Origin: Actinomycetota bacterium | Lineage (GTDB): Bacteria; Actinomycetota; UBA4738; HRBIN12 | Reading direction: 5' to 3' | Assembly: GCA_005884925.1 (NCBI GenBank) | Contig: VAYU01000023.1 | Span: forward strand, 62,001-126,000 | DNA: 64,000 nucleotides | In this document: positions 1 through 64,000 of the stretch, in pieces | Layout of the letters: each line of letters begins with the position of its first letter | Position numbering within the stretch: the stretch's first letter is position 1 | Position numbers and translations under genes: made by a program | The notes under the pieces: generated by a model | Databases searched by the model: none | What the model was told of the DNA's origin: nothing | The model's input: only the letters and a program-made list of their open reading frames with translations

Positions 1-122
1 AGCGCCCGGATCTCGTAGTTCGGCAGGGCGAGCAAGGCCGGGATGTGGGCGGTGGCGGCCCAGCCACGGATGGGGCTCACTCCGATGATCCCAACACCCA
101 GCGTCGATCCAGGCATCTTCAT
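1..122 (-). CDS. Gfo/Idh/MocA-family oxidoreductase, N-terminal fragment cut by window edge
   Basis: Minus-strand translation MKMPGSTLGVGIIGVSPIRGWAATAHIPALLALPNYEIRA: Rossmann GxxGxxP start typical of the family; runs off the left edge. Confidence 0.7.
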   Translation of the reverse strand, partial: MKMPGSTLGVGIIGVSPIRGWAATAHIPALLALPNYEIRA

Positions 123-181
123 CGGCGATCGAAGCGCCATAAGCGTCGCCCCGCGATCTCGCCTGGAGGCCGGACGGACGA

Positions 182-832
182 TCATGCGGCTGCCGCGAGA
201 GCCGTGCGTGCCTCGCTGGTGTCGACGACCTTCCCGTTCAGTCCTCCGAACTGATGCAGAGGGCCGGACGTCTCGATGCGCAGAGTGGCGTCCGATCCGC
301 CCGCCTTCATCGCGTCGAACCCGGCCACCCGGATCAGCCGCTCGATCGCTTCGGCAGCCTGGTCGTCGTCGGTCGCGTAGAAGAGCACCGCGCGCGGCGT
401 TCGGTTGGCCTCCGCGGCCAGTGACTCGGCGCCGAGGGTGCCGAACGCCTTCACGAAGTGAGCCTCGGCGGGGAGGAGTCCGGCGACGACAGAGCCGGAG
501 GACTGATCGTCGGGAAGCGTCCGAACGACCTCGCCGTTGGCGTCCTGTCCCACCGGGTTCGAAGGATCGACGACGACCTTGCCCCTGAGCAGATCTGCGT
601 GTTGGGCGATCAGATCCTTGAGCGTCTCGAGCCACACCGCGAACACAACGACATCGCCGCTCGCGATCGCCTCCTCGACCGAGGCGGCACTCGCCAGCTC
701 GCCCAACTCGTTCGCCAGCGCCGTCGCGTTCGAAACGTCACGCGAGGCCAAGACGACGCGTTCCCCGCCGCCGACGAGATCCCGCGCCACGGGCGTGCCG
801 AGATTGCCAACTCCGATGATCGCGGTGGTCAT
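182..832 (-). CDS. NADPH-dependent F420 reductase-like / NAD(P)-binding protein
   Basis: MTTAIIGVGNLGTPVARDLVGGGERVVLASRD...VVVDPSNP; start trimmed to the internal ATG at 832. Confidence 0.85.
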   Translation of the reverse strand: MTTAIIGVGNLGTPVARDLVGGGERVVLASRDVSNATALANELGELASAASVEEAIASGDVVVFAVWLETLKDLIAQHADLLRGKVVVDPSNPVGQDANGEVVRTLPDDQSSGSVVAGLLPAEAHFVKAFGTLGAESLAAEANRTPRAVLFYATDDDQAAEAIERLIRVAGFDAMKAGGSDATLRIETSGPLHQFGGLNGKVVDTSEARTALAAAA

Positions 833-858
833 CTGCTTCCTCCTTGCTCTCTTCCGGC

Positions 859-1443
859 TCAGCGCACCCGATGGGCCTCGACCTCGATCTCGAGGTCGAC
901 CTTCTTGCCCACCAGGAAGCCACCGGTCTCGACCGCCATGTTCCAGGTCATGTCCCAGTCCTCGCGATCGATCGTGGTCTTGGCCGACGCGGCGAACATC
1001 GCCTCGCCTTCCATATCCGGCCCCCACCCGAGGAACTCTCCCGAAAGGGTGACGGACCTCGTGATGTCCTTGATCGTGAGGTCGCCGTCCAGCTCGAACA
1101 ACGTCCCGCCGGTCGGCCGCACCGCGGTGCTCTTGAACGTAAGCACCGGATGCTTCTCGATCTCCAGGAAGTCCCCGCTCGTCAGGTGTTCGTCTCGCTT
1201 CTCTGTGTGGGTCGTGATGCTCCCCGCTTCGATCTTCACGTCGACGCGCGAGTCCTCCGGCGACTCGGCGACCTCGATCGATCCGGTGAACTCCGTGAAC
1301 TGACCCCGGACCTTCGACAGCATGTGTCGCGCTACGAAGCCGACGACCGTGTGAACGACGTCGAGCTCGTACGTTCCGGCTGGCGGGATCGACACCCCGT
1401 GGTATCCCCGGCCTTCGGCCACCGGCTCCTTCGTCTCCGTCAT
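859..1443 (-). CDS. YceI family protein
   Basis: YELDVVHTVVGFVARHMLSKVRGQFTEFTGSI...LTIKDITRSVTL typical YceI lipocalin-like pattern. Confidence 0.92.
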   Translation of the reverse strand: MTETKEPVAEGRGYHGVSIPPAGTYELDVVHTVVGFVARHMLSKVRGQFTEFTGSIEVAESPEDSRVDVKIEAGSITTHTEKRDEHLTSGDFLEIEKHPVLTFKSTAVRPTGGTLFELDGDLTIKDITRSVTLSGEFLGWGPDMEGEAMFAASAKTTIDREDWDMTWNMAVETGGFLVGKKVDLEIEVEAHRVR

Positions 1444-2918
1444 CCTTGCCCCCTTCGCTCCACGGCCCCCGCCTGTTGCGAGAGCCCTACGTGCGCTTGC
1501 ACGGCCGGCCGCAGGACCGTCCCCGCCACCGCGAACGCCGCGAGCACGAGTCCGGCTCCGATGGCGAACGACCGTTGGTAGCCGTTGGTCAGGGCTGCCG
1601 GCTCGGCGACCGACCTGGCGAGCAGCCCGTTCGTCTGCGACGCCGAGAGCGAGGCGAGGACCGCCAAGCCCAACGCTCCTCCGACCTGCTGGGTCGTGTT
1701 GACCAGCCCGGAGGCGAGGCCGGGATCGTGCTCGGTCGCGCCCGACATCGCGAGGGCCATCAGCGAGGGGAAGGCGAGGCCGAAGCCCATGCCGAGCAGG
1801 AGCATCGACGGCAGTACATCGATGAGGTAGTCGGCCTCCACGGGCACCCGCGCGAAGAAGACCAGCCCCGCGCCGATCAGCACGACACTCGGCAGGAGCA
1901 CCGCGCGGGCGCCGAAGCGGCTGATGAGCGGCCCCGAGAACGCGAACGACATCGTTCCGATAGCGACACTGAAGGGAAGGAACGCGAGCCCGATGCCGAG
2001 CGGGTCATACCCCAGGACGCGCTGGAAGAAGAGACTGCCCAGGAAGAACACCCCGAACATGGCGGCGAAGATCAGCAACAGCACGACGTTCGCTCCGGAC
2101 ACATCGCGCGACCGAAAGATGCGGAGTGGGACCAGCGGGTTCGCGATCCGCGACTCGCGAACGACGAAGGCGATCAGCGATGCCGTCGCTGCCGCCCCGA
2201 ACCCAAGCGTCTGGGCCGATCCCCACCCGAAGTCGGTCGTCCGGATGATCGTGTAAACGCTGAGTAGCAGCGCCGCCGTCACCAGGAAGGCGCCAACGAC
2301 GTCAGCGCCCTCACTGAGCCCGATCCCGTGGTCGGATCCGACCAACCGCACGGCGAAGAACGCGGTGACGATGCCGACCGGGACATTGACGAAGAAGATC
2401 CAGTGCCAGTTGAGTGCCGCGGTCAGGAAGCCGCCGGCCAGGAGCCCGATCGACGCGCCCGCTGCCGCGACGAAGCTGTAGATGCCGATCGCCCGTGCCC
2501 GCTCGCGCGGCTCGCCGAACATCGTCACAACCATGCCGAGGATGACGGCAGAGGTCATCGCTCCTCCGACGCCCTGGACGAACCGTGCCGCGACCAGCAT
2601 CTCCTGGCTGATGGACAACCCGCACACCAGGGAGGCCGCCGTGAACACCACGAGACCGGCAAGGAAGACCCGTCGCTGACCGAGGAGGTCGCCGAGTCGG
2701 CCCGCCAGGAGGAGGGCGCCACCGAAGGCGATCAGGTACGCGTTCACCACCCAGGCCAGGCTCGACTGAGAGAAGCCGAGATCGCTCTGGATCGAAGGCA
2801 AAGCGACATTCACGATCGTCGCATCGAGGACGATCATCAGCATCCCGGCGCACAGAACGACCAGGGCGAGCCACCGCGGATCGCCTGTCATCTCCTTCTG
2901 GGTGTCCTGGGTGTCCAA
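1440..2918 (-). CDS. MFS transporter, DHA2 (EmrB/QacA-like) family
   Basis: Multi-TM; WLALVVLCAGMLMIVLDATIVNVALPSI motif; start placed at TTG 2918 behind AAGGAG, alternative ATG at 2891. Confidence 0.92.
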   Translation of the reverse strand: MDTQDTQKEMTGDPRWLALVVLCAGMLMIVLDATIVNVALPSIQSDLGFSQSSLAWVVNAYLIAFGGALLLAGRLGDLLGQRRVFLAGLVVFTAASLVCGLSISQEMLVAARFVQGVGGAMTSAVILGMVVTMFGEPRERARAIGIYSFVAAAGASIGLLAGGFLTAALNWHWIFFVNVPVGIVTAFFAVRLVGSDHGIGLSEGADVVGAFLVTAALLLSVYTIIRTTDFGWGSAQTLGFGAAATASLIAFVVRESRIANPLVPLRIFRSRDVSGANVVLLLIFAAMFGVFFLGSLFFQRVLGYDPLGIGLAFLPFSVAIGTMSFAFSGPLISRFGARAVLLPSVVLIGAGLVFFARVPVEADYLIDVLPSMLLLGMGFGLAFPSLMALAMSGATEHDPGLASGLVNTTQQVGGALGLAVLASLSASQTNGLLARSVAEPAALTNGYQRSFAIGAGLVLAAFAVAGTVLRPAVQAHVGLSQQAGAVERRGQG

Positions 2919-2966
2919 GCCGCGTGGCTCCTTCCCTGGGGTCGCCTTCGCCTGTATGCTTGCTCT

Positions 2967-3010
2967 TGCAAGTACCTTACGACCAAAGTAGGTGCAAATG
3001 CAAGTACTTT
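2967..3010. promoter_or_regulatory. Candidate MarR operator cluster between divergent MFS and MarR genes
   Basis: TGCAAGTACCTT (2967-2978), inverted AAAGTAGGTGC (2985-2995), ATGCAAGTACTTT (2999-3010 region). Confidence 0.5.
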
Positions 3011-3498
3011 CGGATTCTGGGGTCGCCGGACTCCTCGATCGGCTCGTAGAGAAGGAGGTCCCGGGCAGCCGTGGTTTCGACGCTTGGCGGTCGCTGCTGC
3101 GGGCGCACGCCACCCTCATGCGCCGACTCGATACGGATCTCGAACGAGAGACGGGTCTGTCGCTAGGCGACTTCGACGTGTTGGCTCAGCTGGCGGAGGC
3201 CCAAGGTGAGTTACGCATGACGGAGCTGGCGGACCGGGCGCTCATCTCTCGGTCGGGCATGTCCCGTCGCGTCGCACGGCTGGTCGATGAAGGTCTCGTT
3301 CGCCGGGACAGAGCGGGTGCCGACGCGCGTGGTGTCGTGGTGACGCTCACCGACGCTGGCATCGCCCGCCTCAGTGAGACGGCGCCCATCCACGCCCGCG
3401 GGATCTCCGAGCTGTTCGTCGCGCAGCTCGATGATCAGGAGCTCGCCGTCCTGGAGCGCGCTCTGAACAAGGTCATAGTCGACTGTTCCTTCGGCTGA
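2992..3498 (+). CDS. MarR family transcriptional regulator
   Basis: wHTH LRMTELADRALISRSGMSRRVARLVDEGLVRRDR; GTG 2992 or ATG 2998 start. Confidence 0.9.
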   Translation: MQMQVLSDSGVAGLLDRLVEKEVPGSRGFDAWRSLLRAHATLMRRLDTDLERETGLSLGDFDVLAQLAEAQGELRMTELADRALISRSGMSRRVARLVDEGLVRRDRAGADARGVVVTLTDAGIARLSETAPIHARGISELFVAQLDDQELAVLERALNKVIVDCSFG

Positions 3499-4531
3499 GA
3501 TCCGGCGACGCGGCGTAGCGAGCCGCGACCGCGTCGGCGAACGCCGCGAAGCGCTCGGCGATGGGCTCGGCCGTCGCGTGCAGGATGTTCTCGGCGTTGC
3601 TCTCGCCGTTGCGCGAGCAGTTGAAGCTGCCGGTCAGGACCTCGTCGTCGGCGACGACCACCTTGGCGTGCATGTAGTCGTGGACGGCTCCCTCGGCATA
3701 CGGGTTCGAGCGCTTACCCGACAGGCGCGGCGCGATCGCCTGCCACGCCCCGATCTTCTAGTGGTTAGCAGGAACCGAGCGCCACGCCGACATGACCTCA
3801 TCCATCTGCGTCGCGTCGTACGCGCCGGCCACGTCGAACGATGCCCGCCCGGTGAACTCGGCGAGCGTCCCCAGGATGGTGCCCGAAGTGACCACGGGAG
3901 AGAGGATCCGGATCCGTCGCCGTGAGGCGCCGAGTCGCTCGGCGACGAGGTGGGCGAGCGACGGACCCTTCGGCGAGAAGAACGGACGGACCGTGACGCC
4001 GCCCTCCAACGTCGTGACGGTGCCGGCGCCGCCGCTCGGTTCGATCCGGCCGTGCGTCCACAGCTTCTCGAAATCGTGCGAGTAGTCGCCCGCGATCGAG
4101 GGGGACTCCACTCGGATCACGGCGTTCTCCTCACGGGAGAAGGCGTCGTCGGTCCAATTCGTGGAACCCGTCCATACGGCATCACCGTCACGCACCACGT
4201 ACTTGTGATGCATCAGCGTGCTTTCGTCGTGGACGCCTCGAGTCGGGACCTCGAGACCGTCGATCTCGTCGGGGCTCGCCGCCATCGGTCGAGGCGCGGC
4301 GGGGTGACGCGGACGGTCCACGTTGAACGCCACCCGGACCATGACGCCTCGCGCCGCGGCTGCCTCCAGCGCATCGGCGACGCGCGCGCTCGCCCCCTCC
4401 CGCGCATGGAAGTCGTAGATCGCGACGTCGAGCGTTCGCGTCGCCGCGGCGATGAACGCGATCAGCGACGCCGACACCGCCTCGGCGGTCTGGCCGCCGT
4501 CGGTCAGGAAGTCGATCTCGAGTGCGCTCAC
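3473..4531 (-). pseudogene. Phospholipase D-like protein interrupted by in-frame TAG (3758-3760)
   Basis: HKD-type motifs MHHKYVVRDGDAVWTGSTNWTD and MHAKVVVADDEVLTGSFNCSRNGESNAEN lie in the same frame either side of one TAG; GTG start at 4531 overlaps upstream stop (GTGA). Confidence 0.8.
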
Positions 4532-5199
4532 GACACGTGCGCGCACTCGCGCCGGTAGCAGTCGACGACGCTCCGCACGGCCCCGGCGGGATCGTCCGTC
4601 ACGGTGAGGAGGCGCAGGTCCGCGGGCGAGATCAGCCCCTCGGCGAGCACCTTCCCGTCGATCCATTCCAACATCGGGTCCCAGTGCGCACGCCCGAACA
4701 GGACGACCGGGAAGTGACGGATCTTGCCGGTCTGGATCAGCGTCAGCGATTCGAAGAGCTCGTCGAGCGTGCCGAAACCGCCCGGGAACACCACGAACCC
4801 CTCCGTCGCCTTCACGAACATCGTCTTGCGCGCATAGAAATGGTGGAACGTGTGGGAGATATCCAGGTAGGCGTTCGATGCCTGTTCGTTGGGAAGCTCG
4901 ATGTTGAAGCCGACCGACAGGCCGCCCGCTTGCTTCGCGCCGCGGTTGGCCGCCTCCATCACGCCGGGCCCGCCGCCGGTGACCACCGCGAATCCTTCCC
5001 GGGCGAAGCCGGCCGCCGTCTCCACGGCCAGCGAGTACCAGCGATCGGTCTGGGGCAACCGGGCGGAGCCGAAGACCGCGACGGCCGGCCGGTCGATACG
5101 CGCCACCGCCTCGAACCCGACCCGGAACTCCTCAGCGATCCGGGCGACGTGGCGGTCGACGTCGTCCGTCTCCCGCTGCAACATCGTCCGGTCGTCCAC
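4528..5199 (-). CDS. LOG family (TIGR00730-type) Rossmann fold protein
   Basis: VAVFGSARL...VVTGGGPGVMEAANRGA...VVFPGGFGTLDELFE motifs. Confidence 0.92.
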   Translation of the reverse strand: MDDRTMLQRETDDVDRHVARIAEEFRVGFEAVARIDRPAVAVFGSARLPQTDRWYSLAVETAAGFAREGFAVVTGGGPGVMEAANRGAKQAGGLSVGFNIELPNEQASNAYLDISHTFHHFYARKTMFVKATEGFVVFPGGFGTLDELFESLTLIQTGKIRHFPVVLFGRAHWDPMLEWIDGKVLAEGLISPADLRLLTVTDDPAGAVRSVVDCYRRECAHVS

Positions 5200-5258
5200 G
5201 CCGTGACAGTGTCCGGCCCGTGTCCCCAGCTGACAAGGCGCGGATGCGATCGGATCGA

Positions 5259-6800
5259 TCAGGTCTGGATGTTGAACCAACAACCTCCGGGACCGAAGTA
5301 GCTGATCCCCTCGCCCCACACGCCGATGGTCTTGCCGGTGGACGTGATGGCGATCTCGCCGTAGTCGCCGTAGATCTCATCGAACGCGCTGTTGCCGGAG
5401 GGGTCGGTATGGATGTAGGGGGCGGCGCCAGCGGGAGCGTCGGAGATCTTCAGGGGTGCGCTCCAGGTGAGCCCGCCGTCGATCGAGCTCCGATACCAGA
5501 CGTTCCAGTAGTGGGTTCCGTCGGCCTTCTGGAGATCACCGTCCGACGTTTGCATGTACCACAGGCGATAGTCACCGTTCCCGGTTCCCACGACGCGCGG
5601 CTGCGTCGAATCCTCACCGTTGACGGAGACGCCGGTCGCGTCGCCCCAACTTTGACCCTCGTTCGTGGAGATCGTCACGTAGCTCGTCTGGGGACCTCCG
5701 TCGATGAGTGGCCCCTCGTACGCGAACACCAAGCGTCCGTTCGCGTCGGTCGCGACCGACGTCTGTCCCGTGTAGAACTCGCCGCACCCGAACGAGAAGC
5801 AGTTCTCTCCGATCGGCACCTTGGCGACGATGACGTTCTCCCAGGTGTCCCCGTTGTCGCGGGAGATGACGGCGTGATGCCAGACCTGACCGGACGAGAC
5901 GCAGTTGAAACTGCCCGATCCCGCGCACGTGTAGCGGAAGCTGCTCTCGGAGAAGATCACGGTCCCGTCGGGAAGCACGACCCCGTCGTAGGCGTAGAAG
6001 TAGCGCCGGCTCGTGACGACCCTGATCTGCTTCCAGGTGGCGCCGTAGTCGTGCGACACGCCGACCCAGAGGTCGCCGCCGGTGGGACCGTTCCACGAGA
6101 CGTACACGTCCTGCCCGCTCGGTGACGTGGCGATCTCCGGCTTGTCAGTCCATGAGACCTGTCCGTTGGGGCGAACCGGGTCCGTCCACGTCTGCCCGTG
6201 ATCGATCGACTTGATGAACAGGGTCGAGAAGCCGCCGTGGCGGTCGGCGTTCAGGAAGAACGCGTACACGATCCCGGTGTCGGGAACGACCGTGATCGTC
6301 GGGTCGTATTGCGCCTTACTCCCCTTGACGCCCCAGATCGGAACCTGGTCGCCCCAGCTCGCGCCGTTGTCCGACGAGACCGTCAACGCGATATAGGGGC
6401 TGGGGCAGTGTGATTGGCAAGGAGCCGGCTGCCCGTACCGGGTCGTGAGGACATAGATGTAGGGATCCTGTGGGTCGGTCGCCACCGCCGGCTCCCAGTC
6501 GTCGACGTTGGGGTTCACGACCTGCTCTCCTGCCCAACCCGTCGCCGCGTCGGTCGTGGTGGCTTGGCGGCGATGTCCGAAGGTGCCGGCCGCCCGGGCC
6601 TGGGCGAGCGCGTTCAGGCGCCCGGCGGTGGTTGCGTCCTCCTCGGAACCGCCTCCCATCCCGCTGTCGGCGCGACCCGCGTCGTGCCCAGTCTCATGGG
6701 ACCGGGAAGTGCCCAGCGTGTGCGACCCTTCTGCGTGCGAAGAGCACGCAACAGCCACGAGGGCGAGCGGAAACAGGAGAGCGAACCAGCGACGAGGGAT
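5259..6800 (-). CDS. Secreted lipoprotein, sialidase-like / BNR (Asp-box) beta-propeller
   Basis: Multiple SxDxGxxW Asp boxes (SSDNGASW, SIDHGQTW, SHDYGATW, SRDNGDTW, SIDGGLTW); lipobox LVAVAC; probable ATC start at 6800 behind AGAAGGAG. Confidence 0.82.
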   Translation of the reverse strand: MPRRWFALLFPLALVAVACSSHAEGSHTLGTSRSHETGHDAGRADSGMGGGSEEDATTAGRLNALAQARAAGTFGHRRQATTTDAATGWAGEQVVNPNVDDWEPAVATDPQDPYIYVLTTRYGQPAPCQSHCPSPYIALTVSSDNGASWGDQVPIWGVKGSKAQYDPTITVVPDTGIVYAFFLNADRHGGFSTLFIKSIDHGQTWTDPVRPNGQVSWTDKPEIATSPSGQDVYVSWNGPTGGDLWVGVSHDYGATWKQIRVVTSRRYFYAYDGVVLPDGTVIFSESSFRYTCAGSGSFNCVSSGQVWHHAVISRDNGDTWENVIVAKVPIGENCFSFGCGEFYTGQTSVATDANGRLVFAYEGPLIDGGPQTSYVTISTNEGQSWGDATGVSVNGEDSTQPRVVGTGNGDYRLWYMQTSDGDLQKADGTHYWNVWYRSSIDGGLTWSAPLKISDAPAGAAPYIHTDPSGNSAFDEIYGDYGEIAITSTGKTIGVWGEGISYFGPGGCWFNIQT

Positions 6801-6831
6801 GTCGGGTACTCCTTCTGGCCGGGGGGAGATG

Positions 6832-6861
6832 ACTGTATCCGGGGCTCTCTGTGCTGGTCAA
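6832..6861 (-). promoter_or_regulatory. Candidate housekeeping promoter for sialidase-like gene
   Basis: Minus strand TTGACC-N18-TACAGT. Confidence 0.4.
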
Positions 6862-6986
6862 GGTCCGTTGGATCCGTGGGTCCGGTCACCCGAACGAGCG
6901 GCGGGCGGGGCGTGTCCGTCACCCGTCGGACACGTTCATCCCCCCACGCGCGCGTTGGTCCATGACGCGCCCGATCAGCTACCAGA

Positions 6987-9341
6987 TCAGCTGACGACCC
7001 TCACGATCGCTCTGACCACGTCTCGCTTCGCTGGGTCGTGGATGGATGTCGACGTCACCAGCCACGATCGCACCGTTCCGATGCTCGTCCCCGGCCGGAC
7101 GCTGATCGATAAGCGGAGCGTTTGAGCGCTTCCGGGGGCGAGTATGGCGGTGCGGAAGGTGCCGTCGACGACCTTGCTGGTGACGTCCGCGTTCCTGAAG
7201 TAATAGTGAACCGTGAAGCCCTTCTTGTTGCCTGGACCCCTCAGCAGGAAGCTGTCGTTGACGTTCCCGTCGTTCTGCTCCTTCACGTAGAAGCTCCGCG
7301 TCGAAAGAGGCCGTCGCCAGGCTCTCGCGGTCTGGAGCTCGCCCGTCAAGTTGTACACGTTGTTCCCGACGAAGGGCGTCTTGATGCTCGGCTTGATCTT
7401 GCCGTCGGGCTGGTGCCTGGCGATGCGCAGCACGCTGGCACTGCTCATCTGACCGTCGGGGTTGATAGTCGTGACCAGGCAGGTGGCGCCGCTCGCGGTG
7501 GTCGTGTTCAGGTCGAGATCGAGGTGGGTCGGAGATACGAACCCGACCCCGTTCACCGTGACCCCGCAGCCGACATCCACCTGCAACCGCTGGGCGAACC
7601 CGGCTCCTGGGTCGTACCAGCCGGTGTCACCGTCGGACATACCGGAGAGCTGGACGTGGACGCTGGCCCGGCCGAGGGGGACCGGCGATGACGTCGAAGT
7701 GGGCGTCGCGGGGCCCGGCGCCTGGAGGCGGGCGATGCGCACCCCCCACGTGTCGTCGGCGCTCACATATTCCTGGATCGTCCAGATGGTCTGGTTGTCC
7801 TGCGGATCGACGCGCGTGAGCGAGTAGTCGCCCCATCGGCGGGCGCCGTACACCGAGCCGTTGTCACCCGCTGGGTTGTACGCGGACGAGCTGCTCGTGT
7901 ACAGCGTCGGTGCCCCGACGGATCCGAGAGGGTCGCTCGATGAGCGAGACGCGTACCAGGCATCGACGTGCGCCGCCGCGCCTGCGGTGCTACCGGCGAT
8001 CACCATGTTCCCTTGGCCAGAGACGGCCACCGTGGGGATCCAGTAGGAACGAGGGTTGGTCGTAGTGGGGTCGAACACGGTCCCGGCCTGGACGAGGCTC
8101 GGTGTCACCCCGCTGCCCGGGTCGATCTCATACCACCTGGCTCCATCGCGCCCACCTGAGCCGACCGTCACGCCGAAGGCGTTCACCTGGATGTTGTGCG
8201 CCGTCCAGATATGACCGTCCGACGTCATGCTGGCTGCGAAGAGACGATCGTCGACCGCGTCGAGACGCCCGTTGGACCCCCCCGTATTGCCAAGGTGTGG
8301 GACCGAGGCCGGGAACGACGTGGACCCGACATCGAGCTGCAACAGTCGGAGCATGGTCGGCGTACCCCCCGGATCGCTCACCCGGAAGAGGTCGAGCTTG
8401 CCGAAGGAGCTAACGTCGACGCCTATGAAATAACCGACACCGATCGCGGGGTCGGGGTCGTCCACCCCCTGGGGTGTGAAAGGCCCGTTCCCGTTGCCCG
8501 CGATCAGGTGGGTGAAAGCCGTATACACGATCGGACCGGCGCCGAGGATGGAGGATTTGCGCACCACGTATGCGTTGCTGTTCACGAAGCTTCCGTTGGT
8601 CGTACTGAACTCGTTCGTGCCGATGTAAAGGGCGTTGGTGTCGACGCCGAGGGTCGGGTAGTCGGCGAACTCTCCCGCGGTCACGCCGATGTGGAAGAAC
8701 GTCCAAACGGTCGATGGTCCGATCGTGTCTGTATCAGAGACCGCGATCATGATCCGGTTCGACCGCGTGCCATCGCAATTCGGGACGTCGATCATGACAG
8801 CGATCCACCTGTCCGAGAGCCGGTCGTAGCGGATGTGGGGATCCGACGAGAAGTTGCAACCCCCCGGTCCGACCGGCGTCATCTCCGGGGCCCAGAAGGC
8901 GTCGCTCGCGATGTCGATCCCTCCATCGGCCGCGCCGGACATCTTGTCGTAGCTCCGAACGCGCGTGTTGAGCATCGCGACGAACTGCGTTGGACCCACG
9001 TCGCCTTGCGTGTCTGGGGGAAAGACGCCCGACTCCAGCGCCGGACCATCGAAGGAAGTGACCTGGCTTATCGAGGTTGCAGCGAGTGAGGCTTTCGTTC
9101 GGGTTGTGAGGTGCGATCGTGGATCGCTCGCCTTCGTCGCCGGGCCCGTCCGGACGGGAGCGCTTGCGTTCGTGAATGATCGCGGTGGCGTAGCCGAAGC
9201 AAGCTGGGCGGTCGTCCGACTGTGGCTCTCGACGCCGAAGAGGAGCTTCCCCACGCGCGCATCGCTGGCTGAGGCGGGCGCCGGGACAGCCGTTCCTAGG
9301 ATCAAGACAGCCACGACGATCTGAGCCGGGAAGCGTTTCAC
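6987..9341 (-). CDS. Secreted protein of unknown function, probable beta-propeller
   Basis: Signal peptide MKRFPAQIVVAVLILGTAVPAPASA; 784 aa without stop; GTG start. Confidence 0.75.
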   Translation of the reverse strand: MKRFPAQIVVAVLILGTAVPAPASASDARVGKLLFGVESHSRTTAQLASATPPRSFTNASAPVRTGPATKASDPRSHLTTRTKASLAATSISQVTSFDGPALESGVFPPDTQGDVGPTQFVAMLNTRVRSYDKMSGAADGGIDIASDAFWAPEMTPVGPGGCNFSSDPHIRYDRLSDRWIAVMIDVPNCDGTRSNRIMIAVSDTDTIGPSTVWTFFHIGVTAGEFADYPTLGVDTNALYIGTNEFSTTNGSFVNSNAYVVRKSSILGAGPIVYTAFTHLIAGNGNGPFTPQGVDDPDPAIGVGYFIGVDVSSFGKLDLFRVSDPGGTPTMLRLLQLDVGSTSFPASVPHLGNTGGSNGRLDAVDDRLFAASMTSDGHIWTAHNIQVNAFGVTVGSGGRDGARWYEIDPGSGVTPSLVQAGTVFDPTTTNPRSYWIPTVAVSGQGNMVIAGSTAGAAAHVDAWYASRSSSDPLGSVGAPTLYTSSSSAYNPAGDNGSVYGARRWGDYSLTRVDPQDNQTIWTIQEYVSADDTWGVRIARLQAPGPATPTSTSSPVPLGRASVHVQLSGMSDGDTGWYDPGAGFAQRLQVDVGCGVTVNGVGFVSPTHLDLDLNTTTASGATCLVTTINPDGQMSSASVLRIARHQPDGKIKPSIKTPFVGNNVYNLTGELQTARAWRRPLSTRSFYVKEQNDGNVNDSFLLRGPGNKKGFTVHYYFRNADVTSKVVDGTFRTAILAPGSAQTLRLSISVRPGTSIGTVRSWLVTSTSIHDPAKRDVVRAIVRVVS

Positions 9342-9436
9342 GTTCGCGCATCGTATATCAGGGACGCGACCCGCCTTGTGAGGATAGGAATCATCGAGTC
9401 ACCAGAGAGCCTGGAACGATCTCATGTCAACGCAGA

Positions 9437-9808
9437 TCAGCGCTGCAGGTTGACCCAGGCGGCCATCACGGCCCGTGCGAGCTGAGGGTCCTGTTGCTGG
9501 AGGCGACCGCTGACATCGCTCGGAAGGATCGTGCCGGTAGCGAGTCCTTCGAGCCAGCTCGTGACACGCTCGACGCGTGCCGGACGCCCGGTCCTCGGCC
9601 CCGCGATCAACCCGGGGTGAGTGACGCCTCGGTCCACCGTCACCGCTCGGTTCGGTTCGCGGACGGATGACGTGGCGACGACTTCGATGGCCACCGGTGC
9701 GAAGAGCACGACGGCGACGATGAGGAAAGCCCACAGCCGAGGAACGCCGCTCTTCGGATGCCTCACGGATGCTCCTGCACGTGAAGCCGTCTGGGACTGA
9801 GCCTGCAT
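9437..9808 (-). CDS. Hypothetical protein with one transmembrane helix
   Basis: Internal ATG behind AAGGGGG; TM segment LWAFLIVAVVLFAPVAIEVVA. Confidence 0.6.
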   Translation of the reverse strand: MQAQSQTASRAGASVRHPKSGVPRLWAFLIVAVVLFAPVAIEVVATSSVREPNRAVTVDRGVTHPGLIAGPRTGRPARVERVTSWLEGLATGTILPSDVSGRLQQQDPQLARAVMAAWVNLQR

Positions 9809-9921
9809 GTCTGCCCCCTTTCCCTGGGCCGCTCCAGGACCGCGGCCCTCGTCCATCAGGAGGCGTGGAGACGCTCGGCACGCCGGTGCAGTCCGGCGGA
9901 ACACTTCGAACGAGGAACAGC

Positions 9922-12900
9922 TCAGACGTGCCAGGTCGTCGGTACGCGCGGGTCCGGAACGTAGGAGCAGAACGTGCCCGTCCGGATCGTGTTGGCGAGG
10001 TGGTGCCAGAGCGCCGGCTCCTGCTCGCGGATCCTCGCCAGCGCGGTCTTGATCGCCTTCGTCACGTTGACCCTGGCTCTCTCGGCATCGGAAGGAGCAC
10101 GCCGGTCTCTCCCGCCGATCCCGATGGCGACGGCGAGCTCTCTTGCCAGGAGATCCCTCTCATCGAGAGCCCGTGCCGCACGCTCATGGTCGGCGCGCTC
10201 TTCGGCCTCGTCGATCTCGCTTTCGAGTTCCTGGAGCCGCCCGCGGTACGCCTCCTTGGCACGGGTATCCAGGAGCTCACCGCTCCCTCCCGGATCGCCA
10301 CGAAGGGTGTATCCGGTTTCGCTGCGTAGCGCACGTGCGTTCGCCCCGCTACGGGTCGCGCGACCAGCTGTCATCAGGTCAAGGGCCAAGAACTCGCGTC
10401 CCGGGTTCGCCAGCAGCTCGGCCAGATAGTGGAGACCTTTGGAGTCCTTCAGGCGGAAGGTTTCGTCCTCGAACGTGATCGACCAGTACTCGCCCTCACG
10501 ACGGAAGACGTTGCCCCGGCGCACGGGTTCCTTTGCGGAACCGTCCTGCATCGTGACAGCACCCAGGCGGGTTCCTTCCGTCCCGAGCATCGCCCCGATC
10601 TTCTGACCCAGCGCCCGCATGCCGAGCTGCTCACCGGTCGCGGCGGCTTCTGCCAACAGGTTCTCGGCGTGCTCCCGGTCGCCCGGTGCATCACGCCCGA
10701 AGAGCATCCGCGCGTAGTCGTACTGCGTGTACGCCACCCAAGGGCGCGATCCCATCGCGCCGTTCCGGTCCAACGCCAGGTCGAAGAGAGCCTCAGCCTC
10801 GTCCCATCCTCGGAGGGCCGCCGCGAGGATGCCGACACATCGCGCCATCGAGCCGGTGCTCACCTCGCCGCCCGAAGTAGCGTGGTGTCCCGCATACGGC
10901 CGCAGCAGCTCGAGCAGGGTGCCCGCCCGGTCGGCGTCGCCGAGGTGATCGGCGACCTCGGCGAGGAGGCTCATCTCGAACAGCCAATCGTTGTCTCTCT
11001 TGAGACCGCCGAATCCATCGGCGGCGAGCTGGTCGAACACGCGTCGTGCGTCGCCCGCACGTCGAAGCTCGCGATAGAGGTGAGCAAGCACGCACCGGAG
11101 CACCGGACGCGTCGGGTACTCGGCGAGCGACCGGGTGATGATCGGCTCCATCTCGTCGAGGCGGCCCTGCTCGCGACGAAGCATGTACGACTGGATCCCG
11201 AAACTGAGGATCGCATCCCATCGCTGCGCACGATCGCCGTTGCGCATCGCCTCGGGGATCAACCGCTCCGCCTCATCGAATCTGCCGTCGAACAGCGCCC
11301 GCATCACGCGCGAGGTGAGTACGAGCCAACGCTGGGCAGGTTGACGGAGCTCGTCGACCAGCAACGAGCTCGCATGGATCTCCCTATCGACGGCCGCGAT
11401 GTCTCCCAGTTCATGAAAGGTGACCATGCGCCAGTCGCGGCCCTCCAGGATCCGCTCCGCGTCGCCTGCCTCGATCGCGAGCTGCAGGATCTCCGTCGCG
11501 ATCCCCAGACGCTCCTCGGCATTGTCCGGCCACCACGTCGCGGCGAAACTGCCCGCGAGGGCGTAGGAGAGCGTCGCGGGGTCCCCGGTCCGGCGGGCGA
11601 TCTCGACGGCCTCATGGCTGAGCCGGTGAAGCTCGTCCGGCGATCGCTCGTCCCGGAGCGCCCCAGCGAGCCGCGACATCAGTCTGGCCCTGACCCGGCT
11701 GTCGCCGGTCGGCTGGGATCTCAGCGCTCGCTCGAGGAGGGGGACCAGCCGGCGATCGCTTCCGGCGCGAGCCCAGACGAACCTCCCCCCGTAGCCGAGG
11801 GCCGCGGCAGCGAGCTGCTCGGACATCGAGCGCTTCTCGGCGACCTCTGCCGCGCGCAGGAACGTCTCTTTGGCCCCTTCCAGGTCACCTTCGCGCGCCT
11901 GACAATCGCCGAGGGCGAGGAGCAAGCGGCACCGGTCTTCGGCATCAGTCGGGCGCTTCCTTTCCAGGATCTGGAGCGCGAGCCCGAAGAGGCGGACTCC
12001 TTCCTCGTAGGCGAGGAGGGCCGCGGCTCGCTCGGCCGCGCCCGACGCGTATCCGATCGCCTTGTCGGCTTCGCCCAGCGGCGCGGCCTCGCAGAAATGG
12101 TGGGCAAGCTCCGCGAGGTGTGGCTCGGGATCGTCGGCGTACAGGGACTCCAGCATCTCGCCCACGTCTCGGTGGATCCGCATCCGTTCCGCGGTCGTCA
12201 ACCCTTCGAAGACGACATCGCGGACAAGTCCGTGAGAGAAGCTCATGCGGCCGGACGCGGCCGGCATCTCGGTCACGACACGCGCGGCGACGGCCTCGTC
12301 GACGATCTGCAGGAGCTCGTCCGTAGGCAGTCCGCTCGCGCGTGCGAGCGCGTCGAGCTGGAACTCCCGGCCGAGGACCGACGCGAGGGACAGGACGTGA
12401 CGACATCGCTCGGAGAGGAGGCCCAGACGTCGGCCGATCACCTCCCGGATCCGCGCCGGGATCTCGGCGCGCGCCAGGGTTGCCTCGTCGGTGTCCTCGA
12501 GGCGGCCTTCAGCCACCAGGAGCCGGATCACCTCGTTCACGTATAGCGGGTTCCCCTCGGTCTGCCCCTGCACGGCCTCGATCACGGCCGGCGGAACCTG
12601 GACGTCGACGGTCGCTTGGATCAACGCCGCGACATCGGGGCGCTCGAGACCCGCCAAGGAGGTCTGTCGGGTCGCCATGTGACGGGCCACCTCCGCCACC
12701 GTGGAGGTGAGATGAGGGTTCTCCGGCCCGTCATCCCGGTACAGCCCAACCAGGAGGAGATGGGTGTCATCGATCTCGCTCGCGACGAACCGGAGAAGGA
12801 GGAGTGACGGAGCGTCCGCAGCTTGGAGGTCGTCGAGCACGAGGACGAGCGGCTGGACGCCAGCGGCGATGCGAAGGAAGGCGACCGTCGAGTCGAACAG

Positions 12901-13371
12901 ACGGAACCGCGCCCCTTCAGGGTCGGACGAAGCCGACACGCGCACCTCGGGGAATTGGTCCCGGAGCTCGGGCAGAACCTGGGCGATGTCCGGTGCCCCC
13001 GACCCGAGTTGGACGAGAAGCGTCTCCGGATCCTGATCCCGCACATACGACCGGAGCGCTTGGACCCAAGGCCAATACGCGGGAGCCCCTCCCGCCTCCC
13101 AGCAACGACCCCAGAGGACCCGAGCCCCTCGGTCCCGTGCGCGGCTCGCCAGCTCATCGACGAGGCGAGTCTTACCGATCCCTGCTTCCCCGCCGATCAG
13201 GAAGACCCTTCCCCGCCCCGCCAGCGCATCGCCGAGGCCCGCTTCGAGCTCCGCCAGTTCGCGTTGGCGCCCCACGAAGACATCCCCCTCCTGAGCGCCA
13301 AGATGCACCCCGTCTTCCGGCACGGAGGTCTTGCGCAACGCGGACGGCACGGGAACGTTCAGATCGGCCAC
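9922..13371 (-). CDS. Large AAA/STAND-type ATPase with TPR-like region and conserved C-terminal domain
   Basis: VFVGRQRELAELE..., Walker A GGEAGIGKTRLVDEL, Walker B VLVLDDLQAAD; C-terminal FRLKDSKGLHYLAELLANPGREFLALDL; start uncertain (ORF extends to 13635). Confidence 0.82.
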   Translation of the reverse strand: MADLNVPVPSALRKTSVPEDGVHLGAQEGDVFVGRQRELAELEAGLGDALAGRGRVFLIGGEAGIGKTRLVDELASRARDRGARVLWGRCWEAGGAPAYWPWVQALRSYVRDQDPETLLVQLGSGAPDIAQVLPELRDQFPEVRVSASSDPEGARFRLFDSTVAFLRIAAGVQPLVLVLDDLQAADAPSLLLLRFVASEIDDTHLLLVGLYRDDGPENPHLTSTVAEVARHMATRQTSLAGLERPDVAALIQATVDVQVPPAVIEAVQGQTEGNPLYVNEVIRLLVAEGRLEDTDEATLARAEIPARIREVIGRRLGLLSERCRHVLSLASVLGREFQLDALARASGLPTDELLQIVDEAVAARVVTEMPAASGRMSFSHGLVRDVVFEGLTTAERMRIHRDVGEMLESLYADDPEPHLAELAHHFCEAAPLGEADKAIGYASGAAERAAALLAYEEGVRLFGLALQILERKRPTDAEDRCRLLLALGDCQAREGDLEGAKETFLRAAEVAEKRSMSEQLAAAALGYGGRFVWARAGSDRRLVPLLERALRSQPTGDSRVRARLMSRLAGALRDERSPDELHRLSHEAVEIARRTGDPATLSYALAGSFAATWWPDNAEERLGIATEILQLAIEAGDAERILEGRDWRMVTFHELGDIAAVDREIHASSLLVDELRQPAQRWLVLTSRVMRALFDGRFDEAERLIPEAMRNGDRAQRWDAILSFGIQSYMLRREQGRLDEMEPIITRSLAEYPTRPVLRCVLAHLYRELRRAGDARRVFDQLAADGFGGLKRDNDWLFEMSLLAEVADHLGDADRAGTLLELLRPYAGHHATSGGEVSTGSMARCVGILAAALRGWDEAEALFDLALDRNGAMGSRPWVAYTQYDYARMLFGRDAPGDREHAENLLAEAAATGEQLGMRALGQKIGAMLGTEGTRLGAVTMQDGSAKEPVRRGNVFRREGEYWSITFEDETFRLKDSKGLHYLAELLANPGREFLALDLMTAGRATRSGANARALRSETGYTLRGDPGGSGELLDTRAKEAYRGRLQELESEIDEAEERADHERAARALDERDLLARELAVAIGIGGRDRRAPSDAERARVNVTKAIKTALARIREQEPALWHHLANTIRTGTFCSYVPDPRVPTTWHV

Positions 13372-13560
13372 CTCGGAGCTCGCTTCCTGACGTTCTATCC
13401 CCCCGCATGCTTGAGCGCCACCCTCCCCGAGGGCTTGCGCGCGGCGACCTTTCCGGAAGTGTGGCGATCGGTGACCGTCGGGTGCCCGCTCGCCTGATGC
13501 CCGAGACTTCGTCGGAGGGTCGAGCGGGATACCGTGCTTCGCGATCCCAGATGAGGTCGC

Positions 13561-13588
13561 ATAACCGCGACCCCGCCAGAAGCGTCTC
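13561..13588 (+). promoter_or_regulatory. Candidate ECF sigma promoter (copy 1) ATAACC-N16-CGTCTC
   Basis: ataacc 13561-13566, 16 nt, cgtctc 13583-13588; same sequence and spacing as copy at 14705. Confidence 0.65.
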
Positions 13589-13615
13589 CACTTCGTGAGG
13601 TGATGCAGGAGGCTC

Positions 13616-14137
13616 GTGCTCGAGGAGGCGGACATCCGGGCGTTCTTATCGTCGGACTACCCCCGGCTGGTCGCCGGCCTCGGTCTCGTGCTCGGCGGAC
13701 AAGCCGCCGCCGAGGATGCCGTCCAGGAGGCCCTGGCGCGAGCGTGGGAGCGATCCTTGCGCGGTGAAGCGATCGACTCGCTGCGGGACTGGGTTGCCGT
13801 CGTGGCCATGAACCTGCTCCGCAGCAGATTGCGCAGGCTCGGGGCCGAGCGGCGAGCGACGGAGCGCGCGGCCGCCCGTCAACCCGGGCACGCGCAAGCG
13901 GACGCGACTCGGTCATCCCCCGATGAACACCTCGATCTTGCCGCAGCCTTGCGGACGCTGCCCGCGCGTCAACGGGAGGCGGTGGTGCTCCACTACTTCG
14001 CCGGACTCGGTGTTGCGGAGATCGCGCGGGCCATGCGGACGCGGGAGGGGGCGGCCAGGGGCTTGCTCCATCGGGGTCGGCGGTCCCTGGCTGCTGCCCT
14101 TGGCCCGAGCTACCGAACCGGGGTGCTCGATGCCTGA
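13616..14137 (+). CDS. ECF-type RNA polymerase sigma factor (sigma-70 family)
   Basis: Region 2 AAEDAVQEALARAWER...WVAVVAMNLLRSRLRR and region 4 LPARQREAVVLHYFAGLGVAEIARAM; GTG start behind CAGGAGG. Confidence 0.88.
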   Translation: MLEEADIRAFLSSDYPRLVAGLGLVLGGQAAAEDAVQEALARAWERSLRGEAIDSLRDWVAVVAMNLLRSRLRRLGAERRATERAAARQPGHAQADATRSSPDEHLDLAAALRTLPARQREAVVLHYFAGLGVAEIARAMRTREGAARGLLHRGRRSLAAALGPSYRTGVLDA

Positions 14138-14687
14138 CCTCGACGAGCACGTACGCACGGAGGTCGAGCGCATGGCCCGGCAGGTGGACACCTCCGGTGC
14201 GCTCCCTGCAGTCGCGCGACGGGTTCGCCGGCGGCGGGTCCTGCGGGCGGTGGAGAAGGGATCCCTCATCGCGGTGGTCCTTGTCGGGACCCTTCTCGGG
14301 ATCGTCGAGATGCGCCTCTTCACCAGCTCGAACACAGCAGGCGAGGGCGCCACGAGGACACGGATCGCATCCGCGACCATCGCGGGCGATCTCGAGGTCG
14401 TCCTGATCGCTGAGCGGGCGTCGGCAGGGGGTGTGGAGGCAACGGTCCACGCGATCGTCCTGACCAACCGTGATGGGCGGTGGCGCGTCACCGGGGACGC
14501 GCTCGTGGGCTCGCGGGACGGCTGGCGGTGGGACCGCTCCATAGCGCCGGGCGGTGTCTGCCGACTCGTGGCTGCGGACGCGCCGCCCAGTGCATACATC
14601 GAGGTCAGCCTTGCGACCGACGAGACCGATGGATGCTCCGCGCCGTTCCTGTTCGCCGTCGAGCGCGGACGAGTGGTCTCTCGATGA
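14130..14687 (+). CDS. Single-pass membrane protein, putative cognate anti-sigma factor
   Basis: ATG overlaps sigma stop; short cytosolic N-terminus, TM SLIAVVLVGTLLGIVEM, extracytoplasmic domain with two Cys. Confidence 0.65.
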   Translation: MPDLDEHVRTEVERMARQVDTSGALPAVARRVRRRRVLRAVEKGSLIAVVLVGTLLGIVEMRLFTSSNTAGEGATRTRIASATIAGDLEVVLIAERASAGGVEATVHAIVLTNRDGRWRVTGDALVGSRDGWRWDRSIAPGGVCRLVAADAPPSAYIEVSLATDETDGCSAPFLFAVERGRVVSR

Positions 14688-14704
14688 GAACGTCGCGCCA
14701 CGAC

Positions 14705-14732
14705 ATAACCTCCGCAGCTCCGTGGGCGTCTC
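14705..14732 (+). promoter_or_regulatory. Candidate ECF sigma promoter (copy 2) ATAACC-N16-CGTCTC
   Basis: ataacc 14705-14710, 16 nt, cgtctc 14727-14732. Confidence 0.65.
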
Positions 14733-14762
14733 AAGGATGAGGAACTCAGAGGAGGTGCATCC

Positions 14763-15209
14763 ATGCTGCGGTTGTTGAGGAGGTCTCGGATCATCCTCCC
14801 GGTGGTGGCTCTGGGGTTGGCGCTCTTGGCGATCGTGGGATCCGCCTACGCGTCGTCCCGTGCCTCGGCGGCGGATACGACCAAGCAGATCGCTACCGCC
14901 ACGCTGGGTCACGACTTCCGCGTGACCCTCCAGGCCGTCCAGGGCTCGGGAGGCGGCGCGACGATATCCGTCGCCGCCTTCGAGTTCATCGACGGCGCGT
15001 GGAAGTCACTCGGCCGGCAGACGGTGGGTGACCCGAACGGCTGGCTGTGGCCCGTCGTGACCGATGGCGGGGCCATCTGCCGGTTCGCAACCAGCGACGT
15101 GGATCCGTACCCCATCGAGGTCAGGCTGCTGCTCTCGCCGAGCATCGGCTGCTCCCCGGCGACCTACAACTTCCACGTGGACACGTACGACGAGCTCGTC
15201 CCTGGATAG
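14763..15209 (+). CDS. Secreted small protein similar to extracytoplasmic domain of the upstream putative anti-sigma factor
   Basis: Signal peptide; IATATLGHDFRVTLQAV...GGAICRF...IGCSPA aligns with IASATIAGDLEVVLIAE...GGVCRLV...DGCSAP; RBS GAGGAGG. Confidence 0.75.
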   Translation: MLRLLRRSRIILPVVALGLALLAIVGSAYASSRASAADTTKQIATATLGHDFRVTLQAVQGSGGGATISVAAFEFIDGAWKSLGRQTVGDPNGWLWPVVTDGGAICRFATSDVDPYPIEVRLLLSPSIGCSPATYNFHVDTYDELVPG

Positions 15210-15358
15210 GCCTCATCAGCTCGCCGATGCAGGTCAGCAGGATCCCCACGGGTGCACCGCACGCTGCGCTCGGGCAAGATCGTGATCTTGATGACGCGGG
15301 AGACCGTTCCGGCGGGGATGTCAGGGGTGCCATCTTGACCCACGTAGTCTGCCGAGCT

Positions 15359-15898
15359 GTGAACAACTCAGGTGTCGTGATCCGGGGTGAGCGGGTCGTG
15401 CTTCGACCGTTCCGGCCGGAGGAGCTCGACCAGTGGCATAGCGCCAGGATGGCCAGCGCCGACGATCGCACCCAGTTCCCCGTTGGCCCGCCCGACCCGG
15501 AAAGGCTCTGTGAGCGTGTCGAGCGGTCGGGCGAGCTGCGTCACGGCACCCTGGACCTGGCCGTTGACGTCGATGGCCGGCTGATCGGAGAGATCGGGAC
15601 CTACGCGGAGCCCGGTCGGGAGATGCGGCCCGGCTTGTTCTTCCTGTCGATCGCGCTGTTCCGTCCGCAGGACCGCGGCCGTGGCCTGGGTACCGACGCC
15701 GTCCGCGTGCTGTGCGACTGGTTGTTCCGATCGGCCGGTGCGGAACGGATCGAGAGCTCGACCGCGATATCGAACCCAGCCATGCGCGGAGTCTTCGAGA
15801 AGCTCGGTTTCGGGTTCGAGGGCGTGAAGAGCCGCTGGGACGTCGATTGGGCCCACTATGCGGTGTCCCGCGAGCAGTGGAACGTGGATCCCTCGTGA
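15359..15898 (+). CDS. GNAT family N-acetyltransferase
   Basis: GERVVLRPFRPEELDQW...RPQDRGRGLGTDAVRVLCDWLF...NPAMRGVFEKLGFGFEG. Confidence 0.88.
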   Translation: MNNSGVVIRGERVVLRPFRPEELDQWHSARMASADDRTQFPVGPPDPERLCERVERSGELRHGTLDLAVDVDGRLIGEIGTYAEPGREMRPGLFFLSIALFRPQDRGRGLGTDAVRVLCDWLFRSAGAERIESSTAISNPAMRGVFEKLGFGFEGVKSRWDVDWAHYAVSREQWNVDPS

Positions 15899-15959
15899 GT
15901 GCAGAAGAGGGTCGGACTGGGGAAGCCTCGCCCTTCAACCGAAGTCGCATGATCCCGTG

Positions 15960-16821
15960 ATGCGCGAAGGCCGGCTGACGCTTCGCGATGGTCGCACCCT
16001 CGCCTGGTGTGAATACGGTCCGCCTGGTGGTCGACCACTCTTGCGGTTCCAGGGCATGCCCGGATCACGGAGATCTCGACACCCTCACGAAGACTCCTAC
16101 GACCGATCCGGGGTTCGTCTGATCGTTGCGGATCGACCTGGCTACGGGGCATCGACGAGACTCGAGGGTAGGGGGATCCGCGTGGTAGCTGCTGACGCCT
16201 TGGAGCTGCTGGATCACCTCGGTTTGGACTCCGTCTACATCACGGGAACGAGCGGCGGCTCACCCCACGTTCTCGCGTTCGCTGCCCTATACCCCGAGCG
16301 CGTGCGCGCGGCGACCGTCGTGGTCGGCGCCGCACCCCTTCTTGACGAGGACACCGGAGGGCTCATCGGCCTCAACCGCGAGGCCTGGGTGTCGTCGCAG
16401 GAAGGGTGGGACGCGATGTACGCAGTCCTCGCTCCCGTGCGAGGCGAGCTCCTCCGCGACCCCCTTGGTGCGTTCCGGCGGGTGATGGACGCCGCACCTC
16501 CAGCCGATCGCGCGGTCATGGACGATCCCGATCGGCAACGGGTGTTCATCGAGGACCAGGAGGAGGCGCTCCGCCCCCGGCGCCGAAGGGTGGACAGACG
16601 AAGCGATGGCCGTGTTGGGACCATGGGACTTCGATCCATCGCTCGTGTCGTGCAGCCTTACCTGGTGGCACGGCGCGGATGACGCCAATGCGCCTATCAC
16701 AGCCGTGCGACGTCTCGTTGCCACGATGGATGGAGTAGACCTGCGACTCTGGGGAGAGGCCGGTCATCTGGAGCCGTACCGCCGACACGACGAGATCCTG
16801 GCCGAGCTGCTCGCTCGGTGA
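15960..16821 (+). pseudogene. Alpha/beta hydrolase, frameshifted at C5 tract (16574-16578)
   Basis: N-terminal frame to EDQEEALRP, then C-terminal frame GAEGWTDEAMAVLGPWDFDPSLVSCSLTWWHGADDANAPI...GHLEPYRRHDEILAELLAR. Confidence 0.75.
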
Positions 16822-17063
16822 GAACGACCGTCGGCGCGCTGACGGGAAGACTTCGTCAACGTTGTTGTAGAACCCGGCGTCGACCAGAGACCTCCGCCTC
16901 AGGCTGCTTCGTCTCGGTCGACAAGGACGCGCGGGATCGCCATCGCCTCAACGATCTGACGAGCACGACATGGCGCCTGAAGAGCGACCGGGGCTACGCT
17001 GTTTCGATGCGACGATCCGGAGCGGAGGATGACGGCTCGACGACCCTTCGTGAAGGAGCGCTG

Positions 17064-19598
17064 TTGAAGGGTTTGCGAGGTCACCCGAAGCAGATGAGCA
17101 GGTCGACGCTTCTTCGATACACGAGCAAGATCGTCCTGGTAGGTGGTGCCTATTACGTGGCTGCCATCCTTGGGTTGAGGCTGGCGTTGATCGAGAGGAA
17201 CGTAACGCCGCTTTGGCCCCCCACGGGCATCGCGGTCGTGGCGTTCATTATCTTCGGGTGGCGCGTGTGGCCAGGCGTTGCACTGGCAGCTTTCGCGGTC
17301 AACATGCCCATCAGCACGAACGGGCTGGCCGCCGCCGCGACGGCAACGGGCAATACGCTGGCTCCGATCGTTGCGGCGCTCCTCCTCGTCAGAGTGGGTT
17401 TTCGAAAAGAGATCGACCGACTGCAGGACGCCTTGGCCATCGTCTTCCTGGGAGCCCTCCTTAGCATGCTGATCAGCGCTTCGGTAGGGGCGGGCACCCT
17501 CGTGCTTTCCGGAGCGATACCAGCGAGCAAGTTCCCGGCAGCATGGGCGGTGTGGTGGACCGGCGACGCCATGGGAGTTCTCGTCGTTGCCCCCTTCCTC
17601 CTCGGCTTGTTCCAGAGGCCGTGGAGCGGGTCGCTCCGAGAACGCACCGAAGCGGGCGTGCTCCTCCTCCTCGTCGCCACCGTGTCCGTCCTTGTGATGA
17701 ACACCGACCTTCGGCTGATGTTCCTGGTGATCCCATTCCTGGGATGGACGGCATGGCGCTTCCAGCAGCGTGGGGCGGCCCCGGCGGCATTGCTCGCTGC
17801 CGGGATCGCCTCGTGGGCCGCAGCCCACGGCCTGGGCCCCTTCCAACAAGGCACGTTGCTCGAGAAGATGATCACCCTCCAAGCATTCAATGCGACCGTC
17901 GCCTTCTCCTCGTTGTTCTTCGCCGCTTTGGTGACCGAACGAACGCGCGCTCGTGAAGCCCTGGAGCGCGCTGCTGCCGAGCTGGAAGACAGGGTTGGGC
18001 GGCGAACAGCTGACCTTTCCACCGCGAACGCACGGTTGAAACACGAGATCGCCGAGCGCCACGACGCAGACCGGAAGCTTCGACAACGAGAGGGGCAGCT
18101 CGCTGAGGTTCAACAGCAGGCGCAGGTCGGAAATTGGGAGTGGGTGATCCCGGAGGATCGAGTGTCATGGTCGGACGAGATGTACCGCATCCACGGGCAC
18201 CTCCCGAAGGCGTTTCCCCTTACGTTCGAGAAGGCGGTGGAGCAAGTCGAGGAAGAGGACGCCGCCCGCATCCGCGCCAACGTGCAGGCCGCCCTAGGGC
18301 GAGGCCGCGACCACGATCTGCCTCCGAGCGAGTACCGCATCGTCCGAGCGGATGGGGCGGAGCGCGTGTTGCTCGGGAAGGCCAGACTGAGCGTCGGCTC
18401 GGATGGACAGCCGCTCCGGATGATCGGGACGGTCAAGGACATCACGGAGAGCAAGAAGGCCGAACGCGAACATCGGATCGCCGAGACGTTGCAGCGGAGC
18501 CTTCTTCCTGACCGTCTCCCAGAGATCCCCGGGGTCATGCTGGCGGCGCGTTACCTCCCCGCGACCTCCGATATCGAGGTCGGCGGCGACTGGTATGACG
18601 TGGTGCAGCTTCCGAACGGGACCGTGGGGCTGGCGATCGGCGACGTCGCCGGCCATGGACTGCGGGCCGCCTCCACCATGGGACAGTTGCGGATGGCGTT
18701 GCGCGCCTATGCGCTCGAAGAGGAATCACCGTCCCAGGTTGTCAGTCGGGTTCGTCATCTCGTGCGACTGCTCGTGCCGGACATCGTGACCATGATCTAC
18801 CTCACTTTCGACCCCGAGTCCGGGACCTTGCGGTTCGCAAACGCAGGCCATCCTCCGCCCCTGCTTGTCGGATGGAAAGGGGAGACCTCGTATCTGGAAG
18901 GCGGTTTAGGGCCCCCTTTGGGGGCGACGACTCATCTCGGGCAGGACATCGAGGTCGCAGCTCACGTGGACGCGGGTTCGACCTTGCTCCTCTTCACAGA
19001 TGGACTCGTGGAGCGGCGCGGAACCTCGATCCGTGACGGGCTCACCCGATTGAAGACGCTGGCAGCAGATCGTGGCGAAGATCTCGAGGCCCTTTGTGAC
19101 CATCTCTTGGGGTCGATGGTGACGAGTCAGGTCTCAGACGACATCGCTCTCCTGGCACTCCGGCAAGTTCCGCTTGCAGCGGAACCGTTGCTCCTTCGCC
19201 TTCCCGCGGAACCGCATGTTCTCGCCCCGCTGCGCCATACCGTTCGCCGGTGGCTTCGAGAGATCGATGCCGATCCGAGAGTTGCGGACGACGTCCTGAT
19301 CGCCTGTGGGGAAGCATGCGCGAACGCGATCCAGCACGCTTATGGAGCGAAGGATGGCCTTTTCGAGGTGAACCTCGTCTTGTCCGATGGAACGGTCGAA
19401 GTAACCATCCGAGACCTTGGGAGCTGGAGGCCTTCGTCCGGTTCGGGAAGAGCCGAACGACGCGGAGGGCTCGGCCAACGTTTGATGCGAGAGCTCATGG
19501 ACTCAGTGGACGTGAACAGCGGGCCGGGGGGGACGGTCGTCCGGATGCGCCGCAGCCTTCAGGTGGGAGCTGATCGTGAACGAACTCGCGCGCGTTGA
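17064..19598 (+). CDS. MASE1 membrane sensor - PAS - PP2C/SpoIIE phosphatase - HATPase (RsbW-like) fusion
   Basis: MASE1-like YYVAAILGLRLALIERNVTPLWPPTGIAV; PP2C GGDWYDVVQLPNGTVGLAIGDVAGHGLRAA...LLFTDGLVERR; kinase ACGEACANAIQHAYG; start TTG 17064 behind GAAGGAG or ATG 17094. Confidence 0.88.
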   Translation: MKGLRGHPKQMSRSTLLRYTSKIVLVGGAYYVAAILGLRLALIERNVTPLWPPTGIAVVAFIIFGWRVWPGVALAAFAVNMPISTNGLAAAATATGNTLAPIVAALLLVRVGFRKEIDRLQDALAIVFLGALLSMLISASVGAGTLVLSGAIPASKFPAAWAVWWTGDAMGVLVVAPFLLGLFQRPWSGSLRERTEAGVLLLLVATVSVLVMNTDLRLMFLVIPFLGWTAWRFQQRGAAPAALLAAGIASWAAAHGLGPFQQGTLLEKMITLQAFNATVAFSSLFFAALVTERTRAREALERAAAELEDRVGRRTADLSTANARLKHEIAERHDADRKLRQREGQLAEVQQQAQVGNWEWVIPEDRVSWSDEMYRIHGHLPKAFPLTFEKAVEQVEEEDAARIRANVQAALGRGRDHDLPPSEYRIVRADGAERVLLGKARLSVGSDGQPLRMIGTVKDITESKKAEREHRIAETLQRSLLPDRLPEIPGVMLAARYLPATSDIEVGGDWYDVVQLPNGTVGLAIGDVAGHGLRAASTMGQLRMALRAYALEEESPSQVVSRVRHLVRLLVPDIVTMIYLTFDPESGTLRFANAGHPPPLLVGWKGETSYLEGGLGPPLGATTHLGQDIEVAAHVDAGSTLLLFTDGLVERRGTSIRDGLTRLKTLAADRGEDLEALCDHLLGSMVTSQVSDDIALLALRQVPLAAEPLLLRLPAEPHVLAPLRHTVRRWLREIDADPRVADDVLIACGEACANAIQHAYGAKDGLFEVNLVLSDGTVEVTIRDLGSWRPSSGSGRAERRGGLGQRLMRELMDSVDVNSGPGGTVVRMRRSLQVGADRERTRAR

Positions 19599-19950
19599 AT
19601 CGGAGCAGCACGGCTCCCTCTGTCTCGTTCGCGTTTACGGAGAGATCGATATGTCCAACGATCGAGAAGTCTTGACTGCGATAGAGGGGGCCGTGGCTCG
19701 AAAGACGGTCAGGTTGGTCGTGGATCTCACTCACACGACGTATCTGGATAGTGCAGGCTTGGCGCTCCTTCTTCGTCTGGCCGAGCGGATACAAGCCCGA
19801 CAACAAAGGCTGAGCGTCGTGGTCCCTGTTGATTCTCCCGTCCGGAGGGCGTTCGAACTGACGGGGCTGCCGAGCGTGATCGACTTGGAGTCTCGATCGG
19901 AGGACGCCATGAACCAGACCAGGCCCGGATACTCGAACGACCAAGTGTGA
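19576..19950 (+). CDS. STAS domain anti-sigma factor antagonist
   Basis: VRVYGEIDMSNDREVLTAIEG...LVVDLTHTTYLDSAGLALLLRLAERI; overlaps upstream gene. Confidence 0.88.
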   Translation: MNELARVESEQHGSLCLVRVYGEIDMSNDREVLTAIEGAVARKTVRLVVDLTHTTYLDSAGLALLLRLAERIQARQQRLSVVVPVDSPVRRAFELTGLPSVIDLESRSEDAMNQTRPGYSNDQV

Positions 19951-19958
19951 GGAACGTG

Positions 19959-20696
19959 TCACATCTCTATCTCGACGCCGGGGATCGGTGCTGGGAGTCC
20001 GACCTCCATCACGCGCCGGACGACCTCTGAGGGGAGCTTCAGCACGAGCGGGGTAAGGTCCAGCTCACTGGCGAGTTCGGAAAGCTGCAGCAGCATGGCC
20101 AGGCCCCTGCTATCGATGAAGGTAAGGCCCGAGAGGTCGAGTGTGAGTCGCTTGCCAGTCCGAAGTTCCATCTCGAGGTGACGGCCCACAGCGTCCACGT
20201 TCATGACCTCGAGTTCTCCGAGGAGACGGAAGCACCCGGGCTTTCCTGTTTCGACGACCTTCAGATTGTGCAGATGGGCCATGTCGATCGCCAGCTCGAC
20301 ACCGATCACTTGGAGGGTCCGTTCCCACAGGGTGACGAGCCCTTCTGGGACCATCGGTTCAGGGAGTTCTCGCAGAGCGAGGGCCTCGAGCCACTCCCTC
20401 CGCCTTGCCCAGTAGTCCAGCCACTCGTCCCACTCTGCCCGTTCGGCGCTCAGCTCAGGAGAGATCGTCTCCCTGCCTTCTTCCGAGGCTCGTTTCGCCT
20501 GCTCCTCGAGCGATCGGACATGCTGCAACACGATCGATCGAGCCTCCCGGTCGGTCGCTTGACCGTCGTCACCTCCGGGCGCGATCGCCCTACCCAGGTC
20601 CGAGCCGAGCAATTGCTCGACGTCGCGCCACCACGTCACCCAAGCGAGGTATGCCTGTGGCGCCGCTGTGGGCAGACGGATGGTCAGCTTCGTCAT
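19959..20696 (-). CDS. Trp-rich N-terminal region plus C-terminal STAS domain
   Basis: C-terminal LTLDLSGLTFIDSRGLAMLLQLSELA is STAS; N-terminal about 140 aa not recognised. Confidence 0.8.
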   Translation of the reverse strand: MTKLTIRLPTAAPQAYLAWVTWWRDVEQLLGSDLGRAIAPGGDDGQATDREARSIVLQHVRSLEEQAKRASEEGRETISPELSAERAEWDEWLDYWARRREWLEALALRELPEPMVPEGLVTLWERTLQVIGVELAIDMAHLHNLKVVETGKPGCFRLLGELEVMNVDAVGRHLEMELRTGKRLTLDLSGLTFIDSRGLAMLLQLSELASELDLTPLVLKLPSEVVRRVMEVGLPAPIPGVEIEM

Positions 20697-20900
20697 CTCG
20701 ATATCGGACGGTACTCCGCCCTTCGAAAAGGGAGCAAGTCATCCACCCCGCCGAACCCGGTATCTCCTGCGCAACAGGCCTTCTTGGTGCCCCCCGGGAG
20801 ACCCGCGATGCCGAAAGCGACGGCAGCCGTTGCGAGACCGAATCACCAGTGGGCCCCCCGGCCCTCTGGATCTGACGGACGTCGTGCAGACATAGCGGGA

Positions 20901-20925
20901 GGGGCTCCCCTGGCGGGGGAGCCCC
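20901..20925 (-). terminator. Hairpin downstream of sialidase-like gene
   Basis: GGGGCTCCCC-tggcg-GGGGAGCCCC, no U tract. Confidence 0.5.
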
Positions 20926-20949
20926 TGCGACGCAGTAACGAAGGAACGG

Positions 20950-22800
20950 TCAGATCGTCCGGATGGACGCGTAGTACACGTCCTCCTCGATCGTCCCGTT
21001 CCGACCCCGAGTATCGCCCCAAGTGATGTGGACGTTGCCGCCTCCCACGGCCAAGCCCATATAGTCCCCGAGGAACCCGCACTCGCTGGGGTTGTTGGCG
21101 CAGGTCAGGTTTGGCATCGAGCTGGTAGTGATCCTCCGGTAGCTCCAGCTCGTGCCGTCGTTCGCCGACGTTGCGAGCGTGATGTCGTTGCAGCCACTCG
21201 ATTCGCAGTTGCCGTACTTTCGGTCGTAATAGGCGACATAGAGTTTTCCGTCCGGACCGAGACCGCCCCATGGCATCCACTGCGCCGTGGTCCCTCCGTT
21301 CGTCGTGAGATCGCGCCGTGTGGTCCACGACGAGCCGCCATCGGTGGACTCGCTGAACAGGATGTCGGCGTTGAAGTTGCCGCACGGCGTGACCGGCAGG
21401 CCCTGGAACTCATCACACGGTCCGCCGTGACGGAAGTCCGACCAGTAGACCACCAGCTTCCCGGTGGGGTCGATGCCTGCCGTGGGATAGTCGCTCATGC
21501 GGTAGCTGTTCGGGGGCAGGCACTGGCGGAACAACGAGCAGTCGGGGATCTCGTGCCCGGGCAGCGAGTACGGCTCGGTCCCCGAGTCCCTGGCCACCTG
21601 GACCGGGCGGGTCCACGTGTTCCCGGCGTCGGAGGACTTGACCATCAGGATCTGGTTGTTGAGCCCGCCGGGCGAGTTGACCGTCACCTTGTTGGTGTTG
21701 AAGTTCATGAAGAACACGTAGATCGTGCCGTCGGGTCCCACCACCGGGTCGGACCACTGATCGTTGTTGCAGGCATGCGCGGGCTGACTGGGATCGAAGG
21801 CGTTGCCGAAGTTGCAGATGTTCGAGTTCCGCCCGCTGATCACCTTGGCCGTCGTCCACGTCTGACCGCCGTCTCTGCTGCGGGAGAAGAAGATCGGGGC
21901 GTCGCAGAACGAGCCCCCGCCTCCACAGGTGAAGTCGAAGATCGTCCAGGTGACGTACAGGTTGTCGGTGAACGGACTCGTTGGCCACGTGTCGGCAGCC
22001 ATTAGTTCCTTGTCGTCGAACAGGAGCGGGTTGGAGAAGTTCGTCCTGATCGGAACGGCCGATGCCGAGAGCGGTGGACTGAACGGACTACAGCTCCCAG
22101 AGCCCGGCGTGTGAAGGGCCGATCCCTTCAGGCAGGAGTTCGCTTTCCACGCGAAGACCCCATCGAAACCATCCTGTGCGAAGTCCGCCCCGAGGGTGAC
22201 GTAAAACAGGTTGCCCTGCGAGTCGAACACGTGCACCGGATCGCTGAAGAAGTCGAACGACCAGACGCCGCCGGGCGCCTCGGGGATGTTGATCCGTCCG
22301 CTCGGCAGGCGGGAGTCACCGAAGTGCTGCCCGCCATCGACCGAGAAGTCGACGCCGGTGTGGTTCCCCGACAGGCTCGAGTCGTTCTGGCTCACGACGA
22401 CGTTGCTCGGGTCGGTGGGGTTGACCGCCACCCATTCCTCGGACTGGAACCGGTAGCCGCAGTCCGTGTTGGCCCGGACGTTGTTCGGGCTGCCGGCGAA
22501 CACGTTCGCGCACCCTGCGGTGTCGATCGTCGGATCGGGCAGAGTGGCTGTCGCGCGGACCTGCGCGCTCGTCCGGATCCCGAGCCCTTCCATCGCGCTC
22601 TGGACCACGGCGCCCGAAAGCATCGGGACGAAGTTGCCGTTCGGCAGTCGTGGCGGAGCCTTGCCTTGCGCCGCGGCCAAGGCCATGGTGAGGGCCGGGT
22701 TGCGGTGGACGGCGGTCTGGGTGGAAGCCGGATCGTTCCCAATCGCGATCATCGCGAGTACCGCGACGCAGGCGACGGCGCTGGCGATTGCCCTTCGCAT
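20950..22800 (-). CDS. Secreted sialidase-like/BNR Asp-box beta-propeller protein
   Basis: Signal peptide MRRAIASAVACVAVLAMIAIG; SRDGGQTW, SSDAGNTW, STDGGSSW Asp boxes; WVAVNPTDPSNVVVSQND. Confidence 0.85.
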   Translation of the reverse strand: MRRAIASAVACVAVLAMIAIGNDPASTQTAVHRNPALTMALAAAQGKAPPRLPNGNFVPMLSGAVVQSAMEGLGIRTSAQVRATATLPDPTIDTAGCANVFAGSPNNVRANTDCGYRFQSEEWVAVNPTDPSNVVVSQNDSSLSGNHTGVDFSVDGGQHFGDSRLPSGRINIPEAPGGVWSFDFFSDPVHVFDSQGNLFYVTLGADFAQDGFDGVFAWKANSCLKGSALHTPGSGSCSPFSPPLSASAVPIRTNFSNPLLFDDKELMAADTWPTSPFTDNLYVTWTIFDFTCGGGGSFCDAPIFFSRSRDGGQTWTTAKVISGRNSNICNFGNAFDPSQPAHACNNDQWSDPVVGPDGTIYVFFMNFNTNKVTVNSPGGLNNQILMVKSSDAGNTWTRPVQVARDSGTEPYSLPGHEIPDCSLFRQCLPPNSYRMSDYPTAGIDPTGKLVVYWSDFRHGGPCDEFQGLPVTPCGNFNADILFSESTDGGSSWTTRRDLTTNGGTTAQWMPWGGLGPDGKLYVAYYDRKYGNCESSGCNDITLATSANDGTSWSYRRITTSSMPNLTCANNPSECGFLGDYMGLAVGGGNVHITWGDTRGRNGTIEEDVYYASIRTI

Positions 22801-23318
22801 CGGTTCTCCCCTTCCTGAGACGTCCTTCGTCACGTGTCGTCCGGGGCGGCCGGAGGATCCCGCGCGGCACCGAGCACGGCCGGGAGGGCCATCCATCACC
22901 TCCAAGGCGCAAAGACAAGTCGGCCTGGGCCGGAACGCCTCTCGCCGGCTCCAGCTCGAGGAATCTATGGGTCCCCTTTTGGGTAGGTCAACATGCAGAC
23001 GCGGTATCTCCCGGCGTGAACAGAAGGCCTCGCTCTCCAAGGCGGCTGACGAGAGGGCGGCGAAGAAGATTCACCACCGTCTGGACCCTCTCGAACGCAC
23101 CGCCACTCAGCGGGACGAGGAGGAAAGGAAGCTGAAACGGCAGTTGGAACGCCTCACCGCACATGACCGTGGGGATGGCCCACGAGGTAGACCTGTTCGA
23201 ACGCCTGCGCGGTGCCTTCCGGGACGACGAGGGGGACGGACGCTTCTAGCCGCCTATGGATCGCAGACGGCGGCACCAAACAGCGCTTCGGTGCCCCGCG
23301 GAACCTGCGCCGGGCACG

Positions 23319-25763
23319 TCACCCGTCGAGCGTAGCGCTCCCCTGACCTTCCGCGACCCCGCCGTCCATCAGCCGCGTGAGCCATCCCTGCCGGTTCAGT
23401 GTGAAGAGCGAGAAGAGCTTCACCGGGATCATGACGAAGATGAACACGATGCTGACCAGGGGGACATAGAGGATGGAAGCGGGTTCGGAAGCGAGGTGGC
23501 CGATGCCCTTGATCGCCCGCCCAGCCATCAGCCAGACCGCCGTCGCGGCAGCGACCAACCACGCCTGATCGACGACCGCGCGCACGAGGAAGAAGACCGC
23601 GATGGTGAGCGTGAAGGGTCCGACGAGATTCTGGATCACCGTGATCGATGTGACGGCCGGCTCGCGCCACATCCAACCGCGTCCGATCGCACGCGCGTAG
23701 CACCGGTATGAATTCCTGCTCCAACGTATGCGCTGCTTCAAGAATGCGCGAAAGGTGTTGGGGAACACCGTCCATGCACGCGCGTTCATCTGGTATGTCG
23801 TGCCCCAGCCGTCGCGCAGGACGAGCCACGTGAGCCTGCCGTCGTCGCCGCTGACGCACCTCCGTCCGAAGAAGGTCTCGAACTCGAGTTCGTCGAGGAC
23901 AGGCAGGATCACGTCGCGGCGGTAGGCGGCAGTCCTCCCCGCGACGCACGGGACCGCGTCCCGCCTGGCCGTGGCGGGCAGTTGATGGACGAAACGGACG
24001 TCGAGCATCCAGTCGGCGACGCGGCGCCACAGCGACGCCCCCGGACGGTAGACGTTCTGGCGGCAGGCGACCCCGCCCACGGTGGGGTCGGAGAAACCCG
24101 GCAACATCTTCCGAACGAAACCGTCATCCCACAACGTGTCCGAGTCCGTCAGGACCACGATCGGCTGGGTGGCTGCGAGGACCCCGACGGCAAGGGCATG
24201 CCGCTTCCCAGGTGGCTCGACGACGATGACCTGCAGCTCGTGGTGGTCCTTCGCCCATCCGCGAGCGAGAGGGATCAGGTCGTGCTCGGTGTGATCGATC
24301 ACGAGGAGGACCTCCTCGACGTCGTTCGCGCGCCAGCTCTGGAGGCATCGCTCGAGCAGCTGTGGGTCCTCACGGAACACCGGAACCACGACCGAGACGC
24401 CTGCCTCGTATGGCGCCGTCCGCGGACGGTACCGGTAGCCCAGATACTGACGGACCAGCCACCCCATCCAAACGAAGGCGCCGAGCAACGAGAGCGGGAG
24501 CCACCACGGAAGACCTCCCGAGCCCGAAAGGGAGTTCGGCGGCCCCAGCTCGCTGTTTGGCGGCACCGGCCGCACGGTCGTACCGGTCGCGTCGTTGCGG
24601 ACCCGGACGGTCTCGCGCGTGCCCGAGAAGGTCGTGTCGGATAGCGTCGTCCCGGCCGGCCCGGCGTAGACGTAGGTGCCGACGAGCGCTCCGGAGATAT
24701 CGTTGCGGGTCGCGACGGTCGACTTCGAGGCGCCGGAGATCCTGATCCCGAAGCGTTGCGCGGAGATGGTGTTGCCGGCGATCGTGGTGTTGGAGGAGCC
24801 CTCCACGACGATGCCGTCGAACGCTCCCCGGATCCGGTTGGCGGCTACCAGGTTGCCATCCGAACCGTCGAACAGCATGATCCCGTGGTCGTTCGGGTCG
24901 ACGATCGTGTTGTCTTTCACGATGCTCGCGCTGACCCGGTCGGCCAGGATGATCCCGTGCAGTCCGCTGCCGACGACCGTGTTCCCCACGATCGTGAGAT
25001 GGCTCGACACGGTGTGCGGATCGATCCCGTAGACCGTGCTGTCGACCACATGGTTGCCCGCGATCCGGACACCGACCGCGTGGGTCAGATACACGCCGAA
25101 GTAGTTCCCCGAGATGGTCGAGTCCACGACTGCCGATCCCTTCGCCGGCGCCCAGAACGCGATCCCGTAGCTGTGGACGCCGGGGTGACCGAGCCGCGCG
25201 ATCCGGTCGCGTCGAAGGACCAGCCGGCCGCCTTCTTCCGCCGAGATGAACGCGCGGCGTCCTGGCGCCGTCACGGTTGGCGCGGGCCCGAGGCCGGTGA
25301 TCGCGACGTCGGTCAGATCGACGGAGCCGCCGCGTGCCACGACCAGGAACGAGCCGGGCGCGAGGTCGAGCCGTCCGCCGCGCACCCGGAGCGACGCCCG
25401 GCGTTCGATCGCGATCGGCTCCCTGAGGAGCCAGGGGCCACGCCCTTCGTGCCGCAGGGTCCCGCTCGGGAGCGCCGCCGCGAGCGCTGCGAACGTCGGC
25501 AGGCGACCGTGCGTGAGGGTCCGCTGCCGCACCGCTGCTGGCGGGTTCCCGTTCACCTTCGGGCGTTCGACGGCCGCCGGGTTCGGTGGGTACGAGTGAT
25601 CGAATGCACCGGTCGAAGCCCCGGGAGGATGCAGGTCGATGCTCACCGTCAGATAGGCGACGAACACGAGGGTCAAGGCGTAGAGGAGTGGACCGGCCAC
25701 GCGGCCGACCCGACGCCATCCGTTCGGGAGCGGGATCGGCCCCCGACGAGCGTCGCGTGCCAT
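23319..25763 (-). CDS. Right-handed parallel beta-helix (NosD/AlgG-like) domain fused to processive GT2 glycosyltransferase
   Basis: Repeating GNTIVDP.DHGIMLF..GN.V.ANRIRG rungs; GT2 VSVVVPVFRED, DSDT, SGDDGRLT, QRIRW; C-terminal TM cluster. Confidence 0.88.
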   Translation of the reverse strand: MARDARRGPIPLPNGWRRVGRVAGPLLYALTLVFVAYLTVSIDLHPPGASTGAFDHSYPPNPAAVERPKVNGNPPAAVRQRTLTHGRLPTFAALAAALPSGTLRHEGRGPWLLREPIAIERRASLRVRGGRLDLAPGSFLVVARGGSVDLTDVAITGLGPAPTVTAPGRRAFISAEEGGRLVLRRDRIARLGHPGVHSYGIAFWAPAKGSAVVDSTISGNYFGVYLTHAVGVRIAGNHVVDSTVYGIDPHTVSSHLTIVGNTVVGSGLHGIILADRVSASIVKDNTIVDPNDHGIMLFDGSDGNLVAANRIRGAFDGIVVEGSSNTTIAGNTISAQRFGIRISGASKSTVATRNDISGALVGTYVYAGPAGTTLSDTTFSGTRETVRVRNDATGTTVRPVPPNSELGPPNSLSGSGGLPWWLPLSLLGAFVWMGWLVRQYLGYRYRPRTAPYEAGVSVVVPVFREDPQLLERCLQSWRANDVEEVLLVIDHTEHDLIPLARGWAKDHHELQVIVVEPPGKRHALAVGVLAATQPIVVLTDSDTLWDDGFVRKMLPGFSDPTVGGVACRQNVYRPGASLWRRVADWMLDVRFVHQLPATARRDAVPCVAGRTAAYRRDVILPVLDELEFETFFGRRCVSGDDGRLTWLVLRDGWGTTYQMNARAWTVFPNTFRAFLKQRIRWSRNSYRCYARAIGRGWMWREPAVTSITVIQNLVGPFTLTIAVFFLVRAVVDQAWLVAAATAVWLMAGRAIKGIGHLASEPASILYVPLVSIVFIFVMIPVKLFSLFTLNRQGWLTRLMDGGVAEGQGSATLDG

Positions 25764-25765
25764 CG

Positions 25766-26689
25766 TTAGTGCGCGCGCCCCTCCGCGCGCGCGAGTTCAG
25801 GCTCCGCCTCTGCCCACACGAGCCCGGCGATCTCGTCGTTCACATGGATCGTCGCGCGGAGCATCGGGAGCAGGTGGCCCAGGCCATGGTCCCGCGCGAA
25901 CCCGAGGAAGCCGACGGCGTCCTTCGGCAGGCAGATACCTCCGTAGGGGAGCCCTCCACGGGTGCCGTAGCGCGGGTTCCACATCCCCTCGGCGCCGAGC
26001 GCGACGGCCTCGAACGCCGACTCCGGTTCGGCACTGAGCGCTCGGAGGGCCCGGTGCATCTCGTTGAAGAAGCTGATCTTCGTCGCGTTGAACAGGTTCG
26101 CGACGTACTTCGTCGCCTCGGCGGTCCGGAGGGACATGACGTGGACCGGTACGTCCCCCCAAGGCGTGTAGAGCCGCCGCAGCGCCTCGGCCGACGCCTC
26201 GTCGAGGGCGCCGATCACGATGACCCGGGGCTCAAGGAAGTCCCGCTCGGCCGTGGCGGCCCGCAGGAACTCCGGGTTCATGCAAACCCCGAAGTCCCGA
26301 CCCGCCCGACGCCCGGACGCCAGCTCTAGCGCAGGGATCACGATCCGCTCCGTGGTCCCGGGGGGCACCGTGCTCCGAACGACGACGACCGGTCGATGCT
26401 TCGCGCTGACGATCGCGCGGCCGACGGCGACGGCGGCCTCACGAACATAGGAGGTGTCTACGCGCTCGTCGACGGTCGGGGAGGGAACGGAGATCAGGTA
26501 CGCGGAAGCCCGGACGTCGACGAGCGCCGAGGCGTGTACGGCGTCGAACCCGCGGCTCTTCAGCAGCGCGACGCGCTCTGGATCGACGTCGCAGAAAACG
26601 ACGCGATGCCCCTTGGCCGTGAATCCGGCTCCCGTTGCCGTCCCGACGACGCCCGAACCGATCACCGCGATCGAGAGCGGATCAGCCAT
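25766..26689 (-). CDS. UDP-glucose/GDP-mannose dehydrogenase family protein lacking C-terminal domain
   Basis: IAVIGSGVVGTATGAGF, NPEFLRAATAERDFLEPRVIVIG, catalytic GGICLPKD; only 307 aa. Confidence 0.88.
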   Translation of the reverse strand: MADPLSIAVIGSGVVGTATGAGFTAKGHRVVFCDVDPERVALLKSRGFDAVHASALVDVRASAYLISVPSPTVDERVDTSYVREAAVAVGRAIVSAKHRPVVVVRSTVPPGTTERIVIPALELASGRRAGRDFGVCMNPEFLRAATAERDFLEPRVIVIGALDEASAEALRRLYTPWGDVPVHVMSLRTAEATKYVANLFNATKISFFNEMHRALRALSAEPESAFEAVALGAEGMWNPRYGTRGGLPYGGICLPKDAVGFLGFARDHGLGHLLPMLRATIHVNDEIAGLVWAEAEPELARAEGRAH

Positions 26690-26893
26690 CGCAAGCCTCC
26701 TCTCGCCTCCGATGGTGCGCCATCACGAAACCGTTCCCCAGCTGTTGTTTTCGCGAGGAACCGACCCTTGTGTACGCGACGCAGGCACAGCTCTCCTTCG
26801 GCCTAACCGTCCCGTGGGTTGAGGGAATCACGGAGCGCTAAGGGTCTTTCCGGGGGCTGCCGATGCTCGTTGAGCCCAACGGGAAGCCAGACC

Positions 26894-28303
26894 GTGCGAC
26901 GAACCCTCACCCTCCTCCTCGCCGCCACGCTCATCGCTGCGTATGCGGCGATCGCGGCCCGAGGTGCGGTAATAACGCCCGTCATCCGCACGGCAACGAA
27001 GGCAGGGCACCCGACCCATCCGGTCTGGTATCACGACGACGTCGCCATTCGTATCGGTTCGCGGCTCGTCCTCGCTTGGAACGCGGCCGGCGGCTCGGTC
27101 CGGGCGCGGACCTGGAACCTCGCGAGATCGCGGTGGTCTGCCACGGCGACCACGGTGTCGGGGACGAAGCTGGACTGCCGATGCACCGATTCGACGGGCG
27201 CGAACCCGAACCGTCACGACGTCCCGACGGTGTTCAGCGACCCGGCCGGACGGGTGTACGCGATCTACGGAGGAGGAACGGCCTCTCATACTGGGGACCA
27301 GACCGGACCGTTCTTCCGGGCCGCCGCGACCACGGGCCCACCCAAGACCTGGGGGCCACAGCAACGCCTCTCCATCCCTGGTGCGATGTACGACGTGGAG
27401 GTCGCGCGCGACAACCACGGGGTGAACCATCTGATCGGACAGCAAGGGGACAACGCCAACGGCGCGGGTTCCCTCCTGTACGTCCGCGTCCCTCCGGGGA
27501 CATCTTCGACCCCCGGGGATCCGCGACCCGCTCAGGTCCTGGTGAAAGGCGGGCGGGACCCGAACGCGTGCGCGTGGCAAGCCGCCCCCGGATGCGACAT
27601 CTTCGTGATCGGGAGGTTGGTCTCGGGCCCCGCGGACCTGGCGCAGCCGACGACCCCGACACCGCTTTTCCTCACTTGGGGCTGGACGGAGAAGAACCTC
27701 TCGGGGACATGCGGGGACCCCGCGGGGTTCTGCGACCACGGGCTGTACTTCGCGGAGAGCTTCGACGGAGGAACACACTGGGTGAACGCTGACGCGACGG
27801 CCTCGATCGACATCACCTCCGAACAGATCTCGTACGACGATCCGCGCTTCGTCGTGATCCGCCCCGCGAAGAACGTCGGGTTGTTCAAAGCCATCGCAGC
27901 GACCGGGCACTACCCGGGCACACCGTGGATCGCGTACCAGCCGCGCGCGGACATGGGGACGGGAAAGGTCGACGTGACGAAACGGAAGGGCTCTTCGTGG
28001 GCGGCGCCGACCGTCATCGATCGAAGCCGCCCGTGGAACAACCACCTCGTCTTCAGGGCGTACGCAGACGGGCGGCTCGTACTGTGGTCCGATATCGCCC
28101 AGACCGGTCGCCACGCGAGGGAGCTCGCGCAGTGGACACTCGCGCCGGCGAGAGGGTCCTGGCGGTCCAAGCGGTTGTCCGTCGGGGCGAACTGGTTCCT
28201 GACGGGAAGGCCGGCTGGAGCCTTGGAGGTGTTGGTGTGGCGAGCGCCATGGACGAGCGGCAGGAGCCGGGTCCGGTTCGCGCTCCTCAAAGAGCCGTCG
28301 TGA
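26894..28303 (+). CDS. Secreted hypothetical protein, beta-propeller-like
   Basis: Signal peptide VRRTLTLLLAATLIAAYAAIA; Asp-box-like SFDGGTHW; start trimmed to GTG 26894. Confidence 0.7.
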   Translation: MRRTLTLLLAATLIAAYAAIAARGAVITPVIRTATKAGHPTHPVWYHDDVAIRIGSRLVLAWNAAGGSVRARTWNLARSRWSATATTVSGTKLDCRCTDSTGANPNRHDVPTVFSDPAGRVYAIYGGGTASHTGDQTGPFFRAAATTGPPKTWGPQQRLSIPGAMYDVEVARDNHGVNHLIGQQGDNANGAGSLLYVRVPPGTSSTPGDPRPAQVLVKGGRDPNACAWQAAPGCDIFVIGRLVSGPADLAQPTTPTPLFLTWGWTEKNLSGTCGDPAGFCDHGLYFAESFDGGTHWVNADATASIDITSEQISYDDPRFVVIRPAKNVGLFKAIAATGHYPGTPWIAYQPRADMGTGKVDVTKRKGSSWAAPTVIDRSRPWNNHLVFRAYADGRLVLWSDIAQTGRHARELAQWTLAPARGSWRSKRLSVGANWFLTGRPAGALEVLVWRAPWTSGRSRVRFALLKEPS

Positions 28304-28457
28304 AGTCGAGTGATACCCGGGCCGAGGATGGGTTCGTTGGACCATCGGTGATGACGCGCCCAGTGTCACTGGCTAGCGGATCGATAGCGGATCAGGCTCT
28401 GGTGCACACCTCGTTCAGGAACGGGTACAGGTCGATCGTGTCGGCCAGTATCGAATC

Positions 28458-29148
28458 GTGGCTGACACGCGATCGTTCGCGTCCGTCGGAAAGCTCCTCG
28501 GTAGCGGCGCTCGGGCCGCGATGCTGCACCTGCTGATGGACGGAACCCATCACACGGCTCGCGAACTTGCGAACCATGCGGGAGTCGCCCCATCCACGGC
28601 GAGCGCACATCTTTCCGCGCTGGTTCAGGCCGCCTCGTCACCGTCAAGCGCCAAGGTCGGCAGCGTCACTTTCAGCTACAGGCCCGGCGGTAGCGGGCGC
28701 CTTGGAATCGTTGAGCGGCCTGGTAGGTGCGCCCGATCATGTCTCTTCTCTTCGGCAGGCAACCATCCGACGCCAGCTCGCTACTGCTAGGACCTGCTAC
28801 GACCATCTCGCGGGGGAGCTGGGCGTAGAGATCGCGGATCCGATGATGAAGCGCGGAGCTCTCTTGTGGAAGGACGGCACATCCATCATCCCGGAGGATG
28901 GCGCCAAGCTGATCCGACCGCTGGGCATAGACCTCTACGGTCTGAGGAGGACCAAGCGACCGCTCGTCCTCGCATGTTCAGATCGGACCGAAGGACGGCC
29001 CCACGTCGCTGGCGCCCTCGGGCAGGCCTTGTGCGAGTTGTTCCTCGCCTCGGGGTGGATCCGCCGGCGCCCGGGGACTCGAGCACTCTCGATCACGGAC
29101 TCCGGTGCCACTTGGCTGCGTGAACGCCTCGATCTGGAGCTTCGCTGA
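28458..29148 (+). pseudogene. ArsR-family wHTH regulator with two apparent frameshifts
   Basis: Frames read MADTRSFASVGKLLGSGARAAMLHLLMDG...AHLSALVQ / GRLVTVKRQGRQRHFQL / GPAVAGALESLSG...RTCYDHLAGELGV. Confidence 0.75.
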
Positions 29149-29193
29149 AGGTGGCATAGCGGCTCACATAGGCTGCTCTGCACGGCTTCTCGG

Positions 29194-29267
29194 TGCCCCC
29201 GGGAGGAATCGAACCTCCGACACACGGTTTAGGAAACCGATGCTCTTCTCCACTGAGCTACGGGGGC
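29194..29267 (-). tRNA. tRNA-Arg (anticodon CCT)
   Basis: GCCCCCG acceptor pairs with CGGGGGC; D arm GCTC..GAGC; loop TTCCTAA; T arm GGAGG TTCGATT CCTCC; CCA not encoded. Confidence 0.92.
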
Positions 29268-29333
29268 CGGGGGCACGGGGACGAGGGCGCGAGCACATGG
29301 TGAAAGTCTAGCGAGCTGCCTCGCTCCGTTCTG

Positions 29334-30041
29334 CTAACGGTGCGGCCTGGTGGCTGCGAAGTAAGCGACCGACCCCGTGATCTCTACCTCCACCGACTCG
29401 AACGACTCCCGAAGGATCTGGCGGAGTCCGTCAGCGGTGTCGCCGAGGTTGTCGAAGCCCCCCTCCCAGTTGAACACCCGCACGACCGCTCGAGCTTGCG
29501 GGGTGTGATGCTCGCGAAGCCCGAGGACGGTTCCTCCGAAGAGCACCCCGTCCGGGGCAAGCACGTCGGCGATGTTGCGGATCGCGATCGCCTTGTTCGC
29601 GTCGGGCCCTCGAAGGCAGTGGAGCACGAAGCTGAGCGCCGCCGAGTCGAACCCGTGGGGTACGGGTAGGGGTTTCATCACGTCGGCTTCGACCGTGGTC
29701 GGGTGCATAGCCGCAAGCCGCCGAGAGGCGCGACGGAGCACATGCGGGTTGGGGTCGAGCAAGGTGACCTCGGTCCCGGGAGAGGGCTCGGCCTTCTCGA
29801 TGAAGTAGCCGGTGCCGGGACCGACGTCGAGGTGTCGATGTCCGAGATGCCGACGGTAGCGCTCAACCGCCTCAGGGATGGGACACCGCCACACCGCGCG
29901 CGACATGAACCCGAGTACCCACGGGTCGTATATCGCGAGCATGAACGGGTTGTAGCCGGATTGGCCCTTGTAGGCGGGGTCGTCTCGATCCACCGTTCGC
30001 CAATCTACCTTCTGAGGATCGGCGCCGGTTCCCGACGTCAC
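29334..30041 (-). CDS. Class I SAM-dependent methyltransferase
   Basis: HLDVGPGTGYFIEKAEPSPGTEVTLLDPNPHVL motif I/II. Confidence 0.87.
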   Translation of the reverse strand: MTSGTGADPQKVDWRTVDRDDPAYKGQSGYNPFMLAIYDPWVLGFMSRAVWRCPIPEAVERYRRHLGHRHLDVGPGTGYFIEKAEPSPGTEVTLLDPNPHVLRRASRRLAAMHPTTVEADVMKPLPVPHGFDSAALSFVLHCLRGPDANKAIAIRNIADVLAPDGVLFGGTVLGLREHHTPQARAVVRVFNWEGGFDNLGDTADGLRQILRESFESVEVEITGSVAYFAATRPHR

Positions 30042-30453
30042 CTCGTTCAGGAAGTTCAGGACCAGGCCAACACGCAGTACCCGAACATCGGCAAACGCCC
30101 TTGAGGGCGAGCATCAGTGGTTCATCGCGGGGCCGCACCAAGCAGTGAACGGTGAATCCGATGCGTTCTGCGCCGCGCTCAATCAGGCGAGCCGGAGTGG
30201 ACGGTCGTGAGTGCCCGACGGCTAACAAGGCGTTCCAGGTGCGCTCGTGATGCCCTCGCGCACCGCAGCGGGCCTGTTCCTCGGGTATTCGATGTCGGTA
30301 GAGGACGGTACGGGCCGTGGACGGGGGCAAACGGCACGCGTCGCTGGGTGGAGCGCCTCGCCGCCCAGCAAAACGAGCGGACGGTTCGCATGATCCTGGG
30401 TTCTCGGTTGGGGAGGCGCCCGAGGTACGGGCCGTGACTGCGGCGGCGGGTGG

Positions 30454-31191
30454 TCATGGCGCGATGGCTCGATCATGCCGCTCCAGCCATTCGAGCTGGT
30501 GCTGCCACCACCGTGCCGCGTCCTCGGATCCATCACCGCTACGGCGAATGACCGTCTCCCTCACTCGCTGCTTGACCTCGTCCATGAGATCGCTCCTGTC
30601 GGCGAGGCCGTAGGCGTCGCACCACAGCCGGATCCGTCGGCGCTGCTCCTCGGGTGGCGGTCCATCCCATCCGAGGTTCAGCCACAGGAACATGCCGTAA
30701 GAGACGTCGCGGATGCGCGGACCGGGACGCGCCATATCGAAGTCGAACAGCGCCGTCGGCCTCCCATCGACGAAAACGGTGTTCACCGGGGAGATGTCGT
30801 TGTGGCAGACGACCTCTTCGACACCGGCCAACGCTGAGCCGGCGGTCGCATCGTGGTATCGGCGGAGCAAACGAGCTGCGTCGGCCAATCGCTCGTCGGT
30901 CAGTCCGGCGTCGAGGTTGTCCGGGACGAAGCCCTCGATGTAGGACAGGCGCTCTCGCCCCTGGTCGTCGATCCCCAGGAAGCGCGGCGCGTCCGCGAAG
31001 CCGACCTGCTCCAGGTGGCGGAGGAGGGCGTGTACGAAGGCCGAGTGCGGACCGACCGGCCGCCGAACCGTGTCACCGACTCGGACGACGCCCGGCGTGA
31101 CGCGGCCTCCCAGCAGCGGGACTTCAGCCGGCTGAGCGGCATGAGGGTCGTTTGCAGCGTAGTGGGAAGGCACAACATCCAGGGTACGCAA
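30454..31191 (-). CDS. Aminoglycoside/choline phosphotransferase (APH) family protein
   Basis: VVCHNDISPVNTVFVDGRPTALFDFDMARPGPRIRDVSY. Confidence 0.88.
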   Translation of the reverse strand: MRTLDVVPSHYAANDPHAAQPAEVPLLGGRVTPGVVRVGDTVRRPVGPHSAFVHALLRHLEQVGFADAPRFLGIDDQGRERLSYIEGFVPDNLDAGLTDERLADAARLLRRYHDATAGSALAGVEEVVCHNDISPVNTVFVDGRPTALFDFDMARPGPRIRDVSYGMFLWLNLGWDGPPPEEQRRRIRLWCDAYGLADRSDLMDEVKQRVRETVIRRSGDGSEDAARWWQHQLEWLERHDRAIAP

Positions 31192-31252
31192 GCCCGGCCT
31201 CGCCCGGTCGTTCTGGAAGGCACCGGAGCGTCGACAGGTCCCGCGCCGGGGT

Positions 31253-31661
31253 CATCGGTCCGAGCGATGTCGACTTCTTGCTTCTTTCGCCGCTCGCGCT
31301 CGTTGTGGCGTTCTTCGTGGTGATCCCCGCGGCCTACGGCGCGATGATGCCGTGGATGGCAGAACGCCTGCTGCGCGCGAGGGATCGATCCTGCGACGCG
31401 GGCGTTGGGCGTGGATCGTTAGCTTGCTACCGCTCCTGTTCGCGAACATCGTGGGGGCACCGATCCTGCTCGTTGCGCTCGGCGTGTGGGCCATCGGCCG
31501 CTCGGCACCGAGTCTCGTAGAGGCCTGGCGGTCGAGGGTCCGCCACGTGGATCGGCCGCGCGGCGCTGGTCGCCATGGCGGCCGCGTCCGGCGCCGGCCT
31601 CCTCCGCGACGGGATCGACATCCTCGGTTGTCCCCCCTTCTCACAGTGGTTAGGATCCTGA
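31253..31661 (+). pseudogene. Small multi-TM membrane protein, split over three frames
   Basis: DVDFLLLSPLALVVAFFVVIPAAYGAMMPWMAERLL / ILRRGRWAWIVSLLPLLFANIVGAPILLVALGVWAI / TWIGRAALVAMAAASGAGLLRDGIDIL. Confidence 0.45.
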
Positions 31662-31667
31662 CCAGTC

Positions 31668-31922
31668 ATGAGCGAGACGATCGCATTCACGGAAGCGAAG
31701 GCACATCTCTCGGAACTCGTCGACCGAACCTCACGCGAGCACGAACGGTTCGTGGTGACGCGCAATGGAGTACCGGCGGCGGTGCTCCTTTCTCCCGACG
31801 ACCTCGAGTCACTCGAAGAAACCGTCGAGATCGTGCAGGACAAGGCGCTCCTCGAGTCCATCCGCACGTCCCGGCGCGAGGCGTCTGAAGGCAAGCGGGT
31901 TCGGCTCAAGGATCACGTCTAG
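31668..31922 (+). CDS. Type II antitoxin, Phd/YefM (RelB-like) family
   Basis: ETIAFTEAKAHLSELVDRTSREHERFVVTRNGVPAAVLLSPDDLESLEET. Confidence 0.9.
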   Translation: MSETIAFTEAKAHLSELVDRTSREHERFVVTRNGVPAAVLLSPDDLESLEETVEIVQDKALLESIRTSRREASEGKRVRLKDHV

Positions 31923-31925
31923 CTC

Positions 31926-32189
31926 GTGTACGAACTCGAGATCACGCCGGAAGGCCTCCGGCACCTCCACCGGCTTCCGGCGAAGGTTCGAGCGGCCGTC
32001 ATCGAAACGATCGTCGGATCGATCTCCGAGAACCTGCATCGAGCGGGGAAGCCCCTCAGAGGCGAGCTGGAAGGCCTGTACTCGGCTCGACGAGGTGAGT
32101 TCCGGGTGATCTTCGAGATCGACGAACGAGCACACGTCGTGCTCGTCCATCGCGCGCAGCATCGGCGTCGCGTGTACCGGAGCCGCTGA
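31926..32189 (+). CDS. Type II toxin, RelE/ParE family
   Basis: YELEITPEGLRHLHRLPAKVRAAVIETI...RGEFRVIFEIDERAHVVLVHRAQHRRRVYR; GTG start. Confidence 0.9.
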   Translation: MYELEITPEGLRHLHRLPAKVRAAVIETIVGSISENLHRAGKPLRGELEGLYSARRGEFRVIFEIDERAHVVLVHRAQHRRRVYRSR

Positions 32190-33766
32190 TGGATCGCAGA
32201 GGCTTCCTCCGTCGAGCGGGAGGGCTGATCCTCGCGAGCCCGCCGCTCGCCGCGCTGGTCGGGGCGTGCACGCGAGCGACGAGCACGTCGACCCCGACCA
32301 CGTCCGCTCCGCCGACCACGCCGACGACCAGCGTCCCTCCGGGCATCCCATGGGATGACCTCGCCGCGGGCCTCCACGGCCGGCTGATCCGTCCGGGCAC
32401 CCCGAGCTATCCGGGCGCGCGGTTGGCGTACGACCCGCGGTTCGACGACATCCGCCCACGCGCGATCGTGATGGCGAACACCGCCGGCGACGTCGCGCGG
32501 ACGATCCTCTTCGCGCGCGATCACAGCCTGGCTTTCGCCGCGCGATGCGGCGGCCACAGCTACGGCGGGTACTCGCTCTCGGACGGGATCGTGATCGATT
32601 CGTCTGAGATGGCGACCATCCGAACCGGAGCAGGAACCGCCATGATCGGTGCGGGCGCGAAGGTGATCGACGTCGCGGCGGGTCTCGCAGCCGCGGGCGC
32701 CGTTATCCCGGTCGGCACCTGCGCGACCGTCGGGATCAGCGGGCTGACCCTCGGCGGCGGTCAGGGGATCGTCGGGCGGCGGTTCGGGCTGACCTGCGAC
32801 TCGCTCCGAGCGGCGACGGTCGTGCTCGCCGACGGGCGCATCGTGACGTGCGACGCATCGACGGACGCGGACCTGTTCTGGGCGCTCCGGGGCGCGGGCG
32901 GCGGCAACCTGGGAGTCGTCACGTCGTTCACGTTCGTGTCGCATCCGCTCAACGCGATCACCGCGTTCTCGATGTCGTGGCCCTGGTCGGACGCGGCAGA
33001 CGTCGTCGCGGCGTGGCAGACGTGGGGACCTTCGGTGCCGGCGCCGCTCTGGTCCAGCTGCCGCCTCCGGTGGATCCCGGGTTCGGGCCCGTCGGTGTCG
33101 GTGAGCGGGGCGTGGTCGAGCGCCGCGTCGGAGCTCGCGCGGCATCTCGACGAACTGGCATCGGCATCGCGCCACGCGCCGTCACGATCGACGGTGACGA
33201 TGTCGCCGCTCGACGCCGCCAGGTACTTCGCCGGATGCAGCAGCTACTCGATCGAGGACTGCCGCCTCACGGAACAGGGCGGCCGGTTGACGCGGGAAGG
33301 GTCCCTCGCGAAGTCCGACTTCTTCGATCGGTCGATCGACGCCGACGTGGTGCGGGCGGCCCTCGCCCTGATCGAAGGCCGGGGAGCGACCACGGCGCTC
33401 GCGGCGCAGACCGCCGGCGTGCTCTTCGACGCCTGGGGCGGGACGATCACGGACGTCGCCCCGGACGGGACCGCGTTCCCGCATCGGGGCGCCAGGTTCC
33501 TCGGGCAGGAGTTCGTGACGTTCCACGGGCCGATCACCGACGCGACGCTCGGGACGAACCGAGGGTGGTTGACGAACCTGTGGCGAGCCTTCCGCCCCGC
33601 CGCGAGCGGCGCCGCGTACGTCAACTACATCGACCCGGAGCTCCGTGATTGGCTCCGCGCCTACTACGGCGACAACCTCGCTCGACTGGTCGACGTGAAA
33701 CGCCGGTACGACCCCGACGACGCCTTCCGGTTCGCGCAGAGCATCCCCACGACGTTGCCGTCCTGA
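32189..33766 (+). CDS. FAD-binding (BBE-type) oxidoreductase with Tat-like signal
   Basis: MDRRGFLRRAGG signal; CGGHSYGGYSL, GGGQGIVGRRFGLTCDSL, NYIDPEL..W.RAYYGDNLARLVDVKRRYDPDD. Confidence 0.9.
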   Translation: MDRRGFLRRAGGLILASPPLAALVGACTRATSTSTPTTSAPPTTPTTSVPPGIPWDDLAAGLHGRLIRPGTPSYPGARLAYDPRFDDIRPRAIVMANTAGDVARTILFARDHSLAFAARCGGHSYGGYSLSDGIVIDSSEMATIRTGAGTAMIGAGAKVIDVAAGLAAAGAVIPVGTCATVGISGLTLGGGQGIVGRRFGLTCDSLRAATVVLADGRIVTCDASTDADLFWALRGAGGGNLGVVTSFTFVSHPLNAITAFSMSWPWSDAADVVAAWQTWGPSVPAPLWSSCRLRWIPGSGPSVSVSGAWSSAASELARHLDELASASRHAPSRSTVTMSPLDAARYFAGCSSYSIEDCRLTEQGGRLTREGSLAKSDFFDRSIDADVVRAALALIEGRGATTALAAQTAGVLFDAWGGTITDVAPDGTAFPHRGARFLGQEFVTFHGPITDATLGTNRGWLTNLWRAFRPAASGAAYVNYIDPELRDWLRAYYGDNLARLVDVKRRYDPDDAFRFAQSIPTTLPS

Positions 33767-33802
33767 ACCACTCGACGCACCGCTTCTCGCGATACTGGTC
33801 GC

Positions 33803-35245
33803 GTGCAGCGGTTCGACGTGTTCGTGATCGGAGGCGGCGGGACCGGGTCCGAGGTCGCCTATCGGCTCGGTCGTGGGAGCGACCTCCGCGTCGGCATGGC
33901 GGAGCGCGACCGGCTCGGCGGGGAGTGCAACAACTACGGCTGCGTTCCCACGAAGGTCATGCTCCGCAGCGCGAAGATCGCGGCGCTCGCGCGTGACGCC
34001 GAACGCTTCGGGGTGCAGATCCCGACCGTGGAGATCGACTTCGGCGCCGTGATGGACCGGGTCCGTGCGGTGATCGACGCCTCGTCCGGGGAAGAGGCGG
34101 GACCCTTCGAGGATCTCGGGATAACCGTCGTGAAGGATGACGCGCGGCTGGTCGGTCCTCACGAGATCGAGATGGCCGACGGAACGAGGATCGTTGCCGA
34201 TCGGATCGTGCTGGCCACGGGGACGACGCCGCAGACGCCGCCGATCCCTGGTCTGGAAGGCACACCGTTCTGGACCAACCGCGAGGCGATCTGGTCCCCG
34301 ACGTCCGTGCCGACGTCGCTCGCGATCATCGGCGCCGGCGCGGTCGGGATCGAGTTCGCCCAGCTCTACGCACGGTTCGGTACGCGCGTGACGGTGCTGG
34401 AGGCGACGCCGCGGATCCTGCCGAACGAGGACGAAGCGTCGGCGGTCGCGCTCGGGCCGGCCCTCGAGGAGGAGGGGATCGAGCTCCGCGCGGGCGTGAC
34501 GATCCCGCGGGCGTCGCGCGACGGGCAGGGGTGGCGACTGGAGGTCGAAGACGGCGAGCCCGTGCGCGCCGACGAACTCCTGGTCGCGGCAGGCCGCGTC
34601 CCGGACCTGGAGGGGCACGACCTGGCGGCCGTCGGCGTGACCTTGGACGACGAGGGCAAGCCCGTCCTCGGCGAGACGCTCCGCACCACGTCGCCCGACA
34701 TCTGGGCCGCCGGCGACGCGACGGGCGAGCTTCTGTTCACGCACGTGGGGACGTACGAGGCCGGGCTCGTCGTCGACGACATCCTCGGCCGGCCGCGCGC
34801 GCGCGACTACCGGGTCGTTCCCCGCGTGACGTTCTGCGATCCCGAGGTCGCGAGCGTCGGGCTCACCGAAGCACAGGCCCGGGAGGCGGGCCACGAGGTT
34901 CGAACGTCCGTGGTGCCGATCGCCGAGAACGAACGAGCGACGATCGACGGCGCGCGGTTCGGTGTCGTCAAGCTGGTCGCCGACGCGACGGACGGCGAGC
35001 TCCTGGGAGGTCACATCGTCGCCGACGGGGCCGGCGCGATGATCCACGAGGTCGTCGCGATGATGGCCGGGCACGTCGCGGCCCGAACGATCGGCGACGC
35101 GATCCACGCGTACCCGACCCTGTCGGAGTCGGTGAAGGCCGCCGCCGAACAGCTGGGCATGAGCGGGAAGACCGGCTCATCGGAGTACCCGACGCCGCCC
35201 CGCGGCTACCATCGGACGGGTGACGCGGACCCTCTCGGCACGTGA
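33803..35245 (+). CDS. FAD-dependent pyridine nucleotide-disulfide oxidoreductase (lipoamide dehydrogenase/mercuric reductase-like)
   Basis: VIGGGGTGSEVAYRL, redox motif GGECNNYGCVPTKVM, AAGDATGELLFTHVGTYEA. Confidence 0.9.
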   Translation: MQRFDVFVIGGGGTGSEVAYRLGRGSDLRVGMAERDRLGGECNNYGCVPTKVMLRSAKIAALARDAERFGVQIPTVEIDFGAVMDRVRAVIDASSGEEAGPFEDLGITVVKDDARLVGPHEIEMADGTRIVADRIVLATGTTPQTPPIPGLEGTPFWTNREAIWSPTSVPTSLAIIGAGAVGIEFAQLYARFGTRVTVLEATPRILPNEDEASAVALGPALEEEGIELRAGVTIPRASRDGQGWRLEVEDGEPVRADELLVAAGRVPDLEGHDLAAVGVTLDDEGKPVLGETLRTTSPDIWAAGDATGELLFTHVGTYEAGLVVDDILGRPRARDYRVVPRVTFCDPEVASVGLTEAQAREAGHEVRTSVVPIAENERATIDGARFGVVKLVADATDGELLGGHIVADGAGAMIHEVVAMMAGHVAARTIGDAIHAYPTLSESVKAAAEQLGMSGKTGSSEYPTPPRGYHRTGDADPLGT

Positions 35246-36440
35246 GCTCGCCTCCGAGACCGACGGCTCGGTCGAGGTGATCGATTGGCTTACGCGGATC
35301 GGGATCCTCCAGACCCGAACGCCACAGACGTACACGTTCGGGGACGCGTTCCGCGTGAAGATGATCCTGTCGCTCCTCGGAGCCGGCTTCACCCACGAGG
35401 ACATCGAGGCGGCGGTCGCCTCAGCGGGATTGGATCTCCGGCACGTCGACCGCTACGTGATCCTCGAGCCGAACGAACGGTCGGCGCGGACGTTCGCGGA
35501 GTTCGCCCGCAGCCTGGGTCCTCGCGCGCCCGACGTCCTGCCGGGCATCTACCAGCTCCTCGGCCTCGCGGAGCCCGATCCCGCATCGCATCTCCCGGTG
35601 GATGAGGAGACGTTGCTGCGCGATCTCCTCCACGTCTGGAGCCTCGCCGACACCGATGACACCCCATCGCGCGCCGCTCGTCTCCTGGGCGACGGGACGA
35701 GGACGGTCGTCGCCGGGTGGGCTGATCTGCTCAACGAACGGATCGCGGGACCGGCCCGAGATCGGTGGCTGCGCAAGGAGGTTTCAGCGTTCCCTCCCGA
35801 AGTCGCCGATGCCGCAGCGAACCTGTACATGCTGTTGCCCCGGTTCGTCCCCTGGTTGATCCAGCGCTACATCGAACAGATCGTGACGTCGGGGATCGCG
35901 GACAGCTTCGAGGACGTGCTCGCGTCTCGAGGGCTCGCTCCGGCTCCGCCGCCGGCCGGTCCCCCGGCCGTCGCCTTCGTCGACATCTCCGATTACACGA
36001 CGGTCACCGAGCAACGGGGTGACGACGTCGCGGTGCGGATCGCGACGGCGCTGCAGCGTCACGCGGAACGTGCCGCTGCCGATCGCCACGGTCGAGTGGT
36101 GAAGTTGCTCGGCGATGGGGCGATGATGGAGTTCCGCGAGGTGAGCAGCGCGGTCGAAGCTTCGATCGACCTGGTGCGAACGATGACCGCCACCCTGGGT
36201 GTCGCCGCTCACGCCGGTGTCCATGCGGGGCCCGTGATCGAGCGTGATCGGGACCTGTTCGGGAGCACCGTGAACCTCGCGGCGCGGGTGTCGAGCGCGG
36301 CCGGGCCGGGCGAGGTGCTCGTCACCGAAGTTGTCACCCGTCTCATGGACGCCGATACGGTCAGGTTCGAGGAGATCGACCCCACCGAGCTCAAGGGCGT
36401 TTCGCAACCGCTTCGGTTGTTCCGCGTCGCCGGGTCGTGA
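35220..36440 (+). CDS. Class III adenylate/guanylate cyclase-domain protein with N-terminal HTH-like region
   Basis: VAFVDISDYTTVTEQRGDDVAVRIA...GRVVKLLGDGAMMEF...GVHAGPVIERDRDLFGSTVNLAARV. Confidence 0.87.
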   Translation: MTRTLSARELASETDGSVEVIDWLTRIGILQTRTPQTYTFGDAFRVKMILSLLGAGFTHEDIEAAVASAGLDLRHVDRYVILEPNERSARTFAEFARSLGPRAPDVLPGIYQLLGLAEPDPASHLPVDEETLLRDLLHVWSLADTDDTPSRAARLLGDGTRTVVAGWADLLNERIAGPARDRWLRKEVSAFPPEVADAAANLYMLLPRFVPWLIQRYIEQIVTSGIADSFEDVLASRGLAPAPPPAGPPAVAFVDISDYTTVTEQRGDDVAVRIATALQRHAERAAADRHGRVVKLLGDGAMMEFREVSSAVEASIDLVRTMTATLGVAAHAGVHAGPVIERDRDLFGSTVNLAARVSSAAGPGEVLVTEVVTRLMDADTVRFEEIDPTELKGVSQPLRLFRVAGS

Positions 36441-36457
36441 GCTCGAGGAGGGACCAC

Positions 36458-37186
36458 ATGTTGCAGATCCGTCGGGACGCCGAGATCCATGCCGAGGAGG
36501 GGGGGTGGTTCTCGGCACGTTGGCACTTCTCGTTCGATCACTACCGCGATCCGGAACAGATGGGCATCGGGCCGCTGCGCGTCTTCAACGACGACCGGTT
36601 AGTTGCCGGCGCCGACTGGCCGATGCATCCGCACGCAGACGTCGAGGGACTCACCTACGTGGTGGAGGGGACCTTCGAGCACGCCGATTCCCTCGGACAG
36701 GACGGCACGCTGCTGCCCGGCGGCGTGCAACGGATGACGCTCGGCTCCGGCGCCCTGCATTCGGAGCGCAACGGATCGAAGATCGAGCCGATGCGCTTCC
36801 TGCAGTTCTGGATCCTGCCGGACACGCCGTCGATCCCACCCAGCGTCGAGCAACGTCAGTTCACGCGCGAGGATCGGTACGGGCGGCTGCTCAAGGTGAT
36901 CGGGGCGGAGGGCGGCGACGTCGTCGCCGTCCATCAAGACGCAGCGACGTACGTCGCCACCCTCCCACCTGGCGCCGTGGTGGAGCACGCGTTCGGCGAG
37001 GCCCGCGCCGGCTACCTCTACCTGATCGCGGGGGCCGTGCGGCTGAACGAGGATCGGCTCGGCACCGGGGATGCCGTCAAGATCTTCGGTCCCGAGCAGA
37101 TCCGCATCGCAACGGATGAAGAGGCCGAGTTGATCCTGATCGATGTGCCGGTGCGATACACGCCCGTCGGGGTCTGGGCGAGGTGA
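36458..37186 (+). CDS. Pirin family protein
   Basis: MHPHADVEGLTYVVEGTFEHADSLGQDGTLLPGGVQRMTLGSGALHSE; RBS GAGGAGGG. Confidence 0.92.
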   Translation: MLQIRRDAEIHAEEGGWFSARWHFSFDHYRDPEQMGIGPLRVFNDDRLVAGADWPMHPHADVEGLTYVVEGTFEHADSLGQDGTLLPGGVQRMTLGSGALHSERNGSKIEPMRFLQFWILPDTPSIPPSVEQRQFTREDRYGRLLKVIGAEGGDVVAVHQDAATYVATLPPGAVVEHAFGEARAGYLYLIAGAVRLNEDRLGTGDAVKIFGPEQIRIATDEEAELILIDVPVRYTPVGVWAR

Positions 37187-37304
37187 GCCGCCCGGATAGA
37201 GCCGGATCCGACGGAATGCGGGCCTCATGGCGGAGTGATTCGGTCTTGCCTTGACAGATGCCCTTTGCCGATGGGACTGTTCACGGGTCCCAAGGGGGGG
37301 AACC

Positions 37305-38549
37305 GTGCTCCGCGGCAGCAACCGCCGGCGACTGCTCGCATTGCTCCAAGACCATGGTGCGCTGACGCGGGCCGATCTCGTCCGCCGGTCGGGGATCTCG
37401 CGCGCGACCGTGTCCGGCGTCGTCGCGGCGTTGCTCGACGAGGGATTCATCCACGAGCTGGCACCCACGAGCGGCGCTCGCGACGGGCGGGTCGGACGTC
37501 CGAGCGCGCTCCTGACCCTCGACCCCGCGAGCGGCGCGGCGGTGGGTATCGACATCGACCACAACTGTCTCCGCGTTGTCGTCGCCGACCTGTCCCACAC
37601 GGTTCTCGCCGAAGCCCAGCGCCCGCTCGACATCGACCACGACGCCGACACGGCGATGGCACTCGCCGCCGACCTGATGCACCTGGTCGTCGCGGAGGCG
37701 GGGTTGGAGCCGTCACAGATCCTCGGCGTTGGGATGGGACTGGCCGGCCCACTCGATCACGCGACCGGCCGCCCCAACCCCTCGAGCATCTCGCCCAGCT
37801 GGGTGGGCGTGGACGCGGCTCGAGAGATGCGGCGCCACGTCGGGCACATCGTGCACATCGACAACGACGCGAACCTGGGCGCCCTCGCGGAGTCGATGTG
37901 GGGCGCCGGTCGCGGCGCCAGCGAGGCTGCGTACGTGAAGGTCGACACAGGAGTCGGGGCGGCCTTGATCCTCGGCGGGCAGATCTACCGCGGAGCCGTC
38001 GGGACGGCCGGCGAGATCGGGCACTCGACGATCGCCGAGGACGGGCCCGTGTGTCGGTGCGGCAACCGCGGGTGCCTCGAGCGCTTCGTCGGGACCCCGG
38101 CCCTCCTAGAGAGCCTGCGGGGGAGCCACGGGGACCTGACGGTGCACGACCTGCTCCACCTGGCCGCGGCCGGCGATTCGGGCTGTCGCCGCGTGATCGG
38201 CGACGCGGGGCGGTTGATCGGCGTGCAGGTCGCCAACCTCTGCAACCTCTTGAACCCACGACGGGTGATCATCGGTGGTTCGCTGAGCGCCGCCGGCGAC
38301 ATCCTGCTGGACCCGATCCGCGCGTCGATCGAACGCTGCGCGCTCCCGATGGCCGCGGCGACCGCCGAGGTCGTCGCCGGCGAGCTGGGCGATCGTGCCA
38401 CGGTCCTCGGCGCGCTGAGCCTCGTGTTCCGGCAGGTCGATCCGTTCGAGCTCAAACCGCGGCGAGGTCCCGTCCCGGTCGCCCGGATCCAGCCCGCCGT
38501 CAAGGAGGCGGTCGAAGCGGGACCGTCCAGTCGATCGGGTTCCGTATGA
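37305..38549 (+). CDS. ROK family transcriptional regulator
   Basis: N-terminal wHTH LTRADLVRRSGISRATVSGVVAAL; ROK CRCGNRGCLER. Confidence 0.92.
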   Translation: MLRGSNRRRLLALLQDHGALTRADLVRRSGISRATVSGVVAALLDEGFIHELAPTSGARDGRVGRPSALLTLDPASGAAVGIDIDHNCLRVVVADLSHTVLAEAQRPLDIDHDADTAMALAADLMHLVVAEAGLEPSQILGVGMGLAGPLDHATGRPNPSSISPSWVGVDAAREMRRHVGHIVHIDNDANLGALAESMWGAGRGASEAAYVKVDTGVGAALILGGQIYRGAVGTAGEIGHSTIAEDGPVCRCGNRGCLERFVGTPALLESLRGSHGDLTVHDLLHLAAAGDSGCRRVIGDAGRLIGVQVANLCNLLNPRRVIIGGSLSAAGDILLDPIRASIERCALPMAAATAEVVAGELGDRATVLGALSLVFRQVDPFELKPRRGPVPVARIQPAVKEAVEAGPSSRSGSV

Positions 38550-38608
38550 ACGAGTGACCGCCCGGTTCGGCGGTCGAGGATGAGGCCGAGCGACGGCCTC
38601 GGGGGGAG

Positions 38609-39841
38609 ATGGTCGAGTTGAGAACACCGCTCAAGACGCTGACGGGGGCCGCTGCCGTCCTGCTGCTGGGGACCGTGCTCGCAGCGTGCAGCTCGTCATC
38701 GACCACGAACACGACGGCGCCGGGGTCCTCGGCGTCCGTGCCGGCGATCGCGGCCGGTGATTTCACGGCCGACTTCTCGGTCATGCAGCAGCTCACCGGG
38801 CTCGCATCGTCGGGGACCGGGTTGATCGGCGTCCTCCTCCCGGACACCACGACGTCGACGCGGTACGTCCAGTACGACGCGCCCTTCCTCAAGAAGGCCT
38901 TCGAGGCCGCAGGCCTCAGCGCCGACCAGTTCAAGGTCGACAACGCCCAGGGCAGCGCCGCGACGATGCAGACGCAGGCCGACGCCGACATCAACGCGGG
39001 CGCCTCAGTCCTGTTGATCGATCCGCTCGACCCGGGCAGTGGCGCCGCGATCGAGACGAAGGCCGAAGCGCAGGGTGTCAAGGTGATCGACTACGATCGC
39101 CTCGTATCCGGCGGCCCCGCAGACCGGTACTACGTGAGCTTCAACAACGTGCAGGTCGGCCAGTTGATCGGGAAGGGCGAGGTGGACTGCATCTCGGCAT
39201 GGAAGGTGACGAGCCCGAACATCCTGATCATGGACGGCGACCCAACCGACAACAACGCGAAGCTGTTCGCGCAGGGCTACAACGGGGTGTTGGCCCCGCA
39301 CTTCAGCGACGGTTCGTACACGAAGGTCGGCGAGCCACCCGGCACGTGGACGCCGGCCGTGACGCAGACCAACTTCGAGCAGCAGTACACCGCGCACCCG
39401 AACATCAACGCCGTGGTGACGCCGAACGATGACAACGCGAACGCCGTGATCTCGGTCCTGCAGAAGGACGGGATCCCGGCGAACACGTTCCCGACCACCG
39501 GCCAGGACGCATCGGTGCCGGGCCTGCAGAACATCCTGAAGGGGTACCAGTGTGGGACCGTCTACAAGCCCGTCTACGCCGAGGCAGAGGCGGCCGCAGC
39601 GCTGGCGCTCTACCTGCGGGCCGGCCAGACGCCTCCCTCGTCGCTGGTGAACTCCACGACGAAGGACAGCGAGATCAACAAGGAGATCGCGTCCGTCTAC
39701 ACGACGCCGGTCTGGGTGACCACGGACAACATGGCGGACACCGTGGTCAAGGACTCCGGCACGACGGGTATCGGGCCGACGGCCTCCGACCTGTGCACCG
39801 GCGGGCTCGCCAGCGCGTGCACGGCGGCCGGCATAAGCTAG
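38609..39841 (+). CDS. Sugar (xylose-type) ABC transporter substrate-binding protein
   Basis: Lipoprotein signal LLLGTVLAACSSSS; IGVLLPDTTTSTRYVQYDAPFLKKAFEAAG; adjacent ATPase and permease. Confidence 0.9.
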   Translation: MVELRTPLKTLTGAAAVLLLGTVLAACSSSSTTNTTAPGSSASVPAIAAGDFTADFSVMQQLTGLASSGTGLIGVLLPDTTTSTRYVQYDAPFLKKAFEAAGLSADQFKVDNAQGSAATMQTQADADINAGASVLLIDPLDPGSGAAIETKAEAQGVKVIDYDRLVSGGPADRYYVSFNNVQVGQLIGKGEVDCISAWKVTSPNILIMDGDPTDNNAKLFAQGYNGVLAPHFSDGSYTKVGEPPGTWTPAVTQTNFEQQYTAHPNINAVVTPNDDNANAVISVLQKDGIPANTFPTTGQDASVPGLQNILKGYQCGTVYKPVYAEAEAAAALALYLRAGQTPPSSLVNSTTKDSEINKEIASVYTTPVWVTTDNMADTVVKDSGTTGIGPTASDLCTGGLASACTAAGIS

Positions 39842-39852
39842 TTCGTCGGGTC

Positions 39853-39895
39853 GGGATCGGGCCGCATCCGCGGAACGCGGATGCGGCCCGATCCC
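39853..39895 (+). terminator. Perfect 20-bp-stem hairpin between substrate-binding and ATPase genes
   Basis: GGGATCGGGCCGCATCCGCG-GAA-CGCGGATGCGGCCCGATCCC. Confidence 0.6.
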
Positions 39896-39935
39896 CGCTC
39901 CAGCCACACATCACGAGGGGGAAGCCACGGGAACC

Positions 39936-40754
39936 GTGATCACCGACGTCGAGTCGGGAACGCCGCCGGCCCCTCCGACCCGGAGCGCCGAGCCGCTCCT
40001 GCGGCTCCGTGGGATCAACAAGAGCTTCGGGGCGGTGCAGGCGCTCGTCGGCGTCGACCTCGACGTGCCGTCCGGACAGGTCACGGCGCTCGCCGGAGAC
40101 AACGGGGCCGGCAAGTCGGTGCTGATCAAGTGCATCGCCGGGATCCACGCTCCCGAGAGCGGTCAGATCTCGTGGGAGGGCAAACCCGTCCACATCAGAT
40201 CGCCCCGTGATGCGGCCGGCCTCGGCATCGAGACCGTGTACCAAGACCTGGCGCTCTGCGACAACCTCGACATCGTCCAGAACATGTTCCTCGGCCGTGA
40301 GCGGTCGCGGCGCTCCACGCTGGACGAGGAAGACATGGAGTCGTCCGCGCGCGACACGCTCGCGCAGCTGAAGGTGACCACCGTCCGATCGATCCGCCAG
40401 CCCGTGGCCTCGCTCTCGGGCGGCCAGCGGCAGTCGGTCGCGATCGCCAAGGCCGTCCTCTGGGACGCGAAGCTCGTGATCATGGACGAGCCGACGGCCG
40501 CCCTCGGTGTGACGCAGACCGCGAACGTGCTCGAGCTGGTCCGCAGGCTGGCCGACCGCGGTCATGCGGTGATCATGGTGTCGCACAACATGAACGACGT
40601 GTTCCAGGTGGCCGACCAGATCGCCGTCCTCTACCTGGGGAAGATGGTCTCGGTCCGGCCGACGGCGGATGTCGATCGTCAGATCGTCGTCGATTTCATG
40701 ACGAGCGGCGTCTCGACGCGCGGCACTGGGTCGCAGCCTCCAGCGAGAAGCTGA
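39936..40754 (+). CDS. Sugar ABC transporter ATP-binding protein
   Basis: Walker A GDNGAGKSVLIKCI; signature LSGGQRQSVAIAKA. Confidence 0.92.
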   Translation: MITDVESGTPPAPPTRSAEPLLRLRGINKSFGAVQALVGVDLDVPSGQVTALAGDNGAGKSVLIKCIAGIHAPESGQISWEGKPVHIRSPRDAAGLGIETVYQDLALCDNLDIVQNMFLGRERSRRSTLDEEDMESSARDTLAQLKVTTVRSIRQPVASLSGGQRQSVAIAKAVLWDAKLVIMDEPTAALGVTQTANVLELVRRLADRGHAVIMVSHNMNDVFQVADQIAVLYLGKMVSVRPTADVDRQIVVDFMTSGVSTRGTGSQPPARS

Positions 40755-40756
40755 TC

Positions 40757-42070
40757 ATGGCCAAGGTCGACGAACCGACGCCGTCGCCGGAACCGGCTCC
40801 CGAGGCCGAAGAGCTCTCGTCGGAGGCTGCCAGCAGAGCCACGCTGGCGGTCTCGCCGGAGCTCGTCGCCGGTTCCGTTCCCGAGTACCTCCGCGTCTCG
40901 CTCGCGCGGATCCGTGCGGGGGAGACCGGTGTGTTGCCCGTCATCGCGGGGATGCTGCTGGTGTCGATCCTGTTCCGATCCCAGAACTCGCAGTTCCTCA
41001 CGGCCCGGAACCTGGTCGACCTGCTCGTGCAGGCCGCGGTGGTCAGCGTGCTGGCGATGGGTGAGATCTACGCGCTGCTGCTCGGCGAGATCGATCTGTC
41101 GATCGGGTTCGTGAGCGGGATCGGCGGCGTCCTGATGGCGGAGCTGGTCAAGCCCTCCGGGCTCGACTGGCCATGGTGGGCCGCGATCGCGTTGGCTCTG
41201 TTGGTATGCGCGGTGATCGGCGCGTTACAGGGAACGATCATCACGCGGCTCGGGGTGCCGTCCTTCGTGGTCACCCTCGCGGGGTTCCTGTTCTGGCAGG
41301 GCGTCCTGCTCAAGATCCTCGGCAACGGCGGTTCGGTCCTGATCAACGTGAGCGTCATCAACGACATCGCGTCGGGGAACCTGACTCCGATCGCCAGCTG
41401 GGTGGTGATGCTCGTGATCGTCGGGGTGTTCGCGATCATGACCTGGCGGCGCGACGCGCGGCGTCGAACCGCCGGACTCGTGGCGCCGCCGCAGAGCTTC
41501 ACGGCGTTGAAGATCGGGACCGCGCTCGCCGGGGCCGTCGCGATCGTGCTGCTCTGCAACACGAACCGCGGCATCCGCGCACCGATCCGTGGGGTGCCAT
41601 GGGTCGTGATCCTCGTGTTCGGCGTCCTCGCCATATGGACGTTCGTCCTGGGGCGTACTCGCTTCGGCCGGTACATCTACGCGATCGGAGGCAACGCCGA
41701 AGCCGCTCGACGCGCCGGGGTGAACCTCCCCCGGATCCGGACGATCGCGTTCACGCTCTGCTCGTTCACCGCCGGTATCGCGGGGGTGATCTACGCGTCT
41801 CGCCTCCGTTCGGTCTCCACCGCCTTCGAGGGCGGGACGCTCGTGTTGTACGCGGTGGCCGCCGCGGTGATCGGCGGCACGAGCCTGTTCGGGGGACGGG
41901 GGAAAGCGCTGCACGGGCTGTTGGGCGGACTCGTGATCGCGGGGATCGCCAACGGGATGGGGCTCCTGGCGTTCAGCGCCGCCTCGCAGTACATGGTGAC
42001 CGCGCTCGTGTTGCTCGTCGCCGTGACCATCGACGCGGTGGCCCGTCGCGGCCGGGTGGCCCGGACGTGA
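40757..42070 (+). CDS. Sugar ABC transporter permease (ribose/xylose type)
   Basis: YIYAIGGNAEAARRAGVNL and multi-TM pattern. Confidence 0.92.
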   Translation: MAKVDEPTPSPEPAPEAEELSSEAASRATLAVSPELVAGSVPEYLRVSLARIRAGETGVLPVIAGMLLVSILFRSQNSQFLTARNLVDLLVQAAVVSVLAMGEIYALLLGEIDLSIGFVSGIGGVLMAELVKPSGLDWPWWAAIALALLVCAVIGALQGTIITRLGVPSFVVTLAGFLFWQGVLLKILGNGGSVLINVSVINDIASGNLTPIASWVVMLVIVGVFAIMTWRRDARRRTAGLVAPPQSFTALKIGTALAGAVAIVLLCNTNRGIRAPIRGVPWVVILVFGVLAIWTFVLGRTRFGRYIYAIGGNAEAARRAGVNLPRIRTIAFTLCSFTAGIAGVIYASRLRSVSTAFEGGTLVLYAVAAAVIGGTSLFGGRGKALHGLLGGLVIAGIANGMGLLAFSAASQYMVTALVLLVAVTIDAVARRGRVART

Positions 42071-42537
42071 TGGTCGAGCTCCAACCGGGCGACCCGGCGC
42101 CCAGCTTCGCGCTCCGGAACCAGCACGGCGACGTCGTTCGGCTGGAGGACTACCGGAGGAAGAAGGTCCTCGTCTACTTCTATCCGGAGGCGGACACGCC
42201 CGGGTGCACGACCCAATCCTGCGACCTCCGGGATCATCGCCAGGATCTGGGAGCGATCGGCGTGGACGTCGTGGGGATCTCGCCCGACGACCCGGACAAG
42301 CAGCTCGCGTTCGACCGGAAGTACGGGTTGGGTTTCCCGCTGCTCGCGGACGAGGACCACGCCGTCGCCGACGCGTGGGGGACCTGGGGGCCGAAGACGC
42401 GAGGAGGCGTGACCGTCGAGGGCATCATCCGGTCGTCCTTCCTGGTGGACGAGCAGGGGAACATCGAGCGGGCGTGGTACGGCGTCACCCCCAAGGACAC
42501 CGTGCCGAACGCGCTCTCGGCCTTGTCGGCCGGGTAG
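42070..42537 (+). CDS. bcp: Thioredoxin-dependent thiol peroxidase (Bcp/PrxQ)
   Basis: PGDPAPSFAL...VLVYFYPEADTPGCTTQSCDLRD. Confidence 0.93.
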   Translation: MVELQPGDPAPSFALRNQHGDVVRLEDYRRKKVLVYFYPEADTPGCTTQSCDLRDHRQDLGAIGVDVVGISPDDPDKQLAFDRKYGLGFPLLADEDHAVADAWGTWGPKTRGGVTVEGIIRSSFLVDEQGNIERAWYGVTPKDTVPNALSALSAG

Positions 42538-42549
42538 CCCTCCGGTCAG

Positions 42550-42789
42550 CTAGCGATCGCGGCCCGCGATGCGGTCCGCGATCGCCCGCGCTTCCTCGAG
42601 TTCGGCGCGGTCCACGAAGACGTGGACCGCGCCGAACTCCCAGATCCGGCTGAAGAACCCGGGGAGCTTCACCCACCAGACGATCCCCTCCTTCTCGAGC
42701 GCCTCCGCGATCGCGTCCGCGTGCTCGGGCGTGAACTGCCCCAGGTGGACGGTGCGCACGTCGGGCGGTACGCGTTCGAGTCCCGGCAT
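42550..42789 (-). CDS. Small hypothetical protein (79 aa)
   Basis: MPGLERVPPDVRTVHLGQFTPEHADAIAEALEKEGIVWWVKLP...EFGAVHVFVDRAELEEARAIADRI. Confidence 0.65.
   Translation of the reverse strand: MPGLERVPPDVRTVHLGQFTPEHADAIAEALEKEGIVWWVKLPGFFSRIWEFGAVHVFVDRAELEEARAIADRIAGRDR
42598..42639. repeat. Perfect 19-bp inverted repeat, 4-nt loop, inside CDS
   Basis: GAGTTCGGCGCGGTCCACG-AAGA-CGTGGACCGCGCCGAACTC. Confidence 0.9.
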
Positions 42790-42790
42790 C

Positions 42791-43840
42791 TCATTCCCCG
42801 TCCTCATGGAACGTGCGGAGCCGTTCGGCCTCGTCGTCGAGCATGATCCGAACCGCCCCGCAGCAGCCGCTCGAAGGGCTCGACCCGGACGCGTCCTCCT
42901 TCGACGTGCCACGTTCCGGCGACCTGTCCGTCCACGAGGAAGGTGGGAACCGAGTGCGGGGTCTTCGTGTTGAAGACTCGCGGACGGTGATGTTCGGGGA
43001 GGATCTGCGTCGCTCGTTCGTTGATGAGCAGGGTGGCGTCCCAGGTCGGCAGGAACCGGATCGGGGCCGGGGTGTCGGCGGCGGGGAGCGGTGCGCGGTG
43101 GAGATCGTGGAGCACCTCGCCGCGTTCGCTCCGGAACCGGCGCAACCGCATCCGCGCGAGCACTCCTTCGAGGTGCGGGCCCGGCACGCCCGACCATCCC
43201 GAGATCTCTTTCGTCGTGGACGGGCCGGATCCCCCCAGGTACCGTCGGATGAGGAGTCGATGCCCTCGGCCTCGGTAACCTCCGGCACGTCCATCCACGC
43301 ATCGGCCAGGCCGTAGAGGTCGGCGCTCCGCCGCTCCCAGGTCCCGGAGGGCGGGACGCGGACCAGGTCCACCCACAGGCCTAGCCCGTTCCAGATCGCC
43401 GGTTCGACATCGAGGATACGGACGAGTTCTCGCCTGGGGAGCGGCCCGCCCGCGAGGAGGTCGCGCAGCCGCTCGGCCGTTCGCACCATCGTGTCTTCGT
43501 CCGCGGTGCGGCGGGCCGCACGCAACCACCAGCCTCGTCGTGCGGCGCGAACCCCGGCGGCCAGCGCCGGGTAGTCGCGCGCCGAAACCAGATGGATCGT
43601 GCTCCGCATCAAGGTTCCCTGGACCACGGAACGGCGTTCGAGGGCGGCCGTGAGAGCGCTCCGACGGAACCCTTTCAGCCGGGTCCACAACCCGATGTAG
43701 GCGGACGGGGCGTACTGCGCTTGGAGCCCGCCGATGCGTTCAACCGCACGGGGGATCGAGAGGTCCGCCGGTTCGAGCAGGAGCTGCCGGGCGAGCAACG
43801 CGCGGTTGCGTTCGCGCTGGGAAAGGGTGCGCTCGGTCAC
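42791..43840 (-). pseudogene. Winged-helix DNA-binding (AlkZ-like) protein with two apparent frameshifts
   Basis: RNRALLARQLLLEPADLSIPRAVERIGGLQAQYAPSAYIGLWTRL then frame change to LLIRRYLGGSGPSTTKEISGWSGV...FLPTWDATLLINERA then back to VRIMLDDEAERLRTF. Confidence 0.75.
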
Positions 43841-43918
43841 GGGCGGAGTGTATGGTCGCGCTCGGTCTCAGCCATCGACCGGAACCCTCGAAGAGCAACC
43901 CTGACTAGACTGCTCCCC

Positions 43919-45388
43919 ATGGCGGACCAGTACCTGCCGTCGGCGATCGAATCGCCGCTCGTGGTGGTCTCCAACCGGGGCCCCGTCACCTTCGAGCGCA
44001 ACGACGCTGGCGGCTTCGAAGCGCAACGAGGCGCGGGAGGCCTCGTGACGACGCTGGCGGGCGTCTTCTATCGGGACGAGGCGACTTGGGTCGCGGCCGC
44101 GATGACGGAAGCAGACCGAGAGGTCCCGAAGAGGCAGGCGCTGGATCACGCGACCGATCTTCGGCTTCGGTTCGTGTCGCTCGATCCGAAGATCTACGAC
44201 GGCTATTACAACGGGATCTCGAACGGGATCTTGTGGTTCACCCACCACTTCCTGTGGGACATCGCTCGGAGTCCAACGTTCGATGAGTCCACCGACGACG
44301 CCTGGCACGCGTATGAGGAAGCGAACCGGGCGTTCGCCGAGGTGCTCGACCGGTTCCCCGACGATGCGGTGTTCCTGGTCCAGGACTATCAGCTCTCGCT
44401 CGTCCCGATGTATCTCCGCGAGCTGCGACCGGAGGCCCGCATCATCCACTTCTCCCACACGCCGTTCGCGGGACAGACGTACCTCCGGATGCTGCCGATC
44501 GGCATGCGGGAGGCGTTGCTCCGCGGCTTGGCGGGCGCGGACGTGCTCGGGTTCCAGTCACGGACCTGGGCCGAGAACTTCCTGCTGTCCGCGAGATCCC
44601 TCGCGGGGGCGAAGGCCGACCTCCATCGGTGGCGCCTGTCGCTCGACGGAAGGACGTCGCTGATCCGCACGTTCCCCGTCTCGGTCGGCGCGGAAGGCCT
44701 GCGCTCGATCGCCTTGCAACCCGAGACCAAGGCGATCCGTCGGGAGATCCGGGCCTCGCTCGGCGAACAGCGGCTGCTCCTTCGCGTGGACCGACTGGAG
44801 CCGTCGAAGAACATCCTTCGCGGGTTCCTCGCGTACGAGCTGTTCCTCCGACGGAACCCCGGGTGGCGCGGCCGGGTTCGCTTCCTCGCGTTGCTCACAC
44901 CCTCGCGCGAGGAGCTCACCGCCTATCGCGAATACGGCGACGCGTGTCTGGCCGAGGCGCACCGGATCAACACCGAGCTCGGGCGTGACGGATGGGTCCC
45001 CGTAGTCGTTCGGCTCCAGCACGACATGGACTACGCGGTGGCTGCCTATGGCATGTATGACGCCATGCTCGTCAACGCGGTGTACGACGGGATGAACCTC
45101 GTAGCGATGGAGGGCCCCGTCGTGAACCGCAACGGCGGGGTCCTGATCCTGTCGCGGAACGCCGGAGCCTACGGGCGGCTCGGCCGCCAGGCGCTGGGCG
45201 TCAACCCCTTCGACGTCCGGGAGACCGCGGACGCGATCCAGCAGGCGCTGGAGATGGACCAGGACGAGCGAACGCGGCGCGCCCGGGGGCTCTCCCGGAC
45301 GGTCCTCGCGCATACGCCCGCGACCTGGCTCGCCGATCAGCTCGACATGCTCGACCGGGCCGTCCGCCTCCGCGGATCCGACGAGTGA
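43919..45388 (+). CDS. otsA: Trehalose-6-phosphate synthase (GT20)
   Basis: LVVVSNRGPV...FLVQDYQLSLVP...HFSHTPFAG...VDRLEPSKNILRGFLAYE; LVNAVYDGMNLVAMEG. Confidence 0.92.
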   Translation: MADQYLPSAIESPLVVVSNRGPVTFERNDAGGFEAQRGAGGLVTTLAGVFYRDEATWVAAAMTEADREVPKRQALDHATDLRLRFVSLDPKIYDGYYNGISNGILWFTHHFLWDIARSPTFDESTDDAWHAYEEANRAFAEVLDRFPDDAVFLVQDYQLSLVPMYLRELRPEARIIHFSHTPFAGQTYLRMLPIGMREALLRGLAGADVLGFQSRTWAENFLLSARSLAGAKADLHRWRLSLDGRTSLIRTFPVSVGAEGLRSIALQPETKAIRREIRASLGEQRLLLRVDRLEPSKNILRGFLAYELFLRRNPGWRGRVRFLALLTPSREELTAYREYGDACLAEAHRINTELGRDGWVPVVVRLQHDMDYAVAAYGMYDAMLVNAVYDGMNLVAMEGPVVNRNGGVLILSRNAGAYGRLGRQALGVNPFDVRETADAIQQALEMDQDERTRRARGLSRTVLAHTPATWLADQLDMLDRAVRLRGSDE

Positions 45389-45513
45389 CCGGAAGGGACC
45401 GGGGCGGCCACCGATCCTCGGTTCCTCCCCAGCGAGCGCTCAGACTTCCGTAACCTCAGCCTGCTCGGATGGGCCCGACCGGATCGTCGGACGGCGGCGG
45501 AGGCAGCCTCGGT

Positions 45514-46238
45514 ATGAAGCGCAGGACGAAGGTGGCGGTCGGCGCCGCGGTCGGACTCGTCGTCGTTCTCGCGGCCGGGGGCTTCGAGCTCTGGCAGCTG
45601 TTCGGGGGGAGCGAGCCGCCGCCGGTCGCGCTCAACAACGTTTCATCGTCGACGAGCGCGAGCTCGACCCCGAGCTCGGGCGGGAGCCTCGACGGGACGT
45701 GGACGATCGACAACACGTCGGGGTCGCTCGCGGAGGGCACGTCGTCGTTCGCGGGCTACCGCGTGAGGGAGGAGCTCGCGGGACCGGCGCCAACACGGCG
45801 GTCGGTCGGACCCAGAATGTGTCGGGCTCCCTGACGATCGTCGGGAACACGATCACCGCGATGCAGGCGACGGTCGACATGACCACGCTCCAGAGCGACG
45901 ACAGCCGCCGAGACGACCGGCTCCGGACGGATGGGCTGCAGTCGGCCCAGTTCCCGACGGCGACCTTCACCCTGACGAAGCCGATCGAGGTCGGGTCGGT
46001 GCCGAAGGAGGGCCGAACGATCCAAGCCGTCGCGATCGGCGACCTCACGCTGCACGGGGTGACGCGGAGCGTCGAGGTGTCGATCCAAGCACAACGCAAC
46101 GGCGATGAGATCGAGGCCATCGGCAGCGTCGACATCGCGCTGACCGATCACGGGATCCAGGCGCCGACCGGGTTCCTGGTTCTGTCGATCGCGAACACCG
46201 GCACCATCGAGCTCCACCTGCTGTTCCAACCCGCGTGA
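45514..46238 (+). pseudogene. Membrane-anchored YceI family protein, apparent -1 nt frameshift near 45780
   Basis: N-terminal ..GTWTIDNTSGSLAEGTSSFAGYRVREELAG then other frame GANTAVGRTQNVSGSLTIVGNTITAMQATVDM...LHGVTRSVEVSIQA. Confidence 0.78.
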
Positions 46239-46334
46239 GCAGGAGTTCGCTGGCCGAACGCTCGGTCCGTTCTCAGCCACTTCCCAGGTTCGACTGTTGC
46301 ACTTGCGGTAACGGCAGGACCAGGAGGTACGTCG

Positions 46335-46691
46335 ATGGGTCAGCCATATGGACCGTGGCAGGGGCCGGGGTTCGAGCACCACGGGGCCTGGTGGGGGATC
46401 CTCCACCTGCTGCCCTTCGTGATGCTCCTCCTGTTGATCGGCGTGGGGATCTGGGCGGTCATTCGTTTCACGTCGCGACCGATCCCGCTCGGCGCGGGCG
46501 TCGGCCCGGCTCCGCTCCCGCCGCGCGATCCGGCCCTGGAGGAACTGCGCATCCGGTACGCTCGCGGCGAGCTCGAGCGGGAGGACTTCGCGCAGCGGAT
46601 GCGCGACCTGGGAGGCACGGATATCGGCGATCGAGCGTCGCCCGTCGATCGCTCGGTGCCTCCGGATGACTCCGCCCCCGCGAGCGGATGA
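46335..46691 (+). CDS. SHOCT-domain membrane protein
   Basis: TM HLLPFVMLLLLIGVGIWAVIRF; C-terminal DPALEELRIRYARGELEREDFAQRMRDLG. Confidence 0.85.
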   Translation: MGQPYGPWQGPGFEHHGAWWGILHLLPFVMLLLLIGVGIWAVIRFTSRPIPLGAGVGPAPLPPRDPALEELRIRYARGELEREDFAQRMRDLGGTDIGDRASPVDRSVPPDDSAPASG

Positions 46692-46695
46692 GGAG

Positions 46696-47433
46696 ATGGG
46701 TCTGATGGAGCGGACGGCGGCGGGCGGACCCACGGAGTCGGCCGCCGACGCCGTCCGCGTGCTCGTGGTGGACGACGAACCCGCGATCGCCGATCTGGTC
46801 GGCACGGCCCTCCGGTACGAAGGGTTCGACGTCGCGACCGCGGGGAGCGGTCGCGACGTCCTCACGATGGTCGAGTCGTTCCGGCCCGAGCTGATCGTGC
46901 TGGACATCATGCTGCCGGACCTCGACGGCTTCGAGGTGCAGCGCCGCCTCGCCGATCGCGGCCGGCGGATCCCCGTGCTGTTCCTCACGGCGCGTGACGC
47001 GACCGAGGACAAGGTTCGCGGGCTCACGATCGGAGGCGACGACTACGTCACGAAGCCATTCAGCCTGGAGGAATTGATCGCGCGGATCCGGGCGGTGCTA
47101 CGACGTGCGGGTCACGGCGAGGAGTCGGCCGGTCGGCTTCGATTCGAAGACCTCGAGATGGACGAGGACACGCACGAGGTCTGGCGCGCGAGAGGTCCGG
47201 TCGAGCTCACGCCCACCGAGTTCAACCTGCTTCGGTTCATGCTGGTCAACCCGCGACGCGTGCTGTCCAAGGAACAGATCCTCGACCACGTCTGGCATTA
47301 CGATTTCGGCGGCGACGCGTCGATCGTCGAGACGTACATCAGCTATCTGCGCAAGAAGGTGGATGGGACCGAACCGCACCTTATCCACACGGTGCGCGGG
47401 GTCGGCTACGCGCTCCGGTTGCCCAAGGAGTGA
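46696..47433 (+). CDS. OmpR-family response regulator
   Basis: VLVVDDEPAIADLV...LIVLDIMLPDLDGFE...GGDDYVTKPFS; wHTH LTPTEFNLLRFMLVNPRRVLSKEQIL. Confidence 0.94.
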   Translation: MGLMERTAAGGPTESAADAVRVLVVDDEPAIADLVGTALRYEGFDVATAGSGRDVLTMVESFRPELIVLDIMLPDLDGFEVQRRLADRGRRIPVLFLTARDATEDKVRGLTIGGDDYVTKPFSLEELIARIRAVLRRAGHGEESAGRLRFEDLEMDEDTHEVWRARGPVELTPTEFNLLRFMLVNPRRVLSKEQILDHVWHYDFGGDASIVETYISYLRKKVDGTEPHLIHTVRGVGYALRLPKE

Positions 47434-47435
47434 GG

Positions 47436-48932
47436 ATGTCCCTCCGGGCGCGGTTGTTGATCGTGACGGTCGTGCTCGTCGCGTCCGGCCTCCTCGTGGC
47501 GAACCTCGCGACCTATCACTACCTGTCTGGGTTCCTGCTGCGGCGGGTGGATCAGCAACTCGTGGCCGCGGTCCCGGGCGCCAGATTCGCATTTGCCCAA
47601 CCGCCGGGCGACCAAGGTCCGGGCGGTATCCCCGGAGTCGCGTTCGGAACCTACGTCGCGGCCCTTGACGGGTCGGGAAAGACGATCGCCGACCGGTTCC
47701 TCGGAGCAGCCGGTTCTCCTCCTAGCCTGCCTGCCGAGCTCCCCATGTGGTCTCCGGATGATTCCGCGCCGATCACCGTCCGCTCGGTCGACGGCTCACT
47801 TCGCTATCGGGTGCTCGCGCATGACGACCAGGTCATCCAGAACGGGATACCCACGACCGTCACCTTCGTCGTCGCGATCCCGTTGACCGAGGTACATGTG
47901 ACGCTCCGGCATCTGATGGGGGTTGAGTTCCTCGTGAGCGCGATCGTGCTCCTCATCGTCGCCGGGCTCGCCCTGTGGCTCGTCCGGGTCGGCATGCAGC
48001 CGCTCGAGGGGATGGGCAGGACCGCGGACGCGATCGCGGCGGGCGATCTCACGCGCCGGGTGGAACCGGCCGACGAGCGGACCGAGGTCGGGCGCCTCGG
48101 GATCGCCCTCAACACGATGCTCACGCGCATCGAAGCCGCCTTCGAGCAACGGCGTCGCTCCGAGGAGCGTCTCCGCCGGTTCGTCGCCGACGCCTCGCAC
48201 GAGCTGCGCACGCCCCTGACGTCGATCCGCGGGTACGCGGAGCTGTTCCGGCGCGGCGCCGACACGCGCCCCGAAGATCTGGCGAAGTCCATGTCCAACA
48301 TCGAGTCCGAGGCGTCACGGATGGGCGTGCTCGTCGACGACCTGCTGTTGCTCGCCCGGCTGGATCAGGGCCGCCCGCTTGAGCGCGAACCGCTCGATCT
48401 CGCCGGCGTTGCGCGCGACGCCGTCGAGAGCGCGCGGGCGATCGAGCCGGATCGGCCGATCGAGCTCGTCGCCGACGATCCGGTCCGGATCGTCGGCGAC
48501 GCCCCCCGCCTGCGACAGGTGATCGACAACCTGCTCGATAACGCCCGCGTGCACGCACCCGGATCCCCCGTTCGCGTGGAGGTCTCGCTCCATGGTGAGG
48601 AGGCCCTGCTCCGGATCGGCGACCGGGGGCCTGGACTCGATCCCGAGGTCGAGGGGCGGATCTTCGAACGGTTCACGCGCGGTGACCCATCGCGATCGCG
48701 CGGGACCGGTGGCGTTGGCCTCGGCCTTTCGATCGTTCAGGCGATCGTAGCGGCACACGGCGGAGAGGTGACGGCCACCTCCGGCGAGGAGGGCGGAACG
48801 GTCTTCGACGTTCGGCTCCCGGTCGGCGGCCCGCCCGAGGCTCCGACCCGCCCGGATCAGCCGGTCCCGATGGACGAAGAACCTGTGTTCGGCAGCGGTG
48901 ACCAGACTTCGTCGGCACGGGCGATCGAGTGA
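47436..48932 (+). CDS. Sensor histidine kinase (HAMP-HisKA-HATPase)
   Basis: FVADASHELRTPLTSIRGYAELF; DNLLDNARVHAPG; GVGLGLSIVQAIVAAHGG. Confidence 0.94.
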   Translation: MSLRARLLIVTVVLVASGLLVANLATYHYLSGFLLRRVDQQLVAAVPGARFAFAQPPGDQGPGGIPGVAFGTYVAALDGSGKTIADRFLGAAGSPPSLPAELPMWSPDDSAPITVRSVDGSLRYRVLAHDDQVIQNGIPTTVTFVVAIPLTEVHVTLRHLMGVEFLVSAIVLLIVAGLALWLVRVGMQPLEGMGRTADAIAAGDLTRRVEPADERTEVGRLGIALNTMLTRIEAAFEQRRRSEERLRRFVADASHELRTPLTSIRGYAELFRRGADTRPEDLAKSMSNIESEASRMGVLVDDLLLLARLDQGRPLEREPLDLAGVARDAVESARAIEPDRPIELVADDPVRIVGDAPRLRQVIDNLLDNARVHAPGSPVRVEVSLHGEEALLRIGDRGPGLDPEVEGRIFERFTRGDPSRSRGTGGVGLGLSIVQAIVAAHGGEVTATSGEEGGTVFDVRLPVGGPPEAPTRPDQPVPMDEEPVFGSGDQTSSARAIE

Positions 48933-48996
48933 CCGGACAGATCGCTATTGGAAGACCGGGCGCCGCCGTGACGTGGTGCGGCCCCGTCGGAGACGA

Positions 48997-49680
48997 CTAC
49001 GCCCCCATCGGGAGCTCTTCGTGCACGCGACCGGCTTCCAGGCGCATGCGGCGCGGCGCCCGCATCGCCACCAGGTCGTCGTGCGTCACGACGATCAGCG
49101 TGACTCCATGGGTCGTCCACAGCTCTTCGAGCAACCCAACGATCTCGTCGCGCGTCTCCTGATCGAGGTTTCCGGTCGGTTCGTCCGCAAGGACGACGCG
49201 CGGCTCCTTGACCAACGCTCTCGCGATGGCGGTCCGTTGTTGCTCGCCGCCGGAAAGCTCGCCGGGGAGATGCGCGGCTCGATGCGACAGCCCGACCTCG
49301 GCCAGAGCCTCTTCCGCTCGCCGTCGTCGCTCGACACCGTGCACGCCGAGAGGGACCAGAGCCGTCTCGACGTTCTCGCAGCTGGAGAGCGTGGGGATCA
49401 GGTTGAACGTTTGGAAGACGAACCCGAGGTCGTGGGCGCGCAACCGCGTCAGCTGGCCCTCCGAGAGCGCGCCCAGCTCGCGGCCGTCGTACACAACGGT
49501 CCCGCTCGTCTGGCGGTCCATGCCGCCGAGCAGCTGGAGCAACGTGCTCTTGCCCTGACCGGTCGGCCCTTGGATCGCGACGAACTCCCCGTCGCCGATC
49601 GAGAGGTCGACGCCCGCGAGGGCATCGACCGACCCTCGCCCGTTGCCGTAGCGCTTCGTGACATCGTTCAGCTCGTACAT
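48997..49680 (-). CDS. ABC transporter ATP-binding protein (MacB/LolD-like)
   Basis: GPTGQGKSTLLQLLGGMDR; LSGGEQQRTAIARALVKEPRVVLADEPTGNLD. Confidence 0.93.
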   Translation of the reverse strand: MYELNDVTKRYGNGRGSVDALAGVDLSIGDGEFVAIQGPTGQGKSTLLQLLGGMDRQTSGTVVYDGRELGALSEGQLTRLRAHDLGFVFQTFNLIPTLSSCENVETALVPLGVHGVERRRRAEEALAEVGLSHRAAHLPGELSGGEQQRTAIARALVKEPRVVLADEPTGNLDQETRDEIVGLLEELWTTHGVTLIVVTHDDLVAMRAPRRMRLEAGRVHEELPMGA

Positions 49681-49692
49681 GACTCCTCCTTC

Positions 49693-51093
49693 TCACACGA
49701 CCTGCCGGATCGCGTCCGCGGGGCGCATGCGCGCGGCCCGCCATCCACCGAACAGCCCGGCGATCGCGCCGCCGGCCAGGGAGAGCCCGACGGCCGTCGC
49801 CACCAGCGAGGGGGTCACCGACGCGTGCAGGGCGACCGAGATCGTCCGCGAGAACGGGTTCCCCGTGCCGGGCGGGCCGACCAGCCCCTGAGCGCTCGAC
49901 ACCGTCGCCGTGAGGCTCGGTGCCACCTTCGTCACGATCCACGCGCCGGCGATGCCCAGGCCGATCCCGACCGCGCCGCCGATCAGCCCCAGGACGAGAG
50001 TCTCGCCCATCACCTGGCCCACCACGCGCCGAGTGCGCCAGCCGATCGCCTTGAGCGTCCCGATCTCGCGGACGCGGCGACCGACCGCGGCGAGCGTCAG
50101 CAGCGTCGCGAGCGCGACCGCCGTCACGAGGGCTGCGATCGAGAGCCACGATCCGAGCTTCGATGCGAGGTTCGAAGCGCTGGAGAGCGAACCCGTCACC
50201 TGCTTCGCCAGGTCGCTCGACGTCGAGACGGTGGCGTTCGGGTCGGCCTGCATGATCGCGTGCTTCGCCGTCGTGATCGTCGTCGAACTGGTCGCCTTGA
50301 CGTAGACGGTGTTGATCCGGCCCTTCGCATGGGCGAGCGCCTGCGCCCTCGTGAGCGGGAGGTAGATATCCGATCCCGCCCCTTGCGCCGAGGGCGAGGT
50401 GATCCCCACGATCGTGAAGGAGGTGCCACCGATCGTGATGGTGTCCCCGACCCCGAGGCCCTTCTGCTTCGCGAACGATGCGTCCAGGATCGCGACGTCC
50501 CGCTTCGCATCGGACGGCGCGAACGTGCGTCCCTGCGCCAGCTGCGTGGCCGACAGCGGTCCGATCGACACGTTCGACGTATCGATGCCGGCCACCGACG
50601 ACGTGCTCACCTTGAGTTGCCCAGGCGTGACGACGGCGGATGACTGCGCGGTCGGCGCGCCCGCGCTCGCCGCGCCTTGCCTGGGGAACGAGATCTTCGG
50701 GAGCTTCCCGTTGAGGTGGATCAGCGAGAGGTCGAGTCCACCGACCCCACCCGCCACCCCATCCAGCTTCGCGATCGTGTCGGCTTCCGAGGCGTCGAAA
50801 GAGGCCTGGCCGGGGCTCGTCAGGACCTGGTCGCGCGAGATGCGCTTCCGGTCGCTGCCGGCGCCGACCTGGAACCGGCCCGTCGGCGGACCTCCGGTGC
50901 CGGAGCGGGTGACGGTGATGTCGGTGCCGACCCCGTAGAGGGAATGGAGCACGGTCCCCTGCGCCTGCTGGACACCCGTGGCCATCGCGGTGACGGCGAC
51001 GACGAGCCCGATGCCCACGGCGAGGCCGAGCGACACGACCAGAGCTTGCTTGCTCCTGCGGCGGAGCTCTCTGGCGAGATAACGGAAGAACAC
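49693..51093 (-). CDS. FtsX/MacB-like ABC transporter permease
   Basis: Periplasmic domain plus C-terminal VREIGTLKAIGWRTRRVVGQVMGE. Confidence 0.9.
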   Translation of the reverse strand: MFFRYLARELRRRSKQALVVSLGLAVGIGLVVAVTAMATGVQQAQGTVLHSLYGVGTDITVTRSGTGGPPTGRFQVGAGSDRKRISRDQVLTSPGQASFDASEADTIAKLDGVAGGVGGLDLSLIHLNGKLPKISFPRQGAASAGAPTAQSSAVVTPGQLKVSTSSVAGIDTSNVSIGPLSATQLAQGRTFAPSDAKRDVAILDASFAKQKGLGVGDTITIGGTSFTIVGITSPSAQGAGSDIYLPLTRAQALAHAKGRINTVYVKATSSTTITTAKHAIMQADPNATVSTSSDLAKQVTGSLSSASNLASKLGSWLSIAALVTAVALATLLTLAAVGRRVREIGTLKAIGWRTRRVVGQVMGETLVLGLIGGAVGIGLGIAGAWIVTKVAPSLTATVSSAQGLVGPPGTGNPFSRTISVALHASVTPSLVATAVGLSLAGGAIAGLFGGWRAARMRPADAIRQVV

Positions 51094-51201
51094 GGGAACC
51101 TCCTATCGGGAACCACGTTCCGGTCGAGGAGCAGTGGAACGCGCAGAGCTTGGAGGTCCATGGGTCGGCCCTGGGAGATGACTGAGAGTTCGCGGTCGCC
51201 G

Positions 51202-53601
51202 CTACCCGCGCATCGCCTTCCAGAGGATCCGGTTCATCAGTCGCATCGGGATCAGGTCCGGGTTCGAGAAGTCGATCCGGAGCGATGCCGCGGCCATCGG
51301 ACTGTTGAAGGTGTTCTTGGCGGTGAGGGACACGCCTGGCGCGACGGCCGTATACGGGCGGAGGTTCGGGGTCGAGGAGAAGGCCGCAGACATCGGGGTC
51401 GCGACCGCGTCGAACTGGCTCATCGGCGGAACGCCCAGGATCAGCTCCATCGTCCGGAGCACCGAGACCGATGAGTAGAAGGTGGAGTCGATCGCACCCG
51501 TCTGCGTGTAGGGGGTGATCGCGAACACGGTCGACCGGTGCCCGTCGACGTGATCGGGCCCGTCCTGCGCGTCGTCCTCGAGCGCGAAGATCGCGGTCGA
51601 GCCCCAGAACGACGAATGGGACACCGCCTCGACGAGCCGGCCGAGCGCGAGGTCGTTGTCGGCCACCATCGCATCGGGCCGCCGCGCGCGAGGGGTCGTG
51701 CCCGCGGTGTGGTCGCTCGGGAGGTAGACGAACTGCATCGCGGGCATCGAGCCGCGGGTCTGGTATCCCTGGAAGACCTGGAGCCAGCGGTTGATCCGAA
51801 CCTGATCCGGCACGATGAGATCCCACCCCGGGTATTGGGGGTCCGTGTGCCCGATGAGCCCCGGGATCGAGGGTTGCAGATCGACGGGGTTGTCCACGAA
51901 GAAGCCGAAGTTCCGGTAGGGGACGCCGGCGGTGGCCAGCTGATCCCACAGGAACCCTCGCCCGGGATGCTCGCCCGGGAGGCCGGCGGTGGTGCCCTCA
52001 CCGAAGCCGCCGAAGTCGTACGGCCTGCCGTAGCCGTTGTAGTCGACCGGCCAGTTCCGCTGGATGTACCCGTTCGCGTACGCCCCCGTGGTCCAGCTCC
52101 ATCCGTCGGCCGAGACCTCCGCGTCGGCGTAGAAGTTGTCGAAGGTGACGAAGCGCCGCGCGAGCGCATGCTGGTTCGGCGTCACGTCCTGCCCGAAGAT
52201 GGCCAGCGACGGGTCGCCGTTCCCCTTGCCCAGGTCGCCGAGGATCTGGTCGTAGGTCCTGTTCTCCTTCATCACGTAGATCACGTGCGTGATCGGCGTG
52301 GCATCGCCGGGCTTCGACGGGATCACGCTGCCGCTGGGGACGCCGGGAGGCGCGCCGAACCGATCGTTCGCCGAGACCTGTGCCGTGTACGCGGCGAGTT
52401 GCGCCGCATCCGGCACCGGGATCGTCGAGAGGGTCCCGTGCATGAACGCCGGCCAGTAGGTCGTGGGATCGGTGTGCGGACCGGCGCCGAGGCCCTTCAT
52501 GTTGATCGCGAACACCGTCCGTCCGGACGGGGCGACCGCGACGCCGCTCGGGTACCAGGCCGTGGGGATCAGGCCGGCGACGCGGTCCGGCGTCGATGCG
52601 TTCCCCAGCTCGACGACCGCGACATCGTCGTCACCGCCGTTAGCGACGTATAGCGTCCTTCCGTCCGGGCTCACCGCGAGCCCGTCCGGACCCGCGCCGA
52701 CCGGCGCACCCGGATAGGGCGTCAGGTCGATCGTCCGACGGACGGACCCGGTCGTGCCGTCCAGAACGGTGACGCTGTCGCTGTCGCCGTTCGCGACGTA
52801 GAGCTCGTTCGCGACGGGGTTCGCGACGATCGTGCAGGGATGCATCCCGACCGCGACGGTCTTCACGACGGCGTTGGTGCTCGTGTCGATCACGGTGACG
52901 GTGCTCGCGCCCCAGTTGGTCACGAAGGCGCGGGTGCCGGCGGTGTCGAGAGCGACCCCGTACGGCAAGTGGCCGACCGCGACGGTGGCCAGGACGGAGC
53001 GCGAGGTGGGGTCGACCACGCGGAGGGTGTCGTCCAGGTTCCCCGCGACGTAGAGCTTCGTGCCGTCGTCCCCGACCGCGATCCCCGCCGGCCACGGGTG
53101 CTCGTTGCCCCGATTGCCCGTGAGCTTGATGTGCTGGATCTCCGTGAGGGTTCGTCCGGTGATCCGGAACGCATGGATCGCCCCGCCGGGGCCGTCGGAG
53201 GCCCACGCGGAGCGCCCGTCCGGCGAGAACGCGAGTCCGACGTAATAGCCGGTCGGATGCCCGCTCGCCCAATCCCACCATCCGTGGGACTTGGCTCCGG
53301 CGGCCGAGATCACCTGGAGGACGTCACCCGTTGACGGGTCGATCGCCATGAGCGAGTGATGCGCGTAGCCGGCGTTCGCGACGAGCAGCAGGTTCCCGGT
53401 CGGACTCATCGCGACGTCCATCGGCCACAGCCCGAGGTCCGTCTGCGTGCCGGCCGGGGTCACGTGCCAGCCCTGCGGCGTGAAGGCGGTTCCGTCGGGC
53501 CGCGGACCCGCGGTGGGGGCGGCCGCCGCGGCGGCCATCGCGGCCACGACGACGGACAGGACGGCCGCCGCGGCGGCCGCCCGGAACGCCTGCCGATGCA
53601 T
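51202..53601 (-). CDS. YncE-type beta-propeller fused to phosphoesterase/alkaline phosphatase-like domain, secreted
   Basis: Repeats VDPTSRSVLATVAVGHLPYGVALD, VIDTSTNAVVKTVAVG; C-terminal YVMKENRTYDQILGDLG...DNFYADAEVSADGWSW. Confidence 0.88.
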   Translation of the reverse strand: MHRQAFRAAAAAAVLSVVVAAMAAAAAAPTAGPRPDGTAFTPQGWHVTPAGTQTDLGLWPMDVAMSPTGNLLLVANAGYAHHSLMAIDPSTGDVLQVISAAGAKSHGWWDWASGHPTGYYVGLAFSPDGRSAWASDGPGGAIHAFRITGRTLTEIQHIKLTGNRGNEHPWPAGIAVGDDGTKLYVAGNLDDTLRVVDPTSRSVLATVAVGHLPYGVALDTAGTRAFVTNWGASTVTVIDTSTNAVVKTVAVGMHPCTIVANPVANELYVANGDSDSVTVLDGTTGSVRRTIDLTPYPGAPVGAGPDGLAVSPDGRTLYVANGGDDDVAVVELGNASTPDRVAGLIPTAWYPSGVAVAPSGRTVFAINMKGLGAGPHTDPTTYWPAFMHGTLSTIPVPDAAQLAAYTAQVSANDRFGAPPGVPSGSVIPSKPGDATPITHVIYVMKENRTYDQILGDLGKGNGDPSLAIFGQDVTPNQHALARRFVTFDNFYADAEVSADGWSWTTGAYANGYIQRNWPVDYNGYGRPYDFGGFGEGTTAGLPGEHPGRGFLWDQLATAGVPYRNFGFFVDNPVDLQPSIPGLIGHTDPQYPGWDLIVPDQVRINRWLQVFQGYQTRGSMPAMQFVYLPSDHTAGTTPRARRPDAMVADNDLALGRLVEAVSHSSFWGSTAIFALEDDAQDGPDHVDGHRSTVFAITPYTQTGAIDSTFYSSVSVLRTMELILGVPPMSQFDAVATPMSAAFSSTPNLRPYTAVAPGVSLTAKNTFNSPMAAASLRIDFSNPDLIPMRLMNRILWKAMRG

Positions 53602-53709
53602 CCTCGCCCCTCCCGTGATCCGGACGCACGTTCCCGGACTCCCGCTTATAGCACGGAGGGCTCGCTGGCCGGTACCCGGCGAACGTCGGTGATGAGGGCC
53701 CTGCCCAGC

Positions 53710-54156
53710 TCAGGTCTCGGAGAGGGGCAGCGCGGCGACCGCATCGCGAAGGGCTTCGAGGTCGGCTCGGTCAAGCGCGAGGAGCTCGGGCGGCGGCTCG
53801 AAGAGCGCGTCCATCAGCAGCCGTTTGACCTGGGCCCCGCGAGGGGTCAGGACGACGAGCTTCACGCGACGATCACCGGGACGGGCTCGGCGCTCGGCCA
53901 ACCCGCGTTCCTCCAGCCGGTCGACGATCCAGGTGGCGTTGGACGCATCGCACATCCACGTGTCCGCGAGCGCGCTCATCGTCTTGCCCTCGTCTTCGGA
54001 CAGCAGGTGGAGCGCCTTCGCATCGTTGGGGGTCAGTCCATGGTCGCCGATGATCCGCGACCGATGGCGAGCGGTCTCGAAGAAGAAGCGTGCGAGCGGA
54101 CGCCATGCCGCTGCCGCGAGCTCTTCGTTCGTGAGCACCCGTGCCATGCTCGTCAT
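53710..54156 (-). CDS. MarR family transcriptional regulator
   Basis: LTPNDAKALHLLSEDEGKTMSALADTWMCDASNATWIVDRLEERGLAERRARPGDRRVKLVVLTPRG. Confidence 0.9.
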   Translation of the reverse strand: MTSMARVLTNEELAAAAWRPLARFFFETARHRSRIIGDHGLTPNDAKALHLLSEDEGKTMSALADTWMCDASNATWIVDRLEERGLAERRARPGDRRVKLVVLTPRGAQVKRLLMDALFEPPPELLALDRADLEALRDAVAALPLSET

Positions 54157-54208
54157 CGTAGCCCACGGTCGCCTGAACCTCCAAGCGCTTTCACCATCGG
54201 GGTCGTTC

Positions 54209-54232
54209 GATAGTTGACATCGCTCAAGTATC
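54209..54232. promoter_or_regulatory. Candidate MarR operator overlapping TTGACA -35 of DrrAB-like operon
   Basis: GATAGTTGA-catcgc-TCAAGTATC inverted repeat (one mismatch pair). Confidence 0.5.
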
Positions 54233-54276
54233 TGTGCAAGGGTGGCGGCTTCACGAAGAAGGTAGGGGGTGGATGG

Positions 54277-55254
54277 ATGACGGACGAGACCGCGATCGTC
54301 GTCGAGAGCCTGACCAAGAAGTTCGGGGACGTCGAAGCACTTGCCGGGGTCGACTTCCAGGTCGAGAGCGGAACCGTGTTCGGGTTGCTCGGACCCAACG
54401 GCGCGGGCAAGACCACCGCGATCCGCATCCTCACAACGATCCTTCCGCCCGACGGCGGGAGGGCCGAGGTGCTCGGATACGACGTCGTGCGGGACGCGCA
54501 GAAGGTGCGGCTCCGGATCGGGATGGCCGGACAGTTCGCGGCGGTCGACCCCCTGCTCACGGGTCGCGAGAACCTGCGGCTGGTCGGCAAGGTCGCGCAG
54601 ATGCCGAACGACCTCATCCTGCCCAGGGCCGACGAGCTCCTCGAGCGGTTCGAGCTCACGGACGCTGCCAACCGACCCGCTCGTACCTACTCCGGAGGGA
54701 TGCGCCGGCGGCTCGACATCGCCGCCGCGCTCGTCGCCCGTCCGCCCGTGCTCTTCCTGGATGAGCCGACCACCGGGCTCGACCTCCACAGCCGCAACGA
54801 GCTGTGGGCCATGATCAAGGAGCTCGTGGCCGAGGGCACGACGCTGCTCCTCACGACCCAGTACCTGGAGGAGGCGGATCGGCTCGCCGGCCGGATCGCG
54901 GTGATCGACGGGGGGCGCGTGATCGCCGAGGGCACGCCCTCGGAGCTGAAGGCGAAGCTCGGCCGTAGCGTGATCGAGCTCTCGATGGCGGACGAGACGG
55001 ACGCGTTCCGCGCGGAACGGGCGTTGTCGCATCTGGGTCGGCCGGAGCTGGACGGCACCATCCTCCGCCTTCCGGGCAACGTCCCCGGCGGGGCCATGGA
55101 GGTGCTGCGCGCGCTCGACGGCGCCGGCCTCGAGCCCGACACCCTCATGGTCCGCGAGCCCAGCCTCGACGACGTCTTCCTCCAGCTGACCGGTCACAAG
55201 GCGGAGCGTTCCGAGCTCGAGGATGCAACCGTACCCGTGGGAGGTGCCCGATGA
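54277..55254 (+). CDS. DrrA-like ABC exporter ATP-binding protein
   Basis: GPNGAGKTTAIRILTT; YSGGMRRRLDIAAALVARPPVLFLDEPTTGLD. Confidence 0.93.
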   Translation: MTDETAIVVESLTKKFGDVEALAGVDFQVESGTVFGLLGPNGAGKTTAIRILTTILPPDGGRAEVLGYDVVRDAQKVRLRIGMAGQFAAVDPLLTGRENLRLVGKVAQMPNDLILPRADELLERFELTDAANRPARTYSGGMRRRLDIAAALVARPPVLFLDEPTTGLDLHSRNELWAMIKELVAEGTTLLLTTQYLEEADRLAGRIAVIDGGRVIAEGTPSELKAKLGRSVIELSMADETDAFRAERALSHLGRPELDGTILRLPGNVPGGAMEVLRALDGAGLEPDTLMVREPSLDDVFLQLTGHKAERSELEDATVPVGGAR

Positions 55255-56087
55255 GTCGAACCGCAGCGATCCCGTTCACGATCCCGGACGAACGGCACGG
55301 CCTCGGTCGCATCGGCGGCGCGATCTCCGACGCTATCGCGCTCTGGCAGCGGAACCTGATCGGACTGCGGCGGACCCCGCAGACCATCGTGTTCTCGACG
55401 CTCCAGCCCGTGATCTTCGTCCTGCTGTTCCGCTACGTCTTCGGAGGCGCGGTCTCGCAGACCCTGACCGTGCCGTACGTCGACTACCTGATGCCGGGGA
55501 TCTTCTGCCAGATGGTGGTCTTCGGCGCCATGCTGACGGCGGTCGGACTGGCGGCCGATCTCAAGAGCGGGATGCTCGAGCGATTCCATTCGCTGCCGAT
55601 GTCGCGCTCCGCCGTGCTCGCGGGACGCACGACCGCCGATCTCACCCGCAACTTCTTCGTGGTGATCCTCGTCAGCATCGCCGGGTTCATCGTCGGGTTC
55701 CGGATCCATACGAACGTGTTCGGGTTCCTGGCCGGGATGGGCCTGGTCCTGTTGTTCGGGTACGCGTTGTCATGGGTGTTCGCGACCGTAGGGCTCGCGG
55801 TGGGCGACCCCGAGACGGCGCAGGCCGCCTCGTTCCCGGTGATGGCCCCGCTCGTGTTCGCCTCGTCCGCGTTCGTTTCCGTCGCGACCATGCCGGGATG
55901 GCTCCGGCCCTTCGCTGAGCATCAGCCCGTGTCGGTCACGGCCTCGGCGGTCCGAGCCCTCATGATCGGCAACACGACGCCGGGTACGTCGACGGCAACC
56001 TACGTGTGGCAAGCACTGGCGTGGTTGATCGGTCTGATCGTGGTCTTCGCTCCCATCGCCGTGCGGCAGTACCGCAAGGCGGTGTAG
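55251..56087 (+). CDS. DrrB-like ABC-2 type permease
   Basis: LRRTPQTIVFSTLQPVIFVLLFRYVFGGAV...YLMPGIFCQMVVFGA. Confidence 0.92.
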   Translation: MSRTAAIPFTIPDERHGLGRIGGAISDAIALWQRNLIGLRRTPQTIVFSTLQPVIFVLLFRYVFGGAVSQTLTVPYVDYLMPGIFCQMVVFGAMLTAVGLAADLKSGMLERFHSLPMSRSAVLAGRTTADLTRNFFVVILVSIAGFIVGFRIHTNVFGFLAGMGLVLLFGYALSWVFATVGLAVGDPETAQAASFPVMAPLVFASSAFVSVATMPGWLRPFAEHQPVSVTASAVRALMIGNTTPGTSTATYVWQALAWLIGLIVVFAPIAVRQYRKAV

Positions 56088-56100
56088 CGGACCCGACGTC

Positions 56101-57405
56101 TCAGGCCGGGCCGTCCGCTGCGCCCGGGATCCGCGCCCCCGCCAGGAGGCGCACGATCGCGTCCTCGATGGGCTCGGCCTCGCACGACCCGTACCCGGCG
56201 GTGAGGATCGAGAACGCCGCGATCGTGCCTGAGGCCGTCCGGACGTACCCCGACAGTGCCGACGCCGGCCGGACGAAGAGCGTCCCGGTCTTCGCGCGCA
56301 CCCTGAGTCCGACCAGCCGGTCCGTGAGCGTTCCCTGCCCCGGCGTGGGGAGCGACCGGACGAAGACCGCACGCCAGGGCGCCCGGCGGGCGTCGAGGAG
56401 CAAGGTAACCATGCCCAGGGGGCTCGTCCGATCCTGATCGGACAGCCCCGACCCGTCTCGGACGCTCGCGCGCACGTGCCATCCGCGCGCCCACGCGCGG
56501 ATGGCACGTGCGCCCGCCGCGGTGGAGCCCCTGCCCTCGACCCGCGCGCCCAGCGCCTTCGTCAGCATCTCGGCGATGAAGTTGACCGAGTCGTGGTTCT
56601 GGCTGTGCACGAGCGAAGCGAGCGGAGCCGAGCGGATCCACGCCAGCCGTCGCAGGTGCTCGGGCGCGGGCCCGGCGAGCGCACCGCCGCGTATCCGGAC
56701 GCCGAGCGCGACCAGACCGGCACGGAGCGCCGAGGCGGCGTCGCGCTCGGGGGAGCCGGCGCCGCGGTTGCCGTCGATCGCGAGCGCGGTGGGACGGGTC
56801 ACGTAGCTGCGTGAGATCCCGGCCAGCCAACCGGGCGCCCACCAACCGCGGTCGAACGCCGAGGTGTCGCCCTCGATCGAGCCGGTGATCCGCCGGATCC
56901 CGAGCGCGTGAAGCCGCGCGGCGAGCGTGGCGAGCCGCGCGGCGGTGAGCCCGGGATCACCGGCGCCGATCAGCCAGAGGTTGCCCCTGAGTCGGCCGCC
57001 GCGGACGCGTGCGTCCGCGGCGGCCACGGTCGGGAACCGGTGACGCGCTCCGAACACGTCGAGCGCCGTCATCGAGGTGAGGATCTTCTCGTTCGACGCC
57101 AGGACGCGGGGAGTTCGTCCACGATGGAGGTAGATGATCCGTCCACGGACCCCGACCGCCACGGCGACGTCCCGCCCCGCCACGACGCCATCGATCGCGC
57201 GGGTCCACGACGCATCCGTGAGCAGGATCCGCGGTCGTGGAGGCGTCGGGCCCGCGGATCCCGGGGACGCGGCGGCCGACGATCCGAGGGCGGCTCCGGA
57301 GGGCGGGACGAGGGTCGGATGCCCGGACGGCGGAGGGTGCGCCACGGCCGTGCAGGCAACGAGCATCAAGGCGGCGCCGCTCCGCCACGCAGGGATACGA
57401 CCCAT
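56101..57405 (-). CDS. D-alanyl-D-alanine carboxypeptidase/endopeptidase (PBP4/DacB family)
   Basis: ASNEKILTSMTALDVFG (SxxK variant region), SQNHDSVNFIAEMLTKALG, VRAKTGTLFVRPASALSGYV; start trimmed to 57405. Confidence 0.85.
   Translation of the reverse strand: MGRIPAWRSGAALMLVACTAVAHPPPSGHPTLVPPSGAALGSSAAASPGSAGPTPPRPRILLTDASWTRAIDGVVAGRDVAVAVGVRGRIIYLHRGRTPRVLASNEKILTSMTALDVFGARHRFPTVAAADARVRGGRLRGNLWLIGAGDPGLTAARLATLAARLHALGIRRITGSIEGDTSAFDRGWWAPGWLAGISRSYVTRPTALAIDGNRGAGSPERDAASALRAGLVALGVRIRGGALAGPAPEHLRRLAWIRSAPLASLVHSQNHDSVNFIAEMLTKALGARVEGRGSTAAGARAIRAWARGWHVRASVRDGSGLSDQDRTSPLGMVTLLLDARRAPWRAVFVRSLPTPGQGTLTDRLVGLRVRAKTGTLFVRPASALSGYVRTASGTIAAFSILTAGYGSCEAEPIEDAIVRLLAGARIPGAADGPA
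56470..56513. repeat. Perfect 20-bp inverted repeat, 4-nt loop, inside PBP4 CDS
   Basis: GCGCACGTGCCATCCGCGCG-CCCA-CGCGCGGATGGCACGTGCGC. Confidence 0.92.
56994..57025. repeat. Perfect 15-bp inverted repeat around 2-nt centre, inside PBP4 CDS
   Basis: GGCCGCCGCGGACGC-GT-GCGTCCGCGGCGGCC. Confidence 0.92.
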
Positions 57406-57432
57406 AGCGGGAGTCGAGGCTACGCTTCCCTC

Positions 57433-57963
57433 ATGATCGCTGCCGAGTGGTTCTTCATCGTTTTCCGGATCCTGCACATCGGTGCGGGGACGGTATGGGT
57501 GGGTTCGGTCTTCTTCCTGGTCGTGTTCGTCCAACCGAGCGCGGCCGCGATCGCGCCGGCAGGCGCGCCGTTCATGTCCGAGCTGCTCGGCGCCCGGCGC
57601 CTGGTGGACCGGATCCTGATCATCGCGAGCGTGACGATCGCCGCGGGGCTGATCCTGTACCTGCGCGACATGAACGATGCGGGCGGGTTCGGCGATCTTC
57701 TCGGGACGCACTCCGGCGTTGCACTGACGATCGGCGGCGTTGCGGCGCTCGCCGCGTTCCTCGTCGGGTTGTTCGGCACCCGTCCGAACGTGCAACGGTT
57801 GCTGGCGCTCGGACGGCAGATCGCGTCCTCGGAGGGGCCCCCCTCGCCCGATCTGACCGCCAAGGTCCAGTCGCTGCAGGACCTGATCAAGACGCTGGCG
57901 AGGACCAGCCTGGGATTGCTGGGGATCACGGTCGTCGCGATGGCGACGGCCCGGTACTGGTGA
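57433..57963 (+). CDS. Integral membrane protein (CopD/DUF2269-like, several TM)
   Basis: FFIVFRILHIGAGTVWVGSVFFLVVFVQPS and further TM segments. Confidence 0.7.
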   Translation: MIAAEWFFIVFRILHIGAGTVWVGSVFFLVVFVQPSAAAIAPAGAPFMSELLGARRLVDRILIIASVTIAAGLILYLRDMNDAGGFGDLLGTHSGVALTIGGVAALAAFLVGLFGTRPNVQRLLALGRQIASSEGPPSPDLTAKVQSLQDLIKTLARTSLGLLGITVVAMATARYW

Positions 57964-57993
57964 CCGCCCGGAGTTCGTACGCCTGAAGAAGGC

Positions 57994-58887
57994 CTACGGC
58001 ACCCTGACGAGCTTGAACTCGAACAGACGGCCGTCATTCTCGTTCGGATCCAAGGTGAAGTTGACGCCTCGGTCCGTCACGTACATGCGATGCCTGCCCC
58101 CATCGGTCCCCGGAGCGAACACGACGGCAGAGGGCCGATCGATGCCCGTCGTGGACAGATCGATCTTCCGGATCAGGCGCCCCTTGAGCGTGGTCTCAAC
58201 GATGAACCGTTGACCGCTGCTGACGATGAACAGATGATCTGTCCGGCTGTCGTACGTCGATCCCTCTGGATGCGTCAGACCGAGCCGGAAAGCTCCGAAG
58301 CTCGCGACGGTGTCATCGCGCGTCCCGAACCGGCGATCCTTCCCCCGATGGATCTTGTAGACGCGACCGGTCGTCGAGTCGACGATGATCAGTATGTGAC
58401 CTGTGGGTCTCCACGCGAGGCCGTGCGGGTCGCTGAATCCGAAGTTCTCTGTGTTGATGATCCAATTCACGTGGTCATCCCTGGTACCGAGGTTGCCGTC
58501 GCGTCCTGCCGTGAACCTGTAGACGGCATCGGCGTTGTCGTCCGCGACGTACAGGGCTTTCGCCTTCGGATTCCACGCGACGCCCACGGGGTTGTACGTG
58601 GCCTTCGTGAGCGTGCGAGCGGCACGAAGATGACCCTTCAGCCCTGCGATGAAGAGATCGCGACGATGCCAGACACGCGAGTTGTCGACGGCTGAATCGG
58701 AGATCAGCAGACGGTGCTTCCCCGGGAGATAGGTGATGCCGGACGGGTCTGGACTGGGTGTCGACCAAGCCGAGGTCTTCGTCACCCGCACGACCTGCCC
58801 TGCGATGGCTGCCCGAGCAGGCTGTGCTTCGGCGATCAGAGGGCCCACGATGGCCGCAGCAAGGACGAGGTGGATGGCCCGCTTCAT
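57994..58887 (-). CDS. Secreted SMP-30/NHL-like beta-propeller protein
   Basis: Signal MKRAIHLVLAAAIVGPLIAEAQPARA; repeats GVAWNPKAKALYVADDNADAVYRF, GLAWRPTGHILIIVDSTTGRVYKI. Confidence 0.75.
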   Translation of the reverse strand: MKRAIHLVLAAAIVGPLIAEAQPARAAIAGQVVRVTKTSAWSTPSPDPSGITYLPGKHRLLISDSAVDNSRVWHRRDLFIAGLKGHLRAARTLTKATYNPVGVAWNPKAKALYVADDNADAVYRFTAGRDGNLGTRDDHVNWIINTENFGFSDPHGLAWRPTGHILIIVDSTTGRVYKIHRGKDRRFGTRDDTVASFGAFRLGLTHPEGSTYDSRTDHLFIVSSGQRFIVETTLKGRLIRKIDLSTTGIDRPSAVVFAPGTDGGRHRMYVTDRGVNFTLDPNENDGRLFEFKLVRVP

Positions 58888-58982
58888 CGGGACGCCTCGC
58901 AGAGATGTGTCATGGCTGGTCCCATGATGGCGAGTGGACGTACGTTGGACCGCGGCTGAACGTCGTAACCTCCGTACGGCGG

Positions 58983-59154
58983 TTGCATGAGATCGTGGCG
59001 GTGATCGCCGTTGCCGTGCTCTTCGGCGCCAAGCGGCTCCCGGAGATCGCGCGGTCGAGCCCAGGGAGGATCCAAGAAAGGTATCCGAGAGGGGCACATC
59101 GAGGATCCGACCGCGGGGCCGGGGCCGGAGGTGCAGGATCCGGGAAGCTCGTAG
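58983..59154 (+). pseudogene. TatA-like fragment with apparent frameshift
   Basis: LHEIVAVIAVAVLFGAKRLPEIARS then other frame AQGGSKKGIREGHIEDPTAGPGPEVQDPGSS. Confidence 0.5.
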
Positions 59155-59185
59155 CTCGTAGCCCTCCGATCGACGGTCAGCCGGT

Positions 59186-60958
59186 TCAGAGTTTGAACGA
59201 GAGTGTGCGCTTGCTCGGTGCGTAGGTGGTGTTACCGGCGTACCGGACGACGAACCGATAGGCCCCGGCGGCCGGCCGCTTGAACGACGCGACGTACGCG
59301 GCGTCGATGATGCCGTCGTTGTTCCGGTCCAAGAGGCCCTTGGCGCTGACGATCTTCGTGGAAATGGCCACGTACCTCCGCCCGACCTTGTGAAGGAGGC
59401 TGACCTTGATCTTCATCCCGCCGGTGGCGGCCTCGATCAGACCCTTGGCCTTGATCGCGGTCCTTCCCTTCGCCAGCTTCGTCGAGAGCGTGGTCAGGAT
59501 CCGATCGTCGTTGAGGATCGTGCCCGTTGCGGTGCCCACCACGATCTTCGCCCCGGCAGGGTTCGACAGCGTGAGCGTGAGGGACTCGTTGGGCTCGTAC
59601 GTCTTGTCACCGATGACGCTCACTGAGATCGTACCGGAGGCCTGACCCGCCGGGATCGTGAGCGTGCCGGACGCCCCGGTGTAATCGGAACCTGCGGTCG
59701 CCGTTCCGTTGGTCGTGGCGTAGTCGACCGTCACGTCCGAGGCCGAGACGGGGACCATCGCGACGGTGAAGATGAGCCGCGTCGTGCCCGAGTTGCCTTC
59801 GAGCACGGTCGCGTCGCTAACCACCAGCTTGGGACCGGCGTCGTCGTTCGTGATCGTCCCTGTCGCGACGCTGGTGCCGAGGTCGGCGTTGAAGGGCGCC
59901 GAGAGCGTCACGGTGAAGGTCTCGTCGCCCTCGTCCAGGAAGTCGCCGTTCACGGTGACCTCGATCTGCTTCGAGGTCTCGCCGGCGGCGAAGACGAGCG
60001 TCCCGGTCTTGGCCGCGTAGTCGCTGCCTGCGGTCGCGGTACCGTCGGACGTCGCGTAATCGACATCCACCTCACGTCCGCTCGGACCGGAGAGCGTGAT
60101 GGGGAGGGACAGGGTGGTCGACCCGATGTCGCCTTCGATCACCGAGGCGTTCCCCACCGACACCGTCGGATCGGGGTCGTCGTTCTGGATCGTGCCGATC
60201 CCGGTCGGGTCGGCGATCGCGATCCCACCGGTCGCGTTCGAAAGGTTCAGCGTGAAGGTCTCGTCGTCCTCCGCCAGCGCATCGTCGACGATCGTCACGG
60301 CGACCGGCTTCGAGGTCTGTCCAGGGTTGAACGTGAGGGTGCCGGAGGTGCCCGTGTAATCGGAGCCTGCGATCGCCGTCCCGTCGGCGGTGGCGTAGTC
60401 GATGCTCACGGGCGCTCCGTTCGCGTTCGTGAGCATCACGCAGAACGTGAGGGTACCGTTCGCCTCTGCGCCCGCGACGTCGGTGACGACGAACGAGGGG
60501 GGCCCCTCGTTGTCGTAGATGGTCCCGATGCCTTGGGGGTCCAGGATCGTTGCGTTGACGGGGCTCGAGAGGTTGACCGCGAAGGTCTCCGTCCCTTCGG
60601 TCATCGTGTCGCCGAGGACCGGGATCGCGACGGTCGCGCACTTGCACCCGCCGTTCGTGAGCGAAGCGTTGCCGGATGAAGGGGTGTAGTCCGAGCCGGC
60701 GGTGGCGAAGCCCGCGCCGGAGCCGAGGTCCGCCGTCGCGTAGTGCACCGACGGCGCTGCGCCGCCCTTCGAGCCCGTCCACGAGATCGTGAAGGTCATG
60801 GTCTTCTGACCGGCGTCGCCCTCCACGATCGATGCGTCGTTGATCCGGATCGACTTCTGCCGGGCCGCGAAGGCCGGCGTCGCCGCAACCAGTGGGATCA
60901 GGCCGGAGATGACCAGGATCGCGGCGCCCCGTGTGATCTGCCTCCCGATGTTCTTCAT
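59186..60958 (-). CDS. Secreted Calx-beta multi-domain protein
   Basis: Repeated VxVGNASVIEGDxGxTTLxxxITLS...VDYATSDGTATAGSDYxxxTGTLxFxxGETSK units. Confidence 0.9.
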   Translation of the reverse strand: MKNIGRQITRGAAILVISGLIPLVAATPAFAARQKSIRINDASIVEGDAGQKTMTFTISWTGSKGGAAPSVHYATADLGSGAGFATAGSDYTPSSGNASLTNGGCKCATVAIPVLGDTMTEGTETFAVNLSSPVNATILDPQGIGTIYDNEGPPSFVVTDVAGAEANGTLTFCVMLTNANGAPVSIDYATADGTAIAGSDYTGTSGTLTFNPGQTSKPVAVTIVDDALAEDDETFTLNLSNATGGIAIADPTGIGTIQNDDPDPTVSVGNASVIEGDIGSTTLSLPITLSGPSGREVDVDYATSDGTATAGSDYAAKTGTLVFAAGETSKQIEVTVNGDFLDEGDETFTVTLSAPFNADLGTSVATGTITNDDAGPKLVVSDATVLEGNSGTTRLIFTVAMVPVSASDVTVDYATTNGTATAGSDYTGASGTLTIPAGQASGTISVSVIGDKTYEPNESLTLTLSNPAGAKIVVGTATGTILNDDRILTTLSTKLAKGRTAIKAKGLIEAATGGMKIKVSLLHKVGRRYVAISTKIVSAKGLLDRNNDGIIDAAYVASFKRPAAGAYRFVVRYAGNTTYAPSKRTLSFKL

Positions 60959-61061
60959 GCTCTGGGTGTCGGCAAGTTGGGGGATATCGCTACATACCCG
61001 AGGGGGATGGAAAGGCGGTACCTGAACGGGGGTAGGCATCGTCGGATACCGTTAGCGCCCC

Positions 61062-62021
61062 ATGCAGATCCTGATCACGATCGCGGTGCTCGCCGTGGTC
61101 ATCGGCGTTGTCTTCCTCGTTGGGTCGCGGCAACGAGGGGGCACCACGAGCACGAGGGGCGTGCGGCCGCGGCCTTCGGGCGTGCGGCCGCGGCCTTCGG
61201 CCGCGGCCGCACGCCGCAAGCCCGTGAAGAAGTCATCATCCTTCCAACAGGCCCCGGCCTGGCTCCGGCGTCTGCCGATCCTGCTGCTGATTGGCGCGGT
61301 CGTCGCCCTGGGTGTTGCGCTCGCGCAGTTCCGTGTGTCGCGAACCGCGAAGCCGCCAACCGTTGCGCTCGTCCTCGACGTCTCGCTGTCGATGAACGCC
61401 ACCGATGTGCAGCCGAGCCGCCTTGCGGCTGCCCAGCAGGCGGCCGAGACGCTGGTGGCGCAGCTCCCCGAGTCGTTCCGCGTCGGGCTCGTGACCTTCG
61501 CGGACAAGGCGACGGTCCTCGTTGCCCCCACGGTCGATCACGAGAAGGTCGGCACGGCGCTGGACCACCCGCAGCAGGGTCGCGGCACGGTGATCGGGGA
61601 CGGTCTGTCCGCGACGCTCGACATGATCCAGACGCAGTGGACGGCGCAGGGCACGAGCGCGGCGGTGGCCGTGCTGCTCTCCGACGGCCGCGACACCGGG
61701 AGCCAGATCCAGCCGCTCGACGCCGTCGCGCGCGCCGCGTCCATCGGTGTGCCCGTGTACACGGTGGTGTTGGGCAAGACGACGGGGCCCGGCGCCGCGG
61801 ACGAGGAGCTGTTGTCGCGGATCGCGAGCGCCACCGGTGCGCAGACGTCGACGGCCGGGTCCGCCCAAGCCCTGACGACGATCTATCAGGATCTAGGAAC
61901 GCAGCTTTCCACGCAGTTGCAGATCAGCAGCTCCGCGCAGCTCTTCGTGATCGTCGCGGTCCTGCTGGCGATGGCCGCCGCCGTGATCGTGATCGTCCTG
62001 TCGCAGCGGCGTCCGTACTGA
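61062..62021 (+). CDS. VWA-domain membrane protein (BatA/B-like)
   Basis: MIDAS-type VALVLDVSLSMNATDVQPSRL; LLSDGRDTG; N- and C-terminal TM segments. Confidence 0.88.
   Translation: MQILITIAVLAVVIGVVFLVGSRQRGGTTSTRGVRPRPSGVRPRPSAAAARRKPVKKSSSFQQAPAWLRRLPILLLIGAVVALGVALAQFRVSRTAKPPTVALVLDVSLSMNATDVQPSRLAAAQQAAETLVAQLPESFRVGLVTFADKATVLVAPTVDHEKVGTALDHPQQGRGTVIGDGLSATLDMIQTQWTAQGTSAAVAVLLSDGRDTGSQIQPLDAVARAASIGVPVYTVVLGKTTGPGAADEELLSRIASATGAQTSTAGSAQALTTIYQDLGTQLSTQLQISSSAQLFVIVAVLLAMAAAVIVIVLSQRRPY
61158..61215. repeat. 21-bp tandem duplication plus 17-bp inverted repeat inside VWA gene
   Basis: GGCGTGCGGCCGCGGCCTTCG x2, second copy followed by GGCCGCGGCCGCACGCC (perfect inverse, loop TTC). 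Confidence 0.9.
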
Positions 62022-62025
62022 CGCG

Positions 62026-62505
62026 TCACGCGTCGTCGGGCCTCGTCACGTCGACGACCCTCGCTCCGAGCGTTCGGATGAGATCCTTGCCGGCCACGTG
62101 GAGGTTGACGCCGTGGGCGCCGGCCCCGATGGCGACCCGGCCGACGGAACGGATCCCGGCGTCCGCGACGACGGGCCATGCTGTGCGCGAACCGAACGGC
62201 GTGATCGCCCCCCGTTCGTACCCCGTCACCACGCGAGCCTCCTCCCGATCCGGCAGCGAGAGGCGTCGCGTCCCGAGGTGCGCCCGCAGCTTCGGCCAGT
62301 CGATCTGCCTCCCTCCGGGCACCAGGACGAACACGTAGTCGCCCTCACCGCGGCGGACGACGATCGTGCGGAGGAGCTGCTCGAGGCGGATGCCCTGGAG
62401 CCGGGCGCTCTCGTCGGCGCTCGAAGGTCGCTCGGTTCGAACCAGGACGAAGTCGAGACCCATCGCGGTTGCCGCGCGGGCGCCGGAGGGCAGATCCGCT
62501 TCCAT
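62026..62505 (-). CDS. YbaK/aminoacyl-tRNA deacylase-domain protein
   Basis: RLEQLLRTIVVRRGEGDYVFVLVPGGRQIDWPKLRAHLG...GYERGAITPFG. Confidence 0.85.
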   Translation of the reverse strand: MEADLPSGARAATAMGLDFVLVRTERPSSADESARLQGIRLEQLLRTIVVRRGEGDYVFVLVPGGRQIDWPKLRAHLGTRRLSLPDREEARVVTGYERGAITPFGSRTAWPVVADAGIRSVGRVAIGAGAHGVNLHVAGKDLIRTLGARVVDVTRPDDA

Positions 62506-62569
62506 GCGCGAGAACCGTACCGGGTAGGCTGCCCGTCGGACGGCACGCCGCGTCGGCGGGAGGCGGATC

Positions 62570-64000
62570 ATGACATCTGGCACATCGGCCGGGCCGCGGG
62601 AGGTTCGCGCCCCCCGTGGCGCGACGATCACCTGCAAGGGCTGGCAGCAGGAAGCCGCGATGCGGATGTTGATGAACAACCTCGACCCCGATGTGGCCGA
62701 GCGTCCCGAGGACCTCGTGGTGTACGGGGGGACCGGGCGGGCCGCGCGCTCGTGGCCCGCGTTCGATGCGATCGTTCGTGAGCTGCAACGACTCGAGGGC
62801 GACGAGACGCTCCTGGTGCAGTCGGGCAAACCCGTAGGGGTCGTCACCACGCACGAGTGGGCTCCCCGCGTCCTGATCGCGAACGCCAACCTCGTCCCCG
62901 AGTGGGCGACCTGGGAGGAGTTCCGGCGGCTCGAGGCGCTCGGGCTGACGATGTACGGCCAGATGACGGCGGGCTCGTGGATCTACATCGGGACGCAGGG
63001 GATCCTCCAGGGGACCTTCGAGACGTTCGCGGCGATCGCCGCGAAGCGGTTCGGCGGATCGCTCGCCGGAACGATCACCCTGACGGCCGGCCTGGGCGGG
63101 ATGGGGGGTGCGCAGCCGCTCGCCGTGACGATGAACGACGGTGTCGCGCTCTGCGTCGAGATCGACCCCGCGCGGATCGAGCGACGCATCAAGACCCGCT
63201 ACCTCGACGTTATGGTCGACGACCTGGATGAAGCCTTGCGCCTGGCCACCGATGCCCGCGACCGCCGGGAGGCGCTGTCGATCGGCGTCCTCGGCAACGC
63301 GGCCGACATCGTGCCCTCCCTCGCCGCGATGGACGCCCCGATCGACATCGTGACCGACCAGACGAGCGCCCACGACCCCTTGGCATACGTCCCGCAGGGG
63401 CTGTCGCTGGCCGATGCTGCATCCCTGCGCGAGCGCGATCCCGAGGGCTACACGGGCCGAGCGCGCGCCTCGATGGCCGCACATGTGGCAGGGATGGTCG
63501 CGTTCCTCGACGGAGGAGCTGAGGTCTTCGACTACGGCAACAACCTCCGGGCGGAGGCCAAGCTCGGGGGTCTCGACCGTGCGTTCGACTACCCAGGCTT
63601 CATCCCCGCGTACATCCGACCGTTGTTCTGCGAAGGCAAAGGCCCGTTCCGCTGGGTCGCGCTGTCCGGCGACCCAGCCGACATCGCGGCGACCGACCGT
63701 GCAGTCTTAGAGGAGTTCCCCGGGAACGAGCCCCTCGCCCGCTGGATCCGGATGGCGGGAGTGCGCGTCGCCTACCAGGGGCTCCCCGCCCGGATCTGCT
63801 GGCTGGGGTACGGCGAGCGGCACCGGTTGGGGCTTCGGTTCAACGACATGGTCGCACGCGGCGAGCTGTCGGCGCCCATCGTGATCGGGCGTGACCATCT
63901 GGATTGCGGCTCCGTCGCCTCGCCGTACCGCGAGACCGAGGCCATGCTCGACGGCTCGGACGCGATCGCCGACTGGCCGCTGCTGAACGCGCTCGTCAAC
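62570..64000 (+). CDS. hutU: Urocanate hydratase, 3' end beyond window
   Basis: [43 protein letters not shown]...[19 protein letters not shown]...DQTSAHDP; open to window edge. Confidence 0.95.

Follow-up and report, generated by a model that had tools for sequence, protein, structure and literature searches.

Our analysis favours a small local circuit in which a stress-type ECF sigma factor activates both its own operon and a neighbouring gene through two matching promoters, the second gene encoding a free copy of the sensor domain of its own anti-sigma factor; we put the probability of this reading at roughly 75%. The host is an uncultured actinobacterial lineage, and the window analysed here is the whole 64,000-nucleotide stretch taken from its contig VAYU01000023.1. 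The two promoters, the sigma/anti-sigma operon and a second target gene were outlined in the original prediction, which missed the nature of the second target, a paralog of the sensor domain of the anti-sigma factor itself. The features are collected in Table 1.

Table 1. Features of the sigma/anti-sigma locus (window positions).
Feature	Position	Strand	Basis
ECF-type promoter 1	13561-13588	+	ATAACC 13561-13566 (-35), N16, CGTCTC 13583-13588 (-10); 5' of the sigma gene
ECF sigma factor gene, 173 aa, GTG start	13616-14137	+	RBS AGGAGG 13607-13612; Pfam domains; identity in related genomes
Anti-sigma factor gene, 185 aa	14130-14687	+	Overlaps the sigma stop by 8 nt; N-terminal HMM match; conserved position
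Anti-sigma extracytoplasmic domain	14352-14684	+	Paralogous to the product of 14763-15209
ECF-type promoter 2	14705-14732	+	ATAACC 14705-14710, N16, CGTCTC 14727-14732; 5' of gene 14763-15209
Target gene, 148 aa	14763-15209	+	RBS AGGAGG 14750-14755; N-terminal signal/TM segment; sensor-domain copy about 14877-15206

Both copies of ATAACC-N16-CGTCTC lie exactly where they had been placed, on the plus strand, with all 12 box bases identical and with 16-nt spacers that differ in sequence. Their distances to the start codons, given originally as about 27 and 30 bp, measure 27 nt from the end of box 1 to the GTG and 30 nt from the end of box 2 to the ATG. Each start is preceded by an AGGAGG ribosome-binding site, box 2 begins 18 nt past the anti-sigma stop, and identity between the promoters runs one base beyond the boxes, to a C before ATAACC and a G before CGTCTC. 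The pattern has two exact matches in the window, where 0.01 would be expected by chance, and two exact matches were seen in 0 of 100 shuffles of the window. A search of the whole genome (2,702,093 bases), which the original prediction had proposed, returned the same two sites only, and the reversed control pattern gave 0 matches; this assembly is 92% complete, and targets with spacers outside the searched lengths could be missed. Duplication of a promoter segment, already argued against in the original prediction, was set aside: the local alignment score of 16 was reached in 22 of 500 shuffles, and the alignment leaves the boxes out of register. A third match to the core, CAACC-N16-CGTCA at 14465-14490, is within the anti-sigma gene, not before a start codon, and is probably due to chance.

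The sigma gene encodes a protein with Sigma70_r2 at residues 15-76 and Sigma70_r4_2 at residues 107-158, both above the Pfam cut-off and with no other domain outside these, which is the layout of an ECF (group IV) factor, having regions 2 and 4 only and a short linker. An AAC-type -35 and a CGT-type -10 stand before its operon, and a cognate anti-sigma factor is probably co-transcribed, judging from the 8-nt overlap and the homology of the anti-sigma N-terminus; such boxes, a co-transcribed anti-sigma factor and autoregulation are the hallmarks of ECF systems (PMC8103513). The best NCBIfam family is SigE-fam_strep (TIGR02983), to which the protein is not assigned, since its 102.6 bits fall below the curated cut-off of 141.55 bits. 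The divergent neighbour (9922-13371, minus strand) encodes a large AAA_16/TPR regulator-like ATPase, and no core box faces it.

The anti-sigma gene directly follows the sigma gene, a position conserved in relatives. Residues 1-68 of its product comprise the sigma-binding segment and a TM helix, and the extracytoplasmic domain spans about residues 75-185. An HMM built from 18 related anti-sigma N-termini, with the window protein left out, matches residues 1-68 (E 1.6e-15). The predicted sigma/anti-sigma operon is supported. About 43 residues, counted by eye from the sequence, precede the single TM segment; with one helix and an outside domain, the protein would belong to the short-N-terminal, class II-like (CnrY/Tt-TolB type) anti-sigma factors, whose cytoplasmic segment is under 50 aa (PMC7406223). 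On the shared N-terminus, the outside modules of the clade vary, and include PD40 propellers, BNR repeats, DUF4232, PKD and others without assignment. One further protein (L273, G004:C18 near 107332) is TM-anchored and carries the TM segment and outside module of a clade anti-sigma factor without the sigma-binding N-terminus; no core box was found 5' of this orphan.

Searches with the sigma protein covered 61 related genomes, in which sigma factors 50-60% identical to it occur, and the GTDB species genomes; the 5' regions of close relatives (about 46-62% sigma identity) were compared as 25 deduplicated loci, window included. AAC[CG]-N16-CGTC lies 5' of 23 of these 25 sigma genes, at -43 to -116 relative to the aligned first codon and mostly near -50; the spacer is 16 nt in all 23, and a G precedes CGTC in 22. 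Shuffled 5' regions, by comparison, had the box in a mean of 0.08 loci and a maximum of 2. The original prediction expected the boxes to be conserved at orthologous loci, and this is true of the core, AAC(C)-N16-(G)CGTC, but not of the outer letters AT- and -TC, which vary. The window genome is in the same family as G016, whose 5' region at this locus is identical to that of Bacterium HR12. That the boxes are a chance resemblance with no promoter function is highly improbable: although looser forms of the motif often turn up within genes of this GC-rich genome, the place, spacing and core are conserved across the related loci, the shuffled windows held no such pair, and for box 1 this explanation is already close to refuted.

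The two exceptions, L004 and L006, are distant relatives with CAACC followed by GGTGT instead of CGTC. Their sigma region 2.4 reads NRWRS, and that of the other complete clade sequences reads SxxRR, or DGFRR in L136; NRWRS fits a changed reading of the -10 and could, on these two sequences only, mark a natural change of specificity. L136 (G017:C123) is also the sole clade locus with T for the G before CGTC, and the sole one with D for S in region 2.4. Because the box is conserved in relatives and resembles known ECF and Tt-RpoE1 promoters, we infer that box 1 is an ordinary autoregulatory ECF promoter, in keeping with the cognate-type promoter and positive autoregulation originally proposed. 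This part of the finding is ordinary, since it is textbook knowledge that ECF operons activate themselves through AAC/CGT promoters.

How far the boxes reach beyond the locus bears on which sigma factor reads them. The proposal that they could map the whole regulon found no support. Allowing up to 2 mismatches in the exact boxes gave 131 genome matches against 40 for the reversed control, from which nothing informative about a regulon emerged. The relaxed core YAACC-N16-CGTCB has 92 genome matches, 24 of them with GCGTC; by gene calls from a simple codon-usage script, 17 of these 24 are inside genes (two in the window, near 49132 and 59818) and two are intergenic with nothing suitable encoded downstream. 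For lack of a sensible gene downstream, L213, L217 and L230 were rejected as intergenic candidates. The remaining five are both window boxes, two sigma operons on contig C92 and an ECF/anti-sigma operon at C102:5830. Contig C92 (L130, G000:C92:1000-12000) carries three consecutive ECF sigma/anti-sigma operons that are paralogs of one another, with sigma genes at 2036, 3580 and 5993; each has its own CAAC[CG]-N16-CGTC box, which is the CAACG variant in the operon not counted among those five, and matching operons occur in genomes of the same genus (two sigma starts in G002:C138, one in G001:C43). At G000:C102:5830-5855 (L226), a CAACC-N16-CGTCT box stands a few nt before an ECF sigma gene that is more distantly related and is followed by an anti-sigma-like gene. 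The core is common to at least four other ECF sigma operons and otherwise mostly intragenic, so what the box marks is this type of ECF operon, not a broad regulon.

The boxes could then be real ECF promoters used by, or common to, a paralogous sigma factor from the C92 trio or C102:5830, which would make a cross-regulated network instead of a private loop. We regard this as unlikely. CAAC[CG]-N16-CGTC does precede all four of those operons, which weakens the case for recognition by the window sigma alone, and regions 2.4 and 4.2 are similar within the clade. However, the two window boxes look like a matched pair, since both have a T before AACC, found in 1 of 23 clade loci, and -TC after CGTC; and the core box is missing from six further, more distantly related ECF genes in this genome.

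The gene behind the exact box 2 supports the predicted second target as a candidate member of the regulon, and its product is 36% identical to the anti-sigma extracytoplasmic domain over 105 aa (E 9e-16). The sigma-binding segment is absent from it, the anti-sigma N-terminal HMM giving 3.8 bits (E 4.2). Thus, as in the RsiV/LbpA type, a gene of the putative regulon encodes the outside domain of the anti-sigma factor minus the sigma-binding part. The shared domain matches no Pfam or NCBIfam family above cut-off. AlphaFold2 predicts an all-beta domain for residues 41-148 of the target (block mean pLDDT 90 or more), for which a fold search gave no significant PDB match; parts of the DDB1 beta-propeller were weak candidates (TM-score about 0.4, E above 0.03) and were set aside.

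Only 75 nt separate the anti-sigma stop from the ATG of this gene, and no terminator-like site was found in 13350-15450, as would be expected if the gene were the third of the operon, transcribed by read-through, with box 2 a dispensable internal promoter. Yet all 12 bases of box 2 match exactly, and the box is followed at the right spacing by a ribosome-binding site and start of its own; a chance match in the 75-nt gap has a probability of about 2e-4, estimated from the 24 genome matches of YAACC-N15-GCGTCB; we find read-through as the sole route to the gene improbable. The pairing of a second box with a sensor-like gene is absent from all other related loci searched and was seen in the window genome only. 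It may therefore be lineage-specific, and conservation gives no separate support to promoter 2.

Free-standing homologs of the sensor domain were found in a single further genome of the order and in one distant 9.7-Mb genome out of 397 from the phylum, with weak partial matches in three more, and a plasmid search added one homolog from Streptomyces chartreusis. No strong free-standing homolog adjoins a sigma gene: the copies in other Actinomycetota have neither a sigma gene nor a box beside them, and the G018 homolog has no core box upstream. The free homologs score the target above the anti-sigma domain (86.7 and 70.5 vs 63.9 and 31.6 bits), a hint that the free form came first and was later recruited as a sensor. 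A weakly related domain was also seen at the C-terminus of exported proteins (L245, L246 and L247, in G109, G329 and G236); their genes lie behind the ribosomal protein/rpoA cluster, beside a gene like that of ribosomal protein L17 and, in two cases, a truA-like gene.

Targets of SigI/RsgI systems can carry domains related to the RsgI sensors. Clostridium thermocellum resembles the window genome in having several paralogous, autoregulated SigI/RsgI operons with varied outside sensors; SigI is, however, set apart from ECF factors, most of whose features it shares, and the system has different promoters and sensors that bind polysaccharides (PMC6056542). The closest precedent is sigma-V/RsiV/LbpA of Clostridioides difficile, whose regulon includes a membrane-bound relative of the anti-sigma ligand-binding domain: LbpA is related to RsiV, lacks the sigma-binding domain and binds lysozyme, as the RsiV domain does (PMC9044953). 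The window domain, which has no Pfam match, is likened to it by layout, and lbpA lies within the sigma operon, whereas the window target gene has its own promoter copy (PMC9044953).

For the promoter and the anti-sigma factor, Tt-RpoE1/Tt-TolB of Thermoanaerobacter tengcongensis offers a comparison (PMC3397946). There too an ECF sigma gene is directly followed by its anti-sigma gene and is autoregulated with a CGTC -10. Tt-TolB is a proven anti-sigma factor that binds sigma through N-terminal residues 1-39; like the window protein it has a short N-terminal sigma-binding segment, one TM helix and a large outside domain, in its case of the TolB type, and PD40 propellers also occur among the anti-sigma factors of the window clade. 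Tt-RpoE1 differs in using tGTTAC-N16-CGTC, in which N16 lies between AC and CGTC, one base unlike AACC-N16-CGTC, and in the region 2.4 residue that reads -12G, which is D in Tt-RpoE1 and S in the window sigma by alignment to the DXXR motif. No sensor-paralog target was noted in the parts of the paper considered (PMC3397946).

From the boxes, the operon, their conservation and the paralogy, all of which are seen in the DNA itself, we infer promoter activity, a route of sigma release and a shared ligand, as follows. The sigma and membrane anti-sigma genes would form an overlapping operon transcribed from AACC-N16-CGTC, read by the same sigma, and box 2 would drive expression of a free copy of the anti-sigma outside domain, either exported or anchored in the membrane. 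An extracytoplasmic cue acting on that domain would release sigma, which would then raise its own level, that of its inhibitor and that of the free copy. The free copy probably binds a ligand or partner shared with the anti-sigma factor, as an effector, a sink or both, as LbpA does for lysozyme beside RsiV. More tentatively, and at less than even odds, the target, soluble or anchored and induced by sigma, could compete with the anti-sigma sensor for the same ligand, giving negative feedback outside the membrane in an arrangement that arose independently of RsiV/LbpA. Such a competitor arrangement may have arisen by recruitment of the sensor from an exported target protein.

For this uncultured actinobacterial family, the analysis provides a testable promoter code, AACC-N16-CGTC with a G usually preceding CGTC, that applies to a clade of ECF operons, and the anti-sigma factors of the clade carry interchangeable outside sensors. 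The locus would add another case, built on a different domain, to the regulons known to produce their own sensor in free form, and so suggests a recurring design.
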